A stretch of 64,000 nucleotides of DNA from Brevundimonas vesicularis (GTDB taxonomy: Bacteria; Pseudomonadota; Alphaproteobacteria; Caulobacterales; Caulobacteraceae). The stretch spans positions 868,001-932,000 of the forward strand of contig NZ_CP114278.1 of NCBI RefSeq assembly GCF_027105095.1. Reading direction: 5' to 3'. The notes beneath the pieces are model-generated. The model saw nothing but the letters and a program-made list of their open reading frames with translations, made no database searches and had not been told where the DNA came from. The stretch's first letter is position 1, and each line of letters opens with the position of its first letter. Both the position numbers and the translations under genes were made by a program. Positions 1 through 64,000 of this stretch are shown piece after piece.

Positions 1-2
1 CC

Positions 3-146
3 ATCGCGCGCGAGAAGCGGATCAAGAAGTGGCTGCGGGACTGGAAGCTGAAGCTAATCGAGGCGGAGAACCCGGAATGGCGGGATCTGGCCGAGGACTG
101 GTTTCCGGTGAGCGATCCGAACTGGCGACCACCGGTGGAAGATTAG
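3..146 (+). CDS. GIY-YIG family nuclease, C-terminal fragment
   Basis: The window opens inside this gene and only the last 47 codons are visible, so the catalytic GIY-YIG core is not seen. The basic tail with REKRIKKWLRDWK followed by NPEWRDLAEDW matches the usual end of the small single-domain GIY-YIG proteins (about 90-110 residues) that are common in Alphaproteobacteria. The family is related to the UvrC/homing endonuclease catalytic domain, but the cellular role of these small members is not established. The stop codon lies two bases before a long inverted-repeat element (148-331), a neighbourhood worth noting because a nuclease beside a palindrome can mean a functional pairing. The family assignment rests on the C-terminal signature alone. 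Confidence 0.7.
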   Translation: MAREKRIKKWLRDWKLKLIEAENPEWRDLAEDWFPVSDPNWRPPVED

Positions 147-147
147 C

Positions 148-331
148 TTTCGTCATCCTCCGGCGACCCTTGCGCAAGCGAGGGGAGACCGGGGGACCCA
201 GCGGCGCGCGCTAGCGCGAACCTGTTGCGGACGCGGTGTTTGAGATCGTGCGGCGTTGAGATTTCGCCTGACGGCGCCGCTGGGTCCCCCGGTCTGCGCC
301 GCGAAGCGCGGCTTGCCGGAGGATGACGAAA
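148..331. repeat. Imperfect 184-bp palindromic (MITE/REP-like) element
   Basis: The left arm (148-207) and right arm (274-331) are inverted copies. Each outer end carries TTTCGTCATCCTCCGGC or its complement, and each inner end carries GACCGGGGGACCCAGCGGCGC or its complement (first part of a longer match). A variable middle portion in each arm is itself a small hairpin (TTGCGCAA-like on the left, CGCGAAGCGCG-like on the right). About 66 bp of non-palindromic sequence separates the arms. No transposase is encoded inside. A further partial end motif CGTCATCCTCC occurs at 399-409. The structure looks like a dispersed non-autonomous repeat; copy number elsewhere in the genome is not visible here. 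Confidence 0.75.
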
Positions 332-424
332 CGATGGGTTAGCCGTCCTATTCCGATAAGGTCAGCCCAACGATTCCAACACCCTGCCGCCCGCCAGCGT
401 CATCCTCCTGCCCACGGCTCCAAA

Positions 425-470
425 CCGTGCGATCCTGTCTCGGTTCGTCCGCAGGGGACGCATCGCACGG
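425..470. repeat. Small hairpin downstream of prmC
   Basis: CCGTGCGAT at 425-433 is repeated as its exact complement ATCGCACGG at 462-470, with 28 bp between. No U-tract follows on either strand, so it is not a typical intrinsic terminator. It lies between the 148-331 palindrome and the end of prmC. Apart from the elements listed here, nothing else was seen in the gene-free stretch 147-541. Confidence 0.5.
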
Positions 471-486
471 CCGGGGAGGGCCAATT

Positions 487-510
487 CAGACGAATTAGAC
501 GAATTAGACG
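487..510. repeat. 9-bp direct repeat (AATTAGACG)n, locus 1
   Basis: The 9-mer AATTAGACG is present in two complete tandem copies, preceded by the partial copy AGACG. It lies about 30 bp beyond the prmC stop codon on prmC's 3' side. The same tandem array recurs at 44963-44985, again just behind the stop of a minus-strand gene. Confidence 0.6.
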
Positions 511-541
511 GTGTTTTTGTCCGCCGACCGTCTGATCTCGG

Positions 542-1453
542 TCAGTCCTGCGGGATCGGATTGGTGCGCGGGTCCGGGCCGTTGGTGACGACGCGGTCGC
601 GCTCGCCCAGGTCCTTGATGATCTTGACGTCGGTGAAGCCGGCGGCCTCGAACAGCGCCTTGACCTGCGGGCCCTGATCAAAGCCGATCTCGACGGCGAA
701 GACGCCCAGCGGCTTCAGGATGCGTTTCACCTCGGGCGCCAGATCACGATAGGCCTGCAAGCCGTCGGGGCCGCCGTCCAGCGCCAGGTGCGGGTCGTGG
801 TCGCGGACCTCCGGGTCCAGGGTCGCGATATGGTCGGTCGGGATATAGGGCGGGTTGGACAGCACCAGGTCGAAGCTGGCGTCGCCGAAGCCCGCGGCCC
901 ATTCGGTGCGCAGGAAGGTCGCGCGCTCATTCAGGTCCAGGTTGGCGGCGTTCTCCTTGGCCACCGCCAGGGCCTCGGACGAGATGTCGGTGCCGACCCC
1001 GCGCGCGGCCGGCCGCTCGGCCAGAAGCGCCAAGAGGATCGCGCCCGAGCCGGTGCCCAGGTCGATGGCGTCGAAGGCCTCGTTCTTGCCGAAGGCCAGC
1101 ATGGAGACGTCCATCAGGGTCTCGGTGTCGGGGCGGGGGCTGAGGACGTCGGGGGTGACGTTCAGCATGATCTTCCAGAAGCCCTTCTTGCCGACGATGC
1201 GCGAGACGGGCTCGCGCTTCAAGCGGCGCTCGACCATGGCCTCATAGGCGCTCAGCTGGTCGGCGGTGATGGGCCGATAGGGGTCGGTCAGGATGTCCAT
1301 GCGGCTGGCGCCGGCGGCGGCCTCCAGCAGCAGGCGGGCGTCGATGGCGGGGCTGTCGATGCGGCCGGTCTTCAGCCGGGCCTGCGCCGCCTTCCAGGCG
1401 GTCAGCAGGGTGGGGGCGTCGGTGTCGGACTTGGGCGTGATGGGGTCGGTCAT
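542..1453 (-). CDS. prmC: Peptide chain release factor N5-glutamine methyltransferase PrmC
   Basis: PrmC methylates the glutamine of the GGQ motif in release factors RF1 and RF2 using S-adenosylmethionine, which speeds translation termination in the cytoplasm. The 303-residue length is normal. An N-terminal helical domain is followed by the Rossmann methyltransferase fold, with the SAM-binding motif DLGTGSG at residues 131-137 and the catalytic NPPY motif at 200-203 that holds the substrate amide. RPDTE at 107-111 is also typical. The ATG start is six bases from the next open frame on the opposite strand. prfA, the usual neighbour, is not on the near side within the window. Identification is secure. 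Confidence 0.95.
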   Translation of the reverse strand: MTDPITPKSDTDAPTLLTAWKAAQARLKTGRIDSPAIDARLLLEAAAGASRMDILTDPYRPITADQLSAYEAMVERRLKREPVSRIVGKKGFWKIMLNVTPDVLSPRPDTETLMDVSMLAFGKNEAFDAIDLGTGSGAILLALLAERPAARGVGTDISSEALAVAKENAANLDLNERATFLRTEWAAGFGDASFDLVLSNPPYIPTDHIATLDPEVRDHDPHLALDGGPDGLQAYRDLAPEVKRILKPLGVFAVEIGFDQGPQVKALFEAAGFTDVKIIKDLGERDRVVTNGPDPRTNPIPQD

Positions 1454-1533
1454 GGGCGTTGATTGGCCCGGCCCGGCGACGATTTCAAGCGCGACGGGAG
1501 GAACGCGAGGCCAGCTTGACCGTTCGCGTCGGG

Positions 1534-2820
1534 ATGACTGCGCGCCGCCCCTCCCGCCTCGCCCCGCTTCGCAACCTGTTCGCCCGGGCGCCCATGCCGG
1601 CCGAGCGCGGCCGGGTGTGGAAGTTCCTGGGCGCCGCCGCCGGGGGTCTGGCCGCCGGCGCCGGCGCCGCCCACCTGCTCTACAGCCAGGGGCACAAGGT
1701 CGGTGTCGAGCTGCGCGCGCCTCGCCCCGAGCCCCTGCCGCCCAAGGTCCCCACGCCCGAGGACTATGAGGCCCAGGAGCCCGGTCGCGGCCGCATGGCC
1801 AAACGGCCCGAGCACATTCCGCACCGGGGCTGGTCCGACATCGTCTGGCGCACCGGCGGGTCCTATTTCGGCGACCGGGTCGGCTTCGTCGCCGGCGGCG
1901 TGACCTTCTTCACCCTGCTGTCGCTGTTCCCGCTCCTCGGGACGTTCGTGACGCTCTACGGCCTGTTCGCCGATCCGGCCGACGCCTGGGCCCGGCTTCA
2001 GTTCCTCTATGCGCTTCTGCCCTCCAGCATCGCCGAGTTCCTGGGCGGGGAGATGCAGCGGCTGGCGGCCAACTCCAACAGCCAGCTGACCTTCACCCTG
2101 ATCTGGACTCTGGCCCTGTCGCTGTGGACCGCCAACGGGGCGGTGAAGGTGCTGTTCTACGGCCTGAACGTCGCCTACCACGAGGTCGAGAAGCGCAACA
2201 TCGTGCGCTACAACCTGATCTGCATGGTCTTCACCGTCGGGGCCATCGTCGCCGTGATGCTGACCTCGGTCCTGGTCGTCGGGGTACCGGTTGTGGTGCG
2301 GCTGTTTGGGCTGGAGGAGGAGTGGGGCCTGATCGCGCCGCTGCGCTGGCCGCTGCTGCTGGCGGGCTATATCGCGGCCCTGACCGTCATCTATCGCTTC
2401 GGCCCCTGCCGTCAGCGCGCCCGCTGGCGCTGGGTCACGCCGGGCGCGATCTTCGCGGCGGTGCTCAGCCTGACGGTGTCCTTCCTGTTCAGCTGGTATC
2501 TGTCCAACTTCGTGCGGACCGACAGCTACGGCCCGCTTGCGGCCATGATGGGTTTCCTGCTGTGGACCTGGCTGTCGGTGCAGGTGATCCTGATGGGCGC
2601 CGAGCTGAACGCCGAGATCGAGCACCAGACCGCCGTGGACACCACGACCGGCAAGCCCCTGCCGATCGGCGAGCGGGGCGCCAAGGTCGCCGACAGCATC
2701 GGCGCCCGCCGCGGCAACCCCGCCGCTCTCGCCTTCACCCAGCGCCAGGCCGAGCGGGTGGCGGACCGCCTGCGCGGCCGCCAGAACCGCAAGGCCGCCG
2801 AGCGCGTCGCTACAGAATGA
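1534..2820 (+). CDS. YihY/BrkB family inner-membrane protein
   Basis: The roughly 428-residue product belongs to the YihY/virulence factor BrkB (UPF0761) family. These are polytopic inner-membrane proteins; they were once misnamed ribonuclease BN, and their function is not settled. A cytoplasmic N-terminal region of about 100 residues with a possible membrane-like Ala/Gly segment precedes the core. The core begins with the typical [25 protein letters not shown] and [24 protein letters not shown] blocks (each shown only in part), followed by several hydrophobic helices and the conserved [18 protein letters not shown] region. The C-terminal tail is basic and soluble. ATG at 1534 is chosen; a TTG at 1459 and an ATG at 1594 are alternatives. 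It converges on hslU, overlapping its 3' end by 11 bp. Confidence 0.85.
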
Positions 2821-4111
2821 AGCGGCTCAGATCGACGTCCTTGGTCAGGGCGTCCATCTTCTCGCGCACCGCGTCGCCGTCGAAGGTCACGGTCTGGCCC
2901 GACAGATCCGAAGCCTTGAAGCTGGTCTCCTCCAGCACCCGCTCCATCACGGTCTGAAGCCGGCGCGCGCCGATGTTCTCGACCGCGCTGTTGGCCGCCA
3001 CCGCCGCATCGGCCATCGCCTCGACCGCATCGTCGGTGAAGGTCAGGGTCACGTCCTCGGTCGCCAGCAGGGCCTGGTTCTGACGGATCAGATTGGCTTC
3101 CGGCTCGGTCAGGATGCGCCTGAAGTCGTCGCGCGTCAGGGCCTTCAGCTCGACCCGGATCGGCAGGCGTCCCTGAAGCTCGGGCAGCAGGTCCGAGGGC
3201 TTGGCGACGTGGAAGGCGCCCGAGGCGATGAACAGCACATGATCGGTCTTCACCGGCCCGTACTTAGTCGAGACCGTGGTGCCCTCGATCAGGGGCAGCA
3301 AGTCGCGCTGCACCCCCTCACGCGACACGTCGGCGCCGGATGCGCCTTGGCGAGCCGCCACCTTGTCGATCTCGTCCAGGAAGACGATGCCCTCGTTCTC
3401 GGCCAGTTTCAGCGCCTCCTGCGTCAGGCTGTCCTGATCCAGCAGCTTGTCGCCCTCTTCGGCGATCAGGGGCGTCGTCGCGTCGCGCACGGCCAGCTTG
3501 ACGGTCTTGGTGCGCCCGCCGCCCATCTTGCCCAGCATTTCCGACAGGTTCAGCAGGCCGACATTGCCGCCGCCCGGAATGTCCAGGCCCTGGATCGGAG
3601 AAGCGGTGTCGGCCAGCGCGATCTCGATCTCCTTGTCGTCCAGCTCTCCGGCCCGCAGCTTCTTCCTGAAACTGTCCCGCGTCGCCGGCCCTGCGCCCGG
3701 TCCGACCAGGGCATCCAGGATCCGGTCCTCGGCGGCGGCCTCGGCCTTGGCCCGCACGTCGCCGCGCCGGCGCTCGCGCACCATGATCAGGGCGCTTTCG
3801 ACCAGGTCGCGCACGATCTGATCCACGTCGCGGCCGACATAGCCGACCTCGGTGAATTTGGTCGCCTCGACCTTCAGGAAGGGCGAGCCGGCCAGCCGCG
3901 CCAGCCGACGCGCGATCTCTGTCTTGCCGACGCCGGTCGGGCCGATCATCAGGATGTTCTTGGGCGTCACCTCGTCGCGCAGGTCGGCCGGCACGCGCTT
4001 CCTGCGCCAGCGGTTCCTCAGGGCGACGGCGACGGCGCGCTTGGCGTCGTTCTGGCCGACGATATAGCGATCCAGTTCGGAGACGATCTCGCGGGGGGTC
4101 AGTTCGGTCAT
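2810..4111 (-). CDS. hslU: ATP-dependent protease ATPase subunit HslU (ClpY)
   Basis: HslU is the AAA+ unfoldase of the cytoplasmic HslUV (ClpYQ) protease; it unfolds substrates and feeds them to the HslV peptidase. The 433-residue protein starts [10 protein letters not shown], the standard N-terminus. It has Walker A GPTGVGKT at residues 57-64, the pore loop GYVGRD at 90-95, the intermediate domain, Walker B with FLDEID, and the C-terminal tail DLSRFIL, which docks into HslV. An in-frame open extension to 4174 upstream of the ATG is rejected because the family never has it. hslV is normally next to or near hslU but is not found on the visible side here; the divergent neighbour is a GNAT gene. 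Confidence 0.97.
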
Positions 4112-4246
4112 GCGACGCAGATAGGAGAGGCCGAACCGTTGCGGGAGAGGGGCGGGGCGTCGCAGCGCGCACAAAATCCTATCGTCATCGGCGAAAGGGC
4201 GTCATGCCGATCGTCAGGACCGCGTTAGCTGCACCAGAGCCCCTTG

Positions 4247-4777
4247 ATGACACCCTTGCAAACGGATCGTCTAACCCTTCGATCCTTTCAGGCCGGCGAC
4301 GCCGCAGACCTGCTCGCCTATCTTCATCATCCGCGCGCCGCCTGTTTCGCCGCGATGGCGCTTCAGGACATGGCGGCGGCCGAGGCGGAAGTTCTCAAGC
4401 GCGCAGCCGAGGGCGAATATATCGCCGTCCAGTCCAAGGCCGACGGCCATGTCATCGGTGATGTCTTCGCAATGTTCGAGGCGCCGGACACCTGGTCCAT
4501 CGGCTGGAACTTCAACAGCGCCTATGGGGGCGCCGGCTATGCGTCCGAAGCGGCCCGCGCCCTGGTCGACCATCTGTTCAAGGACAAGGCGGCCCGTCGC
4601 CTGTACGCCTATGTCGAGGACGACAATCTGGCGTCACAGAGGCTCTGCGAACGGCTGGGCATGCGGCGAGAAGGACTGTTCCGCGAGTTCATCTCGTTCG
4701 TGAACGACGCCGCGGGCCAGCCGATCTACGTCAACACGTGTCAGTACGCCCTTCTGCGACACGAATGGCGAGCCTGA
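4247..4777 (+). CDS. GNAT family N-acetyltransferase (RimJ/RimL type)
   Basis: The 176-residue protein has the layout of RimJ/RimL-like acetyltransferases: TDRLTLRSFQ near the N-terminus, a central beta sheet, the acetyl-CoA loop region GGAGYASEAARALVDHLF (residues about 96-113), and the C-terminal DNLASQRLCERLGMRREG signature. Such enzymes transfer acetyl groups from acetyl-CoA to an N-terminal or small-molecule amine; the substrate cannot be read from sequence. ATG 4247 follows an in-frame TTG at 4244. It is divergent from hslU with about 135 bp between them, and convergent with ppa across a shared hairpin. Confidence 0.85.
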   Translation: MTPLQTDRLTLRSFQAGDAADLLAYLHHPRAACFAAMALQDMAAAEAEVLKRAAEGEYIAVQSKADGHVIGDVFAMFEAPDTWSIGWNFNSAYGGAGYASEAARALVDHLFKDKAARRLYAYVEDDNLASQRLCERLGMRREGLFREFISFVNDAAGQPIYVNTCQYALLRHEWRA

Positions 4778-4783
4778 CGGTCA

Positions 4784-4816
4784 GCAAAAAGGCGTCCCCC
4801 GGTCGGAGGACGCCTT
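4784..4816 (-). terminator. Intrinsic terminator of ppa
   Basis: AAGGCGTCC (4789-4797) pairs with GGACGCCTT (4808-4816) around a 10-nt loop. Read on the minus strand the stem is followed by a run of five T (4790-4786), the layout of a rho-independent terminator for ppa. On the plus strand there is no T-run, though the stem could still slow transcription leaving the GNAT gene. Confidence 0.8.
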
Positions 4817-4842
4817 CAGGCTTCAAGCGCCTGTCGACCAAA

Positions 4843-5403
4843 TCAGGCGGCGTTGGCGGCCTTGTTCTTGGCCAGCTTGTCCTGGTGGGCCTGCATGCCC
4901 TTGGCGATCAGGTCGGCGGCCTCGCCGGCATCGCCCCAGCCCTCGACCTTGACCGACTTGCCCTTCTCCAGGTCCTTGTAGCGGGTGAAGAAGTGCTCGA
5001 TCTGCTCGATCAGGATGGCCGGCAGCTGACGATAGCTGGCGATCTCGGTGTAGTAGGGGTTCAGCTTGTCGACCGGCACGGCCAGGATCTTTTCGTCGCC
5101 GCCGGCCTCGTCTGTCATCTTCAGCACGCCGATGGGGCGCGAGCGGATGACGCAGCCCGGAACGACCGGCGTCGGGTTCAGCACGATCACGTCGCAGGGG
5201 TCGCCGTCGTCCGACAGGGTGTGCGGCACGAAGCCGTAGTTGCCCGGATAGTACATGGCGGTGTGAAGGAAGCGGTCGACGAACAGGGCGCCCGAGGCCT
5301 TGTCCATCTCGTATTTCACCGGCAGGCCGCCCTGCGGGATTTCGATGATGACGTTGATGTCCCAGGGAGCGTTCGGGCCGACGGGAATGGCGTCGAGGTT
5401 CAT
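4843..5403 (-). CDS. ppa: Inorganic pyrophosphatase
   Basis: This cytoplasmic family I pyrophosphatase hydrolyses pyrophosphate to two phosphates, pulling biosynthetic reactions forward. The 186-residue protein carries the metal- and phosphate-binding residues of the family: E21, K30, the DGDPCDV signature at 66-72 with three aspartates, and D103 in GGDEK. The ATG at 5403 gives the standard MNLDAIPVG start; the frame stays open to 5469 but the extra residues are not family-like. A terminator follows at 4784-4816. The C-terminal tail is Lys/Ala-rich. Confidence 0.96.
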
Positions 5404-5543
5404 GGCGGGTCTTTGCTGCGACTGCGAAACTTTGAAAGGCGAAGGGTGATAGGCTCCCCGGCCCGTCACGGCAAGGGCGACATGTGGCGAACACGGGCCT
5501 CGGCGGGCTTGCGTGGCGGCGCATCATCGCGGACATCTGGATC

Positions 5544-6227
5544 ATGACCTGGACCGATTGGGCCGCGCTTGCGCTCTTCTTCATCTGCTGGCTGGGATAC
5601 AGCCCGATCCTGTCGCTGATCAGCCGCAGGGGCGGTTCGTTGAACGAGGACATGGTGCATGTCCGCGCGGTTTGGATGCAGTCGATGGCTCACCGCGAAA
5701 TCCGGCTGGTGGACAGTCAGTTGATGGGCCATTCGATCAACTCGGCGTCCTTCTTCGCCTCGACCAACCTGCTGTTGATCGCGGCGGTGGCGGGCATTCT
5801 GTTCGGCGGCGAAAGCGCGCTTCAGGGGTTCGCGGCCGTTGGGGCGGAAAACGTGCCGATGAAGATTCTGGAGGCGAAGCTGGCGCTGGTGCTGATCTGC
5901 CTGGCGCGCGGTTTTCTGGATTTCATCTGGGCGCTGCGCCAGATGAACTACACCCTGGCGTTGATCGGCGCGGCGCCGGAAATCCACACCAAGACCGACC
6001 GCATGGCCTTCAGCGAGGCGGCGGGACAGCTTCTGAACCCGGCGCTCAGTTCCTTCAGTCAGGGTGTGCGCGGCTATTATTTCGCCCTGGCGGCGGCGGC
6101 CTGGCTGTTCGGACCGCTATGGCTGGCCTTGGGCGTCGCCTCGTCGTTCGGCCTGTTGATCTATCGCCAGGAGGCGTCGCCTGCCGCCCGCGCCATCCGC
6201 AACGCACGGCGGCTGCTGGAACACTGA
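5544..6227 (+). CDS. DUF599 family inner-membrane protein
   Basis: The 227-residue protein fits the DUF599 family of proteobacterial membrane proteins of unknown function. It opens with the hydrophobic helix TDWAALALFFICWLGYSP, followed by a basic turn with MVHVRAVWMQSMAHREIRLVD (shown in part) and three more membrane segments near residues 70-90, 110-130 and 170-200. ATG 5544 is preferred because it brings the first helix to the N-terminus; a GTG at 5484 would add 20 residues. It is divergent from ppa and is followed by a candidate small RNA and terminator. Confidence 0.75.
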   Translation: MTWTDWAALALFFICWLGYSPILSLISRRGGSLNEDMVHVRAVWMQSMAHREIRLVDSQLMGHSINSASFFASTNLLLIAAVAGILFGGESALQGFAAVGAENVPMKILEAKLALVLICLARGFLDFIWALRQMNYTLALIGAAPEIHTKTDRMAFSEAAGQLLNPALSSFSQGVRGYYFALAAAAWLFGPLWLALGVASSFGLLIYRQEASPAARAIRNARRLLEH

Positions 6228-6380
6228 TCAACGCTATTACGCAGTTGCGAAACGAACGCCGCGTCCCAGGCCGGTCTAAATGCCGTCATCATTAGCTTGG
6301 CGGGGCCATATTTCCGTAACAAGGCGTGACCGCAGCGGCTTGCATTGGCCTTGACCCATTGTGCATCGCAACCTAAGTTG

Positions 6381-6469
6381 ACCTCTGACGCCTCCGGGCG
6401 TCTTGCCCTTCCTGGGCGTTTCCTCCCTATAGACTTGTAATGCCGCACCCTCGGGTGCGGCTTTTTTTT
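6381..6469 (+). ncRNA. Candidate small RNA with anti-Shine-Dalgarno-like segment
   Basis: About 90 nt fold into three tandem hairpins: GACGCC-TCCG-GGCGTC (6387-6402), GCCC-TTCCT-GGGC (6405-6417) and the strong terminator stem 6442-6461 with eight T. Between the second and third lies the unpaired pyrimidine stretch TTTCCTCCCT (6419-6428), complementary to a Shine-Dalgarno sequence. TTGACC-like and CCTAAG boxes lie just upstream (about 6351-6376), compatible with a promoter. Short RNAs with exposed CCTCC segments are known in Alphaproteobacteria. No homologous family was assigned; the 5' end is inferred. Confidence 0.45.
6442..6469 (+). terminator. Rho-independent terminator
   Basis: GCCGCACCC (6442-6450) pairs with GGTGCGGC around a TCG loop, followed by eight consecutive T. 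This is among the best-formed intrinsic terminators in the window. It ends the candidate small RNA and would also stop read-through from the DUF599 gene toward the convergent amidohydrolase gene. On the minus strand no T-run follows. Confidence 0.9.
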
Positions 6470-6487
6470 GATCTGATCAGCGATCAG

Positions 6488-7312
6488 TCAGGCCGACCAC
6501 GCGTCCGCGCACAGGGCTGCGATCACGCGCGACAAGGCCTTTTGCGTCTTGGCGTAGGTCGCGTTGGGGGCCAGCGTCGTCTCGTCCAGATACAGTTTGC
6601 GGCTCATTTCGATCTGGATGGCCTCATAGCCCTCGTCCGGGCGGCCCCAGCGTTGGGTGGACCAACCGCCGGCGTAGGGGTGGTTCTGCGCCACGCGCCA
6701 GCCCAAGGCCTCGAACAACTCACGCAGCCGTCGGCTGAGCCGTGCGCTGCACGACGAGCCGTAACGGTCGCCCAGCACGACCTCGGCCCCGACGGCGCGC
6801 GCCGGCATCGAATGCCAGTCGATCAACACGGCTCGCCCGTGCCTCGCGCGCGTCGCCTGCATCCGTTCGCCCAAGGCTTGGTGATAGGGGGCGTGGACCC
6901 TGGCGATGCGGTGTCGAGCCTCCGCCAGCGTCAGCCGGCGCGCGTAAAGCGGCGTCCCGTCGCCGGCCAGCCGGGGAATCACGCCATAACCGGCGGCCGT
7001 CTTGGCCCCGACGGGCCCGTCCAGATCCGCCATCAGGGCTGGATCAAGCTCCGACGGATCACGGTTCAGATCGACATAGGCCCGACCGATCCGCCCTTCG
7101 ATCAGCGCGGCTCCTCTGCGCGGTCCCTCTTCGATCAAGCGCCCGACCAGGGCGTCCTCGGCGCTTTTCAGGCTGGCGCGCGACAGGCCTGGCGCCGCGC
7201 CCATGTCGTCGGGATAAAGGTCGCCCGAGTGGGGCGAGGCGAAGATCAGCGCCGTCGCGGGCGCGTCCGCCGCCGGGGCGGTGATCGAAAAGCTGTCGCC
7301 GCCGTCGGTCAT
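6488..7312 (-). CDS. N-formylglutamate amidohydrolase family protein
   Basis: The 274-residue protein belongs to the N-formylglutamate amidohydrolase (FGase/HutG-like) family, which cleaves N-formyl-L-glutamate to formate and glutamate at the end of one histidine degradation route. Family blocks are visible: FASPHSGDLYP (residues about 24-34), the RAYVDLNRDPSELDP stretch near 77-91, VLIDWHSMP near 163-171 and the NHPYAGGWSTQRWG block near 211-224. The metal ligands are expected among the His, Asp and Glu residues of these blocks. No other hut gene is adjacent, so a role in histidine catabolism is possible but not shown; some relatives act on other formylated or acylated amino acids. Confidence 0.85.
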   Translation of the reverse strand: MTDGGDSFSITAPAADAPATALIFASPHSGDLYPDDMGAAPGLSRASLKSAEDALVGRLIEEGPRRGAALIEGRIGRAYVDLNRDPSELDPALMADLDGPVGAKTAAGYGVIPRLAGDGTPLYARRLTLAEARHRIARVHAPYHQALGERMQATRARHGRAVLIDWHSMPARAVGAEVVLGDRYGSSCSARLSRRLRELFEALGWRVAQNHPYAGGWSTQRWGRPDEGYEAIQIEMSRKLYLDETTLAPNATYAKTQKALSRVIAALCADAWSA

Positions 7313-7424
7313 GCCCCCGCTTAGCGCGTTTCGCTGTGGAAGGAAGTCGGCTGACCGGCGAATTTCATCGGCGGTTTACCGTTGCGGCCCTAGGCTGGCC
7401 GTCTGTCTCAAGGGTGTTTCTCGA

Positions 7425-7781
7425 ATGGCGCGTATTCTCCTGGCCGAAGACGACGGTTCATTGCGCGGATTTCTGACGCGCGCGCTGGAGCGGGCGGGCC
7501 ACCAGGTCATCGACTGCGAGAACGGCGACGACGCCATCGACGCCCTGGAACACGGTCCCTACGACCTGCTTCTAACCGACATCGTCATGCCAGGCGCGGA
7601 CGGGATCGAGGTCGCCCGCGTCGCCGCCGCCCGCCAACCCGGCCTGCGCATCATGTTCATCACCGGTTTCGCCGCCGTGGCCCTGACGGCCGCCCAGGCC
7701 ACGCCGGACGCCAAGGTGTTGTCCAAGCCCGTCCACCTGCGCGATCTGGTCAATGAGGTCGAGCGGATGGTCGCCGCCTGA
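7425..7781 (+). CDS. cpdR: Single-domain response regulator CpdR
   Basis: The 118-residue receiver-only protein closely fits CpdR: MARILLAEDD start, phospho-acceptor D52 in LLTDIVMPG, GFAAVAL at 81-87 and the lysine K101 in LSKPVHLRDLVNEV. In Caulobacter crescentus, unphosphorylated CpdR primes the ClpXP protease and directs it to the cell pole for degradation of CtrA and other substrates, with phosphate supplied by the CckA-ChpT relay. The protein ends in AA; the C-terminal di-alanine of Caulobacter CpdR is known to matter for its own degradation. The gene stands alone. The reading frame is open back to 7281, but ATG 7425 gives the family start. Confidence 0.92.
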   Translation: MARILLAEDDGSLRGFLTRALERAGHQVIDCENGDDAIDALEHGPYDLLLTDIVMPGADGIEVARVAAARQPGLRIMFITGFAAVALTAAQATPDAKVLSKPVHLRDLVNEVERMVAA

Positions 7782-7845
7782 ACCTTCCCTGCGGCTGGGC
7801 CGAGCGGCGTTTGGCGAGAAATCGCATTCTTGCCGCTAAATCGGC

Positions 7846-7874
7846 TTGATGCCGACCGGCCTCGCCGCTATACG
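7846..7874 (+). promoter_or_regulatory. Promoter of tRNA-Val
   Basis: TTGATG at 7846-7851 and GCTATACG at 7867-7874 match the Caulobacter housekeeping promoter pattern (TTGAC-like -35, GCTANAWC-like -10) at a normal spacing. Transcription would begin near 7880, about 38 nt before the tRNA. The leader holds the hairpin GCTCCGAA (7887-7894) / TTCGGAGC (7902-7909), which may help 5' processing. Confidence 0.6.
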
Positions 7875-7917
7875 ACCGCTCTTCCCGCTCCGAAGACGTT
7901 TTTCGGAGCCCTACGGC

Positions 7918-7992
7918 GGATGCGTAGCTCAGCGGGAGAGCACCTCGTTGACATCGAGGGGGTCACAGGTTCAATCCCTGTCGCGTCCACCA
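7918..7992 (+). tRNA. tRNA-Val (GAC)
   Basis: A complete cloverleaf can be drawn. The acceptor stem GGATGCG pairs with CGCGTCC with one G-U; the D arm contains GCTCAGCGGGAGAGC; the anticodon stem CCTCG/CGAGG holds anticodon GAC at 7950-7952; the T arm contains GGTTCAATCC. The discriminator base is A (7989) and CCA is encoded at 7990-7992. No integrase gene or attachment-site repeat was seen next to it. Confidence 0.97.
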
Positions 7993-8044
7993 TTTCTCTT
8001 TCTTTTCAGATTAGTCGCCATCAGCCCTGGCTGGCGCTCGCGCG

Positions 8045-8809
8045 CTAGAGCAGCCATCCCTGGTCCGACGTCCGCACGACCGTGTCGGTCATCAGGCCGC
8101 GGCGGCGAAGCTCGGTCGCGGCGGTAAAAGCGATGTCGATGTCGCGTCCCGACGCCAGGATCTGAAGCCGGTCGGCATCCACCGCGCTCCACGCCTTGCC
8201 GCGTTCAGGGCCGGCGGGCACGCGGGGCAGCAGTCCCGGTTCGCGGCTCCAGGCCAGGAGCTGCTCGACGGTCGTCTGGTTCAGCATGTCGCGCAGATGG
8301 TGGGCGGTGACATAGGCGTCGGGCAGGGCGCGATGCGCCGGAAGGCCCAGTTCATGCACCAATCCCTCGGGCCGGCGCAGATAGCGCAGCATCTGGTTGG
8401 AGAAGCGCGGCAGGTCGGGCCACAGCCGCAGGGCGCATTTCCAGGTGCAGATCCACTTTGCGCCGCCTGACAGGGCAGGGGTGCAATACCGCTGCTCGAA
8501 GCTGGCGCGGTGAGCCGCCAGGGCGATCACGCCCGCCTCGGGACGAAGGATGGGCGGGGCGACGGCCTTCCAATAGCCGGCGTCCTGAACCCACTCGTCC
8601 AGAATGTGATGGATCGCCATGGTGTCGGGCGAAATCGGCCGACCGGGATTTACGAAACGGGCGCCGCGCGTCGCATCCAGACGCCATGGGCCGGCCCCGT
8701 CACGCACAACGTCCTGCCAGCCGATCTCGCAGACGTCCTGAGGGCCGGATCCGGCCGTCTCCAGGTCGAGGACGCGGATGCGTTGGGGGGATGGCGTGAA
8801 GTCGGTCAG
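8045..8809 (-). CDS. DEDDh-type 3'-5' exonuclease with probable CTG start
   Basis: The protein is an exonuclease of the DnaQ/ExoX superfamily. Read from 8809 it has exonuclease motif I as VLDLETAG (residues about 14-21), then HHILDEWV, motif II region AAHRASFEQR and motif III HRALPDAYVTA, giving the D-E-D-H-D set. Such enzymes remove nucleotides from 3' ends of DNA during repair or proofreading; the exact substrate is unknown. Motif I requires translation from upstream of the first GTG (8707), but no ATG, GTG or TTG occurs in frame before the upstream stop. CTG 8809 preceded by GAGGA four bases away gives a natural start, TDFTPSPQRIRVLDLE after the initiator, and 254 residues. Confidence 0.75.
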   Translation of the reverse strand: MTDFTPSPQRIRVLDLETAGSGPQDVCEIGWQDVVRDGAGPWRLDATRGARFVNPGRPISPDTMAIHHILDEWVQDAGYWKAVAPPILRPEAGVIALAAHRASFEQRYCTPALSGGAKWICTWKCALRLWPDLPRFSNQMLRYLRRPEGLVHELGLPAHRALPDAYVTAHHLRDMLNQTTVEQLLAWSREPGLLPRVPAGPERGKAWSAVDADRLQILASGRDIDIAFTAATELRRRGLMTDTVVRTSDQGWLL

Positions 8810-8896
8810 GGCGTCCTCGGCGTGGAGTTCACACCTGATAACGCCTGGGGCGCCGGATTCGGTCCGGCGTCTGGAAAGACCGCCGACGGCGGGGCG

Positions 8897-9040
8897 TCAG
8901 TTCGGCAGGCGGATCGATCCGTGCGGCATGACGGTCATCACGGCCCAGAGGCCGACCAGCACCACGGGCGAGGCGATCAGCGCCCGCCGACAGCGATGCG
9001 CCAGATAGAGAGCCTCGCCAATCACGATCGACACCAGCAT
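8897..9040 (-). CDS. Possible 47-residue membrane peptide
   Basis: An ATG at 9040 is preceded by GGGGGA at seven-base spacing, a good ribosome-binding site. The 47 codons encode a mostly hydrophobic peptide with two candidate membrane stretches, LVSIVIGEALYLA and ALIASPVVLVGLWAVMTVM, separated by the basic turn HRCRR. The frame is open further upstream to 9166 but without a comparable ribosome site. No family is recognised. It lies in the otherwise gene-free gap 8810-9157 between the exonuclease and the DUF1345 gene, where nothing else was seen. Confidence 0.4.
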   Translation of the reverse strand: MLVSIVIGEALYLAHRCRRALIASPVVLVGLWAVMTVMPHGSIRLPN

Positions 9041-9157
9041 TCGCGTTTCCCCCGAAACGATAAGCGACACTTCTATGACGTTGCCGACAGACGTGTCCCT
9101 CAATGAGACGAAATCCATTTTGTCGTAGCCGCTCCGCAGGCCGCGCGGTCGCTGGAC

Positions 9158-9841
9158 GTGCGGCAAGGAATGCGCAATCTCGCAGGCATGGGATCTGTCG
9201 CGCGCCTGTTCCGTCTACATTTGTCGCTATGGCTCGGGCTGCTGGTGCTGGCGGTAGTCGTGGCGCTGGCGCCGGCCAGCGTCGGCTGGCCGATGCGACT
9301 GGCGGCCGGCTGGGACGCAGGCGTCGCCACCTTTCTCGTCGCGACCTTCGCGCGGATCTTTCGCGCCCGTTCGCAGGAGGCGATGCGGCGGCGCGCGGCG
9401 GAACTGGATCAGGCGGGCGTTCTGGTTCTGCCGCTCAGCATGGCGGCGGCCGTGGCCAGCGTGGTGGTCCTGGTCCTCGCCATGGTGGCCAGCGACGGCA
9501 AGCCGACCGTCGGGCAGGCGGTCTTTTCAGTGTGCACCGTCGGCCTGTCGTGGCTGTACGTGCACATCATCTTCGCCCTGCATTACGCCCACGGCTTCTA
9601 CGCGCCGCGTGACGACGGCAAGGGCGATCAGGGCGGGCTGATCTTTCCGGGCGAGGAGGACGCGGACTACTGGGACTTTCTGCACTTCGCCCTGATTATC
9701 GGCGTGGCGAACCAGACGGCCGACGTGCAGATAGCCAGGCGCGAGCTGCGTGGCCTGGCGACGTTTCACAGCCTGATCGCCTGGTTCTTCAACGCCGTCA
9801 TCCTGGCGCTGACGGTCAATCTGGCCGCCACGCTGCTTTAG
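9158..9841 (+). CDS. DUF1345 family inner-membrane protein
   Basis: The 227-residue protein matches DUF1345, a family of multi-pass inner-membrane proteins of unknown function. Five hydrophobic segments are visible, near residues 20-40, 55-68, 88-110, 120-140 and 200-225. The family signature is LIFPGEEDADYWDFLHFALIIGVANQTADVQI (shown in part), which begins near residue 161. A run of Arg residues after the second helix suggests a cytoplasmic loop. The start is uncertain: GTG 9158, ATG 9170 and ATG 9188 are all possible and none has a well-spaced ribosome site. Confidence 0.8.
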   Translation: MRQGMRNLAGMGSVARLFRLHLSLWLGLLVLAVVVALAPASVGWPMRLAAGWDAGVATFLVATFARIFRARSQEAMRRRAAELDQAGVLVLPLSMAAAVASVVVLVLAMVASDGKPTVGQAVFSVCTVGLSWLYVHIIFALHYAHGFYAPRDDGKGDQGGLIFPGEEDADYWDFLHFALIIGVANQTADVQIARRELRGLATFHSLIAWFFNAVILALTVNLAATLL

Positions 9842-9859
9842 GCACGCGCAGACGTTCGG

Positions 9860-10111
9860 TCAGAGATCGACGGGGCGACCGGACTCCTCTTCCTCAAGGG
9901 TCACGGCGACGTCGGCGTTGGCCGACAGGCGCACCTTGTCTCCCTCGACGCCGGCGACGAAGCCGTTCTCGATATAGTGGTGGTGATCGGCGTGGGCGCC
10001 GGTGTTCTCGCGCCGTGTCAGCTTGATCCGGTCGCTTTCGACCCGGTCCACGACGCCGACGTGAACACCGTCGGCTCCGATGACTTCCATGCCTTCCTTG
10101 ATCTCGCTCAT
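9860..10111 (-). CDS. DUF2171 domain protein
   Basis: The 83-residue soluble protein begins MSEIKEGMEVIGADGVHVG and continues VDRVESDRIKLTR, the pattern of DUF2171, a short PRC-barrel-like beta domain found in many Alphaproteobacteria. A histidine cluster (HADHHHY, residues about 41-47) and an acidic C-terminus are visible. Its function is not known. The ATG is preceded by AGGAAAG at good distance. It is divergent from rsgA across about 180 bp. Confidence 0.75.
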   Translation of the reverse strand: MSEIKEGMEVIGADGVHVGVVDRVESDRIKLTRRENTGAHADHHHYIENGFVAGVEGDKVRLSANADVAVTLEEEESGRPVDL

Positions 10112-10289
10112 CGCCGTTCTTTCCTCGCTGAACATCGTGTCGATAGCGGAGCGCCGCCGACCGGCATTTCGTTCCCGAGGCGACGCGACGGCGAGCGTGC
10201 TTGTTCGCGGTCCCGCCGACTGGCAAGGCTTTGGGTCAGTGTTCAGCACAAGCCGGCTGAGGAGCGCGAGCGACAGGGATGCCGTTGAC

Positions 10290-11366
10290 TTGATCGAACA
10301 GTATGGATGGTCCGAGGTCTGGGCGACGGCGTTTGCGCCGCATGCCCATGCCGGTCACACGCCGGGCCGCGTCATCCTCCAGCATCGCAACGGCTATCTG
10401 GTCGTCACGGATGCGGGCGAGCTTCAGGCCAAGGCTTCGGGCCGACTGCGACACGAAGCCCAGGAGACTGGGCCCCCTGCAGTGGGCGACTGGGTGGCGC
10501 TGTCGCCGAACCCTCAGGACGGCGCCGCCACCATCCATGCCGTCCTGCCTCGCCGCACCGCCTTCGTGCGGCGGGCGGCGGACAGCGCGCGTCGAACCCA
10601 GATCCTGGCGGCCAATATCGACGTGGCCTTCGTCGTCACCTCGATGAATGCGGATCTGAATCCGCGTCGAATTCAGCGTTTCCTGGCTGCCGCGATGGAC
10701 AGCGGAGCGCGGCCTGTTCTCGTTCTGACGAAGTTGGATCTCAGCGCCGACCCTCAAGCCGAGGCCGCTCAGGTGGCGGCGCTGGAGGCGCAGACACTGG
10801 TCCTGACCGTCTCGGCGCGCGAAGGCGTCGGCCTGGAGGCGCTGCGTCTTCAGGTGAAGCCGGGCCAGACCTGTGTCCTCATCGGCTCGTCGGGTGTCGG
10901 CAAGTCCACCCTGGTCAACGCCTTCCTGAACGAGGATCGGATGGCGACCCAGGCGGTCCGCGCATCAGACGACCAGGGACGGCATACCACCAGCCACCGC
11001 CAGCTGCTCCCGCTGCCCGGCGGCGGTCTCATCATCGACACCCCCGGCATCCGCGAAGTGGGCCTGATCGACGCCGAAGAGGGTGTGGAAGCGGTCTTCG
11101 ACGACATCGAACAGCTCATGCAGAACTGCCGCTTCACCAACTGCGGCCATGTGAGTGAGCCGGGATGCGTTGTCCAGACGGCGCTCGCGGACGGCGCGCT
11201 GGAGGGATCACGCTGGGCGCATTTCCAGAAGCTGAAGTCGGAACTGGCGGCGGCGGGGGACAAGGCGGAACGGATCGCCAAGGCTGCGGAACGTCGGCGG
11301 CTGGGCGGCCTGCAGAAGGTCTATCGCGCGACGAAGCGCAACGATCGTGGCGGGGCCGATCGATAG
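10290..11366 (+). CDS. rsgA: Ribosome small subunit-dependent GTPase RsgA
   Basis: RsgA is a circularly permuted GTPase that helps late maturation of the 30S ribosomal subunit. The roughly 358-residue product has an N-terminal OB-fold, then the permuted G motifs: TKLD (G4) at 147-150, P-loop GSSGVGKST (G1) at 199-207 and DTPG (G3) near 240. The C-terminal zinc knuckle is visible as C-x6-C-x-H-x5-C in NCRFTNCGHVSEPGC. TTG 10290 starts close to the conserved YGW region and has AGGGA upstream. The frame is open back to 10080, across the neighbouring divergent gene, so earlier starts are unlikely; a GTG at 10239 cannot be excluded. Confidence 0.93.
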   Translation: MIEQYGWSEVWATAFAPHAHAGHTPGRVILQHRNGYLVVTDAGELQAKASGRLRHEAQETGPPAVGDWVALSPNPQDGAATIHAVLPRRTAFVRRAADSARRTQILAANIDVAFVVTSMNADLNPRRIQRFLAAAMDSGARPVLVLTKLDLSADPQAEAAQVAALEAQTLVLTVSAREGVGLEALRLQVKPGQTCVLIGSSGVGKSTLVNAFLNEDRMATQAVRASDDQGRHTTSHRQLLPLPGGGLIIDTPGIREVGLIDAEEGVEAVFDDIEQLMQNCRFTNCGHVSEPGCVVQTALADGALEGSRWAHFQKLKSELAAAGDKAERIAKAAERRRLGGLQKVYRATKRNDRGGADR

Positions 11367-11446
11367 CGTCGATGGCGCAACCGATTTTCGACGTGTTGCG
11401 GGGCCAAACGGGCTAGGTGAAGTCCTTAGACTCAAGAAAGATCACC

Positions 11447-11770
11447 ATGTCCGCATTCACCATCGTCACCACCAGCGCCGTTCAGGGCAGCGAGGCCGCA
11501 GAGGTCAATACGCTGACGGACGACTTTTCCGACGCCAGCGAGGCGGTGGGCTACGCACGGCGCATGGCCGACGAAATGATCGACATGGCCGATCAGCTGC
11601 TGCTGGATTTCGATTACAGCAATGTCGGCGTCTATGAGGGCGATCTGCTGGACGAAGACGTCACCCCGGATCACCCCGCACTGATCGGCGTCTGGGTGCT
11701 GGATGAAGAAGGCTCGGCCTTCGTGCCGGCCGAAGAGTTCCGCCCGGGATCGACCGAAGTCGAGAACTGA
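11447..11770 (+). CDS. Small acidic protein of unknown function
   Basis: ATG 11447 with AAGAAAG upstream opens a 107-codon frame whose product is strongly acidic, with no membrane segment and no signal peptide. It has an N-terminal MSAFTIVTTSAVQGSEAAEV and a helical middle with SDASEAVGYARRMADEMIDMADQ (shown in part). I do not recognise a family. Codon use and GC-rich third positions resemble the neighbouring genes, supporting a real coding sequence. It follows rsgA by 80 bp in the same direction and may be co-transcribed. Confidence 0.65.
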   Translation: MSAFTIVTTSAVQGSEAAEVNTLTDDFSDASEAVGYARRMADEMIDMADQLLLDFDYSNVGVYEGDLLDEDVTPDHPALIGVWVLDEEGSAFVPAEEFRPGSTEVEN

Positions 11771-11902
11771 TCGGCGACTATCGCGGCGGGAGGTTCGGAT
11801 CGAGCCGCCTGCCGCGTCGGTCATCGGACGAGAGACGGGCACCTAGTCGCGCGCCGACTGGCGACTTCTGCGGATCGAAAATGTGGGGGAGGATGGCCGT
11901 CC

Positions 11903-11928
11903 CTCCGAACACCTTGCGGTGCTCGGAG
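11903..11928 (-). other. Strong hairpin 3' of tRNA-Ala
   Basis: CTCCGAACACC (11903-11913) and GGTGCTCGGAG (11918-11928) form an 11-bp stem, perfect but for one position that becomes a wobble pair in RNA on the minus strand, closed by a 4-nt loop. It lies eight bases beyond the encoded CCA of tRNA-Ala. There is no T-run, so it may be a 3'-processing or stability element, or a non-canonical terminator. Confidence 0.5.
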
Positions 11929-11935
11929 GTGACGA

Positions 11936-12011
<76 letters not shown>

Positions 12012-12078
12012 GGACCTGTCGGTCTGGATCGCCCGGTTCATCTTGCGATGGCCCCCGGCGAGGCGGCGGAAACTAGGT

Positions 12079-12180
12079 CAGGCCTTTTCTGTGATCAAGC
12101 CCGTTTCGAGATTTATTTTCACCGCGTTCCCGGGGGTGAAAATACGCAGGTTTTTCAAATCGAAAGGTGTGAAAGGCCTG
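12079..12180. repeat. Nested inverted repeat, about 100 bp
   Basis: Three stems are nested in register. The outer stem is CAGGCCTTT (12079-12087) with AAAGGCCTG (12172-12180). A middle pairing joins TTTCGA-GA-TTT with AAATCGAAA. The inner stem is ATTTTCACC (12115-12123) with GGTGAAAAT (12135-12143) around an 11-base loop. The AT-rich inner part stands out in this GC-rich genome. It lies between tRNA-Ala and the FYDLN gene, both on the minus strand. It may be a structured RNA leader, a protein-binding site or a remnant repeat. Confidence 0.55.
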
Positions 12181-12184
12181 CTGT

Positions 12185-12270
12185 CCCGCCGCGTCTCCCT
12201 AACGGGAAATGCGGCGGGTGCAACAAGAATCTGAGCCAGATCGCAAGAAGCCCACAGCAAGTCGGGCTTC
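12185..12270 (-). terminator. Two hairpins downstream of the FYDLN gene
   Basis: CCCGCCGC (12185-12192) pairs with GCGGCGGG (12211-12218), and GAAGCCC (12247-12253) pairs with GGGCTTC (12264-12270). Either could end the minus-strand FYDLN transcript, whose stop is at 12302. Neither is followed by a clear T-run, so the terminator call is tentative. Confidence 0.35.
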
Positions 12271-12301
12271 AAGTCGCGCGATGCGCGATAGGCCCAGGAA
12301 T

Positions 12302-12763
12302 TTAGTCGTCGTCGCGCGACGGCTTGGCGATCTCGTCGTCGATCGAGTCGTCGTCTTCGTCCTCGATGAACGGCACGGAGTCGTCATCGTCGTCGGCCAG
12401 CAGATCGTCGTCGCCGTCGGTCGAGCCCATGCCGGCTTCTTCCGAGGCGTCGGCCGGGGAGTCTTCGTCCTCGTCGTCCGGCGTCAGGATCGGCTCGTGG
12501 CCTTCCTCGTCGATTTCCGGCGTCTTGACGTCGTCTTCCTCGTCCTCGTCGCCGTCGACCTTCTTGTCCTTGACCTGATCGTCCGTGTCCTCATCGTCGG
12601 ACGGATAGCCGGGACGGGCGCGGCGGCTGCGCAGCTTCATCGCCTCTTCGGGATCGAAGTCGGTTCCGCATTTGGGGCAGTGTGCGGGGCGACGGTTCAG
12701 GTCGTAAAACTTCGCCTGGCAGTTGGGGCAGACCTGTTTGGCGCCCAGTTCGGGATTGGCCAC
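12302..12763 (-). CDS. TIGR02300/FYDLN acid domain protein
   Basis: The 153-residue protein starts with a zinc-ribbon-like segment, C-x2-C at [22 protein letters not shown] (shown in part; two CxxC pairs in residues 12-32), containing the FYDLN motif that names the family. The remaining 110 residues are extremely acidic, rich in Asp and Glu, and probably disordered. The family is restricted mostly to Alphaproteobacteria and its function is unknown; a nucleic-acid or metal role is only a guess from the ribbon. The start is GTG at 12763. The gene is divergent from aroA. Confidence 0.85.
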
Positions 12764-12888
12764 GTTTGGATGCTTTCAACGGGTTGAATTCGGGGCGGTC
12801 CCTTGCCACCCCTTTGACCCGCTGTCAAAAGCTGTCTTTCGCGCCGCCCGCGCGGCCCTTCACACAATACAGCCTGAAGCGGGTGATC

Positions 12889-14208
12889 ATGCCGTCCCAA
12901 CTGACTTCGCGCCGCGCATCCGCCCTGACTGGAAAGGTTCGCGCGCCGGGCGACAAGTCGATGTCGCACCGGTCTATGATCCTGGGCGGCATGGCGTCGG
13001 GCGTGACCGAGGTCGAGGGTCTTCTGGAAGGCGACGACGTCCTGGCCACCGCCCGAGCGGTCGAAGCCTTCGGCGCCAAGGTCGAGCGGACCGGCGACGG
13101 CAGATGGCGGATCGAGGGGGAGGGCGGCTTTACGACCCCGGCGTCGGTGATCGACTGCGGCAACGCCGGAACCGGGGTGCGCCTGCTGATGGGGGCGGCG
13201 GCCGGCTATCCATTGACGGCGACCTTCGACGGCGACGGTTCGCTTAGGAAGCGTCCGATGAAGCGGGTCACGGGACCGCTGGCCGAGATGGGCGCGGCGT
13301 TCGACTGGCAGGCGACCGAGGATCGGCTCCCGGTGGCCCTGACCGGCGGCGCGCTGAAGGCGATCGACTATGTGCAGACGGTGGCCTCGGCCCAGGTGAA
13401 GTCGGCCATCCTGCTGGCGGGTCTGAACGCCGAGGGCGTCACCTCCGTGGTCGAGCCGGAAAAGAGCCGCGACCATACCGAGCGGATGCTGCGCGCCTTC
13501 GGCGCCGAGGTGGGCGTCGAGGAGAGGGGCGAGGGCTGGAAGGTGACGCTGAAGGGCGGGCAGGCCCTGACCGGGACCGTCGTCGCCGTGCCGGGCGATC
13601 CGTCCTCGGCGGCGTTTCCCCTGGGGGCCGGTCTGATCGTGCCGGGGTCGGAGGTCACGGTCGAGGGCGTGATGCTGAACCCGCTTCGCACCGGCCTGTT
13701 CGACACCTGGATCGAGATGGGCGCCGACCTGACCATCACCAACCGGCGTGAGGCCGGCGGCGAAGAGGTCGGTGACATCACCGCCCGTCACTCGTCCCTG
13801 AAGGGCGTGGTCGTGCCTGAGGATCGCGCCGCCTCGATGATCGACGAATATCCGATCCTGGCGGCGACGGCGGCCTTTGCGGATGGCGTCACCGTCATGC
13901 GCGGCGTGGGCGAGATGCGGGTCAAGGAAAGCGACCGGATTTCGCTGATGGTCGAGGGGCTGCGCGCCTGCGGTATTCAGGTCGAGGAGGAGCCGGAAGG
14001 CTTCATCGTCACCGGCGCCGGCCAGGGCGGGGCGGTGCGTGGAGGCGGCCTGGTCCACACCGCCCACGACCACCGCATCGCCATGAGCCATCTGGTCCTA
14101 GGCCTGGCCGCCGAACAGCCGGTCTCTGTCGACGAGCCTGGCATGATCGCCACCAGCTTCCCCGGCTTCGTCGAGATGATGAACGGCCTGGGCGGGCGTA
14201 TCGCGTGA
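12889..14208 (+). CDS. aroA: 3-phosphoshikimate 1-carboxyvinyltransferase (EPSP synthase)
   Basis: AroA joins shikimate-3-phosphate and phosphoenolpyruvate to make 5-enolpyruvylshikimate-3-phosphate in the shikimate pathway. The 439-residue protein has PGDKSMSHR near residues 20-28 (Lys, Ser and Arg for substrate binding), [11 protein letters not shown], the catalytic Asp in [15 protein letters not shown] and the RVKESDR motif. The Gly-Asn-Ala-Gly-Thr-Gly context resembles class II enzymes; drug tolerance is not inferred. ATG 12889 is preceded by GGGTGAT. Downstream genes overlap by four bases or follow closely, so aroA probably heads an operon running through cmk. Confidence 0.96.
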
Positions 14209-14474
14209 AGCCCGTGCGCGACGTCGTCGGTCGAGGCATCGCGGTCCTTGGTCTTCTGACCTGTCTGGGCGGAGCCGGCTGGACGGCTTGGATCGTCTGG
14301 CAAGGGGTGACGACAGGCCGGGTCTCGGGCAAGCATGGCGCCGTGCATCTTAGGGCCGAGGGCGACGCCTTCTTCTATTCGACCGTGGCGCTGAGCGGCG
14401 TCGCCTGTTTGGTTTGGCTGGGTTTGGCGGCCTTCGCGGTCGTGGTTCTGGCGCGTTGGAAGGCATGGTCGTGA
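14205..14474 (+). CDS. Small two-helix membrane protein
   Basis: The GTG start overlaps the aroA stop in the sequence GTGA, showing translational coupling. The 89-residue product has two predicted membrane helices, near residues 10-33 and 60-84, joined by a polar loop containing [21 protein letters not shown] do not recognise a family. It resembles its downstream neighbour in layout, with a helix, a polar loop ending in an aromatic-Tyr-Ser segment, then a helix, suggesting the two are distant paralogues. Confidence 0.6.
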
Positions 14475-14752
14475 ACCGGCCGGGGCCGTCGGGCTGGATC
14501 AAGCCGATCCTGACGCTGGCGATCGCGATCCTGATCGGCTGGTTCTGCGTGATCGGAGCCCGAGAAATCGTCCAAAGCCTGGATGCCGGGGTGCTGAACA
14601 ACCGAAAGGGGCCGGACGTTCTGTTGGCGGACCGACCCCTGCTGTATTGGAGTGTGGTCGGCTTCTATGTGGCGTCGGTTGCGGCCGGGGCGGGCCTGGC
14701 GGTCCTGCTGGCCGGCCTTGCAATTCGTGATTTGGTCGGACGCCGAGACTGA
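14465..14752 (+). CDS. Small two-helix membrane protein, second of a pair
   Basis: This 95-residue protein begins at ATG 14465, or at GTG 14471, which overlaps the preceding stop as GTGA. It has helices near residues 13-32 and 60-85, with a polar loop containing DAGVLNNRKGPDVLLADRPL. No family is recognised. The tight spacing with aroA and with the preceding gene suggests a shared transcript with cmk, which starts 100 bp downstream. Confidence 0.6.
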   Translation: MVVNRPGPSGWIKPILTLAIAILIGWFCVIGAREIVQSLDAGVLNNRKGPDVLLADRPLLYWSVVGFYVASVAAGAGLAVLLAGLAIRDLVGRRD

Positions 14753-14852
14753 GGCCTGCGGCTGGATTGGTCGGGCGATCCTCGCTATCAGGTTCGGCCT
14801 CCCGTGCGTTTGGGATCGAGATTGAAATGCGCCACGCGCTGCGGAGACCTGC

Positions 14853-15497
14853 TTGACCCTGATCATCGCCGTCGACGGACCGGCCGCCTCTGGCAAGGGG
14901 ACCATTGCCGCGCGTCTGGCCCAGACCTATGGCTTGCCGCATCTGGATACGGGGCTGCTGTATCGAGCCGTGGGTGCAAAGGTGCTGGCGGACGGCGGAT
15001 CGCTGGATGACGAGGCGGCGGCGACGCAGGCGGCGCGGGGGCTGGACGCGGCGGGCCTGTCGGACGATCCGCGCCTGACGACGGGCGAGGCGGGCGAGGC
15101 GGCCAGCCGGGTCGCCAGCTTCGCCGGCGTGCGGGCGGCTCTACTAGAATTGCAGCAGGCGTTCGCGGCCCAGGCGGGCGGCGCGGTTCTCGACGGACGC
15201 GACATCGGCACGGTGATTGCGCCGAACGCTCAGGCCAAACTGTTCGTCACCGCGACGCCCGAAGTGCGGGCCACGCGCCGCTGGAAGCAGCTGACGGCGC
15301 GCGGATCGGACATCGCCTTTGACGCCATGCTGGCCGACATCCAGCGCCGCGACGAGCGCGACGCCGGGCGCGGGGCGGCCCCGATGGTCCAGGCCAATGA
15401 CGCGGTCTTGCTGGACACGACCGATCTGGGTATAGAAGCCGCCTTCGATGCGGCCCGCCGTATCGTCGAGGCGGCGCGCGCGAAACACGGTCTCTGA
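14853..15497 (+). CDS. cmk: Cytidylate kinase
   Basis: Cmk phosphorylates CMP and dCMP with ATP in the cytoplasm, feeding pyrimidine nucleotide pools. The 214-residue protein has the P-loop GPAASGKGT at residues 9-17, the substrate motif LDTGLLYRAVG at 31-41, LDGRDIGTVIAPNA near 113-126 and RRDERDAGR in the lid. The start is TTG with GGAGA seven bases upstream. The order aroA-cmk-rpsA-ihfB is widely conserved in bacteria and supports the call. Confidence 0.96.
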   Translation: MTLIIAVDGPAASGKGTIAARLAQTYGLPHLDTGLLYRAVGAKVLADGGSLDDEAAATQAARGLDAAGLSDDPRLTTGEAGEAASRVASFAGVRAALLELQQAFAAQAGGAVLDGRDIGTVIAPNAQAKLFVTATPEVRATRRWKQLTARGSDIAFDAMLADIQRRDERDAGRGAAPMVQANDAVLLDTTDLGIEAAFDAARRIVEAARAKHGL

Positions 15498-15695
15498 CCC
15501 ATCTCGCAAATCCAACGCTCCCACCCTCGGCCTCCGCGGGCGTTTTGATCGTTCTGAACGGCCTCGCATCCCGACGACCTGATTCCATCTTTTCCCATCG
15601 CCCCGCGCGCCGCCTTTCGCTGCGTCAGGGGTCCACCTCGCGCGGGATCGTCCTTCGGTCACGCGCCACAGCCCCACTGGAAACACCAGAGCTTC

Positions 15696-17399
<1,704 letters not shown>

Positions 17400-17436
17400 G
17401 GCTCAAGCCGAAGGGCGCACCGCGTCCTTCGGTCGC

Positions 17437-17518
17437 CTCGCTCATTCAGCAGAGCCCGCGCGCTCTGCGATAGGGGCAATCTCGCTCAAGCAGCAGAGCG
17501 CCGCGCGCTCTGCGATAG
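17437..17518. repeat. Tandem duplicated hairpin behind rpsA
   Basis: Two copies of a 38-bp unit lie at 17437-17474 and 17481-17518, both starting CTCGCTCA and ending CTCTGCGATAG. Each contains a palindromic core in which AGAGC or AGAGCG pairs with GCTCT or CGCTCT across a CCGCG-like loop. The copies differ at a few bases, including a one-base length change in the loop. They precede the rpsA terminator in the gene-free stretch 17400-17727. The remainder of that stretch shows only the ihfB upstream region. Confidence 0.65.
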
Positions 17519-17533
17519 CGACAAAGACTGAGG

Positions 17534-17563
17534 GGGCGGCGGGAGCGATCTCGCCGCCCTTTT
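17534..17563 (+). terminator. Intrinsic terminator of rpsA
   Basis: GGGCGGCG (17534-17541) pairs with CGCCGCCC (17552-17559) around a 10-nt loop and is followed by TTTTCTCTGTTT. This is a good rho-independent terminator for rpsA, separating it from ihfB. Confidence 0.8.
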
Positions 17564-17727
17564 CTCTGTTTGAAACATCGCTGTGTTCGGCTCCGGACAT
17601 TTTTCTTGCGAATGACGCGCATCTTTGTCGGATAAGGGCTTTTTCGAGAGCCGGTCGGGGGTTAGGGTGTCGCTCTGGATCGACGGCGGGCGAAACGGCC
17701 TGTCCAAACGAGCTGGCAGGGGCGCAG

Positions 17728-18018
17728 ATGATCAAGTCCGAACTGATCGAGAAACTTGCAGCGGAAAACACCCACCTGACCCACGCCGAGGTGGAACGGC
17801 TGGTCAACGCGATCCTCAACACCATGACGTCGGCCCTGGCCGACGGCGGCCGGGTCGAGTTGCGCGGTTTCGGCGCCCTGTCGGTGCGATCGCGCCCGGC
17901 GCGCGCGGGTCGCAATCCGCGCACCGGCGAGACCGTCGACGTGCCCGCCAAGGCCGTCCCCTTCTTCAAGAGCGGCAAAGAGCTGCGCGAGCGGCTGAAC
18001 GCCTCGGGCGACGCCTGA
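17728..18018 (+). CDS. ihfB: Integration host factor subunit beta
   Basis: IhfB pairs with IhfA to bend DNA at specific sites in transcription, replication and recombination. The 96-residue protein has the HU/IHF fold with the DNA-arm signature [13 protein letters not shown] near residues 64-76, and a typical [14 protein letters not shown]-terminus. GGCAGGGG lies upstream of the ATG. Position directly behind rpsA is the usual location in Proteobacteria. mscL follows after 20 bp, probably on the same transcript. Confidence 0.95.
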
Positions 18019-18038
18019 TCGTCATTTAAGGATACCCT

Positions 18039-18461
18039 ATGGGCCTGCTTTCGGAATTTCGCGAGTTCGCGGTCAAGGGCAATGTCGTGGACCTGGCGGT
18101 CGGCGTGATCATCGGCGCCGCCTTCAACGGCATCGTCAAAAGCCTGGTCGATCAGGTGGTGATGCCGCCCATCGGCCTGATCACCGGCGGCATCGATTTC
18201 TCGGAATTGGAATGGGTGCTGAGGGCTGAGAACCCGGCGACCGAGGCCGTCGAGAAGGTGGCGATCCAATACGGCGCCTTCCTGAACACCGTGATCCAGT
18301 TTCTGATCGTCGCCTGGGTCGTCTTCCTTGTGGTCAAGGGCATCAACGCCCTGCGTCGTCAGGAAGCCGCCAAGCCCGATCCGGCGCCCGCCGCGCCGAC
18401 GGCGACCGAAGCGCTGCTGGCTGAAATCCGCGACGAGCTGAAGGCCCGCCCCAACGCCTGA
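18039..18461 (+). CDS. mscL: Large-conductance mechanosensitive channel MscL
   Basis: MscL is a homopentameric inner-membrane channel that opens under high membrane tension to release solutes on osmotic downshock. The 140-residue protein starts with the amphipathic segment LLSEFREFAVKGNVVDLAVGVIIGAAFNGIV (shown in part), giving the first membrane helix, and has a second helix near residues 78-104. A periplasmic loop lies between, and a C-terminal helix with LLAEIRDEL closes the protein. AAGGAT precedes the ATG. The stop directly abuts the convergent gene at 18462. Confidence 0.95.
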   Translation: MGLLSEFREFAVKGNVVDLAVGVIIGAAFNGIVKSLVDQVVMPPIGLITGGIDFSELEWVLRAENPATEAVEKVAIQYGAFLNTVIQFLIVAWVVFLVVKGINALRRQEAAKPDPAPAAPTATEALLAEIRDELKARPNA

Positions 18462-19613
18462 TCAGGCCTTGGACACGCGCCCGCCCAAGGTCGGGCGCGT
18501 GATCGCGGCGGCAGCCCATGCCTTGGGCATCGGCGGCGTGCGTGAACAGATGCCGTAGTCGCCGTCGAACGGTGTCGGCGTCCAGGCGGCCGCCAGCGCA
18601 GGATCATCGATGATGGCGTGGCAATGTCCCCAGCCGCCTTCGCGCCGCGCCGACTTCGCCAGATCGTCCAAGTGCGCCAGCAGGCGCGACGTCACCACCT
18701 GCAGCCGCACCTTGGCGGCCCCCAGCGCACGGGCGTTGTCGATCAACGCCTGGGTCAGAAGCCCAATCGCCTCGGGCGCCGTGTCCAGCGCGATCAGATC
18801 GACAATATCCAGATAGGGCGGCTCTATCAGGCTGGTCTTGGTCATCTGCGCCATCGCCATCCCGACGATGCGGCCGTCCCTGACGCAAGCCAGCATGACT
18901 GGCGGCAGGGTCAGGTCGGGGTCCGCCAGCCGCCAGCGCAGGATTTCCGGACTGCGGTCCGCCAGCAGACGCTCCTCCTGCGACAGCCGGCGCCAGAAGT
19001 CCGCATAGGGCGAGGCGTCCGACAAATCGCGCAGCATCGTCACCCCAGCAGGCAGCACCAGCGGCGTCTGGCGAAACACGCGCCCGTTCATCAGCCGCTC
19101 GCCCAGATGCGCGGCGGTCTCGGCGGAGGTGCGGCCCAGCAATAGGCGCAGGCCTCGGCCCTGCGCGCAGGCCAGACGGTCGGTGATCCATGACAGCTTC
19201 AACCCATGAGTTTCGGCCGGCCAGGGCTTCATGTCGAACAGGCCGTACAGCGGCGCCGAGCGCGCATTGGCGTTGAAGGTGTAGCGGGCGAACAGGCCTG
19301 GCTGTTTCAAAAAGTTGCGGATCAGCGGGCGGCTGGCGCCCTTCTGGTTGGGCGGCACGATGATCGAAAAGCCGGTGGCGCCGAAGTGGTCCTGGGCGCC
19401 GTATCGAAACCGCTGGATGAAGTTGCCCAGCATGGCGACGGCATTGTCGTCCTCGTCGACCACGACCCATCCGGCGGGCGCGCCCAGCGCCAACCGCGCC
19501 GGATTGGCCTCGAGCCAGCGCCATCCGGCCGGCGACCGCTCGGGCCAGCCGACCTGACGATGCAGCCGGTTCAGCGCTTCATAGTCGAGAGCGGCGATCG
19601 GTCTGACAGACAT
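18462..19613 (-). CDS. GNAT-fold acyltransferase-like protein, unknown substrate
   Basis: The 383-residue soluble protein resembles tandem-GNAT or FemAB-like hypothetical proteins. An N-terminal part contains AMLGNFIQRFRYG and SIIVPPNQKGASRPLIRNFLKQ, where the second block resembles an acetyl-CoA loop and following helix. A C-terminal part contains MLACVRDGRIVGMAMAQM and the terminal FDGDYGICSR. I cannot name a substrate or pathway, and homology is judged from fold-like patterns only. It is convergent with mscL, abutting it, and stands apart from the downstream POT transporter by a 216-bp divergent gap. Confidence 0.55.
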   Translation of the reverse strand: MSVRPIAALDYEALNRLHRQVGWPERSPAGWRWLEANPARLALGAPAGWVVVDEDDNAVAMLGNFIQRFRYGAQDHFGATGFSIIVPPNQKGASRPLIRNFLKQPGLFARYTFNANARSAPLYGLFDMKPWPAETHGLKLSWITDRLACAQGRGLRLLLGRTSAETAAHLGERLMNGRVFRQTPLVLPAGVTMLRDLSDASPYADFWRRLSQEERLLADRSPEILRWRLADPDLTLPPVMLACVRDGRIVGMAMAQMTKTSLIEPPYLDIVDLIALDTAPEAIGLLTQALIDNARALGAAKVRLQVVTSRLLAHLDDLAKSARREGGWGHCHAIIDDPALAAAWTPTPFDGDYGICSRTPPMPKAWAAAAITRPTLGGRVSKA

Positions 19614-19829
19614 CTGGCGCGCCTTCCCATTATGAAACCGTGGGCGTTTCTGACGAACGACCTAGCAGGATGTGCGCCACCAGACATCACTCAGGGTTGT
19701 CTTTCGCTTCCTTCGCGCGTCGCCTGGCCACCCCCGCGACAGCCTTAACACTTGTTCGAATTCGCCCGCTGTGCTGGGTATGCGCCTTTCGCGCGCCCGA
19801 GAAGCGGCGCGGCAGTTGGGAGTGAGCCG

Positions 19830-21659
19830 TTGACAGCGACGGATGGGGGGGCGCTCGCGCCTCGCAAGACTTTCTTGGGACACCCTCGGGGGCTGGTGAT
19901 CCTGTTCTTCACGGAAATGTGGGAGCGGTTTTCCTACTACGGCATGCGCGCCCTGCTGGTCCTGTATCTGACGCAGCACTTCCTGTTTGGACCGGCCGAG
20001 GCTCAGGGCATCTACGCCGCCTACGCCGCCCTCGTTTATCTGATGCCGGTCCTCGGCGGCCTGATTGCAGACCGCTATCTCGGATCGCGCAAGGCCGTCA
20101 TCATCGGTGCAGTCCTCTTGGTGCTCGGCCACTTCACCATGGCCTTCGAGGGCACGGGGGGACGCGAACGCCTTACCATCGGCGACACGACCTATGAGCT
20201 GCAGGTCGAAGGCCGCGACCAAAACCGTCGTATCTTCGCCGTGAACGGGGATGAACGGGTTCAGGTCGCCATATCGCCCGAAGGCGTATCCGCCGTCGGC
20301 GCCGAACCCTCCGCCGCGAATGCCGCCGATGTCGCGGCAGTCGCCACGGGGGCGGCGATCGGCGCCCAGCCGACCGGCGCGCTCGATCCGGCGACGGCCG
20401 CCGCGCCCCAAGCCGCCGCCAGATCGGGCTTCCCGGCCTTCACCGCAACCGGCGCCTATAAGCTGGAGACCACGCGCGATCTGGCGCTCGGCGAGCCGGT
20501 GCTATTTCTGGCCCTGGCCCTGATTATCGTGGGCGTCGGCTTCCTGAAGGCTAACATCTCCACCGTCGTCGGCGCACTATATGAAGAGAACGACCCGCGG
20601 CGTGACGGGGGCTTCACCATCTTCTACGTGGGGATCAACCTCGGTTCGTTCTTGGCGACCATCGCCTGCTCCTATCTCGGCATCAAATACGGCTGGGCCT
20701 ACGGTTTCGGTCTTGCCGGAATCGGAATGCTGCTCGGCCTCTTGACCTTCGTCCTGGGCCAGTCCTGGCTCGAAGGGCGCGGCGCGCCGCCGGTTCCGGT
20801 TCAGGGCCGTTCGATCCTGGGCGTGCCGCTGGTGCCCTTCTTCTGGATCGCGGGGATTGTCGCCGTCATTCCGACGTGGTTGCTCATGCAGCGGCATGAG
20901 ATCATCGAGACGGCACTGCCTTGGATCGCGGGCGTGATCTTCGCCGCAGTGGTGGGCTTCACCGTCTTCCGGCTGAAGGGCGCCGAGCGATCGCGCATGC
21001 TGGTCGCCCAGGTGCTGATCTTCTTCTCCGTGCTGTTCTGGGCCCTGTTCGAACAAGCAGGGTCGTCCCTGACCCTGTTCGCCGATCAGTCGACCCAAAT
21101 GCCGTCGTGGTTCAACGCCGCCATGACCCAGACCTTCAACCCCGGCATCATCGTTCTGGGCGGGCCGATCATCGCCGCCCTGTGGGTTTGGTTGGGCAAA
21201 CGCAAGCTGGAGCCGTCGACCCCGGTCAAGTTCTCCTTCGGCCTTGTCTTCGTGGGCCTGGGCTTCTTGGTGCTGACCTGGGCAGCGGCGACGCAGGCCA
21301 ACGACGCTTTCCGGGTGCCGTTGATCTTCCTGTTCCTGACCTACTTCTTCCACACGATCGGCGAGCTGTGCCTGTCGCCGGTCGGCCTTTCGATGATCAC
21401 CAAACTGTCGGTGGCGCGCGTGGTCGGCATGATGATGGGGGTCTGGTTCCTGTCCAGCTCGGTCGCCCACATCGTCGCCGGCATTATCGCCAAGGCAACG
21501 GCGACGGACACGGTCGCCGGGGTCGTCACCAGCCCCGAACTGGCGCTTCAGACCTACGGCTCGATCTTTGGCACCATCGGCTGGACTGGCGTCGGCGTCG
21601 GCGTGTTCCTGCTGCTGATCTCGCCCCTGCTCAAGAAGGGCATGGCCGGAATCCACTGA
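19830..21659 (+). CDS. POT family proton-dependent oligopeptide transporter
   Basis: This inner-membrane transporter of the major facilitator superfamily imports di- and tripeptides with protons. Family markers are clear: FFTEMWERFSYYGMRALLVLYL near the N-terminus (E-x-x-E-R-F/W-x-Y-Y-G motif), then GGLIADRYLGSRKAV, FTIFYVGINLGSF and the late block GELCLSPVGLSM. About 12-14 hydrophobic segments are visible over 609 residues. A roughly 100-residue Ala/Pro-rich insert lies between early helices (about 20145-20500). The TTG start at 19830 has GGGAG eight bases upstream; the frame is open to 19752 but the added residues look non-coding. A terminator follows. Confidence 0.88.
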   Translation: MTATDGGALAPRKTFLGHPRGLVILFFTEMWERFSYYGMRALLVLYLTQHFLFGPAEAQGIYAAYAALVYLMPVLGGLIADRYLGSRKAVIIGAVLLVLGHFTMAFEGTGGRERLTIGDTTYELQVEGRDQNRRIFAVNGDERVQVAISPEGVSAVGAEPSAANAADVAAVATGAAIGAQPTGALDPATAAAPQAAARSGFPAFTATGAYKLETTRDLALGEPVLFLALALIIVGVGFLKANISTVVGALYEENDPRRDGGFTIFYVGINLGSFLATIACSYLGIKYGWAYGFGLAGIGMLLGLLTFVLGQSWLEGRGAPPVPVQGRSILGVPLVPFFWIAGIVAVIPTWLLMQRHEIIETALPWIAGVIFAAVVGFTVFRLKGAERSRMLVAQVLIFFSVLFWALFEQAGSSLTLFADQSTQMPSWFNAAMTQTFNPGIIVLGGPIIAALWVWLGKRKLEPSTPVKFSFGLVFVGLGFLVLTWAAATQANDAFRVPLIFLFLTYFFHTIGELCLSPVGLSMITKLSVARVVGMMMGVWFLSSSVAHIVAGIIAKATATDTVAGVVTSPELALQTYGSIFGTIGWTGVGVGVFLLLISPLLKKGMAGIH

Positions 21660-21676
21660 TCTACGCCTGACCAAGG

Positions 21677-21711
21677 AAAAGCCCCGGCGGAGCGATCCGC
21701 CGGGGCTTTTT
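21677..21711. terminator. Bidirectional intrinsic terminator
   Basis: AAAAGCCCCGGCGG (21677-21690) pairs with CCGCCGGGGCTTTTT (21697-21711). T-runs exist on both strands, so the stem can end both the POT transporter (plus) and the TonB-dependent receptor (minus). Confidence 0.9.
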
Positions 21712-21729
21712 GCTGAGTTGAACTTGGCC

Positions 21730-23808
21730 TCAGAAGGTCTTGCGGACCCGCAGGGAGACGAAGGTGCGCGGGTCGATGGAGCGGTCTTCGACGAAGGCCA
21801 CCGTGCGCGGATTGCGTGTGGCGTAAACCGTACGGCGCATGGTGAAGTCGTCCCACAGGTTCAGTTGGGCGCGCAGCGACAGGGTCGGGCTGGGCTTGTA
21901 TTCGACGAAGGCCTCCAGATAGTCCGCGCCGCGCCAGGCGAAGGTCTGGTCCGGATCGTAAGTCGCCTGGCCCAGACGCGGCAGCCAGTTGATCCCCCAC
22001 TGGGTTTTCCACGAGGTGATGTCCTGCTGGAAGCCGACATTGGCCTGACTGGGGCGCACGCCGGAGATGCGACGGTCCTCGCCCGTCGTGGGGTCGGTGA
22101 CGCTGGTTTTGTTCCAGTCGTTCTTGAAGGTGAAGCGGGCGCCCGAAATCCCGACCTTGTCCAGCGGCACCACCACGTTCAGCGACAGCTGATCCAGCGT
22201 CCCGTCGCCGATGTTGCCGGTCGCCGACAGGCCGCCGGGCAGGGGCAGGCGGTCGATCACGTCGATGATGCGGTCGTGGCGATAGCCGATCGAAACCACG
22301 CCCTCGCCCCAGAAGCGACGCTCGTAGGAAAGTTCGGAAATCCAGCGCTGTTCCGGCTCCAGATCCACGTTGCCGCCGAACACCGTGCCGTCGTCCAGCT
22401 CGGCCGAGGCGGCGAAGTCGCCGAAGTCCAGCTGACCCAGTTCGCGCTCGAAGCGGAAACGCAGCTGGTTGTTCTCCATCGGCGTCCAGGTCGCCAGCAG
22501 GCGCGGCTTGGCGAAGAAGAACCTCTTTTCCTGGTCCGCATCGCCCGACTGGCTGATGGTGGAGGCTTCCAGGCGCACCCCGCCTTCCAGCGTCAGTTTC
22601 GGATTGATCCGCCAGGTGGCCTTGCTGAAGGCCTCGCCCCGCGTTTCCTCGACCTTGACCGAGGCGCTGGGCAGGGGAACGTCGACGCCGCCGACGGTGA
22701 AGGCCTGGCTCACGTCCAGCATGTTGTAGGCGATCTCGGCGCCCGCCTCGATCGTCAGGGCAGGCGAGCGTTCGTGACGCACCAGGGCGCGCAGGATGGA
22801 TTCCGACGAGTCGCCGTTGGACTTGAACTGCTGCTCTGGCGCCGCCGTCCCGTTCAGGGTCTCATTGCTGCCCGAGACGCTGTCAAAGCTAGAGAACTCG
22901 TGGATCAGACGCGTCTCCAGGGTCCAGCGCGGGTTCAGGGTACGGGTCCAGGTCAGGCCCAGCTCACCGGAATTTCCGTCTTCAGCATAGTCGCTGCGGC
23001 GCAGGGAGGTGGGCGACGAAAGCTCGGTCCAGTTCTCATAGTCGTTCAAACCATAGCGCGCGGTGCCCTCCAGCTTCCCGCCGAACAACGGGCCGGTGTA
23101 GTTGCCGCGAATGCTCTGACCGCCGCCCCAGCCGTCGTTCTCGTAACGCTCGTCGCGGATGACATCGCCGGCGGCGTTGCGACGGATCGACCGGCCGACG
23201 CCGTTGGAATCGCTGGATCCCATGCCGTCCGACAGGGTCACGCCCCAGCTGCGGTCGCCCTTCTTCTGTGTGAACTGATAGGAGCCGCCATAGATGTCAT
23301 GGCCGCCTTCGAACAGCATGGCGTTCCAGGTCAGGATCGACTGGCGGCTGTCGGTCGTCTTCAGAATGACGTTCACGACGACGGAATAGCCCTGCATGTC
23401 GATGCCCGGCGCGCCGCCCCGGATCAGTTCGATGCGCTCGACCTGATTGGCCAGGGTCCGGCCTAGGACGTTCGACCCGGAGTCGTTCTTGGACGCCGGG
23501 CGGTTGTTGTTGATCAGCACATTGCCGACCGCCCCTTCAAATCCACGCGCGCCCGATCCGTTGTCGATGGAGAAGCCGGGGACGCGGTTGACCATGTCCA
23601 GCGCCGTATTGGGGCGCTGGGCGGCGAAGAAGTCCGGCGTGAAGACCAGCACGCCGCGCTGGCTGGCGTCGGCCAGGGGCGCCTGGTTGGTCGGTCCGGT
23701 CGGCACGGGGGCTTCGGCGACTTGGGGCTTGTTGGAGGCGTCGGTAGCGAATGCGGCGCCGGCGGTGAAAAGCAGGGCGGTGCTGGCCAGCAGCAGGGTC
23801 TTTGTCAT
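21730..23808 (-). CDS. TonB-dependent outer-membrane receptor
   Basis: The 692-residue protein has an N-terminal signal peptide (MTKTLLLASTALLFTAGAAFA), a plug domain with VFTPDFFAAQRPNTALDMVNRVPGF and VLINNNRPASK (first shown in part), and a long beta-barrel of alternating aromatic strands ending in the terminal Phe of RVRKTF. Such receptors import siderophores, cobalamin or oligosaccharides, powered by TonB-ExbBD. The ligand cannot be read from sequence. The SD GGGGAAG precedes ATG 23808. The upstream divergent region carries a set of CATTAC/GTAATG half-sites, hinting at specific regulation. It ends at a shared terminator. Confidence 0.92.
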   Translation of the reverse strand: MTKTLLLASTALLFTAGAAFATDASNKPQVAEAPVPTGPTNQAPLADASQRGVLVFTPDFFAAQRPNTALDMVNRVPGFSIDNGSGARGFEGAVGNVLINNNRPASKNDSGSNVLGRTLANQVERIELIRGGAPGIDMQGYSVVVNVILKTTDSRQSILTWNAMLFEGGHDIYGGSYQFTQKKGDRSWGVTLSDGMGSSDSNGVGRSIRRNAAGDVIRDERYENDGWGGGQSIRGNYTGPLFGGKLEGTARYGLNDYENWTELSSPTSLRRSDYAEDGNSGELGLTWTRTLNPRWTLETRLIHEFSSFDSVSGSNETLNGTAAPEQQFKSNGDSSESILRALVRHERSPALTIEAGAEIAYNMLDVSQAFTVGGVDVPLPSASVKVEETRGEAFSKATWRINPKLTLEGGVRLEASTISQSGDADQEKRFFFAKPRLLATWTPMENNQLRFRFERELGQLDFGDFAASAELDDGTVFGGNVDLEPEQRWISELSYERRFWGEGVVSIGYRHDRIIDVIDRLPLPGGLSATGNIGDGTLDQLSLNVVVPLDKVGISGARFTFKNDWNKTSVTDPTTGEDRRISGVRPSQANVGFQQDITSWKTQWGINWLPRLGQATYDPDQTFAWRGADYLEAFVEYKPSPTLSLRAQLNLWDDFTMRRTVYATRNPRTVAFVEDRSIDPRTFVSLRVRKTF

Positions 23809-23900
23809 TGGTCTTCCCCTCGGGTGTTGGCGAGAGGTGTGCCGATCAGGCGCGTTCATCTCCAGTTACAAGGCCGCAAGGTGGATTAAATCGACGACAT

Positions 23901-23956
23901 CATTACAGCGATTTCATTACGCCAGTGACAGTAATGAAGTTTACAGTGATGTAATG
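23901..23956. promoter_or_regulatory. Candidate operator: four CATTAC/GTAATG half-sites
   Basis: CATTAC occurs at 23901-23906 and 23915-23920, and its complement GTAATG at 23931-23936 and 23951-23956. TTCATTAC and GTAATGAA form a perfect inverted repeat with 10 bp between, and TTACAGTGATGTAA (23941-23954) is a second palindrome touching the start codon of the plus-strand gene. The cluster sits in the 145-bp divergent region between the TonB-dependent receptor and the TraB/GumN gene, as expected for a dimeric regulator site. Confidence 0.55.
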
Positions 23957-24914
23957 ATCAGACGCTCTTCTTCTCTATTGCTTTTACTTGCCGCGATGGC
24001 GCTGACGACCGCGCCTGCCGTCGCGCAGGACGCGCCTTCGGACGCGGTCGAGGACATCGTCGTCACCGCCCGCCGGATCGAGGCGCCGATGTGGGAGGTG
24101 CGACGCGGTAACAGCGTTCTGATCCTGGTCGGATCGATCGACGGCCTGCCCAGAAAGATGGAGTGGCGCACGGATGCTCTCATCTCTGCGGTTGATCGTG
24201 CGGACCGCGTCCTGTTTCCCGTCGAGGGGCGGGCCGTCGCTGTCCGACGTGGGCCGTCTGATCTGGCGGTTTCGGACGCTTACCCGGTTGCCGAACGGGC
24301 GCACCAGCGCCGACTATCTGTCCCCGGACCTTGAGGCCCGGGTCGAACGCCTGACAGGCGAAGGCCCGACCCGCGACAGCATGCTGATCCTGTCGGGCGA
24401 TCTGATGGAACTGGGCGGCTACAGCAGTGGAGGGCGTCCGGTGTCCGGCCTGGTCCGTCAGGCGACGCGCGCCAATCGCACGCCCGCTGAGCCCGTCGGC
24501 ATCTTCAGGGGTGACGAACTGATCGAAAAGGTTCTGACGACGCCGCCTGAACGTTATCTCGACTGCATCGAGGCTGCGGCGACGGCGGCCGAGGCCAGGG
24601 TCGAGGCGGGCGCGCAACGTGCTGAGAACTGGCGTCTGCGACGGATTCCGGCGGTGTTGGATTCGCCCTTGGAAAAGGCGGCGACGGCCTGTTCTTACTG
24701 GTCTGTTATGGCCCAGGCGGACGATCTGCGTCGGATATGGAATACGGCGGTGGACAAGGCGCTGGCCGAGGACGGGGTCACCGTCGCCATCGCGCCCTTG
24801 CGGCTGTTGGCCGAGCCGAACGGCGTACTGGATCGGCTGGAGGCGGAGGGGCTGGAACCGATCGGTCCCGACTGGCGCCCCTCCGCCTCCGCTCAATCTG
24901 CCGCTAGGCCTTAG
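23954..24914 (+). pseudogene. TraB/GumN-like secreted protein, frameshifted
   Basis: Frame one runs from ATG 23954 with a signal peptide ([23 protein letters not shown] after the start, shown in part) and the typical PMWEVRRGNSVLILVGSIDGLP block, and the homology continues to about VLFPVEGRA near 24235. The family sequence then continues one base out of frame with SDVGRLIWRFRTL, the TSADYLSP segment and the C-terminal EDGVTVAIAPLRLLAEPNGVLDRLEAEG (shown in part), ending at 24914. The total span, 961 bp, is one base too long for a single frame. A G-run at 24225-24233 is the likely site. It may be a true pseudogene, a sequencing error or a frameshifting gene. The family's function is unclear. 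Confidence 0.7.
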
Positions 24915-25201
24915 TTGCGATTCGGAACGGCGTCGCGCGCGGCGTCGCCGATGTTTTCGGCGGCGTTGCCGACGCTCTCGGCCGCGCCGGCGACGGCGTT
25001 GGACTCGATCGCGTCGTTGCGGTTCATGTTCATCAGGAAGTAGCCGATCACAAGCACGGCCAAGAGGCCGACGATCAGGGCGACGATGGCGCCCATGCCG
25101 CTGCCGCTGCGGCGTTCGACGACGGTCGTCGGGGCGGCGCTGCTTTCGCTGATGCGCTCGACGCGGCCATCGGGATGTTCGACGGTACGTTCGGTGGTCA
25201 T
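24911..25201 (-). CDS. Small single-pass membrane protein
   Basis: The 96-residue product has an N-terminal soluble part with TVEHPDGRVERISES and VVERRSGSG, one membrane helix near residues 36-56 (MGAIVALIVGLLAVLVIGYFL, shown to its limit), and a C-terminal part with ESVGNAAENIGDAARDAVP. The last resembles short amphipathic repeats of entericidin-like or phage-shock-type small proteins, but no family is assigned. GGAGAGGAC precedes the ATG. It overlaps the end of the frameshifted gene by four bases, converging with it. Confidence 0.65.
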   Translation of the reverse strand: MTTERTVEHPDGRVERISESSAAPTTVVERRSGSGMGAIVALIVGLLAVLVIGYFLMNMNRNDAIESNAVAGAAESVGNAAENIGDAARDAVPNRN

Positions 25202-25261
25202 GGTGTGTCCTCTCCAGTGATGGCGGGGAAACACCCGTTGCAGCCATACGGTTCCGCTGGC

Positions 25262-26692
25262 CTAGACGGCCGTACCGCCGACCGTCAGACCGCCGATCTT
25301 CAAACTGGGCTGGCCGATGCCGACGGGCACGCCCTGTCCGGCCTTGCCGCAGACGCCGACGCCCGGATCGAAGGCGAAGTCGTCGCCGACCATCTGAATC
25401 TTGGTCAGGGCCGTGGCCCCATCGCCGATCAGGGTCGCGCCGCGCACCGGTGCGGTGATCACCCCGTCCTCGATCAGATAGGCCTCATTGCACTGGAACA
25501 CGAACTTGCCGTTGGTGATGTCCACCTGGCCGCCCGAAAAGTTGGCGGCGTAGAGGCCGCGCTTCGTATTGGCGATCATGTCGGCCTTGGAGTCCTTGCC
25601 GCCCTCCATGAAGGTATTGGTCATGCGCGGCATCGGCATGTGGGCGAAGGACTGGCGCCGGCCGTTGCCGGTTGCGGCGACGCCCAGCTGCCGCGCCGAC
25701 AGCCGGTCGTGCATCAATCCGACCATGATCCCGTCCTCGATCAGCACGGTGCGCGAGGTGGGCGTGCCCTCGTCATCGACCGACAGGGAGCCGCGACGGC
25801 CGGCGATGGAGCCGTCATCGACCACGGTGACGCCGGGCGCGGCGACCCGTTGGCCCATCATGCCGTTGAATACCGACGATCCCTTACGGTGGAAGTCGCC
25901 CTCGAAGCCGTGGCCGATGGCCTCATGCAGCAGCACGCCAGGCCAGCCGGCGCCCAGGACCACGTCCATCTCGCCTGCCGGACAGTCGACGGCGTCCAGA
26001 TTGACCAGGGCCTGACGCAGGGCCTCGTCCACCTGGGCCTGCCAACGTTCGGGCGCGACCCAGGCCTCGAAGCCGGCCCGTCCGCCGGCGCCGGACGAGG
26101 CGCTCTCGCGCTTGCCGTTCTGTTCGACGGTGACGGAGACGTTCAGCCGGACGAGGGGGCGAACATCGCGCACCGCCCGCTCGTCGGCGCGCAGGATTTC
26201 GATGGCGCGACGTTCGCCGATCAGGGAGGCGGACACCTGAACCACGCGCGGATCGCGGGCGCGCGCCCAGGCGTCGATCTCGGCCAGCAAGGCGATCTTG
26301 TCGGAGAAGGCGGGCGAGGCGAGCGGATCGACCTCGCCATACAGTTTCTGATTGGTGGCGCGGGGCCCTTCGGCGACCCGGGCCTCATGCCCTTGTTTGG
26401 CCAGGGCGGCGCTGTCGGCGGCGCGGCGCAGGGCGGCGGCCGAGATCTCGTTGGCGTGGGCGTAACCGGCGGTCTCGCCCGCCACGACCCGCAGACCGAA
26501 GCCCTCGGTGGCGTCATAGGCGGCGGACTTCAGCCGGCCGTCGTCGAACACCAGGCTCTCGCTCTCGGACCGCTCCAGGAACAGTTCGCCGTCGTCGGCG
26601 CCGGCCAGGGCCGTCTTCAGGATCGACAGGGCTTCATCGGTATCGACGCCGGCGGCGTCGAGGATGGGCGGCGGGGAGGCGTGAACGGTCAT
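25262..26692 (-). CDS. tldD: Metalloprotease TldD
   Basis: TldD forms a heterodimer with TldE/PmbA that degrades unfolded peptides and matures some peptide antibiotics and toxins. The 476-residue protein has the zinc-binding HEAIGHGFE motif at residues 256-264, preceded by LGAGWPGVLL, and the family's C-terminal GKAGQGVPVGIGQPSLKI region. pmbA/tldE is not in the window, as is common. The ATG at 26692 gives a short Ala/Pro-rich N-terminus before the conserved EALSILKTAL start. Confidence 0.95.
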   Translation of the reverse strand: MTVHASPPPILDAAGVDTDEALSILKTALAGADDGELFLERSESESLVFDDGRLKSAAYDATEGFGLRVVAGETAGYAHANEISAAALRRAADSAALAKQGHEARVAEGPRATNQKLYGEVDPLASPAFSDKIALLAEIDAWARARDPRVVQVSASLIGERRAIEILRADERAVRDVRPLVRLNVSVTVEQNGKRESASSGAGGRAGFEAWVAPERWQAQVDEALRQALVNLDAVDCPAGEMDVVLGAGWPGVLLHEAIGHGFEGDFHRKGSSVFNGMMGQRVAAPGVTVVDDGSIAGRRGSLSVDDEGTPTSRTVLIEDGIMVGLMHDRLSARQLGVAATGNGRRQSFAHMPMPRMTNTFMEGGKDSKADMIANTKRGLYAANFSGGQVDITNGKFVFQCNEAYLIEDGVITAPVRGATLIGDGATALTKIQMVGDDFAFDPGVGVCGKAGQGVPVGIGQPSLKIGGLTVGGTAV

Positions 26693-26752
26693 GGCCTGTA
26701 GGTAGGGACTGAAGGCCGTTTCGTCACCTGCCCCGACGCGCGATACCGCCGA

Positions 26753-27817
26753 TCAGTCCAGCGGCTGGGGCCGCGTCACCACCGGACCGTCGGGATCGCT
26801 GCTCGACGGACGTGCAGCGGTCGGGGCGGGCGTCGGGGCCGTCGGCACGATCACCAGCGGTTCGGTCGTGACGGTCGGCGCCGGCGTGGACGGCGCCGGG
26901 GTCGTCGTGGTCGGCGCACGCGTCGTCGGTTGCGTCGTTACGGCCGGCGTCGGGGTCTGGGCCGGGGGCTGCGTGCGGGGCGCGGCGGTCGTCGATCGCG
27001 TCGTCGTCGTCGTTGCCGGCGCGGAAGCGGAGGGGGCGGGCGTCCCGGGGGGCGTCGCGGCGGGTGCGGGCTGTTCGGTCGCGACGACGGGTGCGGCGTC
27101 AGCAGGAATCGTATCGGCCGGCGGGGTGGTCAGAGGCGCATCGGCGACGGCGGGGGGCGTGGATGCCGTCGGGGTCGAGGCGGGACGCATCGCGAACCAC
27201 AGGCCGCCTCCGGCGACCAGCAGGGCGACGATCCCCACCCCGACATAGAGCGGCAGGCGCGAGGTCTTGGCGGGCGCACGGGCGAAGCTGGGCGTGACTG
27301 GCGCAGCTGCGGGCGCGATGGCGGGTCTGGCCGCGACCGCTGGGGCGGCGGCGACAGGTTCGGCCGCAACCGGCTTCGGCGCAGGGGCAGGCGTCGTCTC
27401 GGGCGCGGGCAGGGGCCGCACGGTCAGATCGGGTTGAGCGGCCGGCGCCGGCTGCGGCCTGGACTGCGGCGGCGTCGGAGCCTGGGGTTGAGGCTGGGCT
27501 TGGGCCGGGCGCGCCGTCGGGATCAGCGAACCGCCCAGGATGCTCGCACCCTGCGGACGGGGCGCTGGACGCGGGGCGGGATTGGCGGGCGTCGCCTGAC
27601 CCTTGGCCGGCGCGACGCCGGAGGCCAGGCTCTGGGTGTGGATCGAGGCCTGCCGCTGTTGCGGCGTGGGCTTGCGCGGCGGCGGATTGGGAATGCGGTC
27701 CAGCGGATTGGGCGCGACCGGCACCGGCCCGACGTGGAAGGTCGTCGCGGGCATACGACCCCAGGTCACCGGCTTGCGGGCGAAAGGCTGGGGCGGGGTC
27801 TTCTGGTCGTCGGACAT
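26753..27817 (-). CDS. Proline/threonine/alanine-rich single-pass protein
   Basis: The 354-residue protein is low-complexity. The first 180 residues are Pro/Ala/Gln-rich and end in a basic stretch. A single membrane helix follows (LYVGVGIVALLVAGGGLWFA, near residues 190-209). The rest is Thr/Pro/Ala-rich, possibly a periplasmic spacer. The topology suggests an inner-membrane anchored linker, but no known domain is visible. The start MSDDQKTPPQPFARKPVTWG is well formed. It is 42 bp downstream of the ABC permease in the same direction. Confidence 0.6.
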   Translation of the reverse strand: MSDDQKTPPQPFARKPVTWGRMPATTFHVGPVPVAPNPLDRIPNPPPRKPTPQQRQASIHTQSLASGVAPAKGQATPANPAPRPAPRPQGASILGGSLIPTARPAQAQPQPQAPTPPQSRPQPAPAAQPDLTVRPLPAPETTPAPAPKPVAAEPVAAAPAVAARPAIAPAAAPVTPSFARAPAKTSRLPLYVGVGIVALLVAGGGLWFAMRPASTPTASTPPAVADAPLTTPPADTIPADAAPVVATEQPAPAATPPGTPAPSASAPATTTTTRSTTAAPRTQPPAQTPTPAVTTQPTTRAPTTTTPAPSTPAPTVTTEPLVIVPTAPTPAPTAARPSSSDPDGPVVTRPQPLD

Positions 27818-27859
27818 GGTCTTCTCAATCGCTGGCGATCTGGCCCGTTTCGTGACGGA

Positions 27860-28623
27860 TCAGTTCTTGAGCCGGTAGCCGGTCTTGAACATCCACATGA
27901 CGATGCCGAGGCAGAGGGCGAAGAAGCCCAGGGTGGCGGCGACGCTGACGCCGATGGCCACATCCCCCTGACCATAAAAGGCCCAGCGGAAGCCCGAGAT
28001 CAGATAGACCACCGGGTTGAACAAGGTCACCGTGCGCCAGCCGTCCGGCAGCATGTCGATGGAATAGAAGGCGCCGCCCAGGAAGGTCAGGGGCGTCACG
28101 ACCAGCATCGGGATCATCTGAAGTTGCTCGAAGCCGTCGGCCCAGACGCCGATAATGAAGCCGAACAGGCTGAAGGTCACCGAAATCAGGATTAAAAAGG
28201 CCATCATCCAGACCGGATGCAGGATCTGCAGCGGCACGAAGAAGGCCGCCGTCGCCAGGATGATTAGCCCCAGCACCGCCGACTTGGTCGCCGCCGCGCC
28301 GACATAGGCCAGCACGATCTCCAGCGACGACACCGGCGCCGACAGGATCTCGTAGATCGTCCCGGTGAACTTGGGGAAGTAGATGCCGAACGAGGCGTTG
28401 AAGATCGACTGTGTGAACAGGCTGAGCATGATCAGCCCCGGCACGATGAAGGCGCCGTAGGGCACGCCGTCCACCTGCTGCATCCGGCTGCCGATCGCGC
28501 CGCCGAAGACGACGAAATACAGGGCCGTGGTGATGACCGGCGTGACCACGCTCTGCCACAGGGTGCGCAGCGCACGCGCCATCTCGAAACGATAGATGGC
28601 CCAGACGCCGTATCCGTTGAAGG

Positions 28624-28627
<4 letters not shown>
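27860..28627 (-). CDS. ABC-2 type transporter permease
   Basis: The 255-residue protein has six hydrophobic segments in the ABC-2 arrangement, with an amphipathic N-terminus ([19 protein letters not shown]) and the late conserved block [24 protein letters not shown] (shown in part) followed by [12 protein letters not shown]. It forms the membrane channel with the ATPase encoded just upstream, whose gene it overlaps by four bases (ATGA). Such pairs export drugs, polysaccharides or other molecules; the substrate is unknown. Confidence 0.9.
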
Positions 28628-29556
<929 letters not shown>

Positions 29557-29720
29557 GGGCTTTCCTTTCCGGCGCGCGCGGCGGCGCGGGCCGAGTGTGG
29601 CGGCAATATGGCGTGCCTGACGCGTGACTCAAGTGGCGGCGACGCTCAATAGACGCCAAGTCGTTGTTAACCCGATTGTCGCACGGTGCCGGCCTGAGTT
29701 GAGTTTTGGCAGGAGCTTTC

Positions 29721-31076
29721 GTGCCGTCCCTGTCCGCCGCCCACCACGCCGCTCTGACGGCGATCGTCGAGGCCTGTCCCGACGCATCGCTGGGGATGCT
29801 GGGCGAGGCCGTGGCGGCGCTGAAGGGCGACAAGGCGGCCGAACTGGCGAACATCGTCGCCGCAGAGGCGCGCGATCGCGCCCGTCGCGGCACGGCGTTT
29901 GCGCCCCTGCTGCCGCTGTTTCAGCCGCGCGCCGACGGCGTGCCGGCCCTGGTCTTTCCGGCTCTTGTCCTGAAACGGGTCTGGCGCGAGGCGGTGCAAG
30001 GCGAGGAGGATTTCCTCCCGCTGCTGGACGGCGCGGTCACGATCGACGGCGAATGGACCCTGGCGGCCGACCGCCTGTGCGCTAAGGCGGCCGCCGTGCT
30101 GCGCGACCGGCCGCGCGACGTCTGGCCGGAGTTTCAGCGCCCCGCCGACGACCAGCCGCCATCCACTCCGGTCGAACTGGCCGGCTGTTTCGACCTGACG
30201 CCTCTGGCCCGCAGCGCCTTGCCGCGCCTGCCCGTCTGGCTGGAACGCCCCGACGATAATCAGCTGGCGGGACTTCGGCTGCTGATCGAGGACTGTATGA
30301 CGATGTCGCCGGACGGCGGGCGGCGCATGATCGACATCCTGTTCGCCCATGTGGCGGACGCCGAGCGGATGCTGCGGGTCGTGACGCGGACCAGCCGCTT
30401 GGCCGACCGCGAAATCACCCTCAGCCATTCCGACATGGGCGTCTTCGTCGAGCGGCTGCTGACCTCCGTGCAGGTGCGGGTGCAGAAGATCGCCGCCGTT
30501 GTCCGTTCGTCGCTGGGAGAGACGGCGATGCTGGGTGCGGTTGACGACGTCAACTGGTGCGCCGGCGTGCTGGCCGAGATGGACCTCAGCCTGCAGGTGC
30601 GGCCCGATTCCAGCTGGGGCAAGGCGGCGCGGATGGCGCGGGTCCAGGTGTCGGGCCAGCTTTCAGGCCTGATGAAATCCGCCTCCAGCGCCGTCCACGC
30701 CGCCCTGCCGATGAAGCGCCAGGTCATCACCGGCCGGATGACGCGGATGTCGCCCTGGCTGGAGGCGCCGGCCGAGGGCGAACCGATCGAGGCGGCGGCG
30801 GCCCTGCTGGCGGCGGTGGCGGCCCTGCGCGGCGCGGCCGTCACCTTCGGCTGTGAAGCCGATCGCTCGGGATTGAAGGCCGACCTGACCGACTATCTCT
30901 CCACCTGGTCCGACGAGGCGCTGAACAGTCTGTCGGACGGCGAGGCCGAAAACCCCGACCATGTGCTGCGTCTGATCGGGGTCGCGGCGCGGTTCCTGAC
31001 CGTGATCGAGGCGCTGGAGGCGGCGCGCGCGGTCAGGCGACGCGCGGCCTCGGCGGAAATGGCGCGGCTGGGCTGA
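29721..31076 (+). CDS. Conserved hypothetical protein, alpha-helical
   Basis: The roughly 451-residue product is soluble and Ala/Arg/Leu-rich, without signal peptide or membrane segment. I recognise no domain; the middle contains MSPDGGRRMIDILFAHVADAERM and SHSDMGVFVERLLTSVQVRVQKI (both shown in part), which look helical. GTG 29721 is chosen because AGGAG stands five to six bases upstream; a TTG at 29706 is within the ribosome site itself. It is 44 bp before ccmI in the same direction, so it might share its transcript, but nothing links it to cytochrome maturation. Confidence 0.65.
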   Translation: MPSLSAAHHAALTAIVEACPDASLGMLGEAVAALKGDKAAELANIVAAEARDRARRGTAFAPLLPLFQPRADGVPALVFPALVLKRVWREAVQGEEDFLPLLDGAVTIDGEWTLAADRLCAKAAAVLRDRPRDVWPEFQRPADDQPPSTPVELAGCFDLTPLARSALPRLPVWLERPDDNQLAGLRLLIEDCMTMSPDGGRRMIDILFAHVADAERMLRVVTRTSRLADREITLSHSDMGVFVERLLTSVQVRVQKIAAVVRSSLGETAMLGAVDDVNWCAGVLAEMDLSLQVRPDSSWGKAARMARVQVSGQLSGLMKSASSAVHAALPMKRQVITGRMTRMSPWLEAPAEGEPIEAAAALLAAVAALRGAAVTFGCEADRSGLKADLTDYLSTWSDEALNSLSDGEAENPDHVLRLIGVAARFLTVIEALEAARAVRRRAASAEMARLG

Positions 31077-31120
31077 AACGACGCCTCGCCCGACGTTCGC
31101 GGATGGGTTAGACGGCGAGG

Positions 31121-31939
31121 ATGATCGTCTTCTGGATAATGACGGGACTGGCGGCGGCCCTGGCCGCCCTGTTGGTGCTGACCGGCGCGCGACGCGGCGC
31201 CGATCCGGCGGCCGGCGTCGAAACCCAGGCCGGCTCGCGCGAAATCGAGGAACTGGATCGGCTGAAGGCGCGCGGCCTGCTTGACGAGGCGGCGTATGCG
31301 GGGGCGCGCGCCGAGGCGGGGCGGCGGCTTCTCGCCGTTTCGGCGACCACAACCCCGGTGGCCGGCGCTCGCGATCGGTTCTGGGTGCTGGGCGGGATCG
31401 GCGTGACGGTCGCGGCCGCTCTCGGCCTCTATGTTTTCACCGGCTCGCCCGGCCTGCCGGATCAGGCCTATGAGCGGCGTGTCGACGATTGGGCCGCCAA
31501 TCTGGATCGGCTGGAGCCGGCGCAACTGGCGGCGGTGACCGCGCGGGTCGTTCAGGAACGGCCAAAGGATCGGCAGGCGCTGGCCATGCTGGGCGCGGCC
31601 CGCTTCGCCGCCGGCGATCCGCTGGGCGCCGCCTCCGCCTTTCGCCGCCTGATCGCCCTGGACCCCCGCGACGCGCAGGCCTGGGCGCGGCTGGGCGAAA
31701 GCCTTGTTGTCGCCAACGACAACCAGATCGGCGGCGATGCCGAGGCCGCCTTCCGCGAGGCCTTGAAACTGGACTCCGACCAACTCGGCGCGCGCTTCTT
31801 CCTGGGCGAGGCGGCGCTGCGGCGCGGCGAGGCCGTCGAGGCCCGCACCCTGTGGACGCCTCTGATCGCCGCGCTCGACCCGGGCGATCCGCGCCGTCTG
31901 GATCTGGAACGCCGACTGCCGAAGGACGGCGCGCAATGA
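31121..31939 (+). CDS. ccmI: Cytochrome c maturation protein CcmI (CycH)
   Basis: CcmI presents apocytochrome c to the CcmF/H haem lyase in the periplasm. The 272-residue protein has an N-terminal membrane helix, a second near residues 90-108 with a cytoplasmic loop between them (EELDRLKARGLLDEAAYAGARAEA, shown in part, as in other CcmI), and a periplasmic TPR-like domain. The latter contains LAMLGAARFAAGDPLGAASAFRRLIALDP and the AWARLGESLV repeat (first shown in part). It heads the ccmI-E-F-H operon, the alphaproteobacterial cycHJKL order. Confidence 0.93.
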   Translation: MIVFWIMTGLAAALAALLVLTGARRGADPAAGVETQAGSREIEELDRLKARGLLDEAAYAGARAEAGRRLLAVSATTTPVAGARDRFWVLGGIGVTVAAALGLYVFTGSPGLPDQAYERRVDDWAANLDRLEPAQLAAVTARVVQERPKDRQALAMLGAARFAAGDPLGAASAFRRLIALDPRDAQAWARLGESLVVANDNQIGGDAEAAFREALKLDSDQLGARFFLGEAALRRGEAVEARTLWTPLIAALDPGDPRRLDLERRLPKDGAQ

Positions 31940-32009
31940 CGCGTTGGTCCTGCGCGACGACGGCGGTATATGCCGCCGGTCCGTCCCTGGAATCCGGAAT
32001 GTCCCTCGC

Positions 32010-32495
32010 ATGAGCTGGCTGCCCAAATCGCCGAAGGCGCGTCGCCGCCTGTGGGTCGTCGCCGCCGTGGCGCCGATCCTGGCGCTGGCGGTCGGCCTGT
32101 CGTTATGGGCGATGCAGGACAGCGTGACCTTCTTCTATTCGCCGTCCGAGGCCACCGCCGACAAGGCGCCGGAGGGCCGCAACATCCGCCTGGGTGGTCT
32201 GGTTGAGGCCGGCAGCGTGCAAAAGACCGGCGACGGCGTGGTCGCCTTCGTCGTCACCGACAATGCCGCCACGACTCGCGTCGTTTATCACGGCGACCTG
32301 CCCGACCTGTTCCGCGAAGGGCAGGGGATTGTGGCGCAAGGCGCCTTCGGCGCCGACCGCACCTTCCACGCCAGCCAGGTCCTGGCCAAGCACGACGAGA
32401 ACTACATGCCGCGCGAGGTCGCCGACCGTCTGAAGGAAAAGGGCGAGTGGCGGCCTGAGACGGCGCCGGCCGTGACCAAGTCCGTCCCCCTATGA
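32010..32495 (+). CDS. ccmE: Cytochrome c maturation haem chaperone CcmE
   Basis: CcmE is anchored in the inner membrane and carries haem covalently in the periplasm before passing it to CcmF. The 161-residue protein has a basic N-terminus, a membrane helix near residues 14-34, an OB-fold domain, and the haem-binding LAKHDENYMP motif with His128 and Tyr132. ATG 32010 is chosen over the open extension to 31944 because SWLPKSPKARRR is the usual start. It overlaps ccmF by four bases. Confidence 0.95.
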   Translation: MSWLPKSPKARRRLWVVAAVAPILALAVGLSLWAMQDSVTFFYSPSEATADKAPEGRNIRLGGLVEAGSVQKTGDGVVAFVVTDNAATTRVVYHGDLPDLFREGQGIVAQGAFGADRTFHASQVLAKHDENYMPREVADRLKEKGEWRPETAPAVTKSVPL

Positions 32496-34480
32496 TCGCC
32501 GAGCTTGGGGCCTTCGCCCTGGCGCTGGCGCTGGCGCTGTCGATCCTGCAGACGGGGCTTTCGGCGGCCGGACGCGCGCGTCGCAGCCCGGTCTTGGCCG
32601 GGGCCGCCCAGGGCGCGGCTTTGGCGGCGGCGGCGGCGGTCGCGCTCAGTTTCGCAGCCCTGATCTACGCCTTCGTGGTGTCGGACTTTTCGGTCTCCAA
32701 CGTCGCGGCCAACAGCCACACCGACAAGCCGATGCTCTACAAGGTCGCCGGCGCCTGGGGCAGCCACGAGGGGTCGCTTCTGCTGTGGTGTCTGGTGCTG
32801 ACCGTCTTCGGCGGGGCGCTGGCGCGGGCGCGCGGCCTGCCGTTCGGGCTGAAGGCCTCGGCCGTGGCGGTGCAGGGCGCGCTGGGGTCGCTGTTCCTGG
32901 CCTTCGCCGTCTTCACCTCCAGCCCCTTCACCCGCCTGGACCCCGCGCCGTTCCAGGGCGCGTCGCTGAACCCGCTGTTGCAGGACCCGGCGTTGGCCGT
33001 GCATCCGCCGCTGCTCTACGCCGGCTATGTCGGGTTCTCGGTCTGCTTCTCCCTGGCCGTCGCGGCCCTGATCGAGGGCCGGGCGCAGACCGCCTTCTGG
33101 CCTGCCTGGGGGCGCTGGGTCCGGCCCTGGGCGCTGGCCAGTTGGGCCTTCCTGACCGTCGGCATCACCCTAGGGTCGTTCTGGGCCTATTATGAGCTGG
33201 GCTGGGGCGGCTGGTGGTTCTGGGACCCAGTCGAGAACGCCTCATTCATGCCCTGGCTGGCGGGCGCGGCCCTGTTGCACAGCGCGGTCGTGACCGAGCG
33301 GCGCGGCGCGCTGGCCGGCTGGACCGTGTTTCTGGCCCTGCTGGCCTTCACCTTCTCCATGCTGGGCGCCTTCTTGGTGCGCTCAGGCGTCCTGACATCC
33401 GTCCATGCCTTCGCCGTCGATCCCCAGCGCGGGCTGATGCTGCTGGCTATCCTCGGGATCACGGCCGGCGCCGCCTTCGCCCTGTTCGCCTGGCGCGCGC
33501 CCCAACTGAAGGGCGGGGGCCTGTTCGCGCCGGTCAGCCGCGAGGGGGCGCTGGTCTTGAACAATCTGTTCCTGACGGCGGCGGCCGCGACCGTCTTGCT
33601 GGGCACCCTCTATCCGCTGATTTTGGAAGCGGCGTCCGGCGCGACCATCTCGGTCGGCCCGCCCTATTTCGCCGCCACCTTTACCCCGCTGATGATGGTC
33701 GCCTTCCTGATCCTGCCGGCCGGTCCGCTGCTGGCCTGGAAGCGCGGCGACCTGCCCGGCGCGATGCAGCGCCTGGCCGTCGCGGCGGGTCTGGCGATCG
33801 TCGGCGCGCTGGCGGCCTACGCCCTGTGGGAGCCCAAGAAGGCGTTCGCCGCCGCCGGGATCGGCCTGGGCCTGTGGCTGATCCTGGGATCGCTGTCGGA
33901 AGTCGCCGAGCGCGCCCGCCTGTTCCGCGCCTCGATGGCCGAGACGGTTCGCCGACTGAAAGGGCTGCCGCTGGGCGCCTGGGGTATGACTCTGGCGCAT
34001 CTTGGTCTGGGCGTCTTCATCCTGGGGGCGGTGGTCGAGACCGGTTTCAAGGCCGAGGCCGCCCGTGCCGTCTCACTGGGCCAGAGCGTTGCCGCCGGCC
34101 CCTGGACGGTGACCCTGGACGATGTCCGCGTCGTCGAGGGGCCGAACTATCTGGCCGAGCAGGGCCGACTGACCGTGCGGGCCACGAACGATCAGGGCCG
34201 CGCCAGTACCGTCACGGCCGAGCGCCGCTTCTTCCCCGCGGGCGGTCAGACCACCACCGAGGTCGGGCTGGATTTCCGGGGCCTGGACGACGTCTATGTC
34301 GTGATCGGCGAACGCGCGGGCAGTCCCGAACAGGCGGCCTGGGTCGTGCGTCTGTACTGGAACCCCTGGGCGCGACTGATCTTCATGGGGCCGATGATCA
34401 TGGCGCTGGGCGGGGTGTTGTCGCTGCTGGATCGTCGTCTAAGGCTCGGGATCGGCGCGCGCCGGCGCAAGACCGCATGA
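32492..34480 (+). CDS. ccmF: Cytochrome c haem lyase subunit CcmF
   Basis: CcmF is a polytopic inner-membrane protein that receives haem from CcmE and, with CcmH and CcmI, attaches it to apocytochrome c. The 662-residue protein carries WGSHEGSLLLW near residues 89-99 and the periplasmic WWD motif GGWWFWDPVENASFMPW near 236-252, plus more than a dozen membrane helices and a C-terminal periplasmic loop. Start and stop overlap both neighbours as ATGA, showing translational coupling. Confidence 0.96.
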   Translation: MIAELGAFALALALALSILQTGLSAAGRARRSPVLAGAAQGAALAAAAAVALSFAALIYAFVVSDFSVSNVAANSHTDKPMLYKVAGAWGSHEGSLLLWCLVLTVFGGALARARGLPFGLKASAVAVQGALGSLFLAFAVFTSSPFTRLDPAPFQGASLNPLLQDPALAVHPPLLYAGYVGFSVCFSLAVAALIEGRAQTAFWPAWGRWVRPWALASWAFLTVGITLGSFWAYYELGWGGWWFWDPVENASFMPWLAGAALLHSAVVTERRGALAGWTVFLALLAFTFSMLGAFLVRSGVLTSVHAFAVDPQRGLMLLAILGITAGAAFALFAWRAPQLKGGGLFAPVSREGALVLNNLFLTAAAATVLLGTLYPLILEAASGATISVGPPYFAATFTPLMMVAFLILPAGPLLAWKRGDLPGAMQRLAVAAGLAIVGALAAYALWEPKKAFAAAGIGLGLWLILGSLSEVAERARLFRASMAETVRRLKGLPLGAWGMTLAHLGLGVFILGAVVETGFKAEAARAVSLGQSVAAGPWTVTLDDVRVVEGPNYLAEQGRLTVRATNDQGRASTVTAERRFFPAGGQTTTEVGLDFRGLDDVYVVIGERAGSPEQAAWVVRLYWNPWARLIFMGPMIMALGGVLSLLDRRLRLGIGARRRKTA

Positions 34481-34983
34481 AGCGCTTGCTAGTCCTGATG
34501 GCCGCGCCGGTGCTGGCGCTGATGCTGACGGCGGCCGAGCCGCCCGCCGCACCCGACCGCCCGTTGCCCGATGCGACCCAGGAGGCCCGCGCCCAGGACC
34601 TGTTCAAGGATGTGCGCTGCGTCGTCTGCCAGCACGAGGCCATCGCCGACAGCCCGGCCGGCGTCGCCGGCGACATGCGCCGCCTGATCCGCGAGGAGAT
34701 CGCGGCCGGCGCGTCGGATCAGGCCGTGCGCGACGATCTGGTGCGGCGCTTCGGCGACTATGTGCTGTTCACCCCGCCGGTCCGGGCGGGGACCTGGCTG
34801 CTGTGGTTCGGCCCGTTCGCCCTGTTGCTGCTCGCCGCCGCCGTTCTGGCCCTGCGCGCCCACCGTCGTCCGGTTGAGGCCGTCCCCCTGACGCCCGAAG
34901 AAGAACGCCGGCTGGACGAAGTTCTACGAAATGAGAAGCTTCGCCGCGATCCTGACGCAACCTCGCCTCACGACGGGCGCTAG
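34477..34983 (+). CDS. ccmH: Cytochrome c maturation protein CcmH (CycL)
   Basis: CcmH is a periplasm-facing thiol protein that reduces apocytochrome cysteines for haem attachment. The 168-residue protein has a cleavable-type signal sequence, the redox motif in VRCVVCQH, then a membrane helix near residues 108-130 and a cytoplasmic tail. ccmG/dsbE, which often lies between ccmF and ccmH, is absent from this operon, matching the cycHJKL arrangement of Alphaproteobacteria. Confidence 0.94.
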   Translation: MKRLLVLMAAPVLALMLTAAEPPAAPDRPLPDATQEARAQDLFKDVRCVVCQHEAIADSPAGVAGDMRRLIREEIAAGASDQAVRDDLVRRFGDYVLFTPPVRAGTWLLWFGPFALLLLAAAVLALRAHRRPVEAVPLTPEEERRLDEVLRNEKLRRDPDATSPHDGR

Positions 34984-35091
34984 TCGAGATCAACGATCGG
35001 CGGTCGGGATTGGCGCAAAGCCGGTTCGGCCTATATCAATCGCGAAACCGGCGCCCGTCTGGCGCTGGACAAGAGGATCGCAAGGACCACG

Positions 35092-36630
35092 ATGCTGAAG
35101 CGCAAGGAGTTCATTCTCGGGGCCGCGGCCGGCCTGACCCTGGCGGCGGCGGCGACCGCCGGCGGCGTCATCAACTGGCCTGGCGCGCACGCGGAACCGC
35201 AGGCGGTGAACCGGATCACCCCGGTCCCGGCCAACGGCGACGCCTTCACGCCCCCGCCGGGGGCGCCCAGCAGCTTTGCGACCATCTTCGACCAGGTCTC
35301 GCCCGCCGTCGTTCAGATCGACGTGACGGTCAAGGTGGACCAGCCCCAGGGCGGCGCCTTCCAGATCCCCGGGCTGCCGTTCCAGTTCGTTCCGCCGCAA
35401 GGCCGTGGCGGTCAGGGCAATGACGAGCCGCAGACGACCCAAGGCGCCGGCTCGGGCTTCTTCATCTCGCAGGACGGCTTCATCGTCACCAACAACCACG
35501 TCGTCGCCGACGCGACCGAGATCAAGGTCAAGATGTCGGACGGTCGCGAGCTGCCGGCCCGCCTGATCGGCCGCGATCCCGGCACCGACCTGGCGGTGAT
35601 CAAGGTCGAGGGCAACGACTTCAAATACGTCAGCTTCGAAGAGACGGCCGAGCCGCGCGTGGGCGACTGGGTCATCGCCATCGGCAACCCCTTCGGCCTG
35701 GGCGGCACCGCCACGGCGGGCATCGTCTCGGCCAAGGCCCGCGACATCGATCCGTCGGGCTACAACGACTACATCCAAATCGACGCCGCCATCAACCGGG
35801 GCAACTCGGGCGGCCCGACCTTCGATATCCACGGCCGCGTCATCGGCGTGAACTCGGCCATCTATTCGCCCACGGGCGGCTCGGTCGGTATCGGCTTCGC
35901 CATTCCGGCCGACACCGCCAAGACCATCACCGAACGCCTGATGCGCGGTCAGTCGATCGAGCGCGGCTATGTGGGCCTGGGTCTTCGCACCCTCAGCCCC
36001 GACGGTTGGGAAGCCCTGGGCCAGCCCAAGGACTTCAAGGGCGCCCTGATCGAAAGCGTGACCGAGGACGGCCCGGCCTCGCGCGCCGGCGTCCAGGTCG
36101 GAGACCTTCTGGTCGGCGTGAACGGCCAGGCGGTGGCCAACAGCCAGGAGGCCACCCGTCGGGTCGGCGCGGCCAAGCCGGGCGACACCATTCGCCTGGA
36201 AGTGATCCGCGACGGTCGCCGCCAGACCTTGAACGTGCGCTCAGGCACCCGTCCTTCGGAAGAGGAGCTCGCTGCGTCGGAAGAGGGCGGAAGCGCCAAT
36301 CCGGGGCAGAGCCAGCCTGGTCAGGGCGACACGATCGAAGGACTCGCCGTCACCGCGATCACGCCGGCCGCGCGTTCGCGCTTCAGCCTGCCGGCCAGCG
36401 TCAACGGCGTCGTGATCACCAACGTCGAACAGGGTTCGGCTGCGGCGCGCCTCGGCTTCCAGCCGGGCTTCGTCATCACTCGCGCCAATGATCGCAACAT
36501 CACGTCCGCCGCTGATCTGCGCGCGGCGGTGGCGGCGGCCAAACAGGCGGGTCGCCCCAGCATCCTGCTGTTCGTGCGCACGCCGCAGGGCACCAGCCCG
36601 GTGCCGTTAAAGTTCGCCGCCGGCGAGTGA
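35092..36630 (+). CDS. degP: Do-family periplasmic serine protease (DegP/HtrA)
   Basis: DegP-like proteases degrade or hold misfolded envelope proteins in the periplasm. The 512-residue protein has an N-terminal signal-type segment with KRKEF, the trypsin-like domain with catalytic His136 (NNHVV), Asp166 (GTDLAV) and Ser239 (GNSGGP), and two PDZ domains (near residues 285-385 and 415-505). A spacer with repeated Gly-Gln lies between the PDZ domains. It precedes a two-component pair, an arrangement frequent in Alphaproteobacteria. The 108-bp upstream gap shows no clear operator. Confidence 0.94.
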   Translation: MLKRKEFILGAAAGLTLAAAATAGGVINWPGAHAEPQAVNRITPVPANGDAFTPPPGAPSSFATIFDQVSPAVVQIDVTVKVDQPQGGAFQIPGLPFQFVPPQGRGGQGNDEPQTTQGAGSGFFISQDGFIVTNNHVVADATEIKVKMSDGRELPARLIGRDPGTDLAVIKVEGNDFKYVSFEETAEPRVGDWVIAIGNPFGLGGTATAGIVSAKARDIDPSGYNDYIQIDAAINRGNSGGPTFDIHGRVIGVNSAIYSPTGGSVGIGFAIPADTAKTITERLMRGQSIERGYVGLGLRTLSPDGWEALGQPKDFKGALIESVTEDGPASRAGVQVGDLLVGVNGQAVANSQEATRRVGAAKPGDTIRLEVIRDGRRQTLNVRSGTRPSEEELAASEEGGSANPGQSQPGQGDTIEGLAVTAITPAARSRFSLPASVNGVVITNVEQGSAAARLGFQPGFVITRANDRNITSAADLRAAVAAAKQAGRPSILLFVRTPQGTSPVPLKFAAGE

Positions 36631-36659
36631 TCGGCATTCTGACCAAGCCTTAACTCGTG

Positions 36660-36695
36660 AATCGCCGCCGATGCGCTACCATCGGCGGCGATTTT
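36660..36695 (+). terminator. Terminator hairpin behind degP
   Basis: AATCGCCGCCGAT (36660-36672) and ATCGGCGGCGATT (36681-36693) form a perfect 13-bp stem with an 8-nt loop, followed by TTTTGATT. It lies 20 bp before the response-regulator start codon and would partly separate degP from the two-component genes, or attenuate read-through. Confidence 0.7.
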
Positions 36696-36714
36696 GATTC
36701 CGGGAGGGGTTTCG

Positions 36715-37386
36715 ATGCGGATTCTGGTGGTCGAGGATGACGCCGAGGCGGCGACCGCCATGGTGCGGGGCCTGTCCGAAGCCGGACATGAGGTCACCCA
36801 CGCCGTGGACGGCGCCTTTGGCCTGCTGGAGTCGCAGAAGGGCGGCTACGACGTCTATGTGGTGGACCGGATGATGCCGCGACTGGACGGCGTCGGCATG
36901 GTCGAGACGGTGCGCAAGGGCGGCGATCAGACGCCGGTCCTGTTCCTGTCGGCTTTGGGCGAGGTCGAGGACCGGGTCACGGGGCTGAAGGCCGGCGCCG
37001 ACGACTATCTGGTCAAGCCCTACGCCTTCGCCGAACTGATCGCGCGGGTCGAGGCCCTGGCGCGCCGTCGCGAGACCGGCGGGGTGCAGACCGTGCTCAA
37101 GGTCGGCGACCTGGAAATGAACCTGATCGGCCGCACCGTGCATCGCGGAACGACCGAGATCGATCTTCAGCCGCGCGAGTTCCAGCTGCTGGAGTTCCTG
37201 ATGCGCCACGCCGGCCAGTCGGTGACCCGCACCATGCTGCTGGAGAAGGTCTGGGAATACCATTTCGACCCCCAGACCAACGTCATCGACGTCCACATCA
37301 GCCGCCTGCGCTCCAAGATCGACAAGGGCTTCGACCGCGCCATGCTGCAGACCGTGCGTGGGGCCGGGTATCGGTTGGAGGCGTGA
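36715..37386 (+). CDS. OmpR/PhoB-family response regulator
   Basis: The 223-residue protein has an N-terminal receiver domain with the acidic pocket VVEDD near residues 5-9, phospho-acceptor Asp51 in VVDRMMPRLDG and Lys in LVKPYAF, followed by a winged-helix DNA-binding domain (VGDLEMNLIGRTVHR onward, ending TVRGAGYRL). It is expected to be phosphorylated by the kinase encoded 137 bp downstream. GGGAGGGG precedes the ATG. Target genes are unknown; proximity to degP suggests an envelope-stress role, which is inference. Confidence 0.92.
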   Translation: MRILVVEDDAEAATAMVRGLSEAGHEVTHAVDGAFGLLESQKGGYDVYVVDRMMPRLDGVGMVETVRKGGDQTPVLFLSALGEVEDRVTGLKAGADDYLVKPYAFAELIARVEALARRRETGGVQTVLKVGDLEMNLIGRTVHRGTTEIDLQPREFQLLEFLMRHAGQSVTRTMLLEKVWEYHFDPQTNVIDVHISRLRSKIDKGFDRAMLQTVRGAGYRLEA

Positions 37387-37387
37387 G

Positions 37388-37517
37388 TTTAGTGGCGAGT
37401 GGTGAGCGGCGAGTGGCGAGGGGGTGAGACAAGCGGGGCGAATTTGGCTGCATAAGGCGCTGCGCAAAGTTTTGCGTCGGGTTGCTCGCCACTCGCCGCT
37501 CGCCACTCGTCACTAAA
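37388..37517. repeat. Heptamer-built palindromic element, copy 1
   Basis: The left arm (37388-37420) and right arm (37485-37517) are 33-bp inverted copies with two mismatches, each a degenerate chain of the heptamer AGTGGCG/GTGGCGA. The right arm ends five to six bases before the kinase ATG at 37523. The loop contains a second small stem, CGCAAA-GT-TTTGCG (37463-37476). A second element of the same type lies at 60837-60921. It separates the response regulator and kinase genes and contains no open frame. Confidence 0.75.
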
Positions 37518-37522
37518 ATCCC

Positions 37523-38950
37523 ATGCGCCTTCCCTCCCTCCTTCGCCGCACGCCTTTCCGGCTGACGCTGCTCTTCCTGGCGCTGTTCGTAGCGGCGGCG
37601 GGGGCGATCCTGGCCTATGTCTATTTCGCCTCGGCGTCAGAGGCTCAAGGCCGGGCCAGGGCGGATGTGGAGATCGAGCTGGGCGCCCTGACGGCGATCC
37701 ACCGCACGCGCGGCATCGACGCCCTGAACCAGGCCTTGGTCGAACGGTCGATCCGCGGCGGGCCGTATCTGTATCTGCTGACCGACAAGGCCGGAAAGAC
37801 GATCACCGGCAATATCACCGAATCCCCGATCGACATCGACCTCAGCTTGCCGGCCGGCGCTAGCGACTGGGAGACCTTCCGCCTGACCGACACGGACGCC
37901 CAGGGCAAGGTCCAGCGGCGTCGCTCCATCGGGGTGATCACCACCCTGGCCGGCGGCGAACATTTGTTCGTCGGTCAGGACATCGGCGACATCGAGGCCT
38001 ATCTGGCGCGCCTGACCCAGGCCCTGTGGGGCGCCATGGCTCTGGTCATGCTGCTGGGCCTGGCGGGCGGTCTCTACATCAGCCGGCGGGTCGAAAACGC
38101 CATGGCCGGGCTGAACCGCGTCGTTCAGTCGGTGCAGGACGGCGACCTCAAGGTCCGTGCGCCCGTGCGCCACACCGGCGACGAACTGGACGAACTGGGC
38201 CAGGGGCTGAACACCATGCTGGATCGGCTGGAAGCGTCCATGTCCTCCATCCGCCACGCCGGCGACGCCATCGCCCATGACCTGCGCTCGCCTCTGACGC
38301 GGATGCGGGCCAAGCTGGAGGTGGCCTTGATCGACGCCGAGGCGGGCAAGATCGACGGGGTGGACGCCCTAAGCATCGCCTTGGACGAGGCGGACCATCT
38401 GCTCAAGACCTTCAACACCGTCCTGGCCATCGCGCGGCTGCAGGCGGGCGGGGCGCCGGATCCAAAGGTCATGGACGCGGCCGACCTCGCCGCCGACATG
38501 GCCGAACTTTACGAACCGGCGGCCGAGGACAAGGACATCGACTTCTCGTCCGAGGTCGAAAAGGGGCTGATGATCGAAGGCAACCAGCCCTTCCTGGCCC
38601 AGGCCTTGGCCAACCTCATCGACAACGCCATCAAATATACCCCCGCCGGCGGGGCGGTGAAGCTGCGCGCGCGCCGGCGCTCGTCGGGCGAGATCGAATA
38701 TTCGGTCACCGACACCGGACCGGGCGTGCCCGAAGAGGACCGCGAGCGGGTGGTCCAGCGGTTCGTACGCCTGGACAACAGCCGGACCGAACCCGGCTCG
38801 GGCCTGGGGCTTTCGTTGGTGACGGCGGTGGCGGAGGCCCACGGCGGCCGGGTGGTGCTGGACGAAGGCCCCGGCGCTTACGGCGATTTCGGACCGGGGT
38901 TACGGGTTGCGCTAGTGCTGCCGCCGGCCTCGACAGGGATGAGCGGATGA
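37523..38950 (+). CDS. Sensor histidine kinase
   Basis: The 475-residue inner-membrane kinase has two membrane helices (near residues 14-36 and 167-187) flanking a periplasmic sensor domain of about 130 residues, a HAMP domain, the DHp helix with phospho-acceptor His252 in AIAHDLRSPLTR, and the catalytic domain with N box NLIDNAIKY and G box DTGPGVP plus GSGLGLSLV. It should phosphorylate the regulator encoded upstream. No Shine-Dalgarno is visible; the palindromic element ends just before its start. glnE follows directly. Confidence 0.93.
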   Translation: MRLPSLLRRTPFRLTLLFLALFVAAAGAILAYVYFASASEAQGRARADVEIELGALTAIHRTRGIDALNQALVERSIRGGPYLYLLTDKAGKTITGNITESPIDIDLSLPAGASDWETFRLTDTDAQGKVQRRRSIGVITTLAGGEHLFVGQDIGDIEAYLARLTQALWGAMALVMLLGLAGGLYISRRVENAMAGLNRVVQSVQDGDLKVRAPVRHTGDELDELGQGLNTMLDRLEASMSSIRHAGDAIAHDLRSPLTRMRAKLEVALIDAEAGKIDGVDALSIALDEADHLLKTFNTVLAIARLQAGGAPDPKVMDAADLAADMAELYEPAAEDKDIDFSSEVEKGLMIEGNQPFLAQALANLIDNAIKYTPAGGAVKLRARRRSSGEIEYSVTDTGPGVPEEDRERVVQRFVRLDNSRTEPGSGLGLSLVTAVAEAHGGRVVLDEGPGAYGDFGPGLRVALVLPPASTGMSG

Positions 38951-38954
38951 TGTG

Positions 38955-41861
38955 ATGGCCCATCCAGAAACCTCGATCCCGCTGGCCTACAGCCTCACGC
39001 CCGCCGGTCCGGTCACAAATATCGCCGCCGCCGACCGCCTGCACGAAACCCTGATCCAAGCCGCCGACGCCGACGGCTGGCGCGAGACTCTGGACGCCGC
39101 CTGGCCCGCCCTGGCCCCCGTCGCCGGCGCCTCGCCCTATCTCGCCGGTCTGATGCGCCGCCGGCCTGCCCATCTGGGTCGTCTGCTGAACGCCGATCCG
39201 GTCGAGGCGCTGGAGCGGATTCTTCGCGACACGGACGCGCTGGACGCCGAGCCGGACGCGGTGCGCGCCCCGCTGCGGGTGCTGAAGGCCGACCTGCACC
39301 TGCTGACCGCCCTGGCCGATCTGGGCGGGGTGTGGGATCTGGATCAGGTTACCGACGCCCTGTCCCGGTTCGCCGACGCCTCATGCCGCGCCGCCCTGCG
39401 CGCGGTCGCCGCTGAACAGAGGGCGCGCGGCCGGCTGATCTCGCCGCCCGGCGATCCGCGCGGCCCCATTCCCGGCCTGTTCGGCCTGGCCATGGGCAAA
39501 CACGGCGCCAACGAACTGAACTATTCGTCCGACATCGACATCTCCCTCTTCTTCGAGCCGCGCCTTATGGGCCTGGCTCTGCGCGAGGGCGAGGAGATGC
39601 AGGACTTCGCCAATCGCGTCGGCAAGGGGATCGCCGGCCTGCTGACCGAGCGGACAGGCGACGGCTATGTCTTCCGCGTCGATCTGCGGTTGCGGCCGGA
39701 CCCGTCCTCAACCCCGCCAGTCGTCGCCGGGCCGATGGCCCTGGCCTATTATGAGAGCGTCGGCCAGAACTGGGAGCGGGCGGCCTTCATCAAGGCGCGG
39801 CCGGTGCTGGGCGACATGCGCGCGGCGGGTCGGTTCCTGAAGGCCATGATCCCCTTCATCTGGCGGCGCAGCCTGGATTACGCAGCCGTCCTCGACATCC
39901 AGTCGATCAAGAAACAGATCCACGTCCACAAGACGGGCGAGGGGCTGCAGGCCGCCGGGGCCAATCTGAAGCTGGGACGCGGCGGCATCCGCGAGATCGA
40001 ATTCTACGCCCAGACCCAGCAGCTGATCCTGGGCGGCCGCGATCCGGCTTTGCGCAAGCCTCGCACGCTGGAGGCGCTGAAGGCTCTGGCCGAGGCGCGC
40101 CATGTACCCCAGGCGGTCTGCGAGGAACTGTCCGCCGCCTATGTCGAGCTGCGCGGGCTGGAGCACCGCGTGCAGATGCTCGACGACGAGCAGACCCATC
40201 GCCTGCCCGAGGATGACGAGCGCCGCGCCGCCGTCGCCGCCCTGGCCGGTTCGAACGACCTGGCCGCCTTCGACGCCCGGGTCGAAGCCCTGCTGGCGCG
40301 GGTCAACGCCCGCTACGGCGAACTGTTCGAGGGCGGCGAAGATCTGGACTCCAGCTACGGCAGCCTGGTCTTCACCGGGGTCGAGAACGATCCCGAGACG
40401 CTGGAAACCCTGCGTCGCATGGGCTTTTCCGAGGCGCCGTCGGTCGCTGACACCATCCGCAGCTGGCACCACGGCCGCATCCCGGCGACGCGCACGGCGC
40501 GGGGGCGCGAACTGTTCACCCGCCTGGCTCCGCGCCTGCTGGAGGCCTTGGCCCGATCGGGTGCGCCCGACGAGGCGTTCCGCCGTTTCGCGGTCTTCTT
40601 CTCCGGGCTGGCGGCGGGCGTGCAGGTCCAGGCCCTGTTCCTGAACCAGCCCAAACTGTTCGAGATGGTGCTGGGCGTCATGGCCTTCGCGCCACGTCTG
40701 GCACGGACCTTGGGCCGGCAACCGGCGGCGCTGGATGGCGTGCTGGACGCCCGCTTCCTGGTCGATCTGTCCGAAGAGACCGGCCTGACCGAGCAGATGC
40801 TGCGCGAGGCCGGCGAGACCGAAGATTTCGAGGGGGCCATGAACGCCGTGCGCCGCCTGCACCGCGAGCAGATGTTTCGTATCGGCATCCACGCCTTAAC
40901 CGGCCGGGCGGGCGCCGAGGCGGCGGGCCGCGCCTACGCCGCCCTGGCCGACGCCGCCATGCGCACCTTGTCGCCGGCGGCGCTGGCCGAGACCGAACGG
41001 CTGGGCGGCGCCTTCCCCGGCGCAGTGGCGGTGGTCGCCTTGGGCAAGGCCGGCTCGCGCGAGATGACGGCCGGATCTGATCTCGATCTGATGACCCTGT
41101 ATGAGGCGCCGCCCGAGGCGACCTCCGAGATCAAGGGCTGGACCGCCGACGTCTTCTACGCCCGCTTCACCCAGCGGCTGATCGCGGCCCTGTCGGCGCA
41201 TACGGCGGAAGGCGGCCTCTATGAAGTGGACATGCGCCTGCGCCCCACCGGCTCCAAGGGGCCGGTTTCGGTGCGGCTGAAGGCGTTCGACGCCTATTAC
41301 GCCAAGGAGGCCGAGACCTGGGAGTTCATGGTCCTGACCCGCGCCCGCGTGGTCTGGGCCAGCGATCTAAAGTTCGGCGCCCAGGTTTCGGCCGCCATCG
41401 AGGCCGCCCTGCGTCGCCCGCGTCCCGGCGTCGATGTCGCGGCCGATGTCCGAAAGATGCGTAGCCTGATGGATCGTGAGCGTCGCCCGTACGGCTTCTG
41501 GGATCTGAAGCTGTCGCCGGGCGGGCAGGTGGACGCCGAGTTCGCGGCCCAGTTCCGCCAGCTTCGGGCCGCCGCCATCGGCGAACCCTTGACCCTGTCG
41601 ACGCTTGAGGCCCTGCACGACGACCCGGTGTTGGCCGAGGCCTGGCGCGTGCAGCAGCGGCTGGCCCATCTTCTGGCCGCCGCCTTCGAGGGGCGGGTCG
41701 ATCCGGAGGGCGAGCCCGGCGTCTTCCAGCTGCGCCTGGCCGAGGCCGCTGGCGCGCCGGACTTCGACACGCTGAAGACCGAGCTGACCGACCTGCGCGC
41801 GCGGGCGCGAAAGGCCTTCGAGCGGGCGGTTCCAGCAGGCCGCGACGGAGAATCCGACTGA
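38955..41861 (+). CDS. glnE: Bifunctional glutamine synthetase adenylyltransferase/deadenylase
   Basis: GlnE adds AMP to, or removes it from, glutamine synthetase in response to glutamine and PII protein, controlling ammonia assimilation. The 968-residue protein has two nucleotidyltransferase domains. The N-terminal one contains GLAMGKHGANELNYSSDIDIS (shown in part), and the C-terminal one contains VVALGKAGSREMTAGSDLDLMT (shown in part), each with the G-S/K-x-D-x-D metal site. Helical linker regions separate them. GTG 38952 is an alternative start three bases earlier. It follows the kinase gene by four bases. Confidence 0.95.
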   Translation: MAHPETSIPLAYSLTPAGPVTNIAAADRLHETLIQAADADGWRETLDAAWPALAPVAGASPYLAGLMRRRPAHLGRLLNADPVEALERILRDTDALDAEPDAVRAPLRVLKADLHLLTALADLGGVWDLDQVTDALSRFADASCRAALRAVAAEQRARGRLISPPGDPRGPIPGLFGLAMGKHGANELNYSSDIDISLFFEPRLMGLALREGEEMQDFANRVGKGIAGLLTERTGDGYVFRVDLRLRPDPSSTPPVVAGPMALAYYESVGQNWERAAFIKARPVLGDMRAAGRFLKAMIPFIWRRSLDYAAVLDIQSIKKQIHVHKTGEGLQAAGANLKLGRGGIREIEFYAQTQQLILGGRDPALRKPRTLEALKALAEARHVPQAVCEELSAAYVELRGLEHRVQMLDDEQTHRLPEDDERRAAVAALAGSNDLAAFDARVEALLARVNARYGELFEGGEDLDSSYGSLVFTGVENDPETLETLRRMGFSEAPSVADTIRSWHHGRIPATRTARGRELFTRLAPRLLEALARSGAPDEAFRRFAVFFSGLAAGVQVQALFLNQPKLFEMVLGVMAFAPRLARTLGRQPAALDGVLDARFLVDLSEETGLTEQMLREAGETEDFEGAMNAVRRLHREQMFRIGIHALTGRAGAEAAGRAYAALADAAMRTLSPAALAETERLGGAFPGAVAVVALGKAGSREMTAGSDLDLMTLYEAPPEATSEIKGWTADVFYARFTQRLIAALSAHTAEGGLYEVDMRLRPTGSKGPVSVRLKAFDAYYAKEAETWEFMVLTRARVVWASDLKFGAQVSAAIEAALRRPRPGVDVAADVRKMRSLMDRERRPYGFWDLKLSPGGQVDAEFAAQFRQLRAAAIGEPLTLSTLEALHDDPVLAEAWRVQQRLAHLLAAAFEGRVDPEGEPGVFQLRLAEAAGAPDFDTLKTELTDLRARARKAFERAVPAGRDGESD

Positions 41862-41894
41862 CCGCGTTCAATCTCCTGACAGGGCGATTTCAAA

Positions 41895-41911
41895 GGGCGC
41901 CAAACGCGCCC
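41895..41911 (+). promoter_or_regulatory. Hairpin directly before the EF-hand gene's ribosome site
   Basis: GGGCGC (41895-41900) pairs with GCGCCC (41906-41911) around CAAAC, and GTGGAG follows at once. It could end glnE, shield the ribosome site of the EF-hand gene, or both. No T-run follows, so intrinsic termination is not supported. Confidence 0.35.
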
Positions 41912-41926
41912 GTGGAGATGATCGAG

Positions 41927-42580
41927 ATGAGAAAGACCTTTCTGACCGGCCTGGGCGTCATCGCTCTGGCCGCCGCCGCCGGCGCCGCGACTGCACAGGT
42001 TCCGCCGGCCCCCGCCGCCGGCGCGCCTGCGCCGCACCATGCGCGCGCGGATCCGCACCGCCAGATCACCCGCGCCGAGTTCGTCGATGCGCGCATTGCG
42101 CGTTTGACCGCGCTCGATACGAACCGCGACGGCGTGGTCAGCCCCGAGGAACGCGCCGCCGCCATGCAGGCCCGTCGCGCCGAACGCGCAGGCGACCACT
42201 TCGCCAAGCTGGATGCGAACGGCGACGGCTCCATCAGCCGTGCCGAGTTCGACGCCGGCCATGCCGCACGCGCGGACCGCCGTCCGCGCGCTGAACGCGC
42301 CGGTCATCGTGAGGGCCGTCGCGGCGGCGCGCCTCACGCCATGCGCGGACAAGGACGCGAACGCGGGCCGGTGGTGATCGCCGAAGCGGCCGCCAAGCTG
42401 GGCGAGCGGTTCGACAAGATGGACGCCAACCGCGACGGCGTGATCTCCGCCGACGAGCGCCGGGCGGCCATGTCCGCTCAGCGTGAGCAACGGCAGGAAC
42501 GCCGCGCGGCCCGCCAGGCTCAGCGCCAGACTCAGTATCCGGCGCAACAACCCGCTTCCCCCGTTCCGGCTTCGGAGTAA
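41927..42580 (+). CDS. Periplasmic EF-hand protein
   Basis: The roughly 217-residue protein has a signal peptide (MRKTFLTGLGVIALAAAAGA, ending near ATAQ) and three canonical EF-hand loops: DTNRDGVVSPEE, DANGDGSISRAE and DANRDGVISADE. Each matches the 12-residue D-x-D/N-x-D-G calcium-binding pattern, so the mature protein should bind Ca2+ or a similar ion in the periplasm. Between the second and third lies an Arg/His-rich linker, and the C-terminus is Arg/Gln-rich. It lies upstream of an ECF sigma operon and could take part in the same response; that link is inferred from position. Confidence 0.85.
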   Translation: MRKTFLTGLGVIALAAAAGAATAQVPPAPAAGAPAPHHARADPHRQITRAEFVDARIARLTALDTNRDGVVSPEERAAAMQARRAERAGDHFAKLDANGDGSISRAEFDAGHAARADRRPRAERAGHREGRRGGAPHAMRGQGRERGPVVIAEAAAKLGERFDKMDANRDGVISADERRAAMSAQREQRQERRAARQAQRQTQYPAQQPASPVPASE

Positions 42581-42645
42581 GACGGTGTCGGGGTCGGCCG
42601 TCGTGAACGCACCGGTCCCTTTCGTCAGCAGCGGAAGAGGCAGGT

Positions 42646-43218
42646 TTGGTCGCAATCGTCGACCCCGACGAGGATCTGGTGCGGCGCGTGGGGCAGGGCG
42701 ACCCGGCGGCGGCGCAGACGCTCGTCTCGCGCAAGCTGCCGCACATCCTGTCGCTGGCGCAGCGCATGCTGGGCGATGCGGTCGAGGCCGAGGACGTGGC
42801 CCAGGAGACGATGCTCAAGGCCTGGCGCCAAGCGCCCAAATGGACGCCCGGCAAGGCCCGGTTCGACACCTGGCTGCACCGGGTCGCGCTGAACCTCTGT
42901 TACGATCGGCTGAGGCGTCGGCGCGAAATCCCGACCGACACGCCGCCAGATCGTCCCGACGAAGGCCCGGCGCCGGATCGCGGTCTGCTGGAGGCCGAGA
43001 CGGGCGTGCGGGTCACGGCGGCTCTGAAACGGCTGCCGGACCGACAGCGCGAGGCCATCGTCCTGTGCCATTATCAGGAGCTGTCGAATATCGATGCGGC
43101 AGCCCTGATGGAGATCAGCGTCGAGGCGCTGGAGAGTTTGTTGTCGCGCGGTCGTCGCGCATTGCGTCTGGCCCTTTCGGACATCGGTCCGGGGTCGATT
43201 AGAGGAGACGGACGATGA
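42646..43218 (+). CDS. ECF-type RNA polymerase sigma factor
   Basis: The 190-residue protein has region 2 with LAQRMLGDAVEAEDVAQETMLKAW (shown in part) and FDTWLHRVALNLCYDRLRRRR (shown in part), and region 4 with LKRLPDRQREAIVLCHYQELSNIDAAALM (shown in part) followed by the helix-turn-helix SVEALESLLSRGRRAL. It directs polymerase to stress promoters once freed from its anti-sigma factor. The start is TTG with GAGGCAGG upstream. It overlaps the next gene as ATGA. Confidence 0.93.
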   Translation: MVAIVDPDEDLVRRVGQGDPAAAQTLVSRKLPHILSLAQRMLGDAVEAEDVAQETMLKAWRQAPKWTPGKARFDTWLHRVALNLCYDRLRRRREIPTDTPPDRPDEGPAPDRGLLEAETGVRVTAALKRLPDRQREAIVLCHYQELSNIDAAALMEISVEALESLLSRGRRALRLALSDIGPGSIRGDGR

Positions 43219-43616
43219 AGGCGGAACGGTTGCACGAACTGGCGGACGCCTACGGCGCCGACCTGCGTCGGTGGCCCGCGTCCGAGCGCGCCTTCGCCGA
43301 AAGCCTGATCGCCGCCGATCCGTCGCTGAAGGCGGTGCTGGACCAGGCGGCCGCGCTGGACGCTCTGCTCGACGCCGCGCCCAGACCCGTCCCGTCCGCC
43401 GCCCTGACGGCTCGCGTCCTCGCGGCGGCGCCCCGGGCGAAAAGCCGTCTGGGCAAGGCGATCTGGTATCTGGGCGCCGGTTGGGCCGCCGCGGCCTGTG
43501 CGGGCGTGGTCGCCGGCGTCGGCCTGACCACCCATCTGACCGCCGACGCGCGCGCCGATGCGGTGCTTTACCAATCCTCGCTGACGGGCGTGGATGACAC
43601 GGAACTGCTGGGATGA
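43215..43616 (+). CDS. Probable membrane anti-sigma factor
   Basis: The 133-residue protein has a cytoplasmic N-terminal part (RLHELADAYGADLRRWPASERAFAE, shown in part) resembling small anti-sigma proteins, one membrane helix near residues 84-106 (WYLGAGWAAAACAGVVAGVGL) and a short periplasmic tail. No zinc-finger motif is visible, so it is not a ZAS-type factor. Overlap with the sigma gene by four bases is the main evidence for its role. Confidence 0.7.
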   Translation: MKAERLHELADAYGADLRRWPASERAFAESLIAADPSLKAVLDQAAALDALLDAAPRPVPSAALTARVLAAAPRAKSRLGKAIWYLGAGWAAAACAGVVAGVGLTTHLTADARADAVLYQSSLTGVDDTELLG

Positions 43617-44125
43617 CGTCCAAGAGCTTGAAGATCGCCCTGGCCGTCTCGGTGGCCCTGAACCTGTTCGCCGTGGCGGGCGGGGTCACCTATGTCGTCA
43701 ATCGCGATCGGATCGAACGCCGGATCGAGGATCAACGCCGTCCGGGCCGCGAGGGGCCGCTGGCCGAGGTGCTGGCCGATCTGGATCCGGCTGTGCGCCA
43801 GCGCGTGCGCACCGCGCTGCGAGAATCGGCCCTGGTGGCACGTCCTGATTTCGAGGCGGCCCGCGGCGCCCGGCGCGAGGCCATCGACATCGCCGGTCAG
43901 CCGACCCTGGACGCGGCCCGCGTCGAAAGCCTGCTGGAACAGTCGAGAGCCGCCGAGATGCGGGGCCGCACCCGCCTGGAAAGCGGCGCGGTCGCCGTGC
44001 TGGCGACGCTGACGCCCGAGGAGCGCAAGGCCCTGGCCCCGATCCTTCAGCGTAAGGGCGCCGCCCGTCGCGCCGCGGCCCACGGGCCGGATCACCGTCA
44101 GCCGGACGACCCCGCGCCCCGCTGA
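43613..44125 (+). CDS. Periplasmic heavy-metal sensor-like protein (CnrX/CpxP type)
   Basis: The 170-residue protein has an N-terminal signal anchor (SLKIALAVSVALNLFAVAGG) and a periplasmic helical domain with VLADLDPAVRQRVRTALRES, ending in the TLTPEERKALAPILQR segment, as in the heavy-metal resistance/CpxP-like family. CnrX-type members bind metal and regulate an ECF sigma factor through its anti-sigma. Its C-terminus is His/Pro-rich (GPDHRQPDDP). It overlaps the anti-sigma gene by four bases, so the three are one operon. Confidence 0.8.
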   Translation: MTSKSLKIALAVSVALNLFAVAGGVTYVVNRDRIERRIEDQRRPGREGPLAEVLADLDPAVRQRVRTALRESALVARPDFEAARGARREAIDIAGQPTLDAARVESLLEQSRAAEMRGRTRLESGAVAVLATLTPEERKALAPILQRKGAARRAAAHGPDHRQPDDPAPR

Positions 44126-44139
44126 CGGCGCTTGGGCGC

Positions 44140-44820
44140 TCAGCCCTTTCTGGACGCGCGGAAGGCGGCGACGGCGTTCACCGCCGCGCGCACCGACGCC
44201 TCGATGGCGGCCCAGTCGCCCGACTTCACGGCGTCATCGGTCACCAGCTTGGAGCCCATGCCCGCCGCGACGATGCCCGCGCCGAACCATTTGGCGATCG
44301 ACGCCTCGTCTGGATCGACGCCGCCGGTGGGCATGATCTTGACCCAAGGCATCGGGCCCTTGACCGCCTTGACGAAGTCCGGGCCGCCGACCGACGAGCC
44401 GGGGAACAGTTTGACGATGTCGCAGCCCAGCTCGTGCGCCTCGCCGATGTCGGTCACCGACCCGCAGCCGGGGAAATAGGCGACCATGCGGCGGTTGCAG
44501 ACTTTGGCCACGTCGGGGATCAGGCAGGGGCTGACCACGAACCGCGCGCCCCGGTTCAGATAAAGCGAGGCCGTCCCCGCATCGACGACCGAACCGATGC
44601 CCAGAACGACGTTTGGGTCGGTCCTGATCAGTTCGCGATTGATCTCGCCGAACAGGTCGCAGGCGAAGTCGCCGCGATTGGTGAACTCGACCACCGGCGC
44701 CCCGCCGCGCGCGCAGGCGCGAATGACGTTGAGGCTGACCTCGGCGTCGGGATGGTAGAAGACCGGGCACACGCCCTGGGTCTGAAGCGCCTGAAGCACG
44801 CTGACGCGATCATGGGCCAT
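44140..44820 (-). CDS. KDPG/4-hydroxy-2-oxoglutarate aldolase-type protein
   Basis: This class I aldolase family protein cleaves 2-keto-3-deoxy-6-phosphogluconate to pyruvate and glyceraldehyde-3-phosphate in the Entner-Doudoroff pathway, or acts on hydroxyoxoglutarate. The 226-residue protein has VVEFTNRGD with the catalytic Glu, FVVSPCLIPDVAKVC, and the Schiff-base lysine in CDIVKLFPGSSVGG, then MPTGGVDPDE. The rest of the pathway (zwf-pgl-edd-glk) lies about 4 kb away in the same orientation, which supports KDPG use. ATG 44820 is preferred to an open extension to 44934. Confidence 0.85.
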   Translation of the reverse strand: MAHDRVSVLQALQTQGVCPVFYHPDAEVSLNVIRACARGGAPVVEFTNRGDFACDLFGEINRELIRTDPNVVLGIGSVVDAGTASLYLNRGARFVVSPCLIPDVAKVCNRRMVAYFPGCGSVTDIGEAHELGCDIVKLFPGSSVGGPDFVKAVKGPMPWVKIMPTGGVDPDEASIAKWFGAGIVAAGMGSKLVTDDAVKSGDWAAIEASVRAAVNAVAAFRASRKG

Positions 44821-44962
44821 GGACAGGTTCCTCTGCGATAGGTTCGCGTCCGACCTCCGCTGTCGCGGACGCAAGGTCAAGTCAAACCGCGTTAGCGAGG
44901 CTGTCGCGCTTGAATCGCACGGGTTCGCTCCCATCTCCTCAGCGGTGGGGAAATGGGGATTT

Positions 44963-44985
44963 TAGACGAATTAGACGAATTAGAC
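44963..44985. repeat. 9-bp direct repeat (AATTAGACG)n, locus 2
   Basis: The array reads TTAGACG, then AATTAGACG, then AATTAGAC, i.e. the same 9-bp unit as at 487-510. It lies about 30 bp beyond the stop of the minus-strand hydrolase gene (45016), the same relation as to prmC at locus 1, and is likewise flanked by a short T-run. Confidence 0.6.
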
Positions 44986-45015
44986 TCATTTTTGGGGGCA
45001 GCGTTTGATTGATCC

Positions 45016-45822
45016 TCAGCGTCGATGGGCCAGGTCGGTCAGCCGCCTGACCATGGCGCTTTCGGCATCGAAAAGGGGATCCAGAACCGTGAAATGGTTC
45101 AGGCCGGGCAGGGGCTCGAACCGCGTCTCGGCCCCGGCGGCGCCCCAGCGCGCGGCCATGTCGCGGCTCTGGTCCACGAAGGCTTCGCTTTCGGCCCCGC
45201 CGACGATACAGTCCAGAACCGCGCCGGCGGGCGCCGGCCAGCGGATCGGCGACAAGGCGTGGGCCTCAGCCTTATTCAGGTCCAGAGCGACGTTGAGCGA
45301 GGTGGGGATCAGCGGCTCCAGATCGAACACGCCTGAGATGGCGACGGCCGCCGAGGCTCGACCTTCCGCCAGCAGGCAGGCCGCCATATGCCCGCCCGCC
45401 GAATGGCCGCTGACGACGGGCGCGGCGCCGGTGCGGTCGCGGATCAGATCGACCGCCGCCCGCATCTGGTCGACGATCCGGCCCAGCCGCACGCTCGGCG
45501 CCAGGTCATAGGTCGGGATGGCGACGCTGACGCCGTGGGTCAGCAGGGGCGGCGCGACGAAGCTGAACCAGCCCGCATCCAGCGCCTGCCAGTATCCGCC
45601 GTGCAGGAAGACCACGACCGGCGCGCCGTCCCCGGCGTCGAACCAGTCGATCCGCTCGCGCTCGCCTGGGCCGTATCTCAGGACCTGGGGCGAATGAGCG
45701 GCGCGGGCCGTCTCCGATCCCGCCTTCCAGCGCGCCATGACGGCGGGGTGGTCGGGCACCAGGGCGCGGTTGTTGTATTGCGCCTCCAGCATGGCGTCGG
45801 TGTCTTGCGGCTTACCCGTCAC
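45016..45822 (-). CDS. Kynurenine formamidase-like alpha/beta hydrolase
   Basis: The roughly 268-residue alpha/beta hydrolase carries the HGGYWQALD motif (oxyanion hole) typical of arylformamidases, the nucleophile in GHSAGGHMAA, and the terminal His in LPGLNHFTVLD. Kynurenine formamidase converts N-formylkynurenine to kynurenine in tryptophan breakdown, but family members vary in substrate, and other kynurenine-pathway genes are not visible here. GTG 45822 is chosen; ATG 45792, which gives LEAQYNNRALVPDHP after the initiator, is about equally likely. Confidence 0.75.
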   Translation of the reverse strand: MTGKPQDTDAMLEAQYNNRALVPDHPAVMARWKAGSETARAAHSPQVLRYGPGERERIDWFDAGDGAPVVVFLHGGYWQALDAGWFSFVAPPLLTHGVSVAIPTYDLAPSVRLGRIVDQMRAAVDLIRDRTGAAPVVSGHSAGGHMAACLLAEGRASAAVAISGVFDLEPLIPTSLNVALDLNKAEAHALSPIRWPAPAGAVLDCIVGGAESEAFVDQSRDMAARWGAAGAETRFEPLPGLNHFTVLDPLFDAESAMVRRLTDLAHRR

Positions 45823-45868
45823 GTCATCGTCCGCTAGAAGCGCCCTCGAACCAGAGGACTGATCCGCC

Positions 45869-46126
45869 ATGATGACCGCCATCTTCGTCTTCATCAAATG
45901 CGAGCTGGGCTACGCCAACGACGTGGCGGCCGACATCGTTGACAATGTCGAGAACGTCTCGGAGGTCTATTCCACCTCGGGTCAGCACGACCTGCTGGCC
46001 AAGTTCAACCTGCCGCGCGAGGCCGATATCGGAACTTTCGTGACGAAACAGGTCCAGACGCGGCCGCACGTGCGCGACACCTTCACCGTCATCACATTCT
46101 CGCCCTTCCTGCCCTCGAAGGGCTAG
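45869..46126 (+). CDS. Stand-alone Lrp/AsnC ligand-binding (RAM) domain protein
   Basis: The 85-residue protein consists only of the alpha/beta effector domain of Lrp/AsnC regulators (MMTAIFVFIKCELGYANDVA to FTVITFSPFLP), without a DNA-binding helix-turn-helix. Such small RAM proteins bind amino acids and may form assemblies with full-length Lrp proteins or act alone. The two ATG codons at 45869 and 45872 are equivalent. It is divergent from the hydrolase gene and convergent with the next gene, whose stop it overlaps. Confidence 0.85.
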   Translation: MMTAIFVFIKCELGYANDVAADIVDNVENVSEVYSTSGQHDLLAKFNLPREADIGTFVTKQVQTRPHVRDTFTVITFSPFLPSKG

Positions 46127-46635
46127 GCTTTGCGGGGGCTGGCCTTGCGCTTGACCTCGTCCTTGCGCTCCTCGGCCTCGTCGTCGTCGCCGACCTTTTC
46201 CTCGACCGTAGCCGACAGCCGCTGGAAGACGCCCAGGCCCACCAGAACCAGCACCGAGGCGATCAGCAGGGCGGTGGGATAGAGCAGCTGCGCCACGTCC
46301 TCGCGCGCCGTCTTGAACACCACCACCAGCGCTTCTAGGAACAGGGCGATGACGATGGTCGACAGAAACTTCGTCAGGCTGCGCCGGGCCTCGGCGGCGC
46401 TGCGACGCTCATTCCCGCGCCGCACCTCGTCCTCGAAGATGTATTTGGCCACGTCAAAGACGGCGATGGCGACGATGACGTAGCCCAGCACGTCCAGAAC
46501 CGCGTCGGCGCCGGACTTGTCGGGCGAGCCGATGCCGTGCAGCGCATCCTTCACCCCGAACCCGATCAGGGCCATGGCCGCCAGCAACAGCAGAAGGCTG
46601 GCGAAGGCGAACACCGCCCGGGTCAGATAGGTCAT
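46123..46635 (-). CDS. Four-helix inner-membrane protein, unknown function
   Basis: The 170-residue product has hydrophobic segments near residues 5-24, 42-58, 87-106 and 119-138, with a charged loop containing [18 protein letters not shown] between the second and third. The C-terminal tail is highly charged ([26 protein letters not shown], shown in part). I recognise no family. ATG 46635 is preferred over an open extension because it places the first helix at the N-terminus. It is divergent from hmgA. Confidence 0.65.
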
Positions 46636-46750
46636 GAAAATCCCTCCGCGAGGCCACAGCAACGCGCCAACCGCCAAGCTGTTGCCTGACGGGCAAAGGG
46701 TGACGCTGGCGCCGGGGACGGCTAAACGAGGGAGCATAGGGAGACACGAC

Positions 46751-48046
46751 ATGACGCGATCCAACGCGCCCGCCTACATGACCGGTTTCGGCAATCATTT
46801 CGCGACCGAGGCCGCGCCCGGCGCCCTGCCGGTGGGCCGAAACTCGCCGCAGAAGACGCCGATGGGCCTGTATGCCGAACAGCTGTCCGGCACCGCCTTC
46901 ACCGCCCCGCGCGCCGAGAACCGGCGCAGCTGGCTCTATCGCCTGCGTCCCTCGGCCCAGCATGGACCTTACACCCCCTTCGATCAGGGGCGGGTCCGCT
47001 CCGGTCCGTTCGACGAGACGCCGCCCAATCCCAACCGGATGCGCTGGGACCCGCTGCCGATCCCGCAGGCTGCGACCGACTGGGTCGAGGGGCTGACGAC
47101 ATATGGCGGCAACGGCGAGCCGGACGGCGGGGCCGGGGCGGGCATTCACCTGTATGTCGCCAACCGGTCGATGACCGACCGGGTCTTCTATGACGCCGAC
47201 GGCGAACTGCTGATCGTGCCTCAAGAAGGCGACCATCGCTTCGTCACCGAGTTCGGCGTCATCGAGGCCCAGCCGGGTCACATCGTCCTGATCCCGCGCG
47301 GCGTGCGGTTCCGCGTCGAGGTCGAGGGGGACGTGCGCGGTTATGTCTGCGAGAACTACGGCAGTCCGTTCCGTCTGCCGGATCTCGGCCCCATCGGGTC
47401 GAACGGTCTGGCCAATCCGCGCGACTTCGAAACGCCGGTCGCCGCCTTCGAGGATGTGGATCGCCCGACCGAGTGCGTCCAGAAATACGGCGGGCGCCTG
47501 TGGGCCACGACCTTCGATCACAGCCCGCTGGACGTCGTCGCCTGGCACGGCAATCTGGCGCCCTGCCGCTATGACACGGCGCGGTTCAACACGATCAACA
47601 CCGTCAGCTACGACCACCCCGATCCGTCGATCTTCACCGTCCTCACCAGCCCGTCCGAGACGCCGGGCACCGCCAACATCGACTTCGTCATTTTCCCGCC
47701 GCGCTGGATGGTGGCCGAGGACACCTTCCGCCCGCCGTGGTTCCATCGCAACGTGATGAGCGAGTTCATGGGTCTGGTGACGGGCGCCTATGACGCCAAG
47801 GCCGGCGGATTCGCGCCAGGCGGCGCATCGCTGCACAACCGCATGAGCGGCCACGGCCCCGATCAAGCCAGCTATGACGGCGCGATCAAGACTGAACTGA
47901 AGCCGCACAAGATCGAAAACACCCTTGCCTTCATGTTCGAGACGCGCATGCCTATCCGCGTCACGAAATGGGCGTCGGAATCACCGCAGATGCAGTTCGA
48001 CTACGACGACGTCTGGTCAGGCTTCACCAAAGGACAGATCTCATGA
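46751..48046 (+). CDS. hmgA: Homogentisate 1,2-dioxygenase
   Basis: HmgA opens the ring of homogentisate to maleylacetoacetate in tyrosine and phenylalanine catabolism, using non-haem Fe(II). The 431-residue protein shows the typical [13 protein letters not shown] start, the [11 protein letters not shown] block, and iron-ligand blocks [12 protein letters not shown] near residues 331-342 and [14 protein letters not shown] near 357-370. GGGAG precedes the ATG. No fahA or maiA is visible downstream; a small lipoprotein gene overlaps its stop instead. Confidence 0.96.
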
Positions 48047-48405
48047 TCCGCATTTCCCTCATCGCCGCCGTCGCTCTGCTGGCCGCCGCCTGCTCGCCCC
48101 AGACCACGAGCACGGCGTCGGATGCGCCGATGCAGAGCGCCAACGCCGCGTCCTGTGCAACGCGCGGCGGCACGATGAAACAGGTCGGGCGGATGCAATC
48201 CTGGCAGTGCGTCATCAGCTACGCCGACGCCGGCAAGCGCTGCACCGACGGCGATCAGTGCCAAGGCGACTGCCGCATCGAGGGCAACAGCGGCGTGGCG
48301 CCGGGGACGGCGGCGGCCGGCGTCTGCCAAGCGACCAGCGACCGCTTCGGCTGCAATACGACGGTCGAGGACGGCAAGGCCGGCCCGACCCTGTGCATCG
48401 ACTGA
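48043..48405 (+). CDS. Cys-rich lipoprotein of unknown function
   Basis: The ATG overlaps the hmgA stop (ATGA). The 120-residue protein has a lipoprotein signal ([18 protein letters not shown]), with the lipobox Cys17, and a periplasmic part with several cysteines spaced as C-x(n)-GKRC, DQCQGDC and GVC/GC, suggesting disulphide bonds. No family is recognised. Its coupling to hmgA is probably positional only. Confidence 0.7.
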
Positions 48406-48418
48406 GAACGCAGGCACG

Positions 48419-48449
48419 AAAAAGCCCCCGTCGTGAACGACGGGGGCTG
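48419..48449 (-). terminator. Intrinsic terminator of the minus-strand lipoprotein gene
   Basis: AGCCCCCGTCGT and ACGACGGGGGCT form a perfect 12-bp stem with a very short loop. On the minus strand it is followed by a run of T, ending the transcript of the gene at 48486-48791. On the plus strand A-residues precede it and no T-run follows. Confidence 0.8.
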
Positions 48450-48485
48450 ATCCACCCGTAAACGGATTTAGTGGGTCGCCAGACC

Positions 48486-48791
48486 TTAGTGGGTCGAAGG
48501 CGTATTGGCGGTGGTCATGCCGCCGTCGGCGTTGCCGGCTTTCTGCTCGACCATGTCGGCCTTGCGGTCCGCGTTTTGCTCGACCTGATCGGCCTTGTCG
48601 TTCAGGGCCTTTTCTTGCGCTTCGTTCGAAGTGGCGGCGGCCTGTGCTTCGAGCTGATCGGCGCGGGCTTCACCCGTCGCTTCGATGGCGTCGGCTTGCT
48701 TTTCAGCGGCCTTGTCGGCGGCGCTTTCACCGCAGGCGGCGACGCCGGCCAGCATGAAGACCGAAGCGGCGGCGATGGCGAACTTCTTCAT
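48486..48791 (-). CDS. Small coiled-coil lipoprotein
   Basis: The 101-residue protein has a lipoprotein signal (KKFAIAAASVFMLAGVAACG) with lipobox Cys near residue 20. The mature part is helical and rich in Ala, Glu, Lys and Gln, with heptad-like repeats such as ADKAAEKQADAIEA and ADQVEQNADRKADMVEQ. It could be an envelope linker or Lpp-like protein, but no family is assigned. AGGAGAGGA precedes the ATG, a very strong ribosome site, implying high expression. Confidence 0.75.
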   Translation of the reverse strand: MKKFAIAAASVFMLAGVAACGESAADKAAEKQADAIEATGEARADQLEAQAAATSNEAQEKALNDKADQVEQNADRKADMVEQKAGNADGGMTTANTPSTH

Positions 48792-48881
48792 TTGAGTTTC
48801 CTCTCCTAGATGGAAACACACAAACGCCACGGTGACGGTTCGGTTCACGCCGCCGTGAGATTTTCGTGATCGCCCGTTGCG

Positions 48882-49853
48882 TCAGCCCTCCGACTGGGCG
48901 AAGGCGACCCGCGCGGCGCCCAGCAGGGCGGCATGTTTGTGCATGATCACCTTGGTCGGAATGTCCTGCATATACTCCTTGAACCGGCCCTTGCGCTCAA
49001 AGCGCTGGCGGAAGGGACTGGCCTTGATGAAGGGCAGGATGCGCGGAACGATGCCGCCGGCGATATAGACGCCGCCGCGCGCGCCGGTGGTCAGGGCGAT
49101 GTCGCCGGCGACCGCGCCCAGGATGGCGCAGAAGCGGGCCAGGGTCGCGCCGCACGGGCTGTTCGGATCGGCCAGTGCCGTTGCGGTGATCTGAGCCGGA
49201 TCGTCGATGTGGGTCTCGCGCCCGTCGATCTCGGCCAGGGCCCGGTGCATGTTCAGCAGGCCCGGCCCGCAAATCAGACGCTCGATCGACACCCGGTCAT
49301 AGCGGCGACGCAGAATGCGCAGGATTTCATCCTCGACCGGATCGCCGGGGGGGAAGCAGGCGTGCCCGCCCTCGGACGGCATGGCCATTTCCTTGCCGGC
49401 CGCATCGCGCACTAGGGCCGAGACCCCGAAGCCGGTGCCGGGGCCGAGCACCGCGACGGTGCAGTGCGGATCGCCGTCGACCGGCCCGCCCAGGCTCTCC
49501 AGCTGGTCTTCCGGCACGATGGGCGCGCCCCAGGCCAGGGCCTCGAAGTCGTTGATCAGCTTGACGGGTTTCAGGCCCAGGGTCTGAAGCTCCGCCTCCG
49601 ACACCTGCCAGGGCGAGTTGGTCAGGTCGATGGCGCCGTCCGTCACAGGACCGGCGACAGCGATCACGCCGCCCGTCGGCTTGACCTCGCAGCCGTCGAT
49701 GAAGGCGGCGACGCCTTCCAGGAAGGTCGGATAGGTCTCGGCCGGGAAGCTGTCGTGGTGGTCCAGCACGGGCTTGCCGTCCACCATGCGAGCCACGGCG
49801 AAGCGGGCGTTTGTGCCGCCGACATCGCCGACGAGAAGGGTCTTGTCATTCAT
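48882..49853 (-). CDS. glk: Glucokinase
   Basis: Glk phosphorylates glucose with ATP to glucose-6-phosphate, the entry to the Entner-Doudoroff pathway. The 323-residue protein has the ATP-binding GDVGGTNARF at residues 9-18, INDFEALAWG near 100-109, the glucose-contact SEGGHACFPP near 160-169 and LGPGTGFGVS, typical of the bacterial Glk family. It is the last gene of zwf-pgl-edd-glk, 30 bp behind edd. Confidence 0.96.
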   Translation of the reverse strand: MNDKTLLVGDVGGTNARFAVARMVDGKPVLDHHDSFPAETYPTFLEGVAAFIDGCEVKPTGGVIAVAGPVTDGAIDLTNSPWQVSEAELQTLGLKPVKLINDFEALAWGAPIVPEDQLESLGGPVDGDPHCTVAVLGPGTGFGVSALVRDAAGKEMAMPSEGGHACFPPGDPVEDEILRILRRRYDRVSIERLICGPGLLNMHRALAEIDGRETHIDDPAQITATALADPNSPCGATLARFCAILGAVAGDIALTTGARGGVYIAGGIVPRILPFIKASPFRQRFERKGRFKEYMQDIPTKVIMHKHAALLGAARVAFAQSEG

Positions 49854-49883
49854 TGGGTCGTTTCCTGCGCTCGGTTCGGTGGA

Positions 49884-51773
49884 TCAGGCGTCCACGGTCC
49901 GATCGACGAAGTTGGGATTGGGCGGGGTGTCGTCGTTGCCGCGCGAACCGGTCGGCAGGGCGAAACAGACCGTCGCCCCCTGCTCGGCCGTCGTGACCAC
50001 ATGGCGGAAGGCGCCGAACAGTTCACGGCCATAGCCCCAGGACGAACCCTCCGCGTTGACGGCGGACCGGGCGGCCAGCGGACGGGCGGTCAGGTCGGAA
50101 ACGCCGACGGTCGTCAGAACCCCGGCCTCGGCGTCCAGGCGGATGATGTCGCCGTCCTGAACATGGGCCAGCGGACCGCCGGCCAGGGCCTCGGGCGAGA
50201 CGTGGATGGCGGCGGGCGTCTTGCCGCTGGCGCCCGACATGCGGCCGTCGGTGACGAAGGCGACCTTGAACCCCTTGTCCTGAATAACGGACAGGGCCGG
50301 CGACAGGCTGTGCAGTTCCGGCATGCCGTTCGCCTTGGGCCCTTGGAAGCGCAGGACCACGACCACGTCGCGGAACAGCTTGCCGTCGCGGAAGGCTTGC
50401 AGCGCGTCTTCCTGGGTTTCGAACACGGCGGCGGGCGCCTCGACGATGCGGTTCTCGGGTTTGACCGCAGAGATCTTGATGACCGCACGACCCAGGTCGC
50501 CCTGAACCAGACGCAAGCCCCCCTCCTTGTCGAAGGGATTGGAGGCCGGGCGCAGAATGTCGAGATCGAGACTTTCCTGGACGCCGTCGCGCCAGACCAG
50601 TTCGCCGTCCACCATCGACGGTTCCTGGAAATAGGCCTGGATGCCCTGACCCATGATGGTCGTGACGTCAGTGTGGATATTGCCCGCCATCGCCAGTTCG
50701 CGGGCGATGAAGGCGACGCCACCGGCGGCCTGGAAGGCGTTCACATCGGCCGAGCCGTTGGGATAGACCCGCGCCAGCAGCGGCGTGACCGACGATAGCT
50801 CGTCCATGTCGGTCCAGTCGATCAGAACCCCTGCCGCCCGCGCCATGGCGACCAGGTGGATGGCGTGATTGGTCGAGCCGCCGGTGGCCAGCAGGGCCAC
50901 TATCATGTTGACGATGGACTTCTCGTCGATGACGTCGGCCATGCGGCACTCGCCGCTGCGCGCCAGTTCGACCGCCCGTTTCGCCGCCGCCGCGGTCAGG
51001 GCGTCACGCAGGCCGGTGTCGGGATGGACGAAGGCGGTGGAGGGCATGTGCAGGCCGCCCAGCTCCATCATCATTTGGTTGGAGTTGGCGGTGCCGTAGA
51101 AGGTGCAGGTGCCGGGCGAGTGATAGCTGCCGATCTCGCTTTCCAGCAGGGTCTGACGATCGACCTTGTTCTGCGCATATTCGGCCCGGACCCGGGCCTT
51201 CTCCGCGTTCGGAATGCCCGACGGCATAGGCCCGGCGGGTGCGAAGACGACGGGCAGGTGGCCAAAGGCCAGGGCGCCCATGAACAGGCCCGGTACGATC
51301 TTGTCGCACACGCCCAGCATCAGGCCGGCGTCGAAGGCGTCGTGCGTCAGGGCGATGCCCGCCGACATGGCGATCAGGTCGCGGCTGAACAGCGACAGCT
51401 CCATGCCGGGACGACCCTGGGTGACGCCGTCGCACATGGCGGGGGTGCCGCCGGCGACCTGGGCCGTAGCGCCGACCTCGCGCACGGCCTTGCGCACCAC
51501 GTCGGGGAAGCGTTCGAACGGCTGGTGGGCCGACAGCATGTCGTTATAGGCGGTGACGATGCCCAGATTGGGCTTGGACCCATCCATCGCGGTCAGCTTG
51601 TCGGCGATCGTCTGGCCCGCGAAGGCGTGGGCCCAGTTGGCGCAGCTCAGCTTGGCGCGTCCGGCGCCGCTGTCTCGGGCCGCGTCCATGCGACGGATGT
51701 AGTCGGCGCGGGTCTCGCGGCTTTTCTCTATGATGCGGGCGGTGACCGCAGCGACCGTGGGATGAAGCGCCAT
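49884..51773 (-). CDS. edd: Phosphogluconate dehydratase
   Basis: Edd dehydrates 6-phosphogluconate to 2-keto-3-deoxy-6-phosphogluconate, the committed Entner-Doudoroff step, using an iron-sulphur cluster. The 629-residue protein shows [19 protein letters not shown] (shown in part), [31 protein letters not shown] and the late [10 protein letters not shown] motif of the IlvD/Edd family. Three cluster cysteines occur in the expected blocks. The ATG with AGGAAGG before it overlaps the pgl stop. Confidence 0.96.
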
Positions 51774-52489
51774 CAGCCTTCCTCCGTCCACAAAACTTCA
51801 AGGGGAACACCGGCGGCGATCAAGGCGGCGATGGGTTGGATCTTGGGATCGCCCTGGGCCTGTTCTTCGAAGACGCGACGCTTGGCGGCGCCCTTCAGGC
51901 CCAGGATCACCCGGCCCGCAGACATCAGATAGGGCAGGTTGATCGACAGCCGTTCGAGCGTCGGCGCCATGCCGTCGCGCCCATGCGGCACGCCCAGAAC
52001 GGTCGGCTTCAGCGTCGGCGTCAGCAGGGCCTTCAGCGTCGGGCTTTCGGGGAACATGGAGCAGATATGGCCGTCTTCGCCCATGCCCAGCAGCACCGCA
52101 TCGAACCGCCCGCCGGCATCGGCCAAGGCGTTGGCCGCCACGATGGCCGCGCGGTCCACGGTGACCTCGGGCGTATAGAGCGGGATGAAGCGCGCGGCGG
52201 CCGCCTTGTCCTGAAGAAGCACGTCGCGGATCAGACGGGCATTCGATTCTGGCGAGGTCTCGGGCACATACCGCTCGTCCACCAGGGTCACGGCGAGTTT
52301 GGACCAATCCAGATCGGTCGCCGCCAGGCGGCGGTAGACGGGTGCGGGCGTCGAACCGCCGGGACCGGCGAACAGGGCCTGGCCATGGTCGCGGACGGCC
52401 GCGCCAAGAGTTTCGGCCAGACGCGCGGCGATGGCTTCGGCCCAGGCCTCGACGGAGGCGAAGGCTTCGATGACGGGGGTCTCAGACAT
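51773..52489 (-). CDS. pgl: 6-phosphogluconolactonase
   Basis: Pgl hydrolyses 6-phosphogluconolactone to 6-phosphogluconate between Zwf and Edd. The 238-residue protein belongs to the SOL/DevB type, with VDERYVPETSPESNARL near residues 89-105 and GMGEDGHICSMFP near 136-148, the usual phosphate- and substrate-binding blocks. It overlaps zwf by eight bases and edd by one. Confidence 0.95.
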   Translation of the reverse strand: MSETPVIEAFASVEAWAEAIAARLAETLGAAVRDHGQALFAGPGGSTPAPVYRRLAATDLDWSKLAVTLVDERYVPETSPESNARLIRDVLLQDKAAAARFIPLYTPEVTVDRAAIVAANALADAGGRFDAVLLGMGEDGHICSMFPESPTLKALLTPTLKPTVLGVPHGRDGMAPTLERLSINLPYLMSAGRVILGLKGAAKRRVFEEQAQGDPKIQPIAALIAAGVPLEVLWTEEG

Positions 52490-53942
52490 CGGTCGTATTC
52501 CAGTCGCGGCCGGTCCGCATCATCAGCATGTCGGCGCTGTCGGGACCCCAGGTTCCGGCGACGTAGTTGTCGGGCTTCAGACCGGATTCGGCCCAGGCCT
52601 CGGACACCTCGTCCACCCATTTCCAGGCCTGCTCGGCCTCGTCGCGCCGTACGAACAGGGTCGAATCGCCGGCCATGGCGTCCAGCAGCAGCCGCTCATA
52701 GGCGATGCGGCGGCGCGGTGGGGCGGCGGACTTGCCGTCCACACCCCACGACAGGCTCATCTTGATCGGCTGCAACTGCATGCGCTGATCCAGGCCCGGA
52801 CGCTTGTTCATCACCGTCAGCGAGATGTCTTCCTCGGGCTGCAGCTCGATGATCATCCGGTTGGCCTGAACCTCGCCCCGGTCGTCGCGGTCGAAGATCG
52901 AGTGGGGCACCGGCTTGAACTGGATGACGATCTCGGTGCGCTTCTCGGGCAGGCGCTTGCCGGTCCGCATGAAGAAGGGCACGCCCGCCCAGCGCCAGTT
53001 GTCGATATCGGCGCGAACGGCGACGAAGGTCTCGGTGTCGGACGGCTGGCCGCGCTCCTCGTCATAGCCCTTGGCCGGCTTGCCCTCCGAGACGCCCGCC
53101 ACATACTGACCGCGCGCTGTCACGCGCTCAGCCTCGTCGGGGGTAATCGGACGCAAGGAGCGCAGCACCTTGACCTTCTCGTTGCGCACCGAGTCGGGAT
53201 CCAGGTCGCTGGGCGGCTCCATCGCCACCAGACACAGCAGCTGCAGCATGTGGTTCTGCAGCATGTCGCGCAGGGCGCCGTATTCGTCATAGTAGGGCCA
53301 GCGATCGCCGACACCCACCGTCTCGCCGATCGTGATCTGCACGTGGTCGATGGACAGGTTGTTCCACAGCGGTTCGAAGATCGTGTTGCCAAACCGCAGA
53401 GCGATCAGGTTCTGGACCGTCTCCTTGCCCAGGTAGTGGTCGATGCGGAACACCTGGTTTTCGCTGAAGGCGTGGGCCACGGCGTCGTCGATTTCGAGGA
53501 AGGACTTCAGGTCGCGCCCGACCGGCTTTTCCAGCACGATGCGGCAGTTCTTTTCCGCCAGACCCGCCGCCTTCATCGCCGTGACGATGCGGGCATAGAG
53601 CGAGGGAGATACGGCCAGGAAGGAGGTGACCTCGCCGTCGCCGACCTTGTCCTTCAGCGGCTTGAGGCTTTCGGGCGAGGTGGCGTCGACCGCCAGATAG
53701 TCCAGGCGGGCCTCCATCCGCGACCAGCTGGCCTCGTCCCAGACCTTGTCCGCCTCGGCGCGCGCCTTCACCGCCTCGCGCACCTTGGCGATATAGTCGT
53801 CGGCGCTCTCTTCGGAACGCGCGGCGCCGATGATCTTCAACCCTTCAGGCAGCAGGCCGTCGTGTTCGAGGAAATAGAGCGACGGCAGGAGCATGCGCAT
53901 CGCCAGATCGCCGCCGCCGCCAAACAGAATGAGAGCCGCCAT
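52482..53942 (-). CDS. zwf: Glucose-6-phosphate 1-dehydrogenase
   Basis: Zwf oxidises glucose-6-phosphate to 6-phosphogluconolactone, producing NADPH or NADH. The 486-residue protein has the nucleotide-binding GGGGDLAMRMLLPSLY near residues 8-23, EKPVGRDL near 138-145 and the active-site RIDHYLGKE near 166-174. It heads the Entner-Doudoroff operon. Only 48 bp separate it from the end of the his operon upstream, so either a compact promoter lies there or the genes are co-transcribed; no strong terminator is seen between. Confidence 0.96.
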   Translation of the reverse strand: MAALILFGGGGDLAMRMLLPSLYFLEHDGLLPEGLKIIGAARSEESADDYIAKVREAVKARAEADKVWDEASWSRMEARLDYLAVDATSPESLKPLKDKVGDGEVTSFLAVSPSLYARIVTAMKAAGLAEKNCRIVLEKPVGRDLKSFLEIDDAVAHAFSENQVFRIDHYLGKETVQNLIALRFGNTIFEPLWNNLSIDHVQITIGETVGVGDRWPYYDEYGALRDMLQNHMLQLLCLVAMEPPSDLDPDSVRNEKVKVLRSLRPITPDEAERVTARGQYVAGVSEGKPAKGYDEERGQPSDTETFVAVRADIDNWRWAGVPFFMRTGKRLPEKRTEIVIQFKPVPHSIFDRDDRGEVQANRMIIELQPEEDISLTVMNKRPGLDQRMQLQPIKMSLSWGVDGKSAAPPRRRIAYERLLLDAMAGDSTLFVRRDEAEQAWKWVDEVSEAWAESGLKPDNYVAGTWGPDSADMLMMRTGRDWNTTDV

Positions 53943-53990
53943 GTCTTGTCCCTCGATGATCCCATTTGTCGGGACGCACGCCTTTACGGT

Positions 53991-54610
53991 CTAGCCGCTG
54001 TCTTTGGCCGCTTCCGCTCGCGAGGCCAACACGTCCAGCACGTCCTGAAACACCATGTTACGGGCATGGAGAAGAACGAGCAGGTGATAGATCAAATCCG
54101 CAGCCTCGCTGGCGAGTTCCTCGTCCGGGCCGGCGACGCCGGCCAGAGCGGTCTCTACGCCCTCCTCGCCGACCTTCTGGGCGATGCGTTTGGGCCCCTG
54201 TGCGAGCAGTCGGGCGGTCCAGCTTTCGGACGGATCGGCGGCTGCCCGTTCGGCGATGGTCCGTTCCAGCCGGGCGATCCGACCCAGGCCCGGCGCGTCG
54301 GCCTTTCCGAAACAGCTCGTCCGGTTCAGGTGGCAGGCGTTTCCGACCGGCCTGACGCCCAACACGATGGCGTCGGCGTCGCAGTCGGCCGTGATGGAAA
54401 CGACGTGAAGTCGGTCGCCCGACGTCTCGCCCTTCCTCCAACGCCCCCCGCGCGAGCGGGAGAAAAAGGTGGCCTCGCAGGATGCGATCGTCTCGTCCAG
54501 CGCCGCGCGATCCATATAGGCCAGGGTCAGGACCTGCAGCGTGGCGGCGTCCTGCACCACGACGGGGACCAGGCCGGCGCCCTTGGCGAAGTCGATGGTG
54601 TTCGGGTCGA

Positions 54611-54614
<4 letters not shown>
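53991..54614 (-). CDS. hisIE: Fused phosphoribosyl-AMP cyclohydrolase/ATP pyrophosphohydrolase HisIE
   Basis: This bifunctional enzyme does steps two and three of histidine synthesis. The HisI half has the zinc and magnesium motif TADCDADA with HLNRTSCF near residues 95-101, and the HisE half has [15 protein letters not shown] near 145-159 and [13 protein letters not shown] near 169-181. In most Alphaproteobacteria hisI and hisE are separate; the fused form, and the wording of the HisE block, resemble enterobacterial and xanthomonad HisIE. The GTG start overlaps the hisF stop (GTGA). Confidence 0.94.
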
Positions 54615-55374
<760 letters not shown>

Positions 55375-55378
<4 letters not shown>

Positions 55379-56112
55379 GAGCGTTTGGCCGCCGCGATCG
55401 CCTCGGGCAGGGTGAAGCAGTTCTCGTAGTGCGCGCGTCCGACGATGGCCCCGTGACAGCCCAGCGCCTTCACCGCAGCGATATCGTCCAGCGAGGAAAC
55501 GCCGCCCGAGGCCTGCAACACCAGATCCGGCCGACGGCTGCGGATTTCGGCCAGTAGATCCAGGTTCGGCCCGGTCAGGGCGCCGTCGCGACCGACGTCG
55601 GTCACCAGCAGGTGTTTGGCCGTCCCCTTGGGATAGCGATCCAACGCCTCCCAGAGCGTCATGCCCGAGGACTGGGTCCATCCCTTCAGTGCAGGCACCG
55701 GCACGCCGTCCTCGATCTTGACGTCCAGGGCCAGGGTGATGCGCTCGACGCCGAAGGTTTCCAACCAAGTCGCCACCGTCTCAGGTTGGGTCACCGCCAA
55801 GGAGCCTACGACGACGCGCGACACGCCGGCGTCCAGCAGCTTTTTCACATCGTCGGCGCTGCGCACGCCGCCGCCCGACTGGACCTTGACGTCGATGGCT
55901 TGGGTCAGTTCACCGATCAGAGCATGCTGACGCGCCTCGCCCGCCTCGGCTCCGTCCAGATCGACGATGTGAATCCACTCCGCGCCCTCGGCCGCAAAGG
56001 TCGTCAGGCGGGCGGCCGGCTGCTGGTCGTAATGCGTCACCTGGGCGAAGTCGCCATGCATCAGGCGCACGCAGACGCCGTCCTTCAGGTCGATGGCGGG
56101 GTAGATCAGCAT
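55375..56112 (-). CDS. hisA: ProFAR isomerase
   Basis: HisA isomerises ProFAR to PRFAR, the fourth step of histidine synthesis. The 245-residue (beta/alpha)8 barrel begins [17 protein letters not shown] with the catalytic Asp near residue 8, and has [17 protein letters not shown] and the second catalytic region [16 protein letters not shown]. It overlaps hisH by seven bases and hisF by four, showing tight coupling. Confidence 0.96.
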
Positions 56113-56708
56113 GACAAACTCAGAAAATTCTTGAGGATGGTCGCCCCGGCCTCGGCCGAGCGTTCGGGGTGGAACTGGCAGCCCCAGCGGTTGGCGGATC
56201 GAACCACAGCCGGAACGACGCCGCCATAGTCGGCGCGGGCCAAGGTGGCGGGCCCGTCAGGGCAGACGTAGCCGTGAACGAAATAGGCGTAGGCGCCGTC
56301 GGCGACGCCCTCCAGCAAGGGGTCGTCGCGGTCGCGCGTCAACCGGCTCCAGCCCATGTGCGGCACCGGTAGATCGCCCGCAGGCTTCAGCCGGGTCACC
56401 GCGCCGGGAATGAGGCCCAGCAGATCGACGCCGTCGCCTTCGTCGCTCGATCCGAACAGCAGTTGCTGACCCAGGCACACACCCAGCAGGGGGCGTGGGA
56501 AGGCGCGGATCGTCGCGATCAGACCCAGGTCCGACAGGCGCTTCATGGCGTATCCGGCCGCGCCGACGCCCGGCAGGATCACCCGTTCAGCCTCGGCGAT
56601 CACGGTCGGATCGTCGGTCAGGCGCACGGTCGCGCCCAGCCGCTCCAGCGCGAACTGGACAGAGGCGACGTTGCCGGTGCCGTAGGCGATGACGGCCACC
56701 TCGGTCAC
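56106..56708 (-). CDS. hisH: Imidazole glycerol phosphate synthase amidotransferase subunit
   Basis: HisH is a glutamine amidotransferase that supplies ammonia to HisF. The 200-residue protein has the oxyanion strand ILPGVGAAGYAM, nucleophile Cys78 in GVCLGQQLL, and the His-Glu pair in CQFHPERSAEAG near residues 178-189. The GTG start overlaps the preceding hisB-domain stop as GTGA. Confidence 0.95.
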   Translation of the reverse strand: MTEVAVIAYGTGNVASVQFALERLGATVRLTDDPTVIAEAERVILPGVGAAGYAMKRLSDLGLIATIRAFPRPLLGVCLGQQLLFGSSDEGDGVDLLGLIPGAVTRLKPAGDLPVPHMGWSRLTRDRDDPLLEGVADGAYAYFVHGYVCPDGPATLARADYGGVVPAVVRSANRWGCQFHPERSAEAGATILKNFLSLSC

Positions 56709-58129
56709 AGAACACCTTTAGTGGACGGCACGGCGTCGCCCTCGACGCGGATGGCCTGGCGCAGGGCGCGGCCGAACGCCTTATAGACGGCTTCGGTCTT
56801 GTGGTGGTCGTCCTGGCCCGTGACCTTGATGTGCACGGCCGCGCCCATGGCCTCGGCCAGAGACCGGAAGACGTGGGCGGTCAGGTCGGTGCGGTATTCG
56901 CCGATGAAGGGGGTCTCGAACGTGCCCTCGAACAGCGGATACGGGCGGCCGGAAAGATCGATCGAGACGGTCGCATTCGCCTCGTCCATCGGCAGGACGA
57001 AGCCGTAGCGGGCGATGCCCTTGCGCTCGCCCAACGCCTGTTTCAACGCTTGCCCCAGGGCGATGGCGCTGTCCTCGATCGTGTGGTGCGGATCGGTGTG
57101 CAGGTCGCCTTCGCATTGCAGACGCAGCGAGAAGCCGCCGTGGGCCGCGATCTGCTCCAGCATGTGATCGAAGAAGCCGACGCCGGTCTCGATCTTCACC
57201 GGACCGGGCGCATCCAGATCGACGACGCAGACGATCCGGGTTTCCTTGGTGTCGCGCACCGCCTGACCAACGCGCGCCGGGCGGCGCTTGGCGGGCGTCA
57301 GGCCAAAGGCGGCGAGCAGCCGGTCGTTGACCTCGGACTTGATCGAGATCGGCAGGCGCAGACGCTCGCCGGACAGATCGGCCTCGACGCCGTAGGCTTT
57401 CAGACCAGCCAGGGCGGCGGCGGGCTCCTCTGGGCGAGCCATGATGATGGGACCGACGCCCGGTTCGACCGGCATCTGGCGACTCAGTTCGCGCACGACC
57501 CGTTCGCGCTCGCGCCGGACCGAGGCGATCCGCTCGGCGGTCTCGATCATCCGCGACGGATCGAGCGCCTGAATCGCCAGCCGCACCAGCGGTTCGGGCA
57601 GGGCGTAGGGTTCCAGCACCGACGCCAGACGCGCCAGGGTCTGGGCTTGGGCGATCGCGGCGCCGACGCGGGCGCCGGCCAAGCCATAGGCCAAAGACAG
57701 GCTGCGCAGCACGACCAGGTTCGGTTGATCGGTGACGACGGTCACGGCCGAGACGCTGTCGGAGAACTCAATCAGCCCCTCGTCCACCATCAGCAGGGCG
57801 GGGGAGACGCGGGCGGCCATTTCGGCGACGGCTTCGGGCGAGCCAAGCGCTCGGATCACGACGACGGCAGGTTCGCCCTTGTTCGGATAGATGGCGGCCA
57901 GGCTGTCGTAGGGCTCGGCCTTCGGGGCCTCGACCGAACCCCCGTCGTGGGCGGCGAGACGATAGGCCAGTTCCAACCCGTGGGTCAGGCCGCGCACCGG
58001 CAGCACCTGGTCGGCAGGCACGCCATAGACGGCGGCCATGCGGACGGCGAGGGCTGAGGCGTCGTCGGGATAGCGATCCAGACCTTCGCCGCCGGAAACC
58101 AGCGGCGGATAGGGAGCGGGCAGGGTCAA
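56705..58129 (-). CDS. hisB: HisC-like aminotransferase-fold domain fused to imidazoleglycerol-phosphate dehydratase (HisB)
   Basis: The 474-residue product has two parts. Residues about 1-270 align with HisC: LDRYPDDASALAV, QVLPVRGLTHGLEL, MVDEGLIEF, NLVVLRSLSLAYGLAGARVG. However, the PLP lysine of TLSKA is Leu146 (codon TTG 57694-57692), the NPNNPTG loop is missing, DEAY is DEGL and the domain is about 90 residues short, so catalysis is not expected. Residues 285-474 are an intact IGP dehydratase with TKETRI, TGVGFFDHMLEQIAAHGG, DPHHTIED, DDHHKTEA and the tail RQAIRVEGDAVPSTKGVL, very close to E. coli HisB. No HisB phosphatase domain is present. The TTG start has GGAGG six bases upstream, inside a palindromic element. 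Confidence 0.88.
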   Translation of the reverse strand: MTLPAPYPPLVSGGEGLDRYPDDASALAVRMAAVYGVPADQVLPVRGLTHGLELAYRLAAHDGGSVEAPKAEPYDSLAAIYPNKGEPAVVVIRALGSPEAVAEMAARVSPALLMVDEGLIEFSDSVSAVTVVTDQPNLVVLRSLSLAYGLAGARVGAAIAQAQTLARLASVLEPYALPEPLVRLAIQALDPSRMIETAERIASVRRERERVVRELSRQMPVEPGVGPIIMARPEEPAAALAGLKAYGVEADLSGERLRLPISIKSEVNDRLLAAFGLTPAKRRPARVGQAVRDTKETRIVCVVDLDAPGPVKIETGVGFFDHMLEQIAAHGGFSLRLQCEGDLHTDPHHTIEDSAIALGQALKQALGERKGIARYGFVLPMDEANATVSIDLSGRPYPLFEGTFETPFIGEYRTDLTAHVFRSLAEAMGAAVHIKVTGQDDHHKTEAVYKAFGRALRQAIRVEGDAVPSTKGVL

Positions 58130-58132
58130 AGT

Positions 58133-58273
58133 GATCCTCCACCGAGAAGCGAAGCGGAACGGGGGAGGGGGACCGCCCGAAGGGTGGTGGAGGGGGCGGA
58201 GCCACACACCGTGTCTGGGGTCGCCCCCTCCACCGCTTCGCGGTCCCCCTCCCCCGCGTTGCGGGGGAGGATC
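58133..58273. repeat. Palindromic CCTCC/GGAGG element between hisD and the hisC-like gene
   Basis: The left arm (58133-58199) begins GATCCTCC and contains CGGGGGAGGGGGACCGC and GGTGGAGGGGGCG. The right arm (58222-58273) carries their inverted copies and ends GGGGGAGGATC. The arms have small length differences, and the centre is about 22 bp. It is the only non-coding gap in an otherwise overlapping gene chain. Read in the gene direction, the GGAGGATC end forms the ribosome-binding site of the hisC-like/hisB fusion. Confidence 0.75.
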
Positions 58274-58286
58274 AGATAGATCACGC

Positions 58287-59594
58287 TCATCCCTCGCTCC
58301 TCAAATCGGCGGCGCGGGCGTGGGCTTCCAGGCCTTCCATCCGGGCCAGGCGGGCGGCGATGGGGGCCAGCTGACGGGCGCCGCCCTCGGTCACCAGCTG
58401 GACCGACATGGTGGTCATGAAGCTGGCGGTGGTGACGCCGCCCAGTGTGCGGGCGCCGCCGTCGGTCGGCAGGACGTGGCTGGGACCGGCGGCGTAATCT
58501 CCCAGCGTCTCGGCGGCGAACCGGCCGACGAAAACGGCCCCGGCGGCCTTGATCGAATCGACCAGCGGCTCGGGATCGTCGATCTGGATGGCCAGGTGTT
58601 CGGGGCCATAGAGGTTGGCGACTTCTGCGGCGGTGTCGAGGTCGCGGACCAGGATGGCGCGGGCCTCGTTCAGAGAGGTGCGGGCGATGGCTTCGCGGGG
58701 CAGGGTTGCGACCTGCACCTCGACCTCGCTCAGGATGTAGTCGATGGTGGCGCGGCTGGTCGAGACCAGCAGAACCTGCGCATCCGCATCGTGTTCGGCC
58801 TGGCTCAGCAGGTCGGCGGCGGCGATCTCGGGCGCGGCGTCGCGATCGACGATGACCATCAACTCCGACGGGCCGGCCGGCATATCGACGGCGGGGCCGC
58901 CCGGCAGGGCGGAGGCCTGCTTCTTGGCCTCGGCCACATAGGCGTTGCCGGGTCCGAACAGCTTGTCGCAGGCGGGAATGACCCCGTCCTCCAGTTCGAC
59001 GCCAAAGGTCAGGGCCGCGATGGCCTGGGCGCCGCCCATCAGCCAGATGGCGTCCAACTCCGCCTCTGCGGCGGCCAGGATCATGGCGGGGTGGATGCCG
59101 CCGTCCTTGTTCGGCGGCGTCACGGCGATGCGCTGGCCTACGCCCGCGACGCCGGCCGGAATGGCCAGCATCAGCAGCGACGAAAACAGCGGCGCGGTGC
59201 CGCCGGGAATATAGAGGCCGGCCGAGGCGATGGGACGCCAGGCCAGTTTGGACCGTACTCCGGGCGTCGTCTCGATGAGGGGGGTGTCCTCGGGCCGGGT
59301 CGCCTGGTGGAAGACGCGCACATTGTCGGCCGCCATGCGCAGGGCGCGCACGTCGCCGGGCGGCAGGGCGTTACGCGCCTCGGCGACAGCCTCGGGCGTG
59401 ATGGCGATGCGATGGGGCGGAGCCTTGTCCAGCTTCAGGCACCAGTCGGTCACGGCCTCGCCGCCGCGCTGGCGCACATCGTCCAGGATGGTGCGGACGA
59501 TCTCGGTCACGTCGCCGGCGGTGCGTTGGGCCGGGCGGGCCAGGGCGGCCGTCTTTTCGGCGGCGTCGAGGGAAGACCAGTCGATGCGTTTCAT
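58287..59594 (-). CDS. hisD: Histidinol dehydrogenase
   Basis: HisD oxidises histidinol to histidine in two NAD-dependent steps with a zinc ion. The 435-residue protein has YIPGGTAPLFSSLLML, GPGNAYVAEAKKQ near residue 214, PSELMVIVD, the zinc/catalytic SQAEHDADAQVLL and the catalytic Glu-His in LYGPEHLAIQ near 323-332. The ATG at 59594 overlaps the hisG stop by one base (TGATG); a GTG three bases earlier is possible. Confidence 0.96.
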   Translation of the reverse strand: MKRIDWSSLDAAEKTAALARPAQRTAGDVTEIVRTILDDVRQRGGEAVTDWCLKLDKAPPHRIAITPEAVAEARNALPPGDVRALRMAADNVRVFHQATRPEDTPLIETTPGVRSKLAWRPIASAGLYIPGGTAPLFSSLLMLAIPAGVAGVGQRIAVTPPNKDGGIHPAMILAAAEAELDAIWLMGGAQAIAALTFGVELEDGVIPACDKLFGPGNAYVAEAKKQASALPGGPAVDMPAGPSELMVIVDRDAAPEIAAADLLSQAEHDADAQVLLVSTSRATIDYILSEVEVQVATLPREAIARTSLNEARAILVRDLDTAAEVANLYGPEHLAIQIDDPEPLVDSIKAAGAVFVGRFAAETLGDYAAGPSHVLPTDGGARTLGGVTTASFMTTMSVQLVTEGGARQLAPIAARLARMEGLEAHARAADLRSEG

Positions 59595-60490
59595 CACATC
59601 ATCTTCTCGATCGGCAGGACCAGAATGGCCGAGGCGCCGGCGGCCTTCAGCTTCTCCAAGGTCTCCCAGAAGACGGCTTCCTGGCAGACGGCGTGGACGG
59701 CGACCGCATCGTCGCGACCCATCAGGGGCATGACCGTGGGCGAGCCTGCGCCGGGCAGGATCGCGGTAATTTCGTCCAGCGCCGAGCGCGGGGCGTTCAG
59801 CATGACGTATTTGGCGCCCTGAGAGGACACGACGCCCGCCATCCGCTCGATGACGCTGTCCAACAGCTGCTGCAACGCCGGCTCGGGCGCGACGGGCGAC
59901 TGAATCAGCACGGCCTGGCTTTCCAGAACCGTATCCTTGGCCCCCAGGCCGTTGGCCTCCAGCGTCGCGCCGGTCGAGACCAGGTCGCAGATGGCGGCGG
60001 CCAGTTTCAGCCGGGGCGCGACCTCGACGGCCCCGCGCATCACGACGATGTCGGCCTTGACCCCGCGTTCGTCGAGGAAGCGGCGCAGGATCTTGGGATA
60101 GGAGGTGGCGATACGCAGACCGTCCAGCGAGGCCGGACCGTCATAGGCCAGCGCCGGAGGCGTGGCGATCTTGAGCGTGCAGCGACCGAAACCCAGCGGC
60201 ATGACGATCGAGGCGTTCTTTTCCTTGGAGTCTGGGCCGCCGTTGCTTCCTTCCTCCAGCACATTCTCGCCGACGATGCCCAGGTCGCACACGCCGTCCG
60301 CCACGAAGGTGGGGATGTCGTCGTCGCGGACGCGCAGCAGGTCGATCGGATAGTTCTCGACCCGGTACAGCAGGTCGTTGTGACCCTTCACCCATTTCAG
60401 GCCCGCGTCGCGGATCAGGTCGAGGCTGCGGTCGGCCAGACGGCCGGATTTCTGTACGGCGATGCGAAGCCGGCCCTGCACGGTGCTCAT
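59594..60490 (-). CDS. hisG: ATP phosphoribosyltransferase, long form
   Basis: HisG starts histidine synthesis by joining ATP and PRPP, and is feedback-inhibited by histidine. The 298-residue protein is the long, self-regulated type with a C-terminal ACT-like domain, so it needs no HisZ. Blocks LRIAVQKSGRLAD, LRVRDDDIP, GIVGENVLEE, CDLVSTGATLEANGL and the end FWETLEKLKAAGASAILVLPIEKMM (shown in part) are almost word for word those of E. coli HisG. That likeness, in an alphaproteobacterial background, suggests horizontal origin. Confidence 0.96.
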   Translation of the reverse strand: MSTVQGRLRIAVQKSGRLADRSLDLIRDAGLKWVKGHNDLLYRVENYPIDLLRVRDDDIPTFVADGVCDLGIVGENVLEEGSNGGPDSKEKNASIVMPLGFGRCTLKIATPPALAYDGPASLDGLRIATSYPKILRRFLDERGVKADIVVMRGAVEVAPRLKLAAAICDLVSTGATLEANGLGAKDTVLESQAVLIQSPVAPEPALQQLLDSVIERMAGVVSSQGAKYVMLNAPRSALDEITAILPGAGSPTVMPLMGRDDAVAVHAVCQEAVFWETLEKLKAAGASAILVLPIEKMM

Positions 60491-60500
60491 GTTCGGATAC

Positions 60501-60791
60501 TCAGTTTTTGTTCTTCAGGCGGTCCAGGGCAAGGCGATAGCCCTGATGCGGCATGTCTTTCAGATAGCGGGCGACGCGAACGACGGTGGTGGGGCTGGCA
60601 TGGGCCTCGGCGGCGATCTCGCGATAGGATTTGCCGCCGGCGTCGAGCAGGCGCGCGACCTGCCAGCGCTCGGAGAAGGCGCGCAGTTCCGCAGGCGTGC
60701 AAAGATCGGCCAGAAAGGCGTCGATCTCGGCGCGCGTCTGCATCGACAGCAGGGCGTCATGCAGGTCGTCACGGGCGGGCGGGGGTGTCAT
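60501..60791 (-). CDS. YerC/YecD-type TrpR-like regulator, likely his operon repressor
   Basis: The 96-residue protein belongs to the TrpR superfamily (YerC/YecD type). A helical N-terminus (RAEIDAFLADLCTPAELRAFSERW, shown in part) leads to the helix-turn-helix region DAGGKSYREIAAEAHASPTTVVRVARYL. TrpR-like genes at the head of his operons are known in Xanthomonadales, where the regulator has been called HisR; that name is applied here only by analogy. It lies 10 bp before hisG in the same direction, and a palindrome overlaps its own promoter. Confidence 0.8.
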   Translation of the reverse strand: MTPPPARDDLHDALLSMQTRAEIDAFLADLCTPAELRAFSERWQVARLLDAGGKSYREIAAEAHASPTTVVRVARYLKDMPHQGYRLALDRLKNKN

Positions 60792-60795
60792 GCGT

Positions 60796-60827
60796 GTTCC
60801 ACTATGCTGTAACGCTGGAACGGTCAA
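60796..60827 (-). promoter_or_regulatory. Promoter and candidate operator of the his operon
   Basis: On the minus strand TTGACC (60827-60822) is a good -35 box, with a CATAGT/TAGTGG-like -10 about 15-17 bp downstream, close to the regulator's ATG at 60791. GTTCCA (60796-60801) and TGGAAC (60816-60821) form a perfect 6-bp inverted repeat with a 14-bp spacer that spans this promoter. Its position fits autoregulation by the TrpR-like protein. It would control the whole operon through hisIE. Confidence 0.5.
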
Positions 60828-60836
60828 GAGGCTGTC

Positions 60837-60921
60837 GAGTGGCGAGTGGCGACTGATGAGTGGCAAGATAAACTGGGCATCCGCCGCGTGCTCGCCACTC
60901 GCCACCTGCCACTCGCCACTC
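60837..60921. repeat. Heptamer-built palindromic element, copy 2
   Basis: The left arm (60837-60866) and right arm (60891-60921) consist of degenerate inverted chains of GAGTGGC/GTGGCGA heptamers, as at 37388-37517. The right arm ends three bases before ATG 60925 and 12 bases before ATG 60934 of the oxidoreductase gene. It stands between this gene and the divergent his regulator. Confidence 0.7.
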
Positions 60922-60933
60922 TAAATGCGTCCC

Positions 60934-62142
60934 ATGACCAAGGTTCTCATCATCGGCGCCGGGCACGCGGGCGGCTCTGTCGCGGCCTTCTTGCGGCAGT
61001 ATGGGCATGAAGGCCCCATCGTGCTGGTGGGCGAGGAGGATGCGCCGCCGTATCAGCGGCCGCCGCTTTCCAAAGCCTGGCTGAAGGGAGAGGCGGATCT
61101 GGAGGCGCTGCTGCTGCGGCCTCTGAGTTTCTACGCCGAGCAGAACATCGACTTCCGGCCCTCGATGGTCGCCGTGGCGGTGGATCCGGCAGCGAAGACG
61201 GTCGTCTTCGATGACGGTTCGTCCGAGACCTACGACATTCTCGTGCTGGCGACCGGATCGACGGCGCGCAAACTGCCGGTCCCGGGCGGGGACCATCCCG
61301 ATCTGCTGGAACTGCGTACGATGAAGGACGCCGAGCGGCTGAAGGCCGTCCTCGGGCCCGGCAAGCGTCTGGCGGTGGTCGGCGGCGGCTATGTGGGGCT
61401 GGAGGCGGCGGCGTCGGCGCGAGCCCTGGGCGCCGAGGCGGTGGTGATCGAGCGGGCGCCGCGCGTGCTGGCGCGGGTGGCGTCCGAGACCCTGTCGGCC
61501 TTCTTCACGGCGCAGCACCGGGCGCACGGCGTCGAAATCCTGACCGACGCGGAGGTGATCGCCGTGGCCCGCGACGGCGTGAGCCTGGCCGGCGGATCGG
61601 TGGTGTGGGCGGATGCGGTGTTGGTGGGAGTCGGCGCCCTGGCTTGCGACGCCCTGGCGCGGTCGGCCGGGCTGACCTGCGACGACGGCGTGGTGGTGGA
61701 CGCCGAGGCGCGGACCAGCGACCCGGCGATCTTCGCCATCGGCGACATGACGCGGCGGCCCATTCCGGTCCACGGCGGCGTGCATCATCGGCTGGAAAGC
61801 GTGCCCAACGCCCTGGAGCAGGCCAAACAGGCGGCCGCGGCCATCGTCGGACGGGCCGGACCGACGCCGGAAGTGCCCTGGTTCTGGTCGGACCAGTATG
61901 ACGTCAAGCTTCAGATCGCGGGCCTGCCGCTCGACGCCGACAGACAGGTGGTGCGTGGCGACCCGACGGCGTCGGGCTTTGCGGTCTTTCATCTGAACGG
62001 CGACCGCATCGTCTGCGTCGAGGCCGTCAACGCCCCACCCGAGTTCATGGCCGGCAAACAGTTGATCGCCAAGGCGACGCCTGTGGACGTGGACAAGCTG
62101 GCCGATCCGGCGGTGTCGATGAAGGCGGTGGCCGTCGGATAA
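60934..62142 (+). CDS. FAD-dependent ferredoxin/rhodocoxin reductase-like oxidoreductase
   Basis: The roughly 402-residue flavoprotein matches putidaredoxin/rhodocoxin reductases, which pass electrons from NAD(P)H to a 2Fe-2S ferredoxin for a P450 or dioxygenase. It has the FAD-binding VLIIGAGHAGGS at the N-terminus, PPYQRPPLSKAWLKGE, the NAD-binding VVGGGYVGLEAAASARALGAE (shown in part), FAIGDMTRRP and a C-terminal domain with WFWSDQYDVKLQIAG. No ferredoxin or P450 is nearby. ATG 60925 or 60934 may be used; neither has a clear Shine-Dalgarno, since the palindrome ends just upstream. Confidence 0.9.
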   Translation: MTKVLIIGAGHAGGSVAAFLRQYGHEGPIVLVGEEDAPPYQRPPLSKAWLKGEADLEALLLRPLSFYAEQNIDFRPSMVAVAVDPAAKTVVFDDGSSETYDILVLATGSTARKLPVPGGDHPDLLELRTMKDAERLKAVLGPGKRLAVVGGGYVGLEAAASARALGAEAVVIERAPRVLARVASETLSAFFTAQHRAHGVEILTDAEVIAVARDGVSLAGGSVVWADAVLVGVGALACDALARSAGLTCDDGVVVDAEARTSDPAIFAIGDMTRRPIPVHGGVHHRLESVPNALEQAKQAAAAIVGRAGPTPEVPWFWSDQYDVKLQIAGLPLDADRQVVRGDPTASGFAVFHLNGDRIVCVEAVNAPPEFMAGKQLIAKATPVDVDKLADPAVSMKAVAVG

Positions 62143-62222
62143 GGCGTCGCCGCAGTGCAACAAAACTGTTGCGCTTTACGTTCGTGACCGTTCAAGCTGC
62201 GACTTCAACGCGGCGGGGGCGG

Positions 62223-63644
62223 ATGACGAGAGCTTTCGACGAAATGAATGGCGGCGGATCGGGTGCGATCCGCGACAGCTACAAGACGCTGGCGGCTTGG
62301 CTGGAAAACGCGCCGGCCGATCTGCTGCAAGCGCGCTCGCGCCAGGCGGAGCTGTTCTTCCGTCGCATGGGCGTGACCTTCGCCGTCTATGGCGACGAGG
62401 AATCCAACGAGCGGCTGATCCCCTTCGATGTCGTGCCGCGCATCATCGGTGCGGACGAGTGGGGCGGTCTGGAAAAGGGGCTGAAGCAGCGCGTCACCGC
62501 CATAAACGCCTTCCTCAAAGACATCTATGGGCCGCAGGACTGCATCAAGGCGGGCATTGTCCCGGCCGATCTGATCCTGACCAATCCGCACTATCGGCCG
62601 GAGATGCAGGGGCGTCGTCCACCGGGCGACGTCTGGTGCCATATCTCGGGCGTGGATCTGGTGCGCACCGGCGAGGACGGCTTCTACGTACTCGAAGACA
62701 ACTGCCGCACGCCGTCGGGCGTCTCCTATATGCTGGAGAACCGCGAGATGATGATGCGGCTGTTCCCGGACCTGTTCGCGGAACACGCCGTGCGACCCGT
62801 CGAGATCTACACCGATATGCTGTTGCGCTCGTTGCAGGCGTCCGCGCCGGCAGGGGCGGGGGCGGACCCGACCATCGTCGTGCTGACGCCTGGCCCCTTC
62901 AACTCGGCCTACTACGAGCACAGCTTCCTGGCCGACAAGCTGGGCGTCGAGCTGGTTCAGGGCACGGACCTGTTCGTCAATGACGACACTGTCTTCATGC
63001 GCACGACCGAGGGGCCCAAGCGCGTCGATGTTATCTATCGCCGCATCGATGACGACTTCCTCGATCCCCTGACCTTCATGCCCAACTCTACCATCGGGGT
63101 GCCGGGGTTGATGTCGGCCTATTTCGCTGGACGGGTGACCCTAGCCAATGCGGTCGGGACGGGCGTGGCCGACGACAAGGCCGTCTATACCTACATGCCC
63201 GAAATCATCCGCTTCTTCACGGGCGAGGATGCGATCCTGCAGAACGTGCCGACCTGGCGCTGTCGCGAGCCGGACGCCCTGAAGGAAGTGCTGGATAAGC
63301 TGCCGGAACTGGTGGTCAAGGAAGTCGGCGGATCGGGCGGCTACGGCATGCTGGTCGGGCCGACCTCGACCAAGGCCGAGATCGAGGATTTCCGCGCCAA
63401 GCTGATCGCCGATCCCGACGACTTCATCGCCCAGCCGACGCTGAGCCTGTCGACGGCTCCGACGCTGAACGGCGGCGCCCTGTCGCCCCGCCACGTCGAT
63501 CTTCGGCCCTTCGTCCTGTCCAGCCCGGCCGGCGTGCGCGTCGCGCCCGGCGGTCTGACGCGGGTGGCGCTGAAGGAAGGGTCGCTGGTGGTGAACTCCA
63601 GCCAGGGCGGCGGAACCAAGGACACCTGGGTGCTGGACAACTGA
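62223..63644 (+). CDS. Circularly permuted type 2 ATP-grasp protein
   Basis: The 473-residue protein has the DUF404/DUF407-type circularly permuted ATP-grasp fold: GVTFAVYGDEESNERLIPFD (shown to its limit), VLEDNCRTPSGVSYMLENRE, LTPGPFNSAYYEHSFLA, VVKEVGGSGGYGMLVGP and a C-terminal RPFVLSS. It is thought to form amide bonds in an unknown peptide-like product. It always pairs with an alpha-E domain protein, transglutaminase-like and proteasome-like genes; the alpha-E gene follows here with an overlapping stop. GGGGGCGG precedes the ATG. Confidence 0.9.
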   Translation: MTRAFDEMNGGGSGAIRDSYKTLAAWLENAPADLLQARSRQAELFFRRMGVTFAVYGDEESNERLIPFDVVPRIIGADEWGGLEKGLKQRVTAINAFLKDIYGPQDCIKAGIVPADLILTNPHYRPEMQGRRPPGDVWCHISGVDLVRTGEDGFYVLEDNCRTPSGVSYMLENREMMMRLFPDLFAEHAVRPVEIYTDMLLRSLQASAPAGAGADPTIVVLTPGPFNSAYYEHSFLADKLGVELVQGTDLFVNDDTVFMRTTEGPKRVDVIYRRIDDDFLDPLTFMPNSTIGVPGLMSAYFAGRVTLANAVGTGVADDKAVYTYMPEIIRFFTGEDAILQNVPTWRCREPDALKEVLDKLPELVVKEVGGSGGYGMLVGPTSTKAEIEDFRAKLIADPDDFIAQPTLSLSTAPTLNGGALSPRHVDLRPFVLSSPAGVRVAPGGLTRVALKEGSLVVNSSQGGGTKDTWVLDN

Positions 63645-64000
63645 TGCTTTCACGCACCGCAGACAGCCTCTACTGGACCGGCCGCTATATGGAGCGGGCG
63701 GACTTCCTCGCCCGAATTCTAGAGGCGGCGATCCGTCTCGCCGCCCTGCCGGCCAAGGATCAGGCCGCCGTCACCGCCTGGGCGGGGGCCATCGCCTCGT
63801 CGGGGGTGAAGGCGGGCTTTGATGCGACCGGCCGGACCGTGTCGGAAAAGTCCGTGCGGGAATATCTAGCCTTCGGCTTCGACAATCCGACCTCGATCAA
63901 GGCCTGCATCACCAAGGCGCGGACCAATGCGCGCTCGGTGCGCACCGCCCTGACCATCGAACTGTGGGAGGCGATCAACGGCGCCTGGAACGGTCTGAAC
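63644..64000 (+). CDS. Alpha-E domain protein, N-terminal part
   Basis: The gene runs off the window end with 119 codons visible. MLSRTADSLYWTGRYMERADFLARILE (shown in part) is the typical start of the alpha-E (DUF403) family, a helical partner of the circularly permuted ATP-grasp enzyme. The ATG overlaps the upstream stop (TGATG/ATG), indicating coupling. A transglutaminase-like and a proteasome-type protease gene would be expected beyond the window. Confidence 0.9.
   Translation, partial: MLSRTADSLYWTGRYMERADFLARILEAAIRLAALPAKDQAAVTAWAGAIASSGVKAGFDATGRTVSEKSVREYLAFGFDNPTSIKACITKARTNARSVRTALTIELWEAINGAWNGLN

Follow-up and report, generated by a model that had tools for sequence, protein, structure and literature searches.

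The window, a stretch of 64,000 nucleotides of the Brevundimonas vesicularis genome (contig NZ_CP114278.1, positions 868,001 to 932,000), carries on its minus strand a histidine operon in the order hisG-hisD-hisCB-hisH-hisA-hisF-hisIE. The single genes were named by curated families: hisG (59594..60490), hisD (58287..59597), hisH (56106..56708), hisA (55375..56112), hisF (54611..55378; the start is approximate, the HisF match beginning at residue 133 of a longer open reading frame) and the bifunctional hisIE (53991..54614). This operon matches the gamma-proteobacterial order hisGDC[NB]HAF[IE] set out in the accessible part of PMC1963479, with hisCB occupying the slot of E. coli hisC and hisNB, one gene instead of two. 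The hisCB gene (56705..58129, minus strand, stop included) would encode 474 aa from a TTG start at 58129-58127, which is the likely one: a GGAGG motif (58136..58140, minus strand, read from the sequence), probably the ribosome-binding site, lies six bases upstream, and the 120 homologues listed are mostly 474-476 aa long. The coordinates given by the first-pass annotation are on these grounds likely to be right; an alternative GTG at 58207 would give 500 aa. A further GTG, at residue 291, is present in 31 of 44 Brevundimonas sequences and is a possible internal start for the second domain. The spacer between hisD and hisCB (58132-58274) is filled with inverted repeats having arms of 24, 17 and 20 nt, the outer of which includes the likely ribosome-binding site, and its translation has short matches elsewhere in this and related genomes, which hints at a dispersed element. 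A defence gene was also considered and rejected, PADLOC returning no match.

Residues 285-474 of hisCB (56708..57277, minus strand) form a complete imidazoleglycerol-phosphate dehydratase (IGPD), scoring 198.1 bits with PF00475 (Pfam cut-off 27) and 242.8 with the curated family NF002111 (cut-off 231). The residues H348, H349, E352 and D353, together with H442, H443 and E446, were invariant across 63 aligned rows; they belong to the motifs HHTxED and DHHxxE, which we take to be the metal-binding motifs of the enzyme. The in-frame junction to a dehydratase with all of its histidine motifs, as first described, was borne out. Since this is the only IGPD match in the genome, the dehydratase is presumably active.

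The first half of the protein is different in character. Residues 1-280 (57290..58129, minus strand) scored only 98 bits with the HisC family TIGR01141, below its equivalog cut-off of 276.55, and the alignment supported each of the losses that had been read from the letters: the PLP lysine site is Leu146 (57692..57694, minus strand), the NPNNPTG loop is deleted and DEAY reads DEGL. In 48 Brevundimonas rows, which include at least two pairs from the same assembly and exclude two cut or gapped sequences (L044 and L126), the lysine was found in none and leucine in all, whereas it was present in 30/30 rows of active fusions; the NPxxPTG loop was missing and the DEAY tyrosine substituted in every one of the 48. 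The dead lineages have lost differing sets of residues: in Asticcacaulis the lysine site is Phe or Tyr in all 18 sequences fetched and the DEAY tyrosine is kept in 17/18 (0/48 in Brevundimonas), and a derived histidine described below is missing in G068, G300 and one Asticcacaulis sequence. The domain is shortened as claimed, but the figure of about 90 missing residues was somewhat high, the half measuring approximately 280 residues, where intact fusions have approximately 345 and E. coli HisC (chain 1fg3) has 356. Structure prediction gave a HisC-type fold for the dead half, from alignments that both held intact HisC sequences and so biased the models towards HisC. Taken by its motifs, the HisC half is predicted to be catalytically inactive. 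An assembly error at the leucine codon or at the junction was dismissed because many genomes carry both, and a remnant of a HAD domain was likewise ruled out: no HAD family matched the hisCB protein, in agreement with the remark that the N-terminal phosphatase of E. coli-type HisB is missing.

The expectation that a separate active HisC and a histidinol-phosphate phosphatase would lie elsewhere in the genome proved correct. A separate HisC at C1:771527-772573 scored 292.8 bits, above the cut-off, and keeps the lysine, NPxNPTG and DEAY; it is only 29% identical to the HisC half of hisCB (over 131-274 in the numbering of the 500-residue frame). As for the phosphatase, an IMPase-type HisN at C1:644177-644935 scored 295.8 bits against a cut-off of 275.15; this type is described as general in Caulobacterales in the part of PMC5516325 that was available.

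A search of relatives for the same fusion, as the first-pass annotation had proposed, found hisCB unbroken in 31 of 36 genomes of the same genus at 70-93% identity. The remaining copies were cut by contig ends (G027, G030) or by a contig end together with a run of N (G007), and two genomes were without IGPD (G015, G023). Five genomes of the genus (G140, G189, G225, G015 and G023, the last only 82% complete) have no IGPD match and a HisC above the cut-off, and are possible histidine auxotrophs. Across 199 genomes sampled from the family, the fusion matched in 37 of the 40 members of the genus, our own included, one of which (G148) has an active fusion, and in 24 of the 25 genomes of a second genus, g24, called Asticcacaulis here after its named relatives (E below 1e-113). 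A separate HisC was present in 35/36 same-genus genomes, the exception (G005, 66% complete) having a fragment of 199 bits. Decay as a pseudogene is not supported by these sequences: the sole internal stop among the 31 unbroken copies (G035) lies upstream of a 475-aa open frame in L016, although the 44 sequences used for the selection analysis below were chosen as open frames and provide no independent test for stops. Of the findings that were to count against the first-pass reading, one was observed: in other genera there are related proteins whose HisC part is reduced or absent.

Intact HisC-HisB fusions that keep the catalytic motifs were found in two families of the order (f4 and f5), in G148, in two bins labelled beta-proteobacteria and in bins of Bacteroidota and Balneolaceae; the best 120 matches of a protein search with an active fusion had Allosphingosinicella, Sphingosinicella, Sphingomicrobium, Parvularcula and Marinicaulis among their named sources. 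The Bacteroidota (L051, L052, L054, L055, L057-L059, L064, L114) and Balneolaceae (L053, L063) examples have no HAD domain. Since many relatives carry an intact fusion, there is no need to suppose that it arose already dead. The active fusion is the sole HisC (E<=1e-50) in 11 of 14 genomes; the other three, and G148, carry a second. By comparison, a separate HisC was found in 21/21 genomes whose fusion is dead, trimmed or joined to HisD (20 above the cut-off) and in 13/13 further genomes with a dead fusion (12 Asticcacaulis and G068). All 34 thus agree that the dead form goes with a second HisC, counted over lineages that are not independent. The class of one row, L223, was taken from aligned columns and is not active. 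Related proteins in several other genera have a smaller HisC part or none, and so the HisC module can evidently be trimmed or replaced. A free IGPD of the hisCB type was found in none of 58 cases, which represent few independent events; with no separate start codon for hisB, in-frame deletion may be the simplest path, and this could explain the absence.

Other arrangements were seen in the course of this survey. HisD is joined straight to IGPD, without any HisC part between them, in L224-L227, L237-L239, L241-L249 and L050, a fusion not described in the literature searched, and two proteins of approximately 800 aa (P0222, P0225) have aminotransferase and histidinol dehydrogenase Pfam domains and are likely HisC-HisD fusions. 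G148 (L185), filed in the same genus, has besides its active fusion and second HisC a HisN-like match of 273.8 bits, just below the cut-off, approximately 3 kb from the fusion. In nine genomes (G338, G298, G282, G296, G300, G267, G310, G326 and G263) the separate hisC is on the contig that carries the fused hisB and within approximately 4 kb of it, a placement that would fit the arrival of a new hisC at this locus.

The two halves gave different accounts of how often HisC died. On the tree of the HisC half, 24 dead rows formed one clade with a support of 99.9, and adding G300 to it was not rejected (p 0.63), which suggests that the dead state is old, although the shared loss of active-site residues could itself draw these rows together. 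On the IGPD tree, a single clade of all 20 dead rows was rejected (p-AU 0.008 with G300, 0.043 without), with at least four changes of state; it was not rejected when the HisD-fused rows of family f3 were added (p 0.29), nor was a clade of Brevundimonas and Asticcacaulis (p 0.20). The HisD-fused rows may descend from dead rows. G148 adjoins Brevundimonas on this tree (support 70), a placement that speaks for a separate death or for transfer, and the remnants of family f4 are placed away from the remaining dead forms, with weak support.

Selection on the HisC-like half, a comparison suggested at the outset, was estimated by NG86, a crude method at the GC content of Brevundimonas, from 44 sequences whose pairs were binned from low to high divergence (36, 324 and 578 per bin). 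Omega for the dead half was 0.164, 0.334 and 0.348, close to hisH (0.154, 0.295 and 0.310) and to be set against 0.045, 0.147 and 0.144 for the IGPD half and 0.101, 0.272 and 0.274 for hisD, of which only part of the gene was used. Against the separate HisC (15 genomes), values were 0.366 versus 0.285 in a bin of 70 pairs and 0.306 versus 0.267 in one of 34. Constraint on the dead half is thus about that on hisH, slightly weaker than on a working HisC and two to four times weaker than on IGPD. The domain therefore combines lost catalytic residues with purifying selection, as a pseudoenzyme does. Such selection may exist only because a misfolded domain would harm its essential neighbour, and this is the core of one alternative, in which the redundant fused HisC died and stays simply because there is no separate start for hisB and the domain must remain folded (constructive neutral retention). 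The smaller versions in several genera, the HisD-IGPD proteins without a HisC part and the separate HisC in 34/34 genomes speak for such a passenger. We nonetheless think it unlikely, given an omega near that of hisH and active HisC, the fixation across the genus of a derived histidine together with the leucine, the age suggested by the 24-row clade and the lack of any free IGPD among the 58 cases.

That histidine is part of a signature in the former cofactor pocket. At the G-x-x-E site where the PLP phosphate is held, active fusions have Glu (29/30) or Asp (1/30), whereas the dead half has His50 (57980..57982, minus strand; GADE to GLTH) in 48/48 Brevundimonas, 17/18 Asticcacaulis and 5/5 dead rows of families f3 and f5, but in 0/30 active rows; G068 has Gln and G300 Asp. 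Just ahead of the lysine site, the Thr of 30/30 active rows is replaced by Ser in 48/48, 18/18 and 4/5 of the same three groups. Asp116 is kept throughout these rows (48/48 in Brevundimonas). Other pocket positions, which we assign on the presumed roles of E. coli HisC residues R222, R335 and Y55, behave less uniformly. Arg154 (57668..57670, minus strand), at the R222 position and presumably the arginine for the PLP phosphate, is Arg in 48/48 Brevundimonas and 17/18 Asticcacaulis but Pro in 5/5 f3/f5 rows, G068 and G300; Brevundimonas has Arg at the R335 position in 47/48 rows and Tyr at the Y55 position in 45/48, Asticcacaulis either of them in 0/18. These data bear on a second alternative, that the dead half binds a phosphorylated compound (imidazole-acetol phosphate, histidinol phosphate or PLP) and tunes the dehydratase. 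Imidazole-acetol phosphate is both the product of IGPD and the substrate of HisC, and in Brevundimonas Arg154, R335, Y55 and Asp116 are kept while the catalytic positions are gone; moreover, 58 positions of the dead half are invariant in the 44 sequences, and no stretch of it is better conserved than the block 141-150 at the old cofactor site. Because R335, R222 and the DEAY tyrosine are each kept in one dead lineage and lost in another, a ligand shared by all of them is unlikely on these alignments, and a shared fold with a plugged pocket would be likelier; in the remnant and HisD-fused lineages, sensing of that compound is hard to imagine. We regard a sensor as rather improbable. A third idea, in which the dead half would dock the separate active HisC by pairing with it and so keep it at the IGPD particle, with channelling from step 6 to step 7, draws on HisC acting directly after IGPD, on the active fusions that unite both in one chain and on HisC enzymes being dimeric, but with only 29% identity between the would-be partners it seems very doubtful.

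The reading that we prefer, tentatively and at slightly less than even confidence, is that hisCB is an IGPD joined to a HisC domain that is predicted to be inactive and that probably has a structural role and has become indispensable to the dehydratase. The first-pass annotation had proposed a dead fold retained as a structural, regulatory or sensing module; the domain is dead by motif, folded by model and under purifying selection, and among these roles a structural one is the best match, since the dead lineages do not share the residues of the ligand pocket. In general, HisC enzymes form dimers and IGPD enzymes 24-mers. The ancestral operon, of gamma-proteobacterial order, would have held a working HisC-HisB fusion with pathway steps 6 and 7 in one chain. 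With a second hisC present, the fused copy would have lost its lysine, PLP loop and N-terminal arm; a hydrophobic residue at the lysine position (Leu, Tyr or Phe) would close the PLP site, and a new histidine would have been fixed at the start of the helix that formerly held the PLP phosphate. The fold would have escaped decay, the dead domain continuing to pair and to prop the IGPD particle, and in other genera the HisC part would have been trimmed further or HisD put in its place, some N-terminal partner remaining. The loss of activity, the structural dependence and this history are what we infer from the comparisons above, and the fold is predicted. A wider claim, which is conceivable but which we hold with less conviction, is that this IGPD lineage cannot do without a partner at its N-terminus: the enzyme there, be it a HAD phosphatase (as in HisNB), an active, dead or trimmed HisC, or HisD, may change or die, but the dehydratase would be unable to return to the free state, and a catalytic domain would have been turned into an obligate scaffold. 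If true, nature would have run the experiment within a single bacterial order, where states that are active, full-length dead (G300), long-dead, trimmed and replaced form a graded set in which it could be tested whether a dead domain is kept for its function or because its neighbour depends on it.

Neither a HisC-HisB fusion nor one with a pseudo-HisC is described in the literature searched, in which pseudoenzymes were a minor target and which includes few subscription papers; this agrees with the remark that no such fusion was known. In the text of PMC1963479 that was accessible, which treats hisNB, hisIE and HIS4, hisC has 0 occurrences, and the seven fused his genes listed in the available part of PMC10138114 do not include it. 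The accessible part of PMC8305728 reports hisNB in the Bacteroidetes examined and a short unexplained N-terminal domain in Balneolota HisB, on which the Bacteroidota and Balneolaceae fusions may bear. Automatic database names do join both activities; some names of hisCB-type proteins imply histidinol phosphatase or HisC activity, a promise that the motifs do not support and a caution for annotators. Among known systems, the IGPD half scores highest with PRK05446, the E. coli-type HisNB (271 bits), with which it shares the order hisGDC[NB]HAF[IE] and a second histidine enzyme at the N-terminus; it differs in that this partner is a dead HisC and not a HAD phosphatase, and the match covers only 166-355 of 355 positions, at 271 against a cut-off of 443. 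Compared with HisC itself, the first half is without the active-site lysine, asparagine and tyrosine, the N-terminal arm and the PLP loop, and scores well under the family cut-off. Intact HisC-HisB fusions, carried by alpha-proteobacteria and by some Bacteroidota, have the same domains in the same order, no HAD domain and 34-48% identity to the hisCB protein (17 intact rows), but they keep the HisC catalytic motifs. HisC-HisB fusions are already in the databases, and the dead form is an instance of a pseudoenzyme domain in a fusion: as in other such domains joined to active partners, the catalytic residues are lost and the sequence is conserved.
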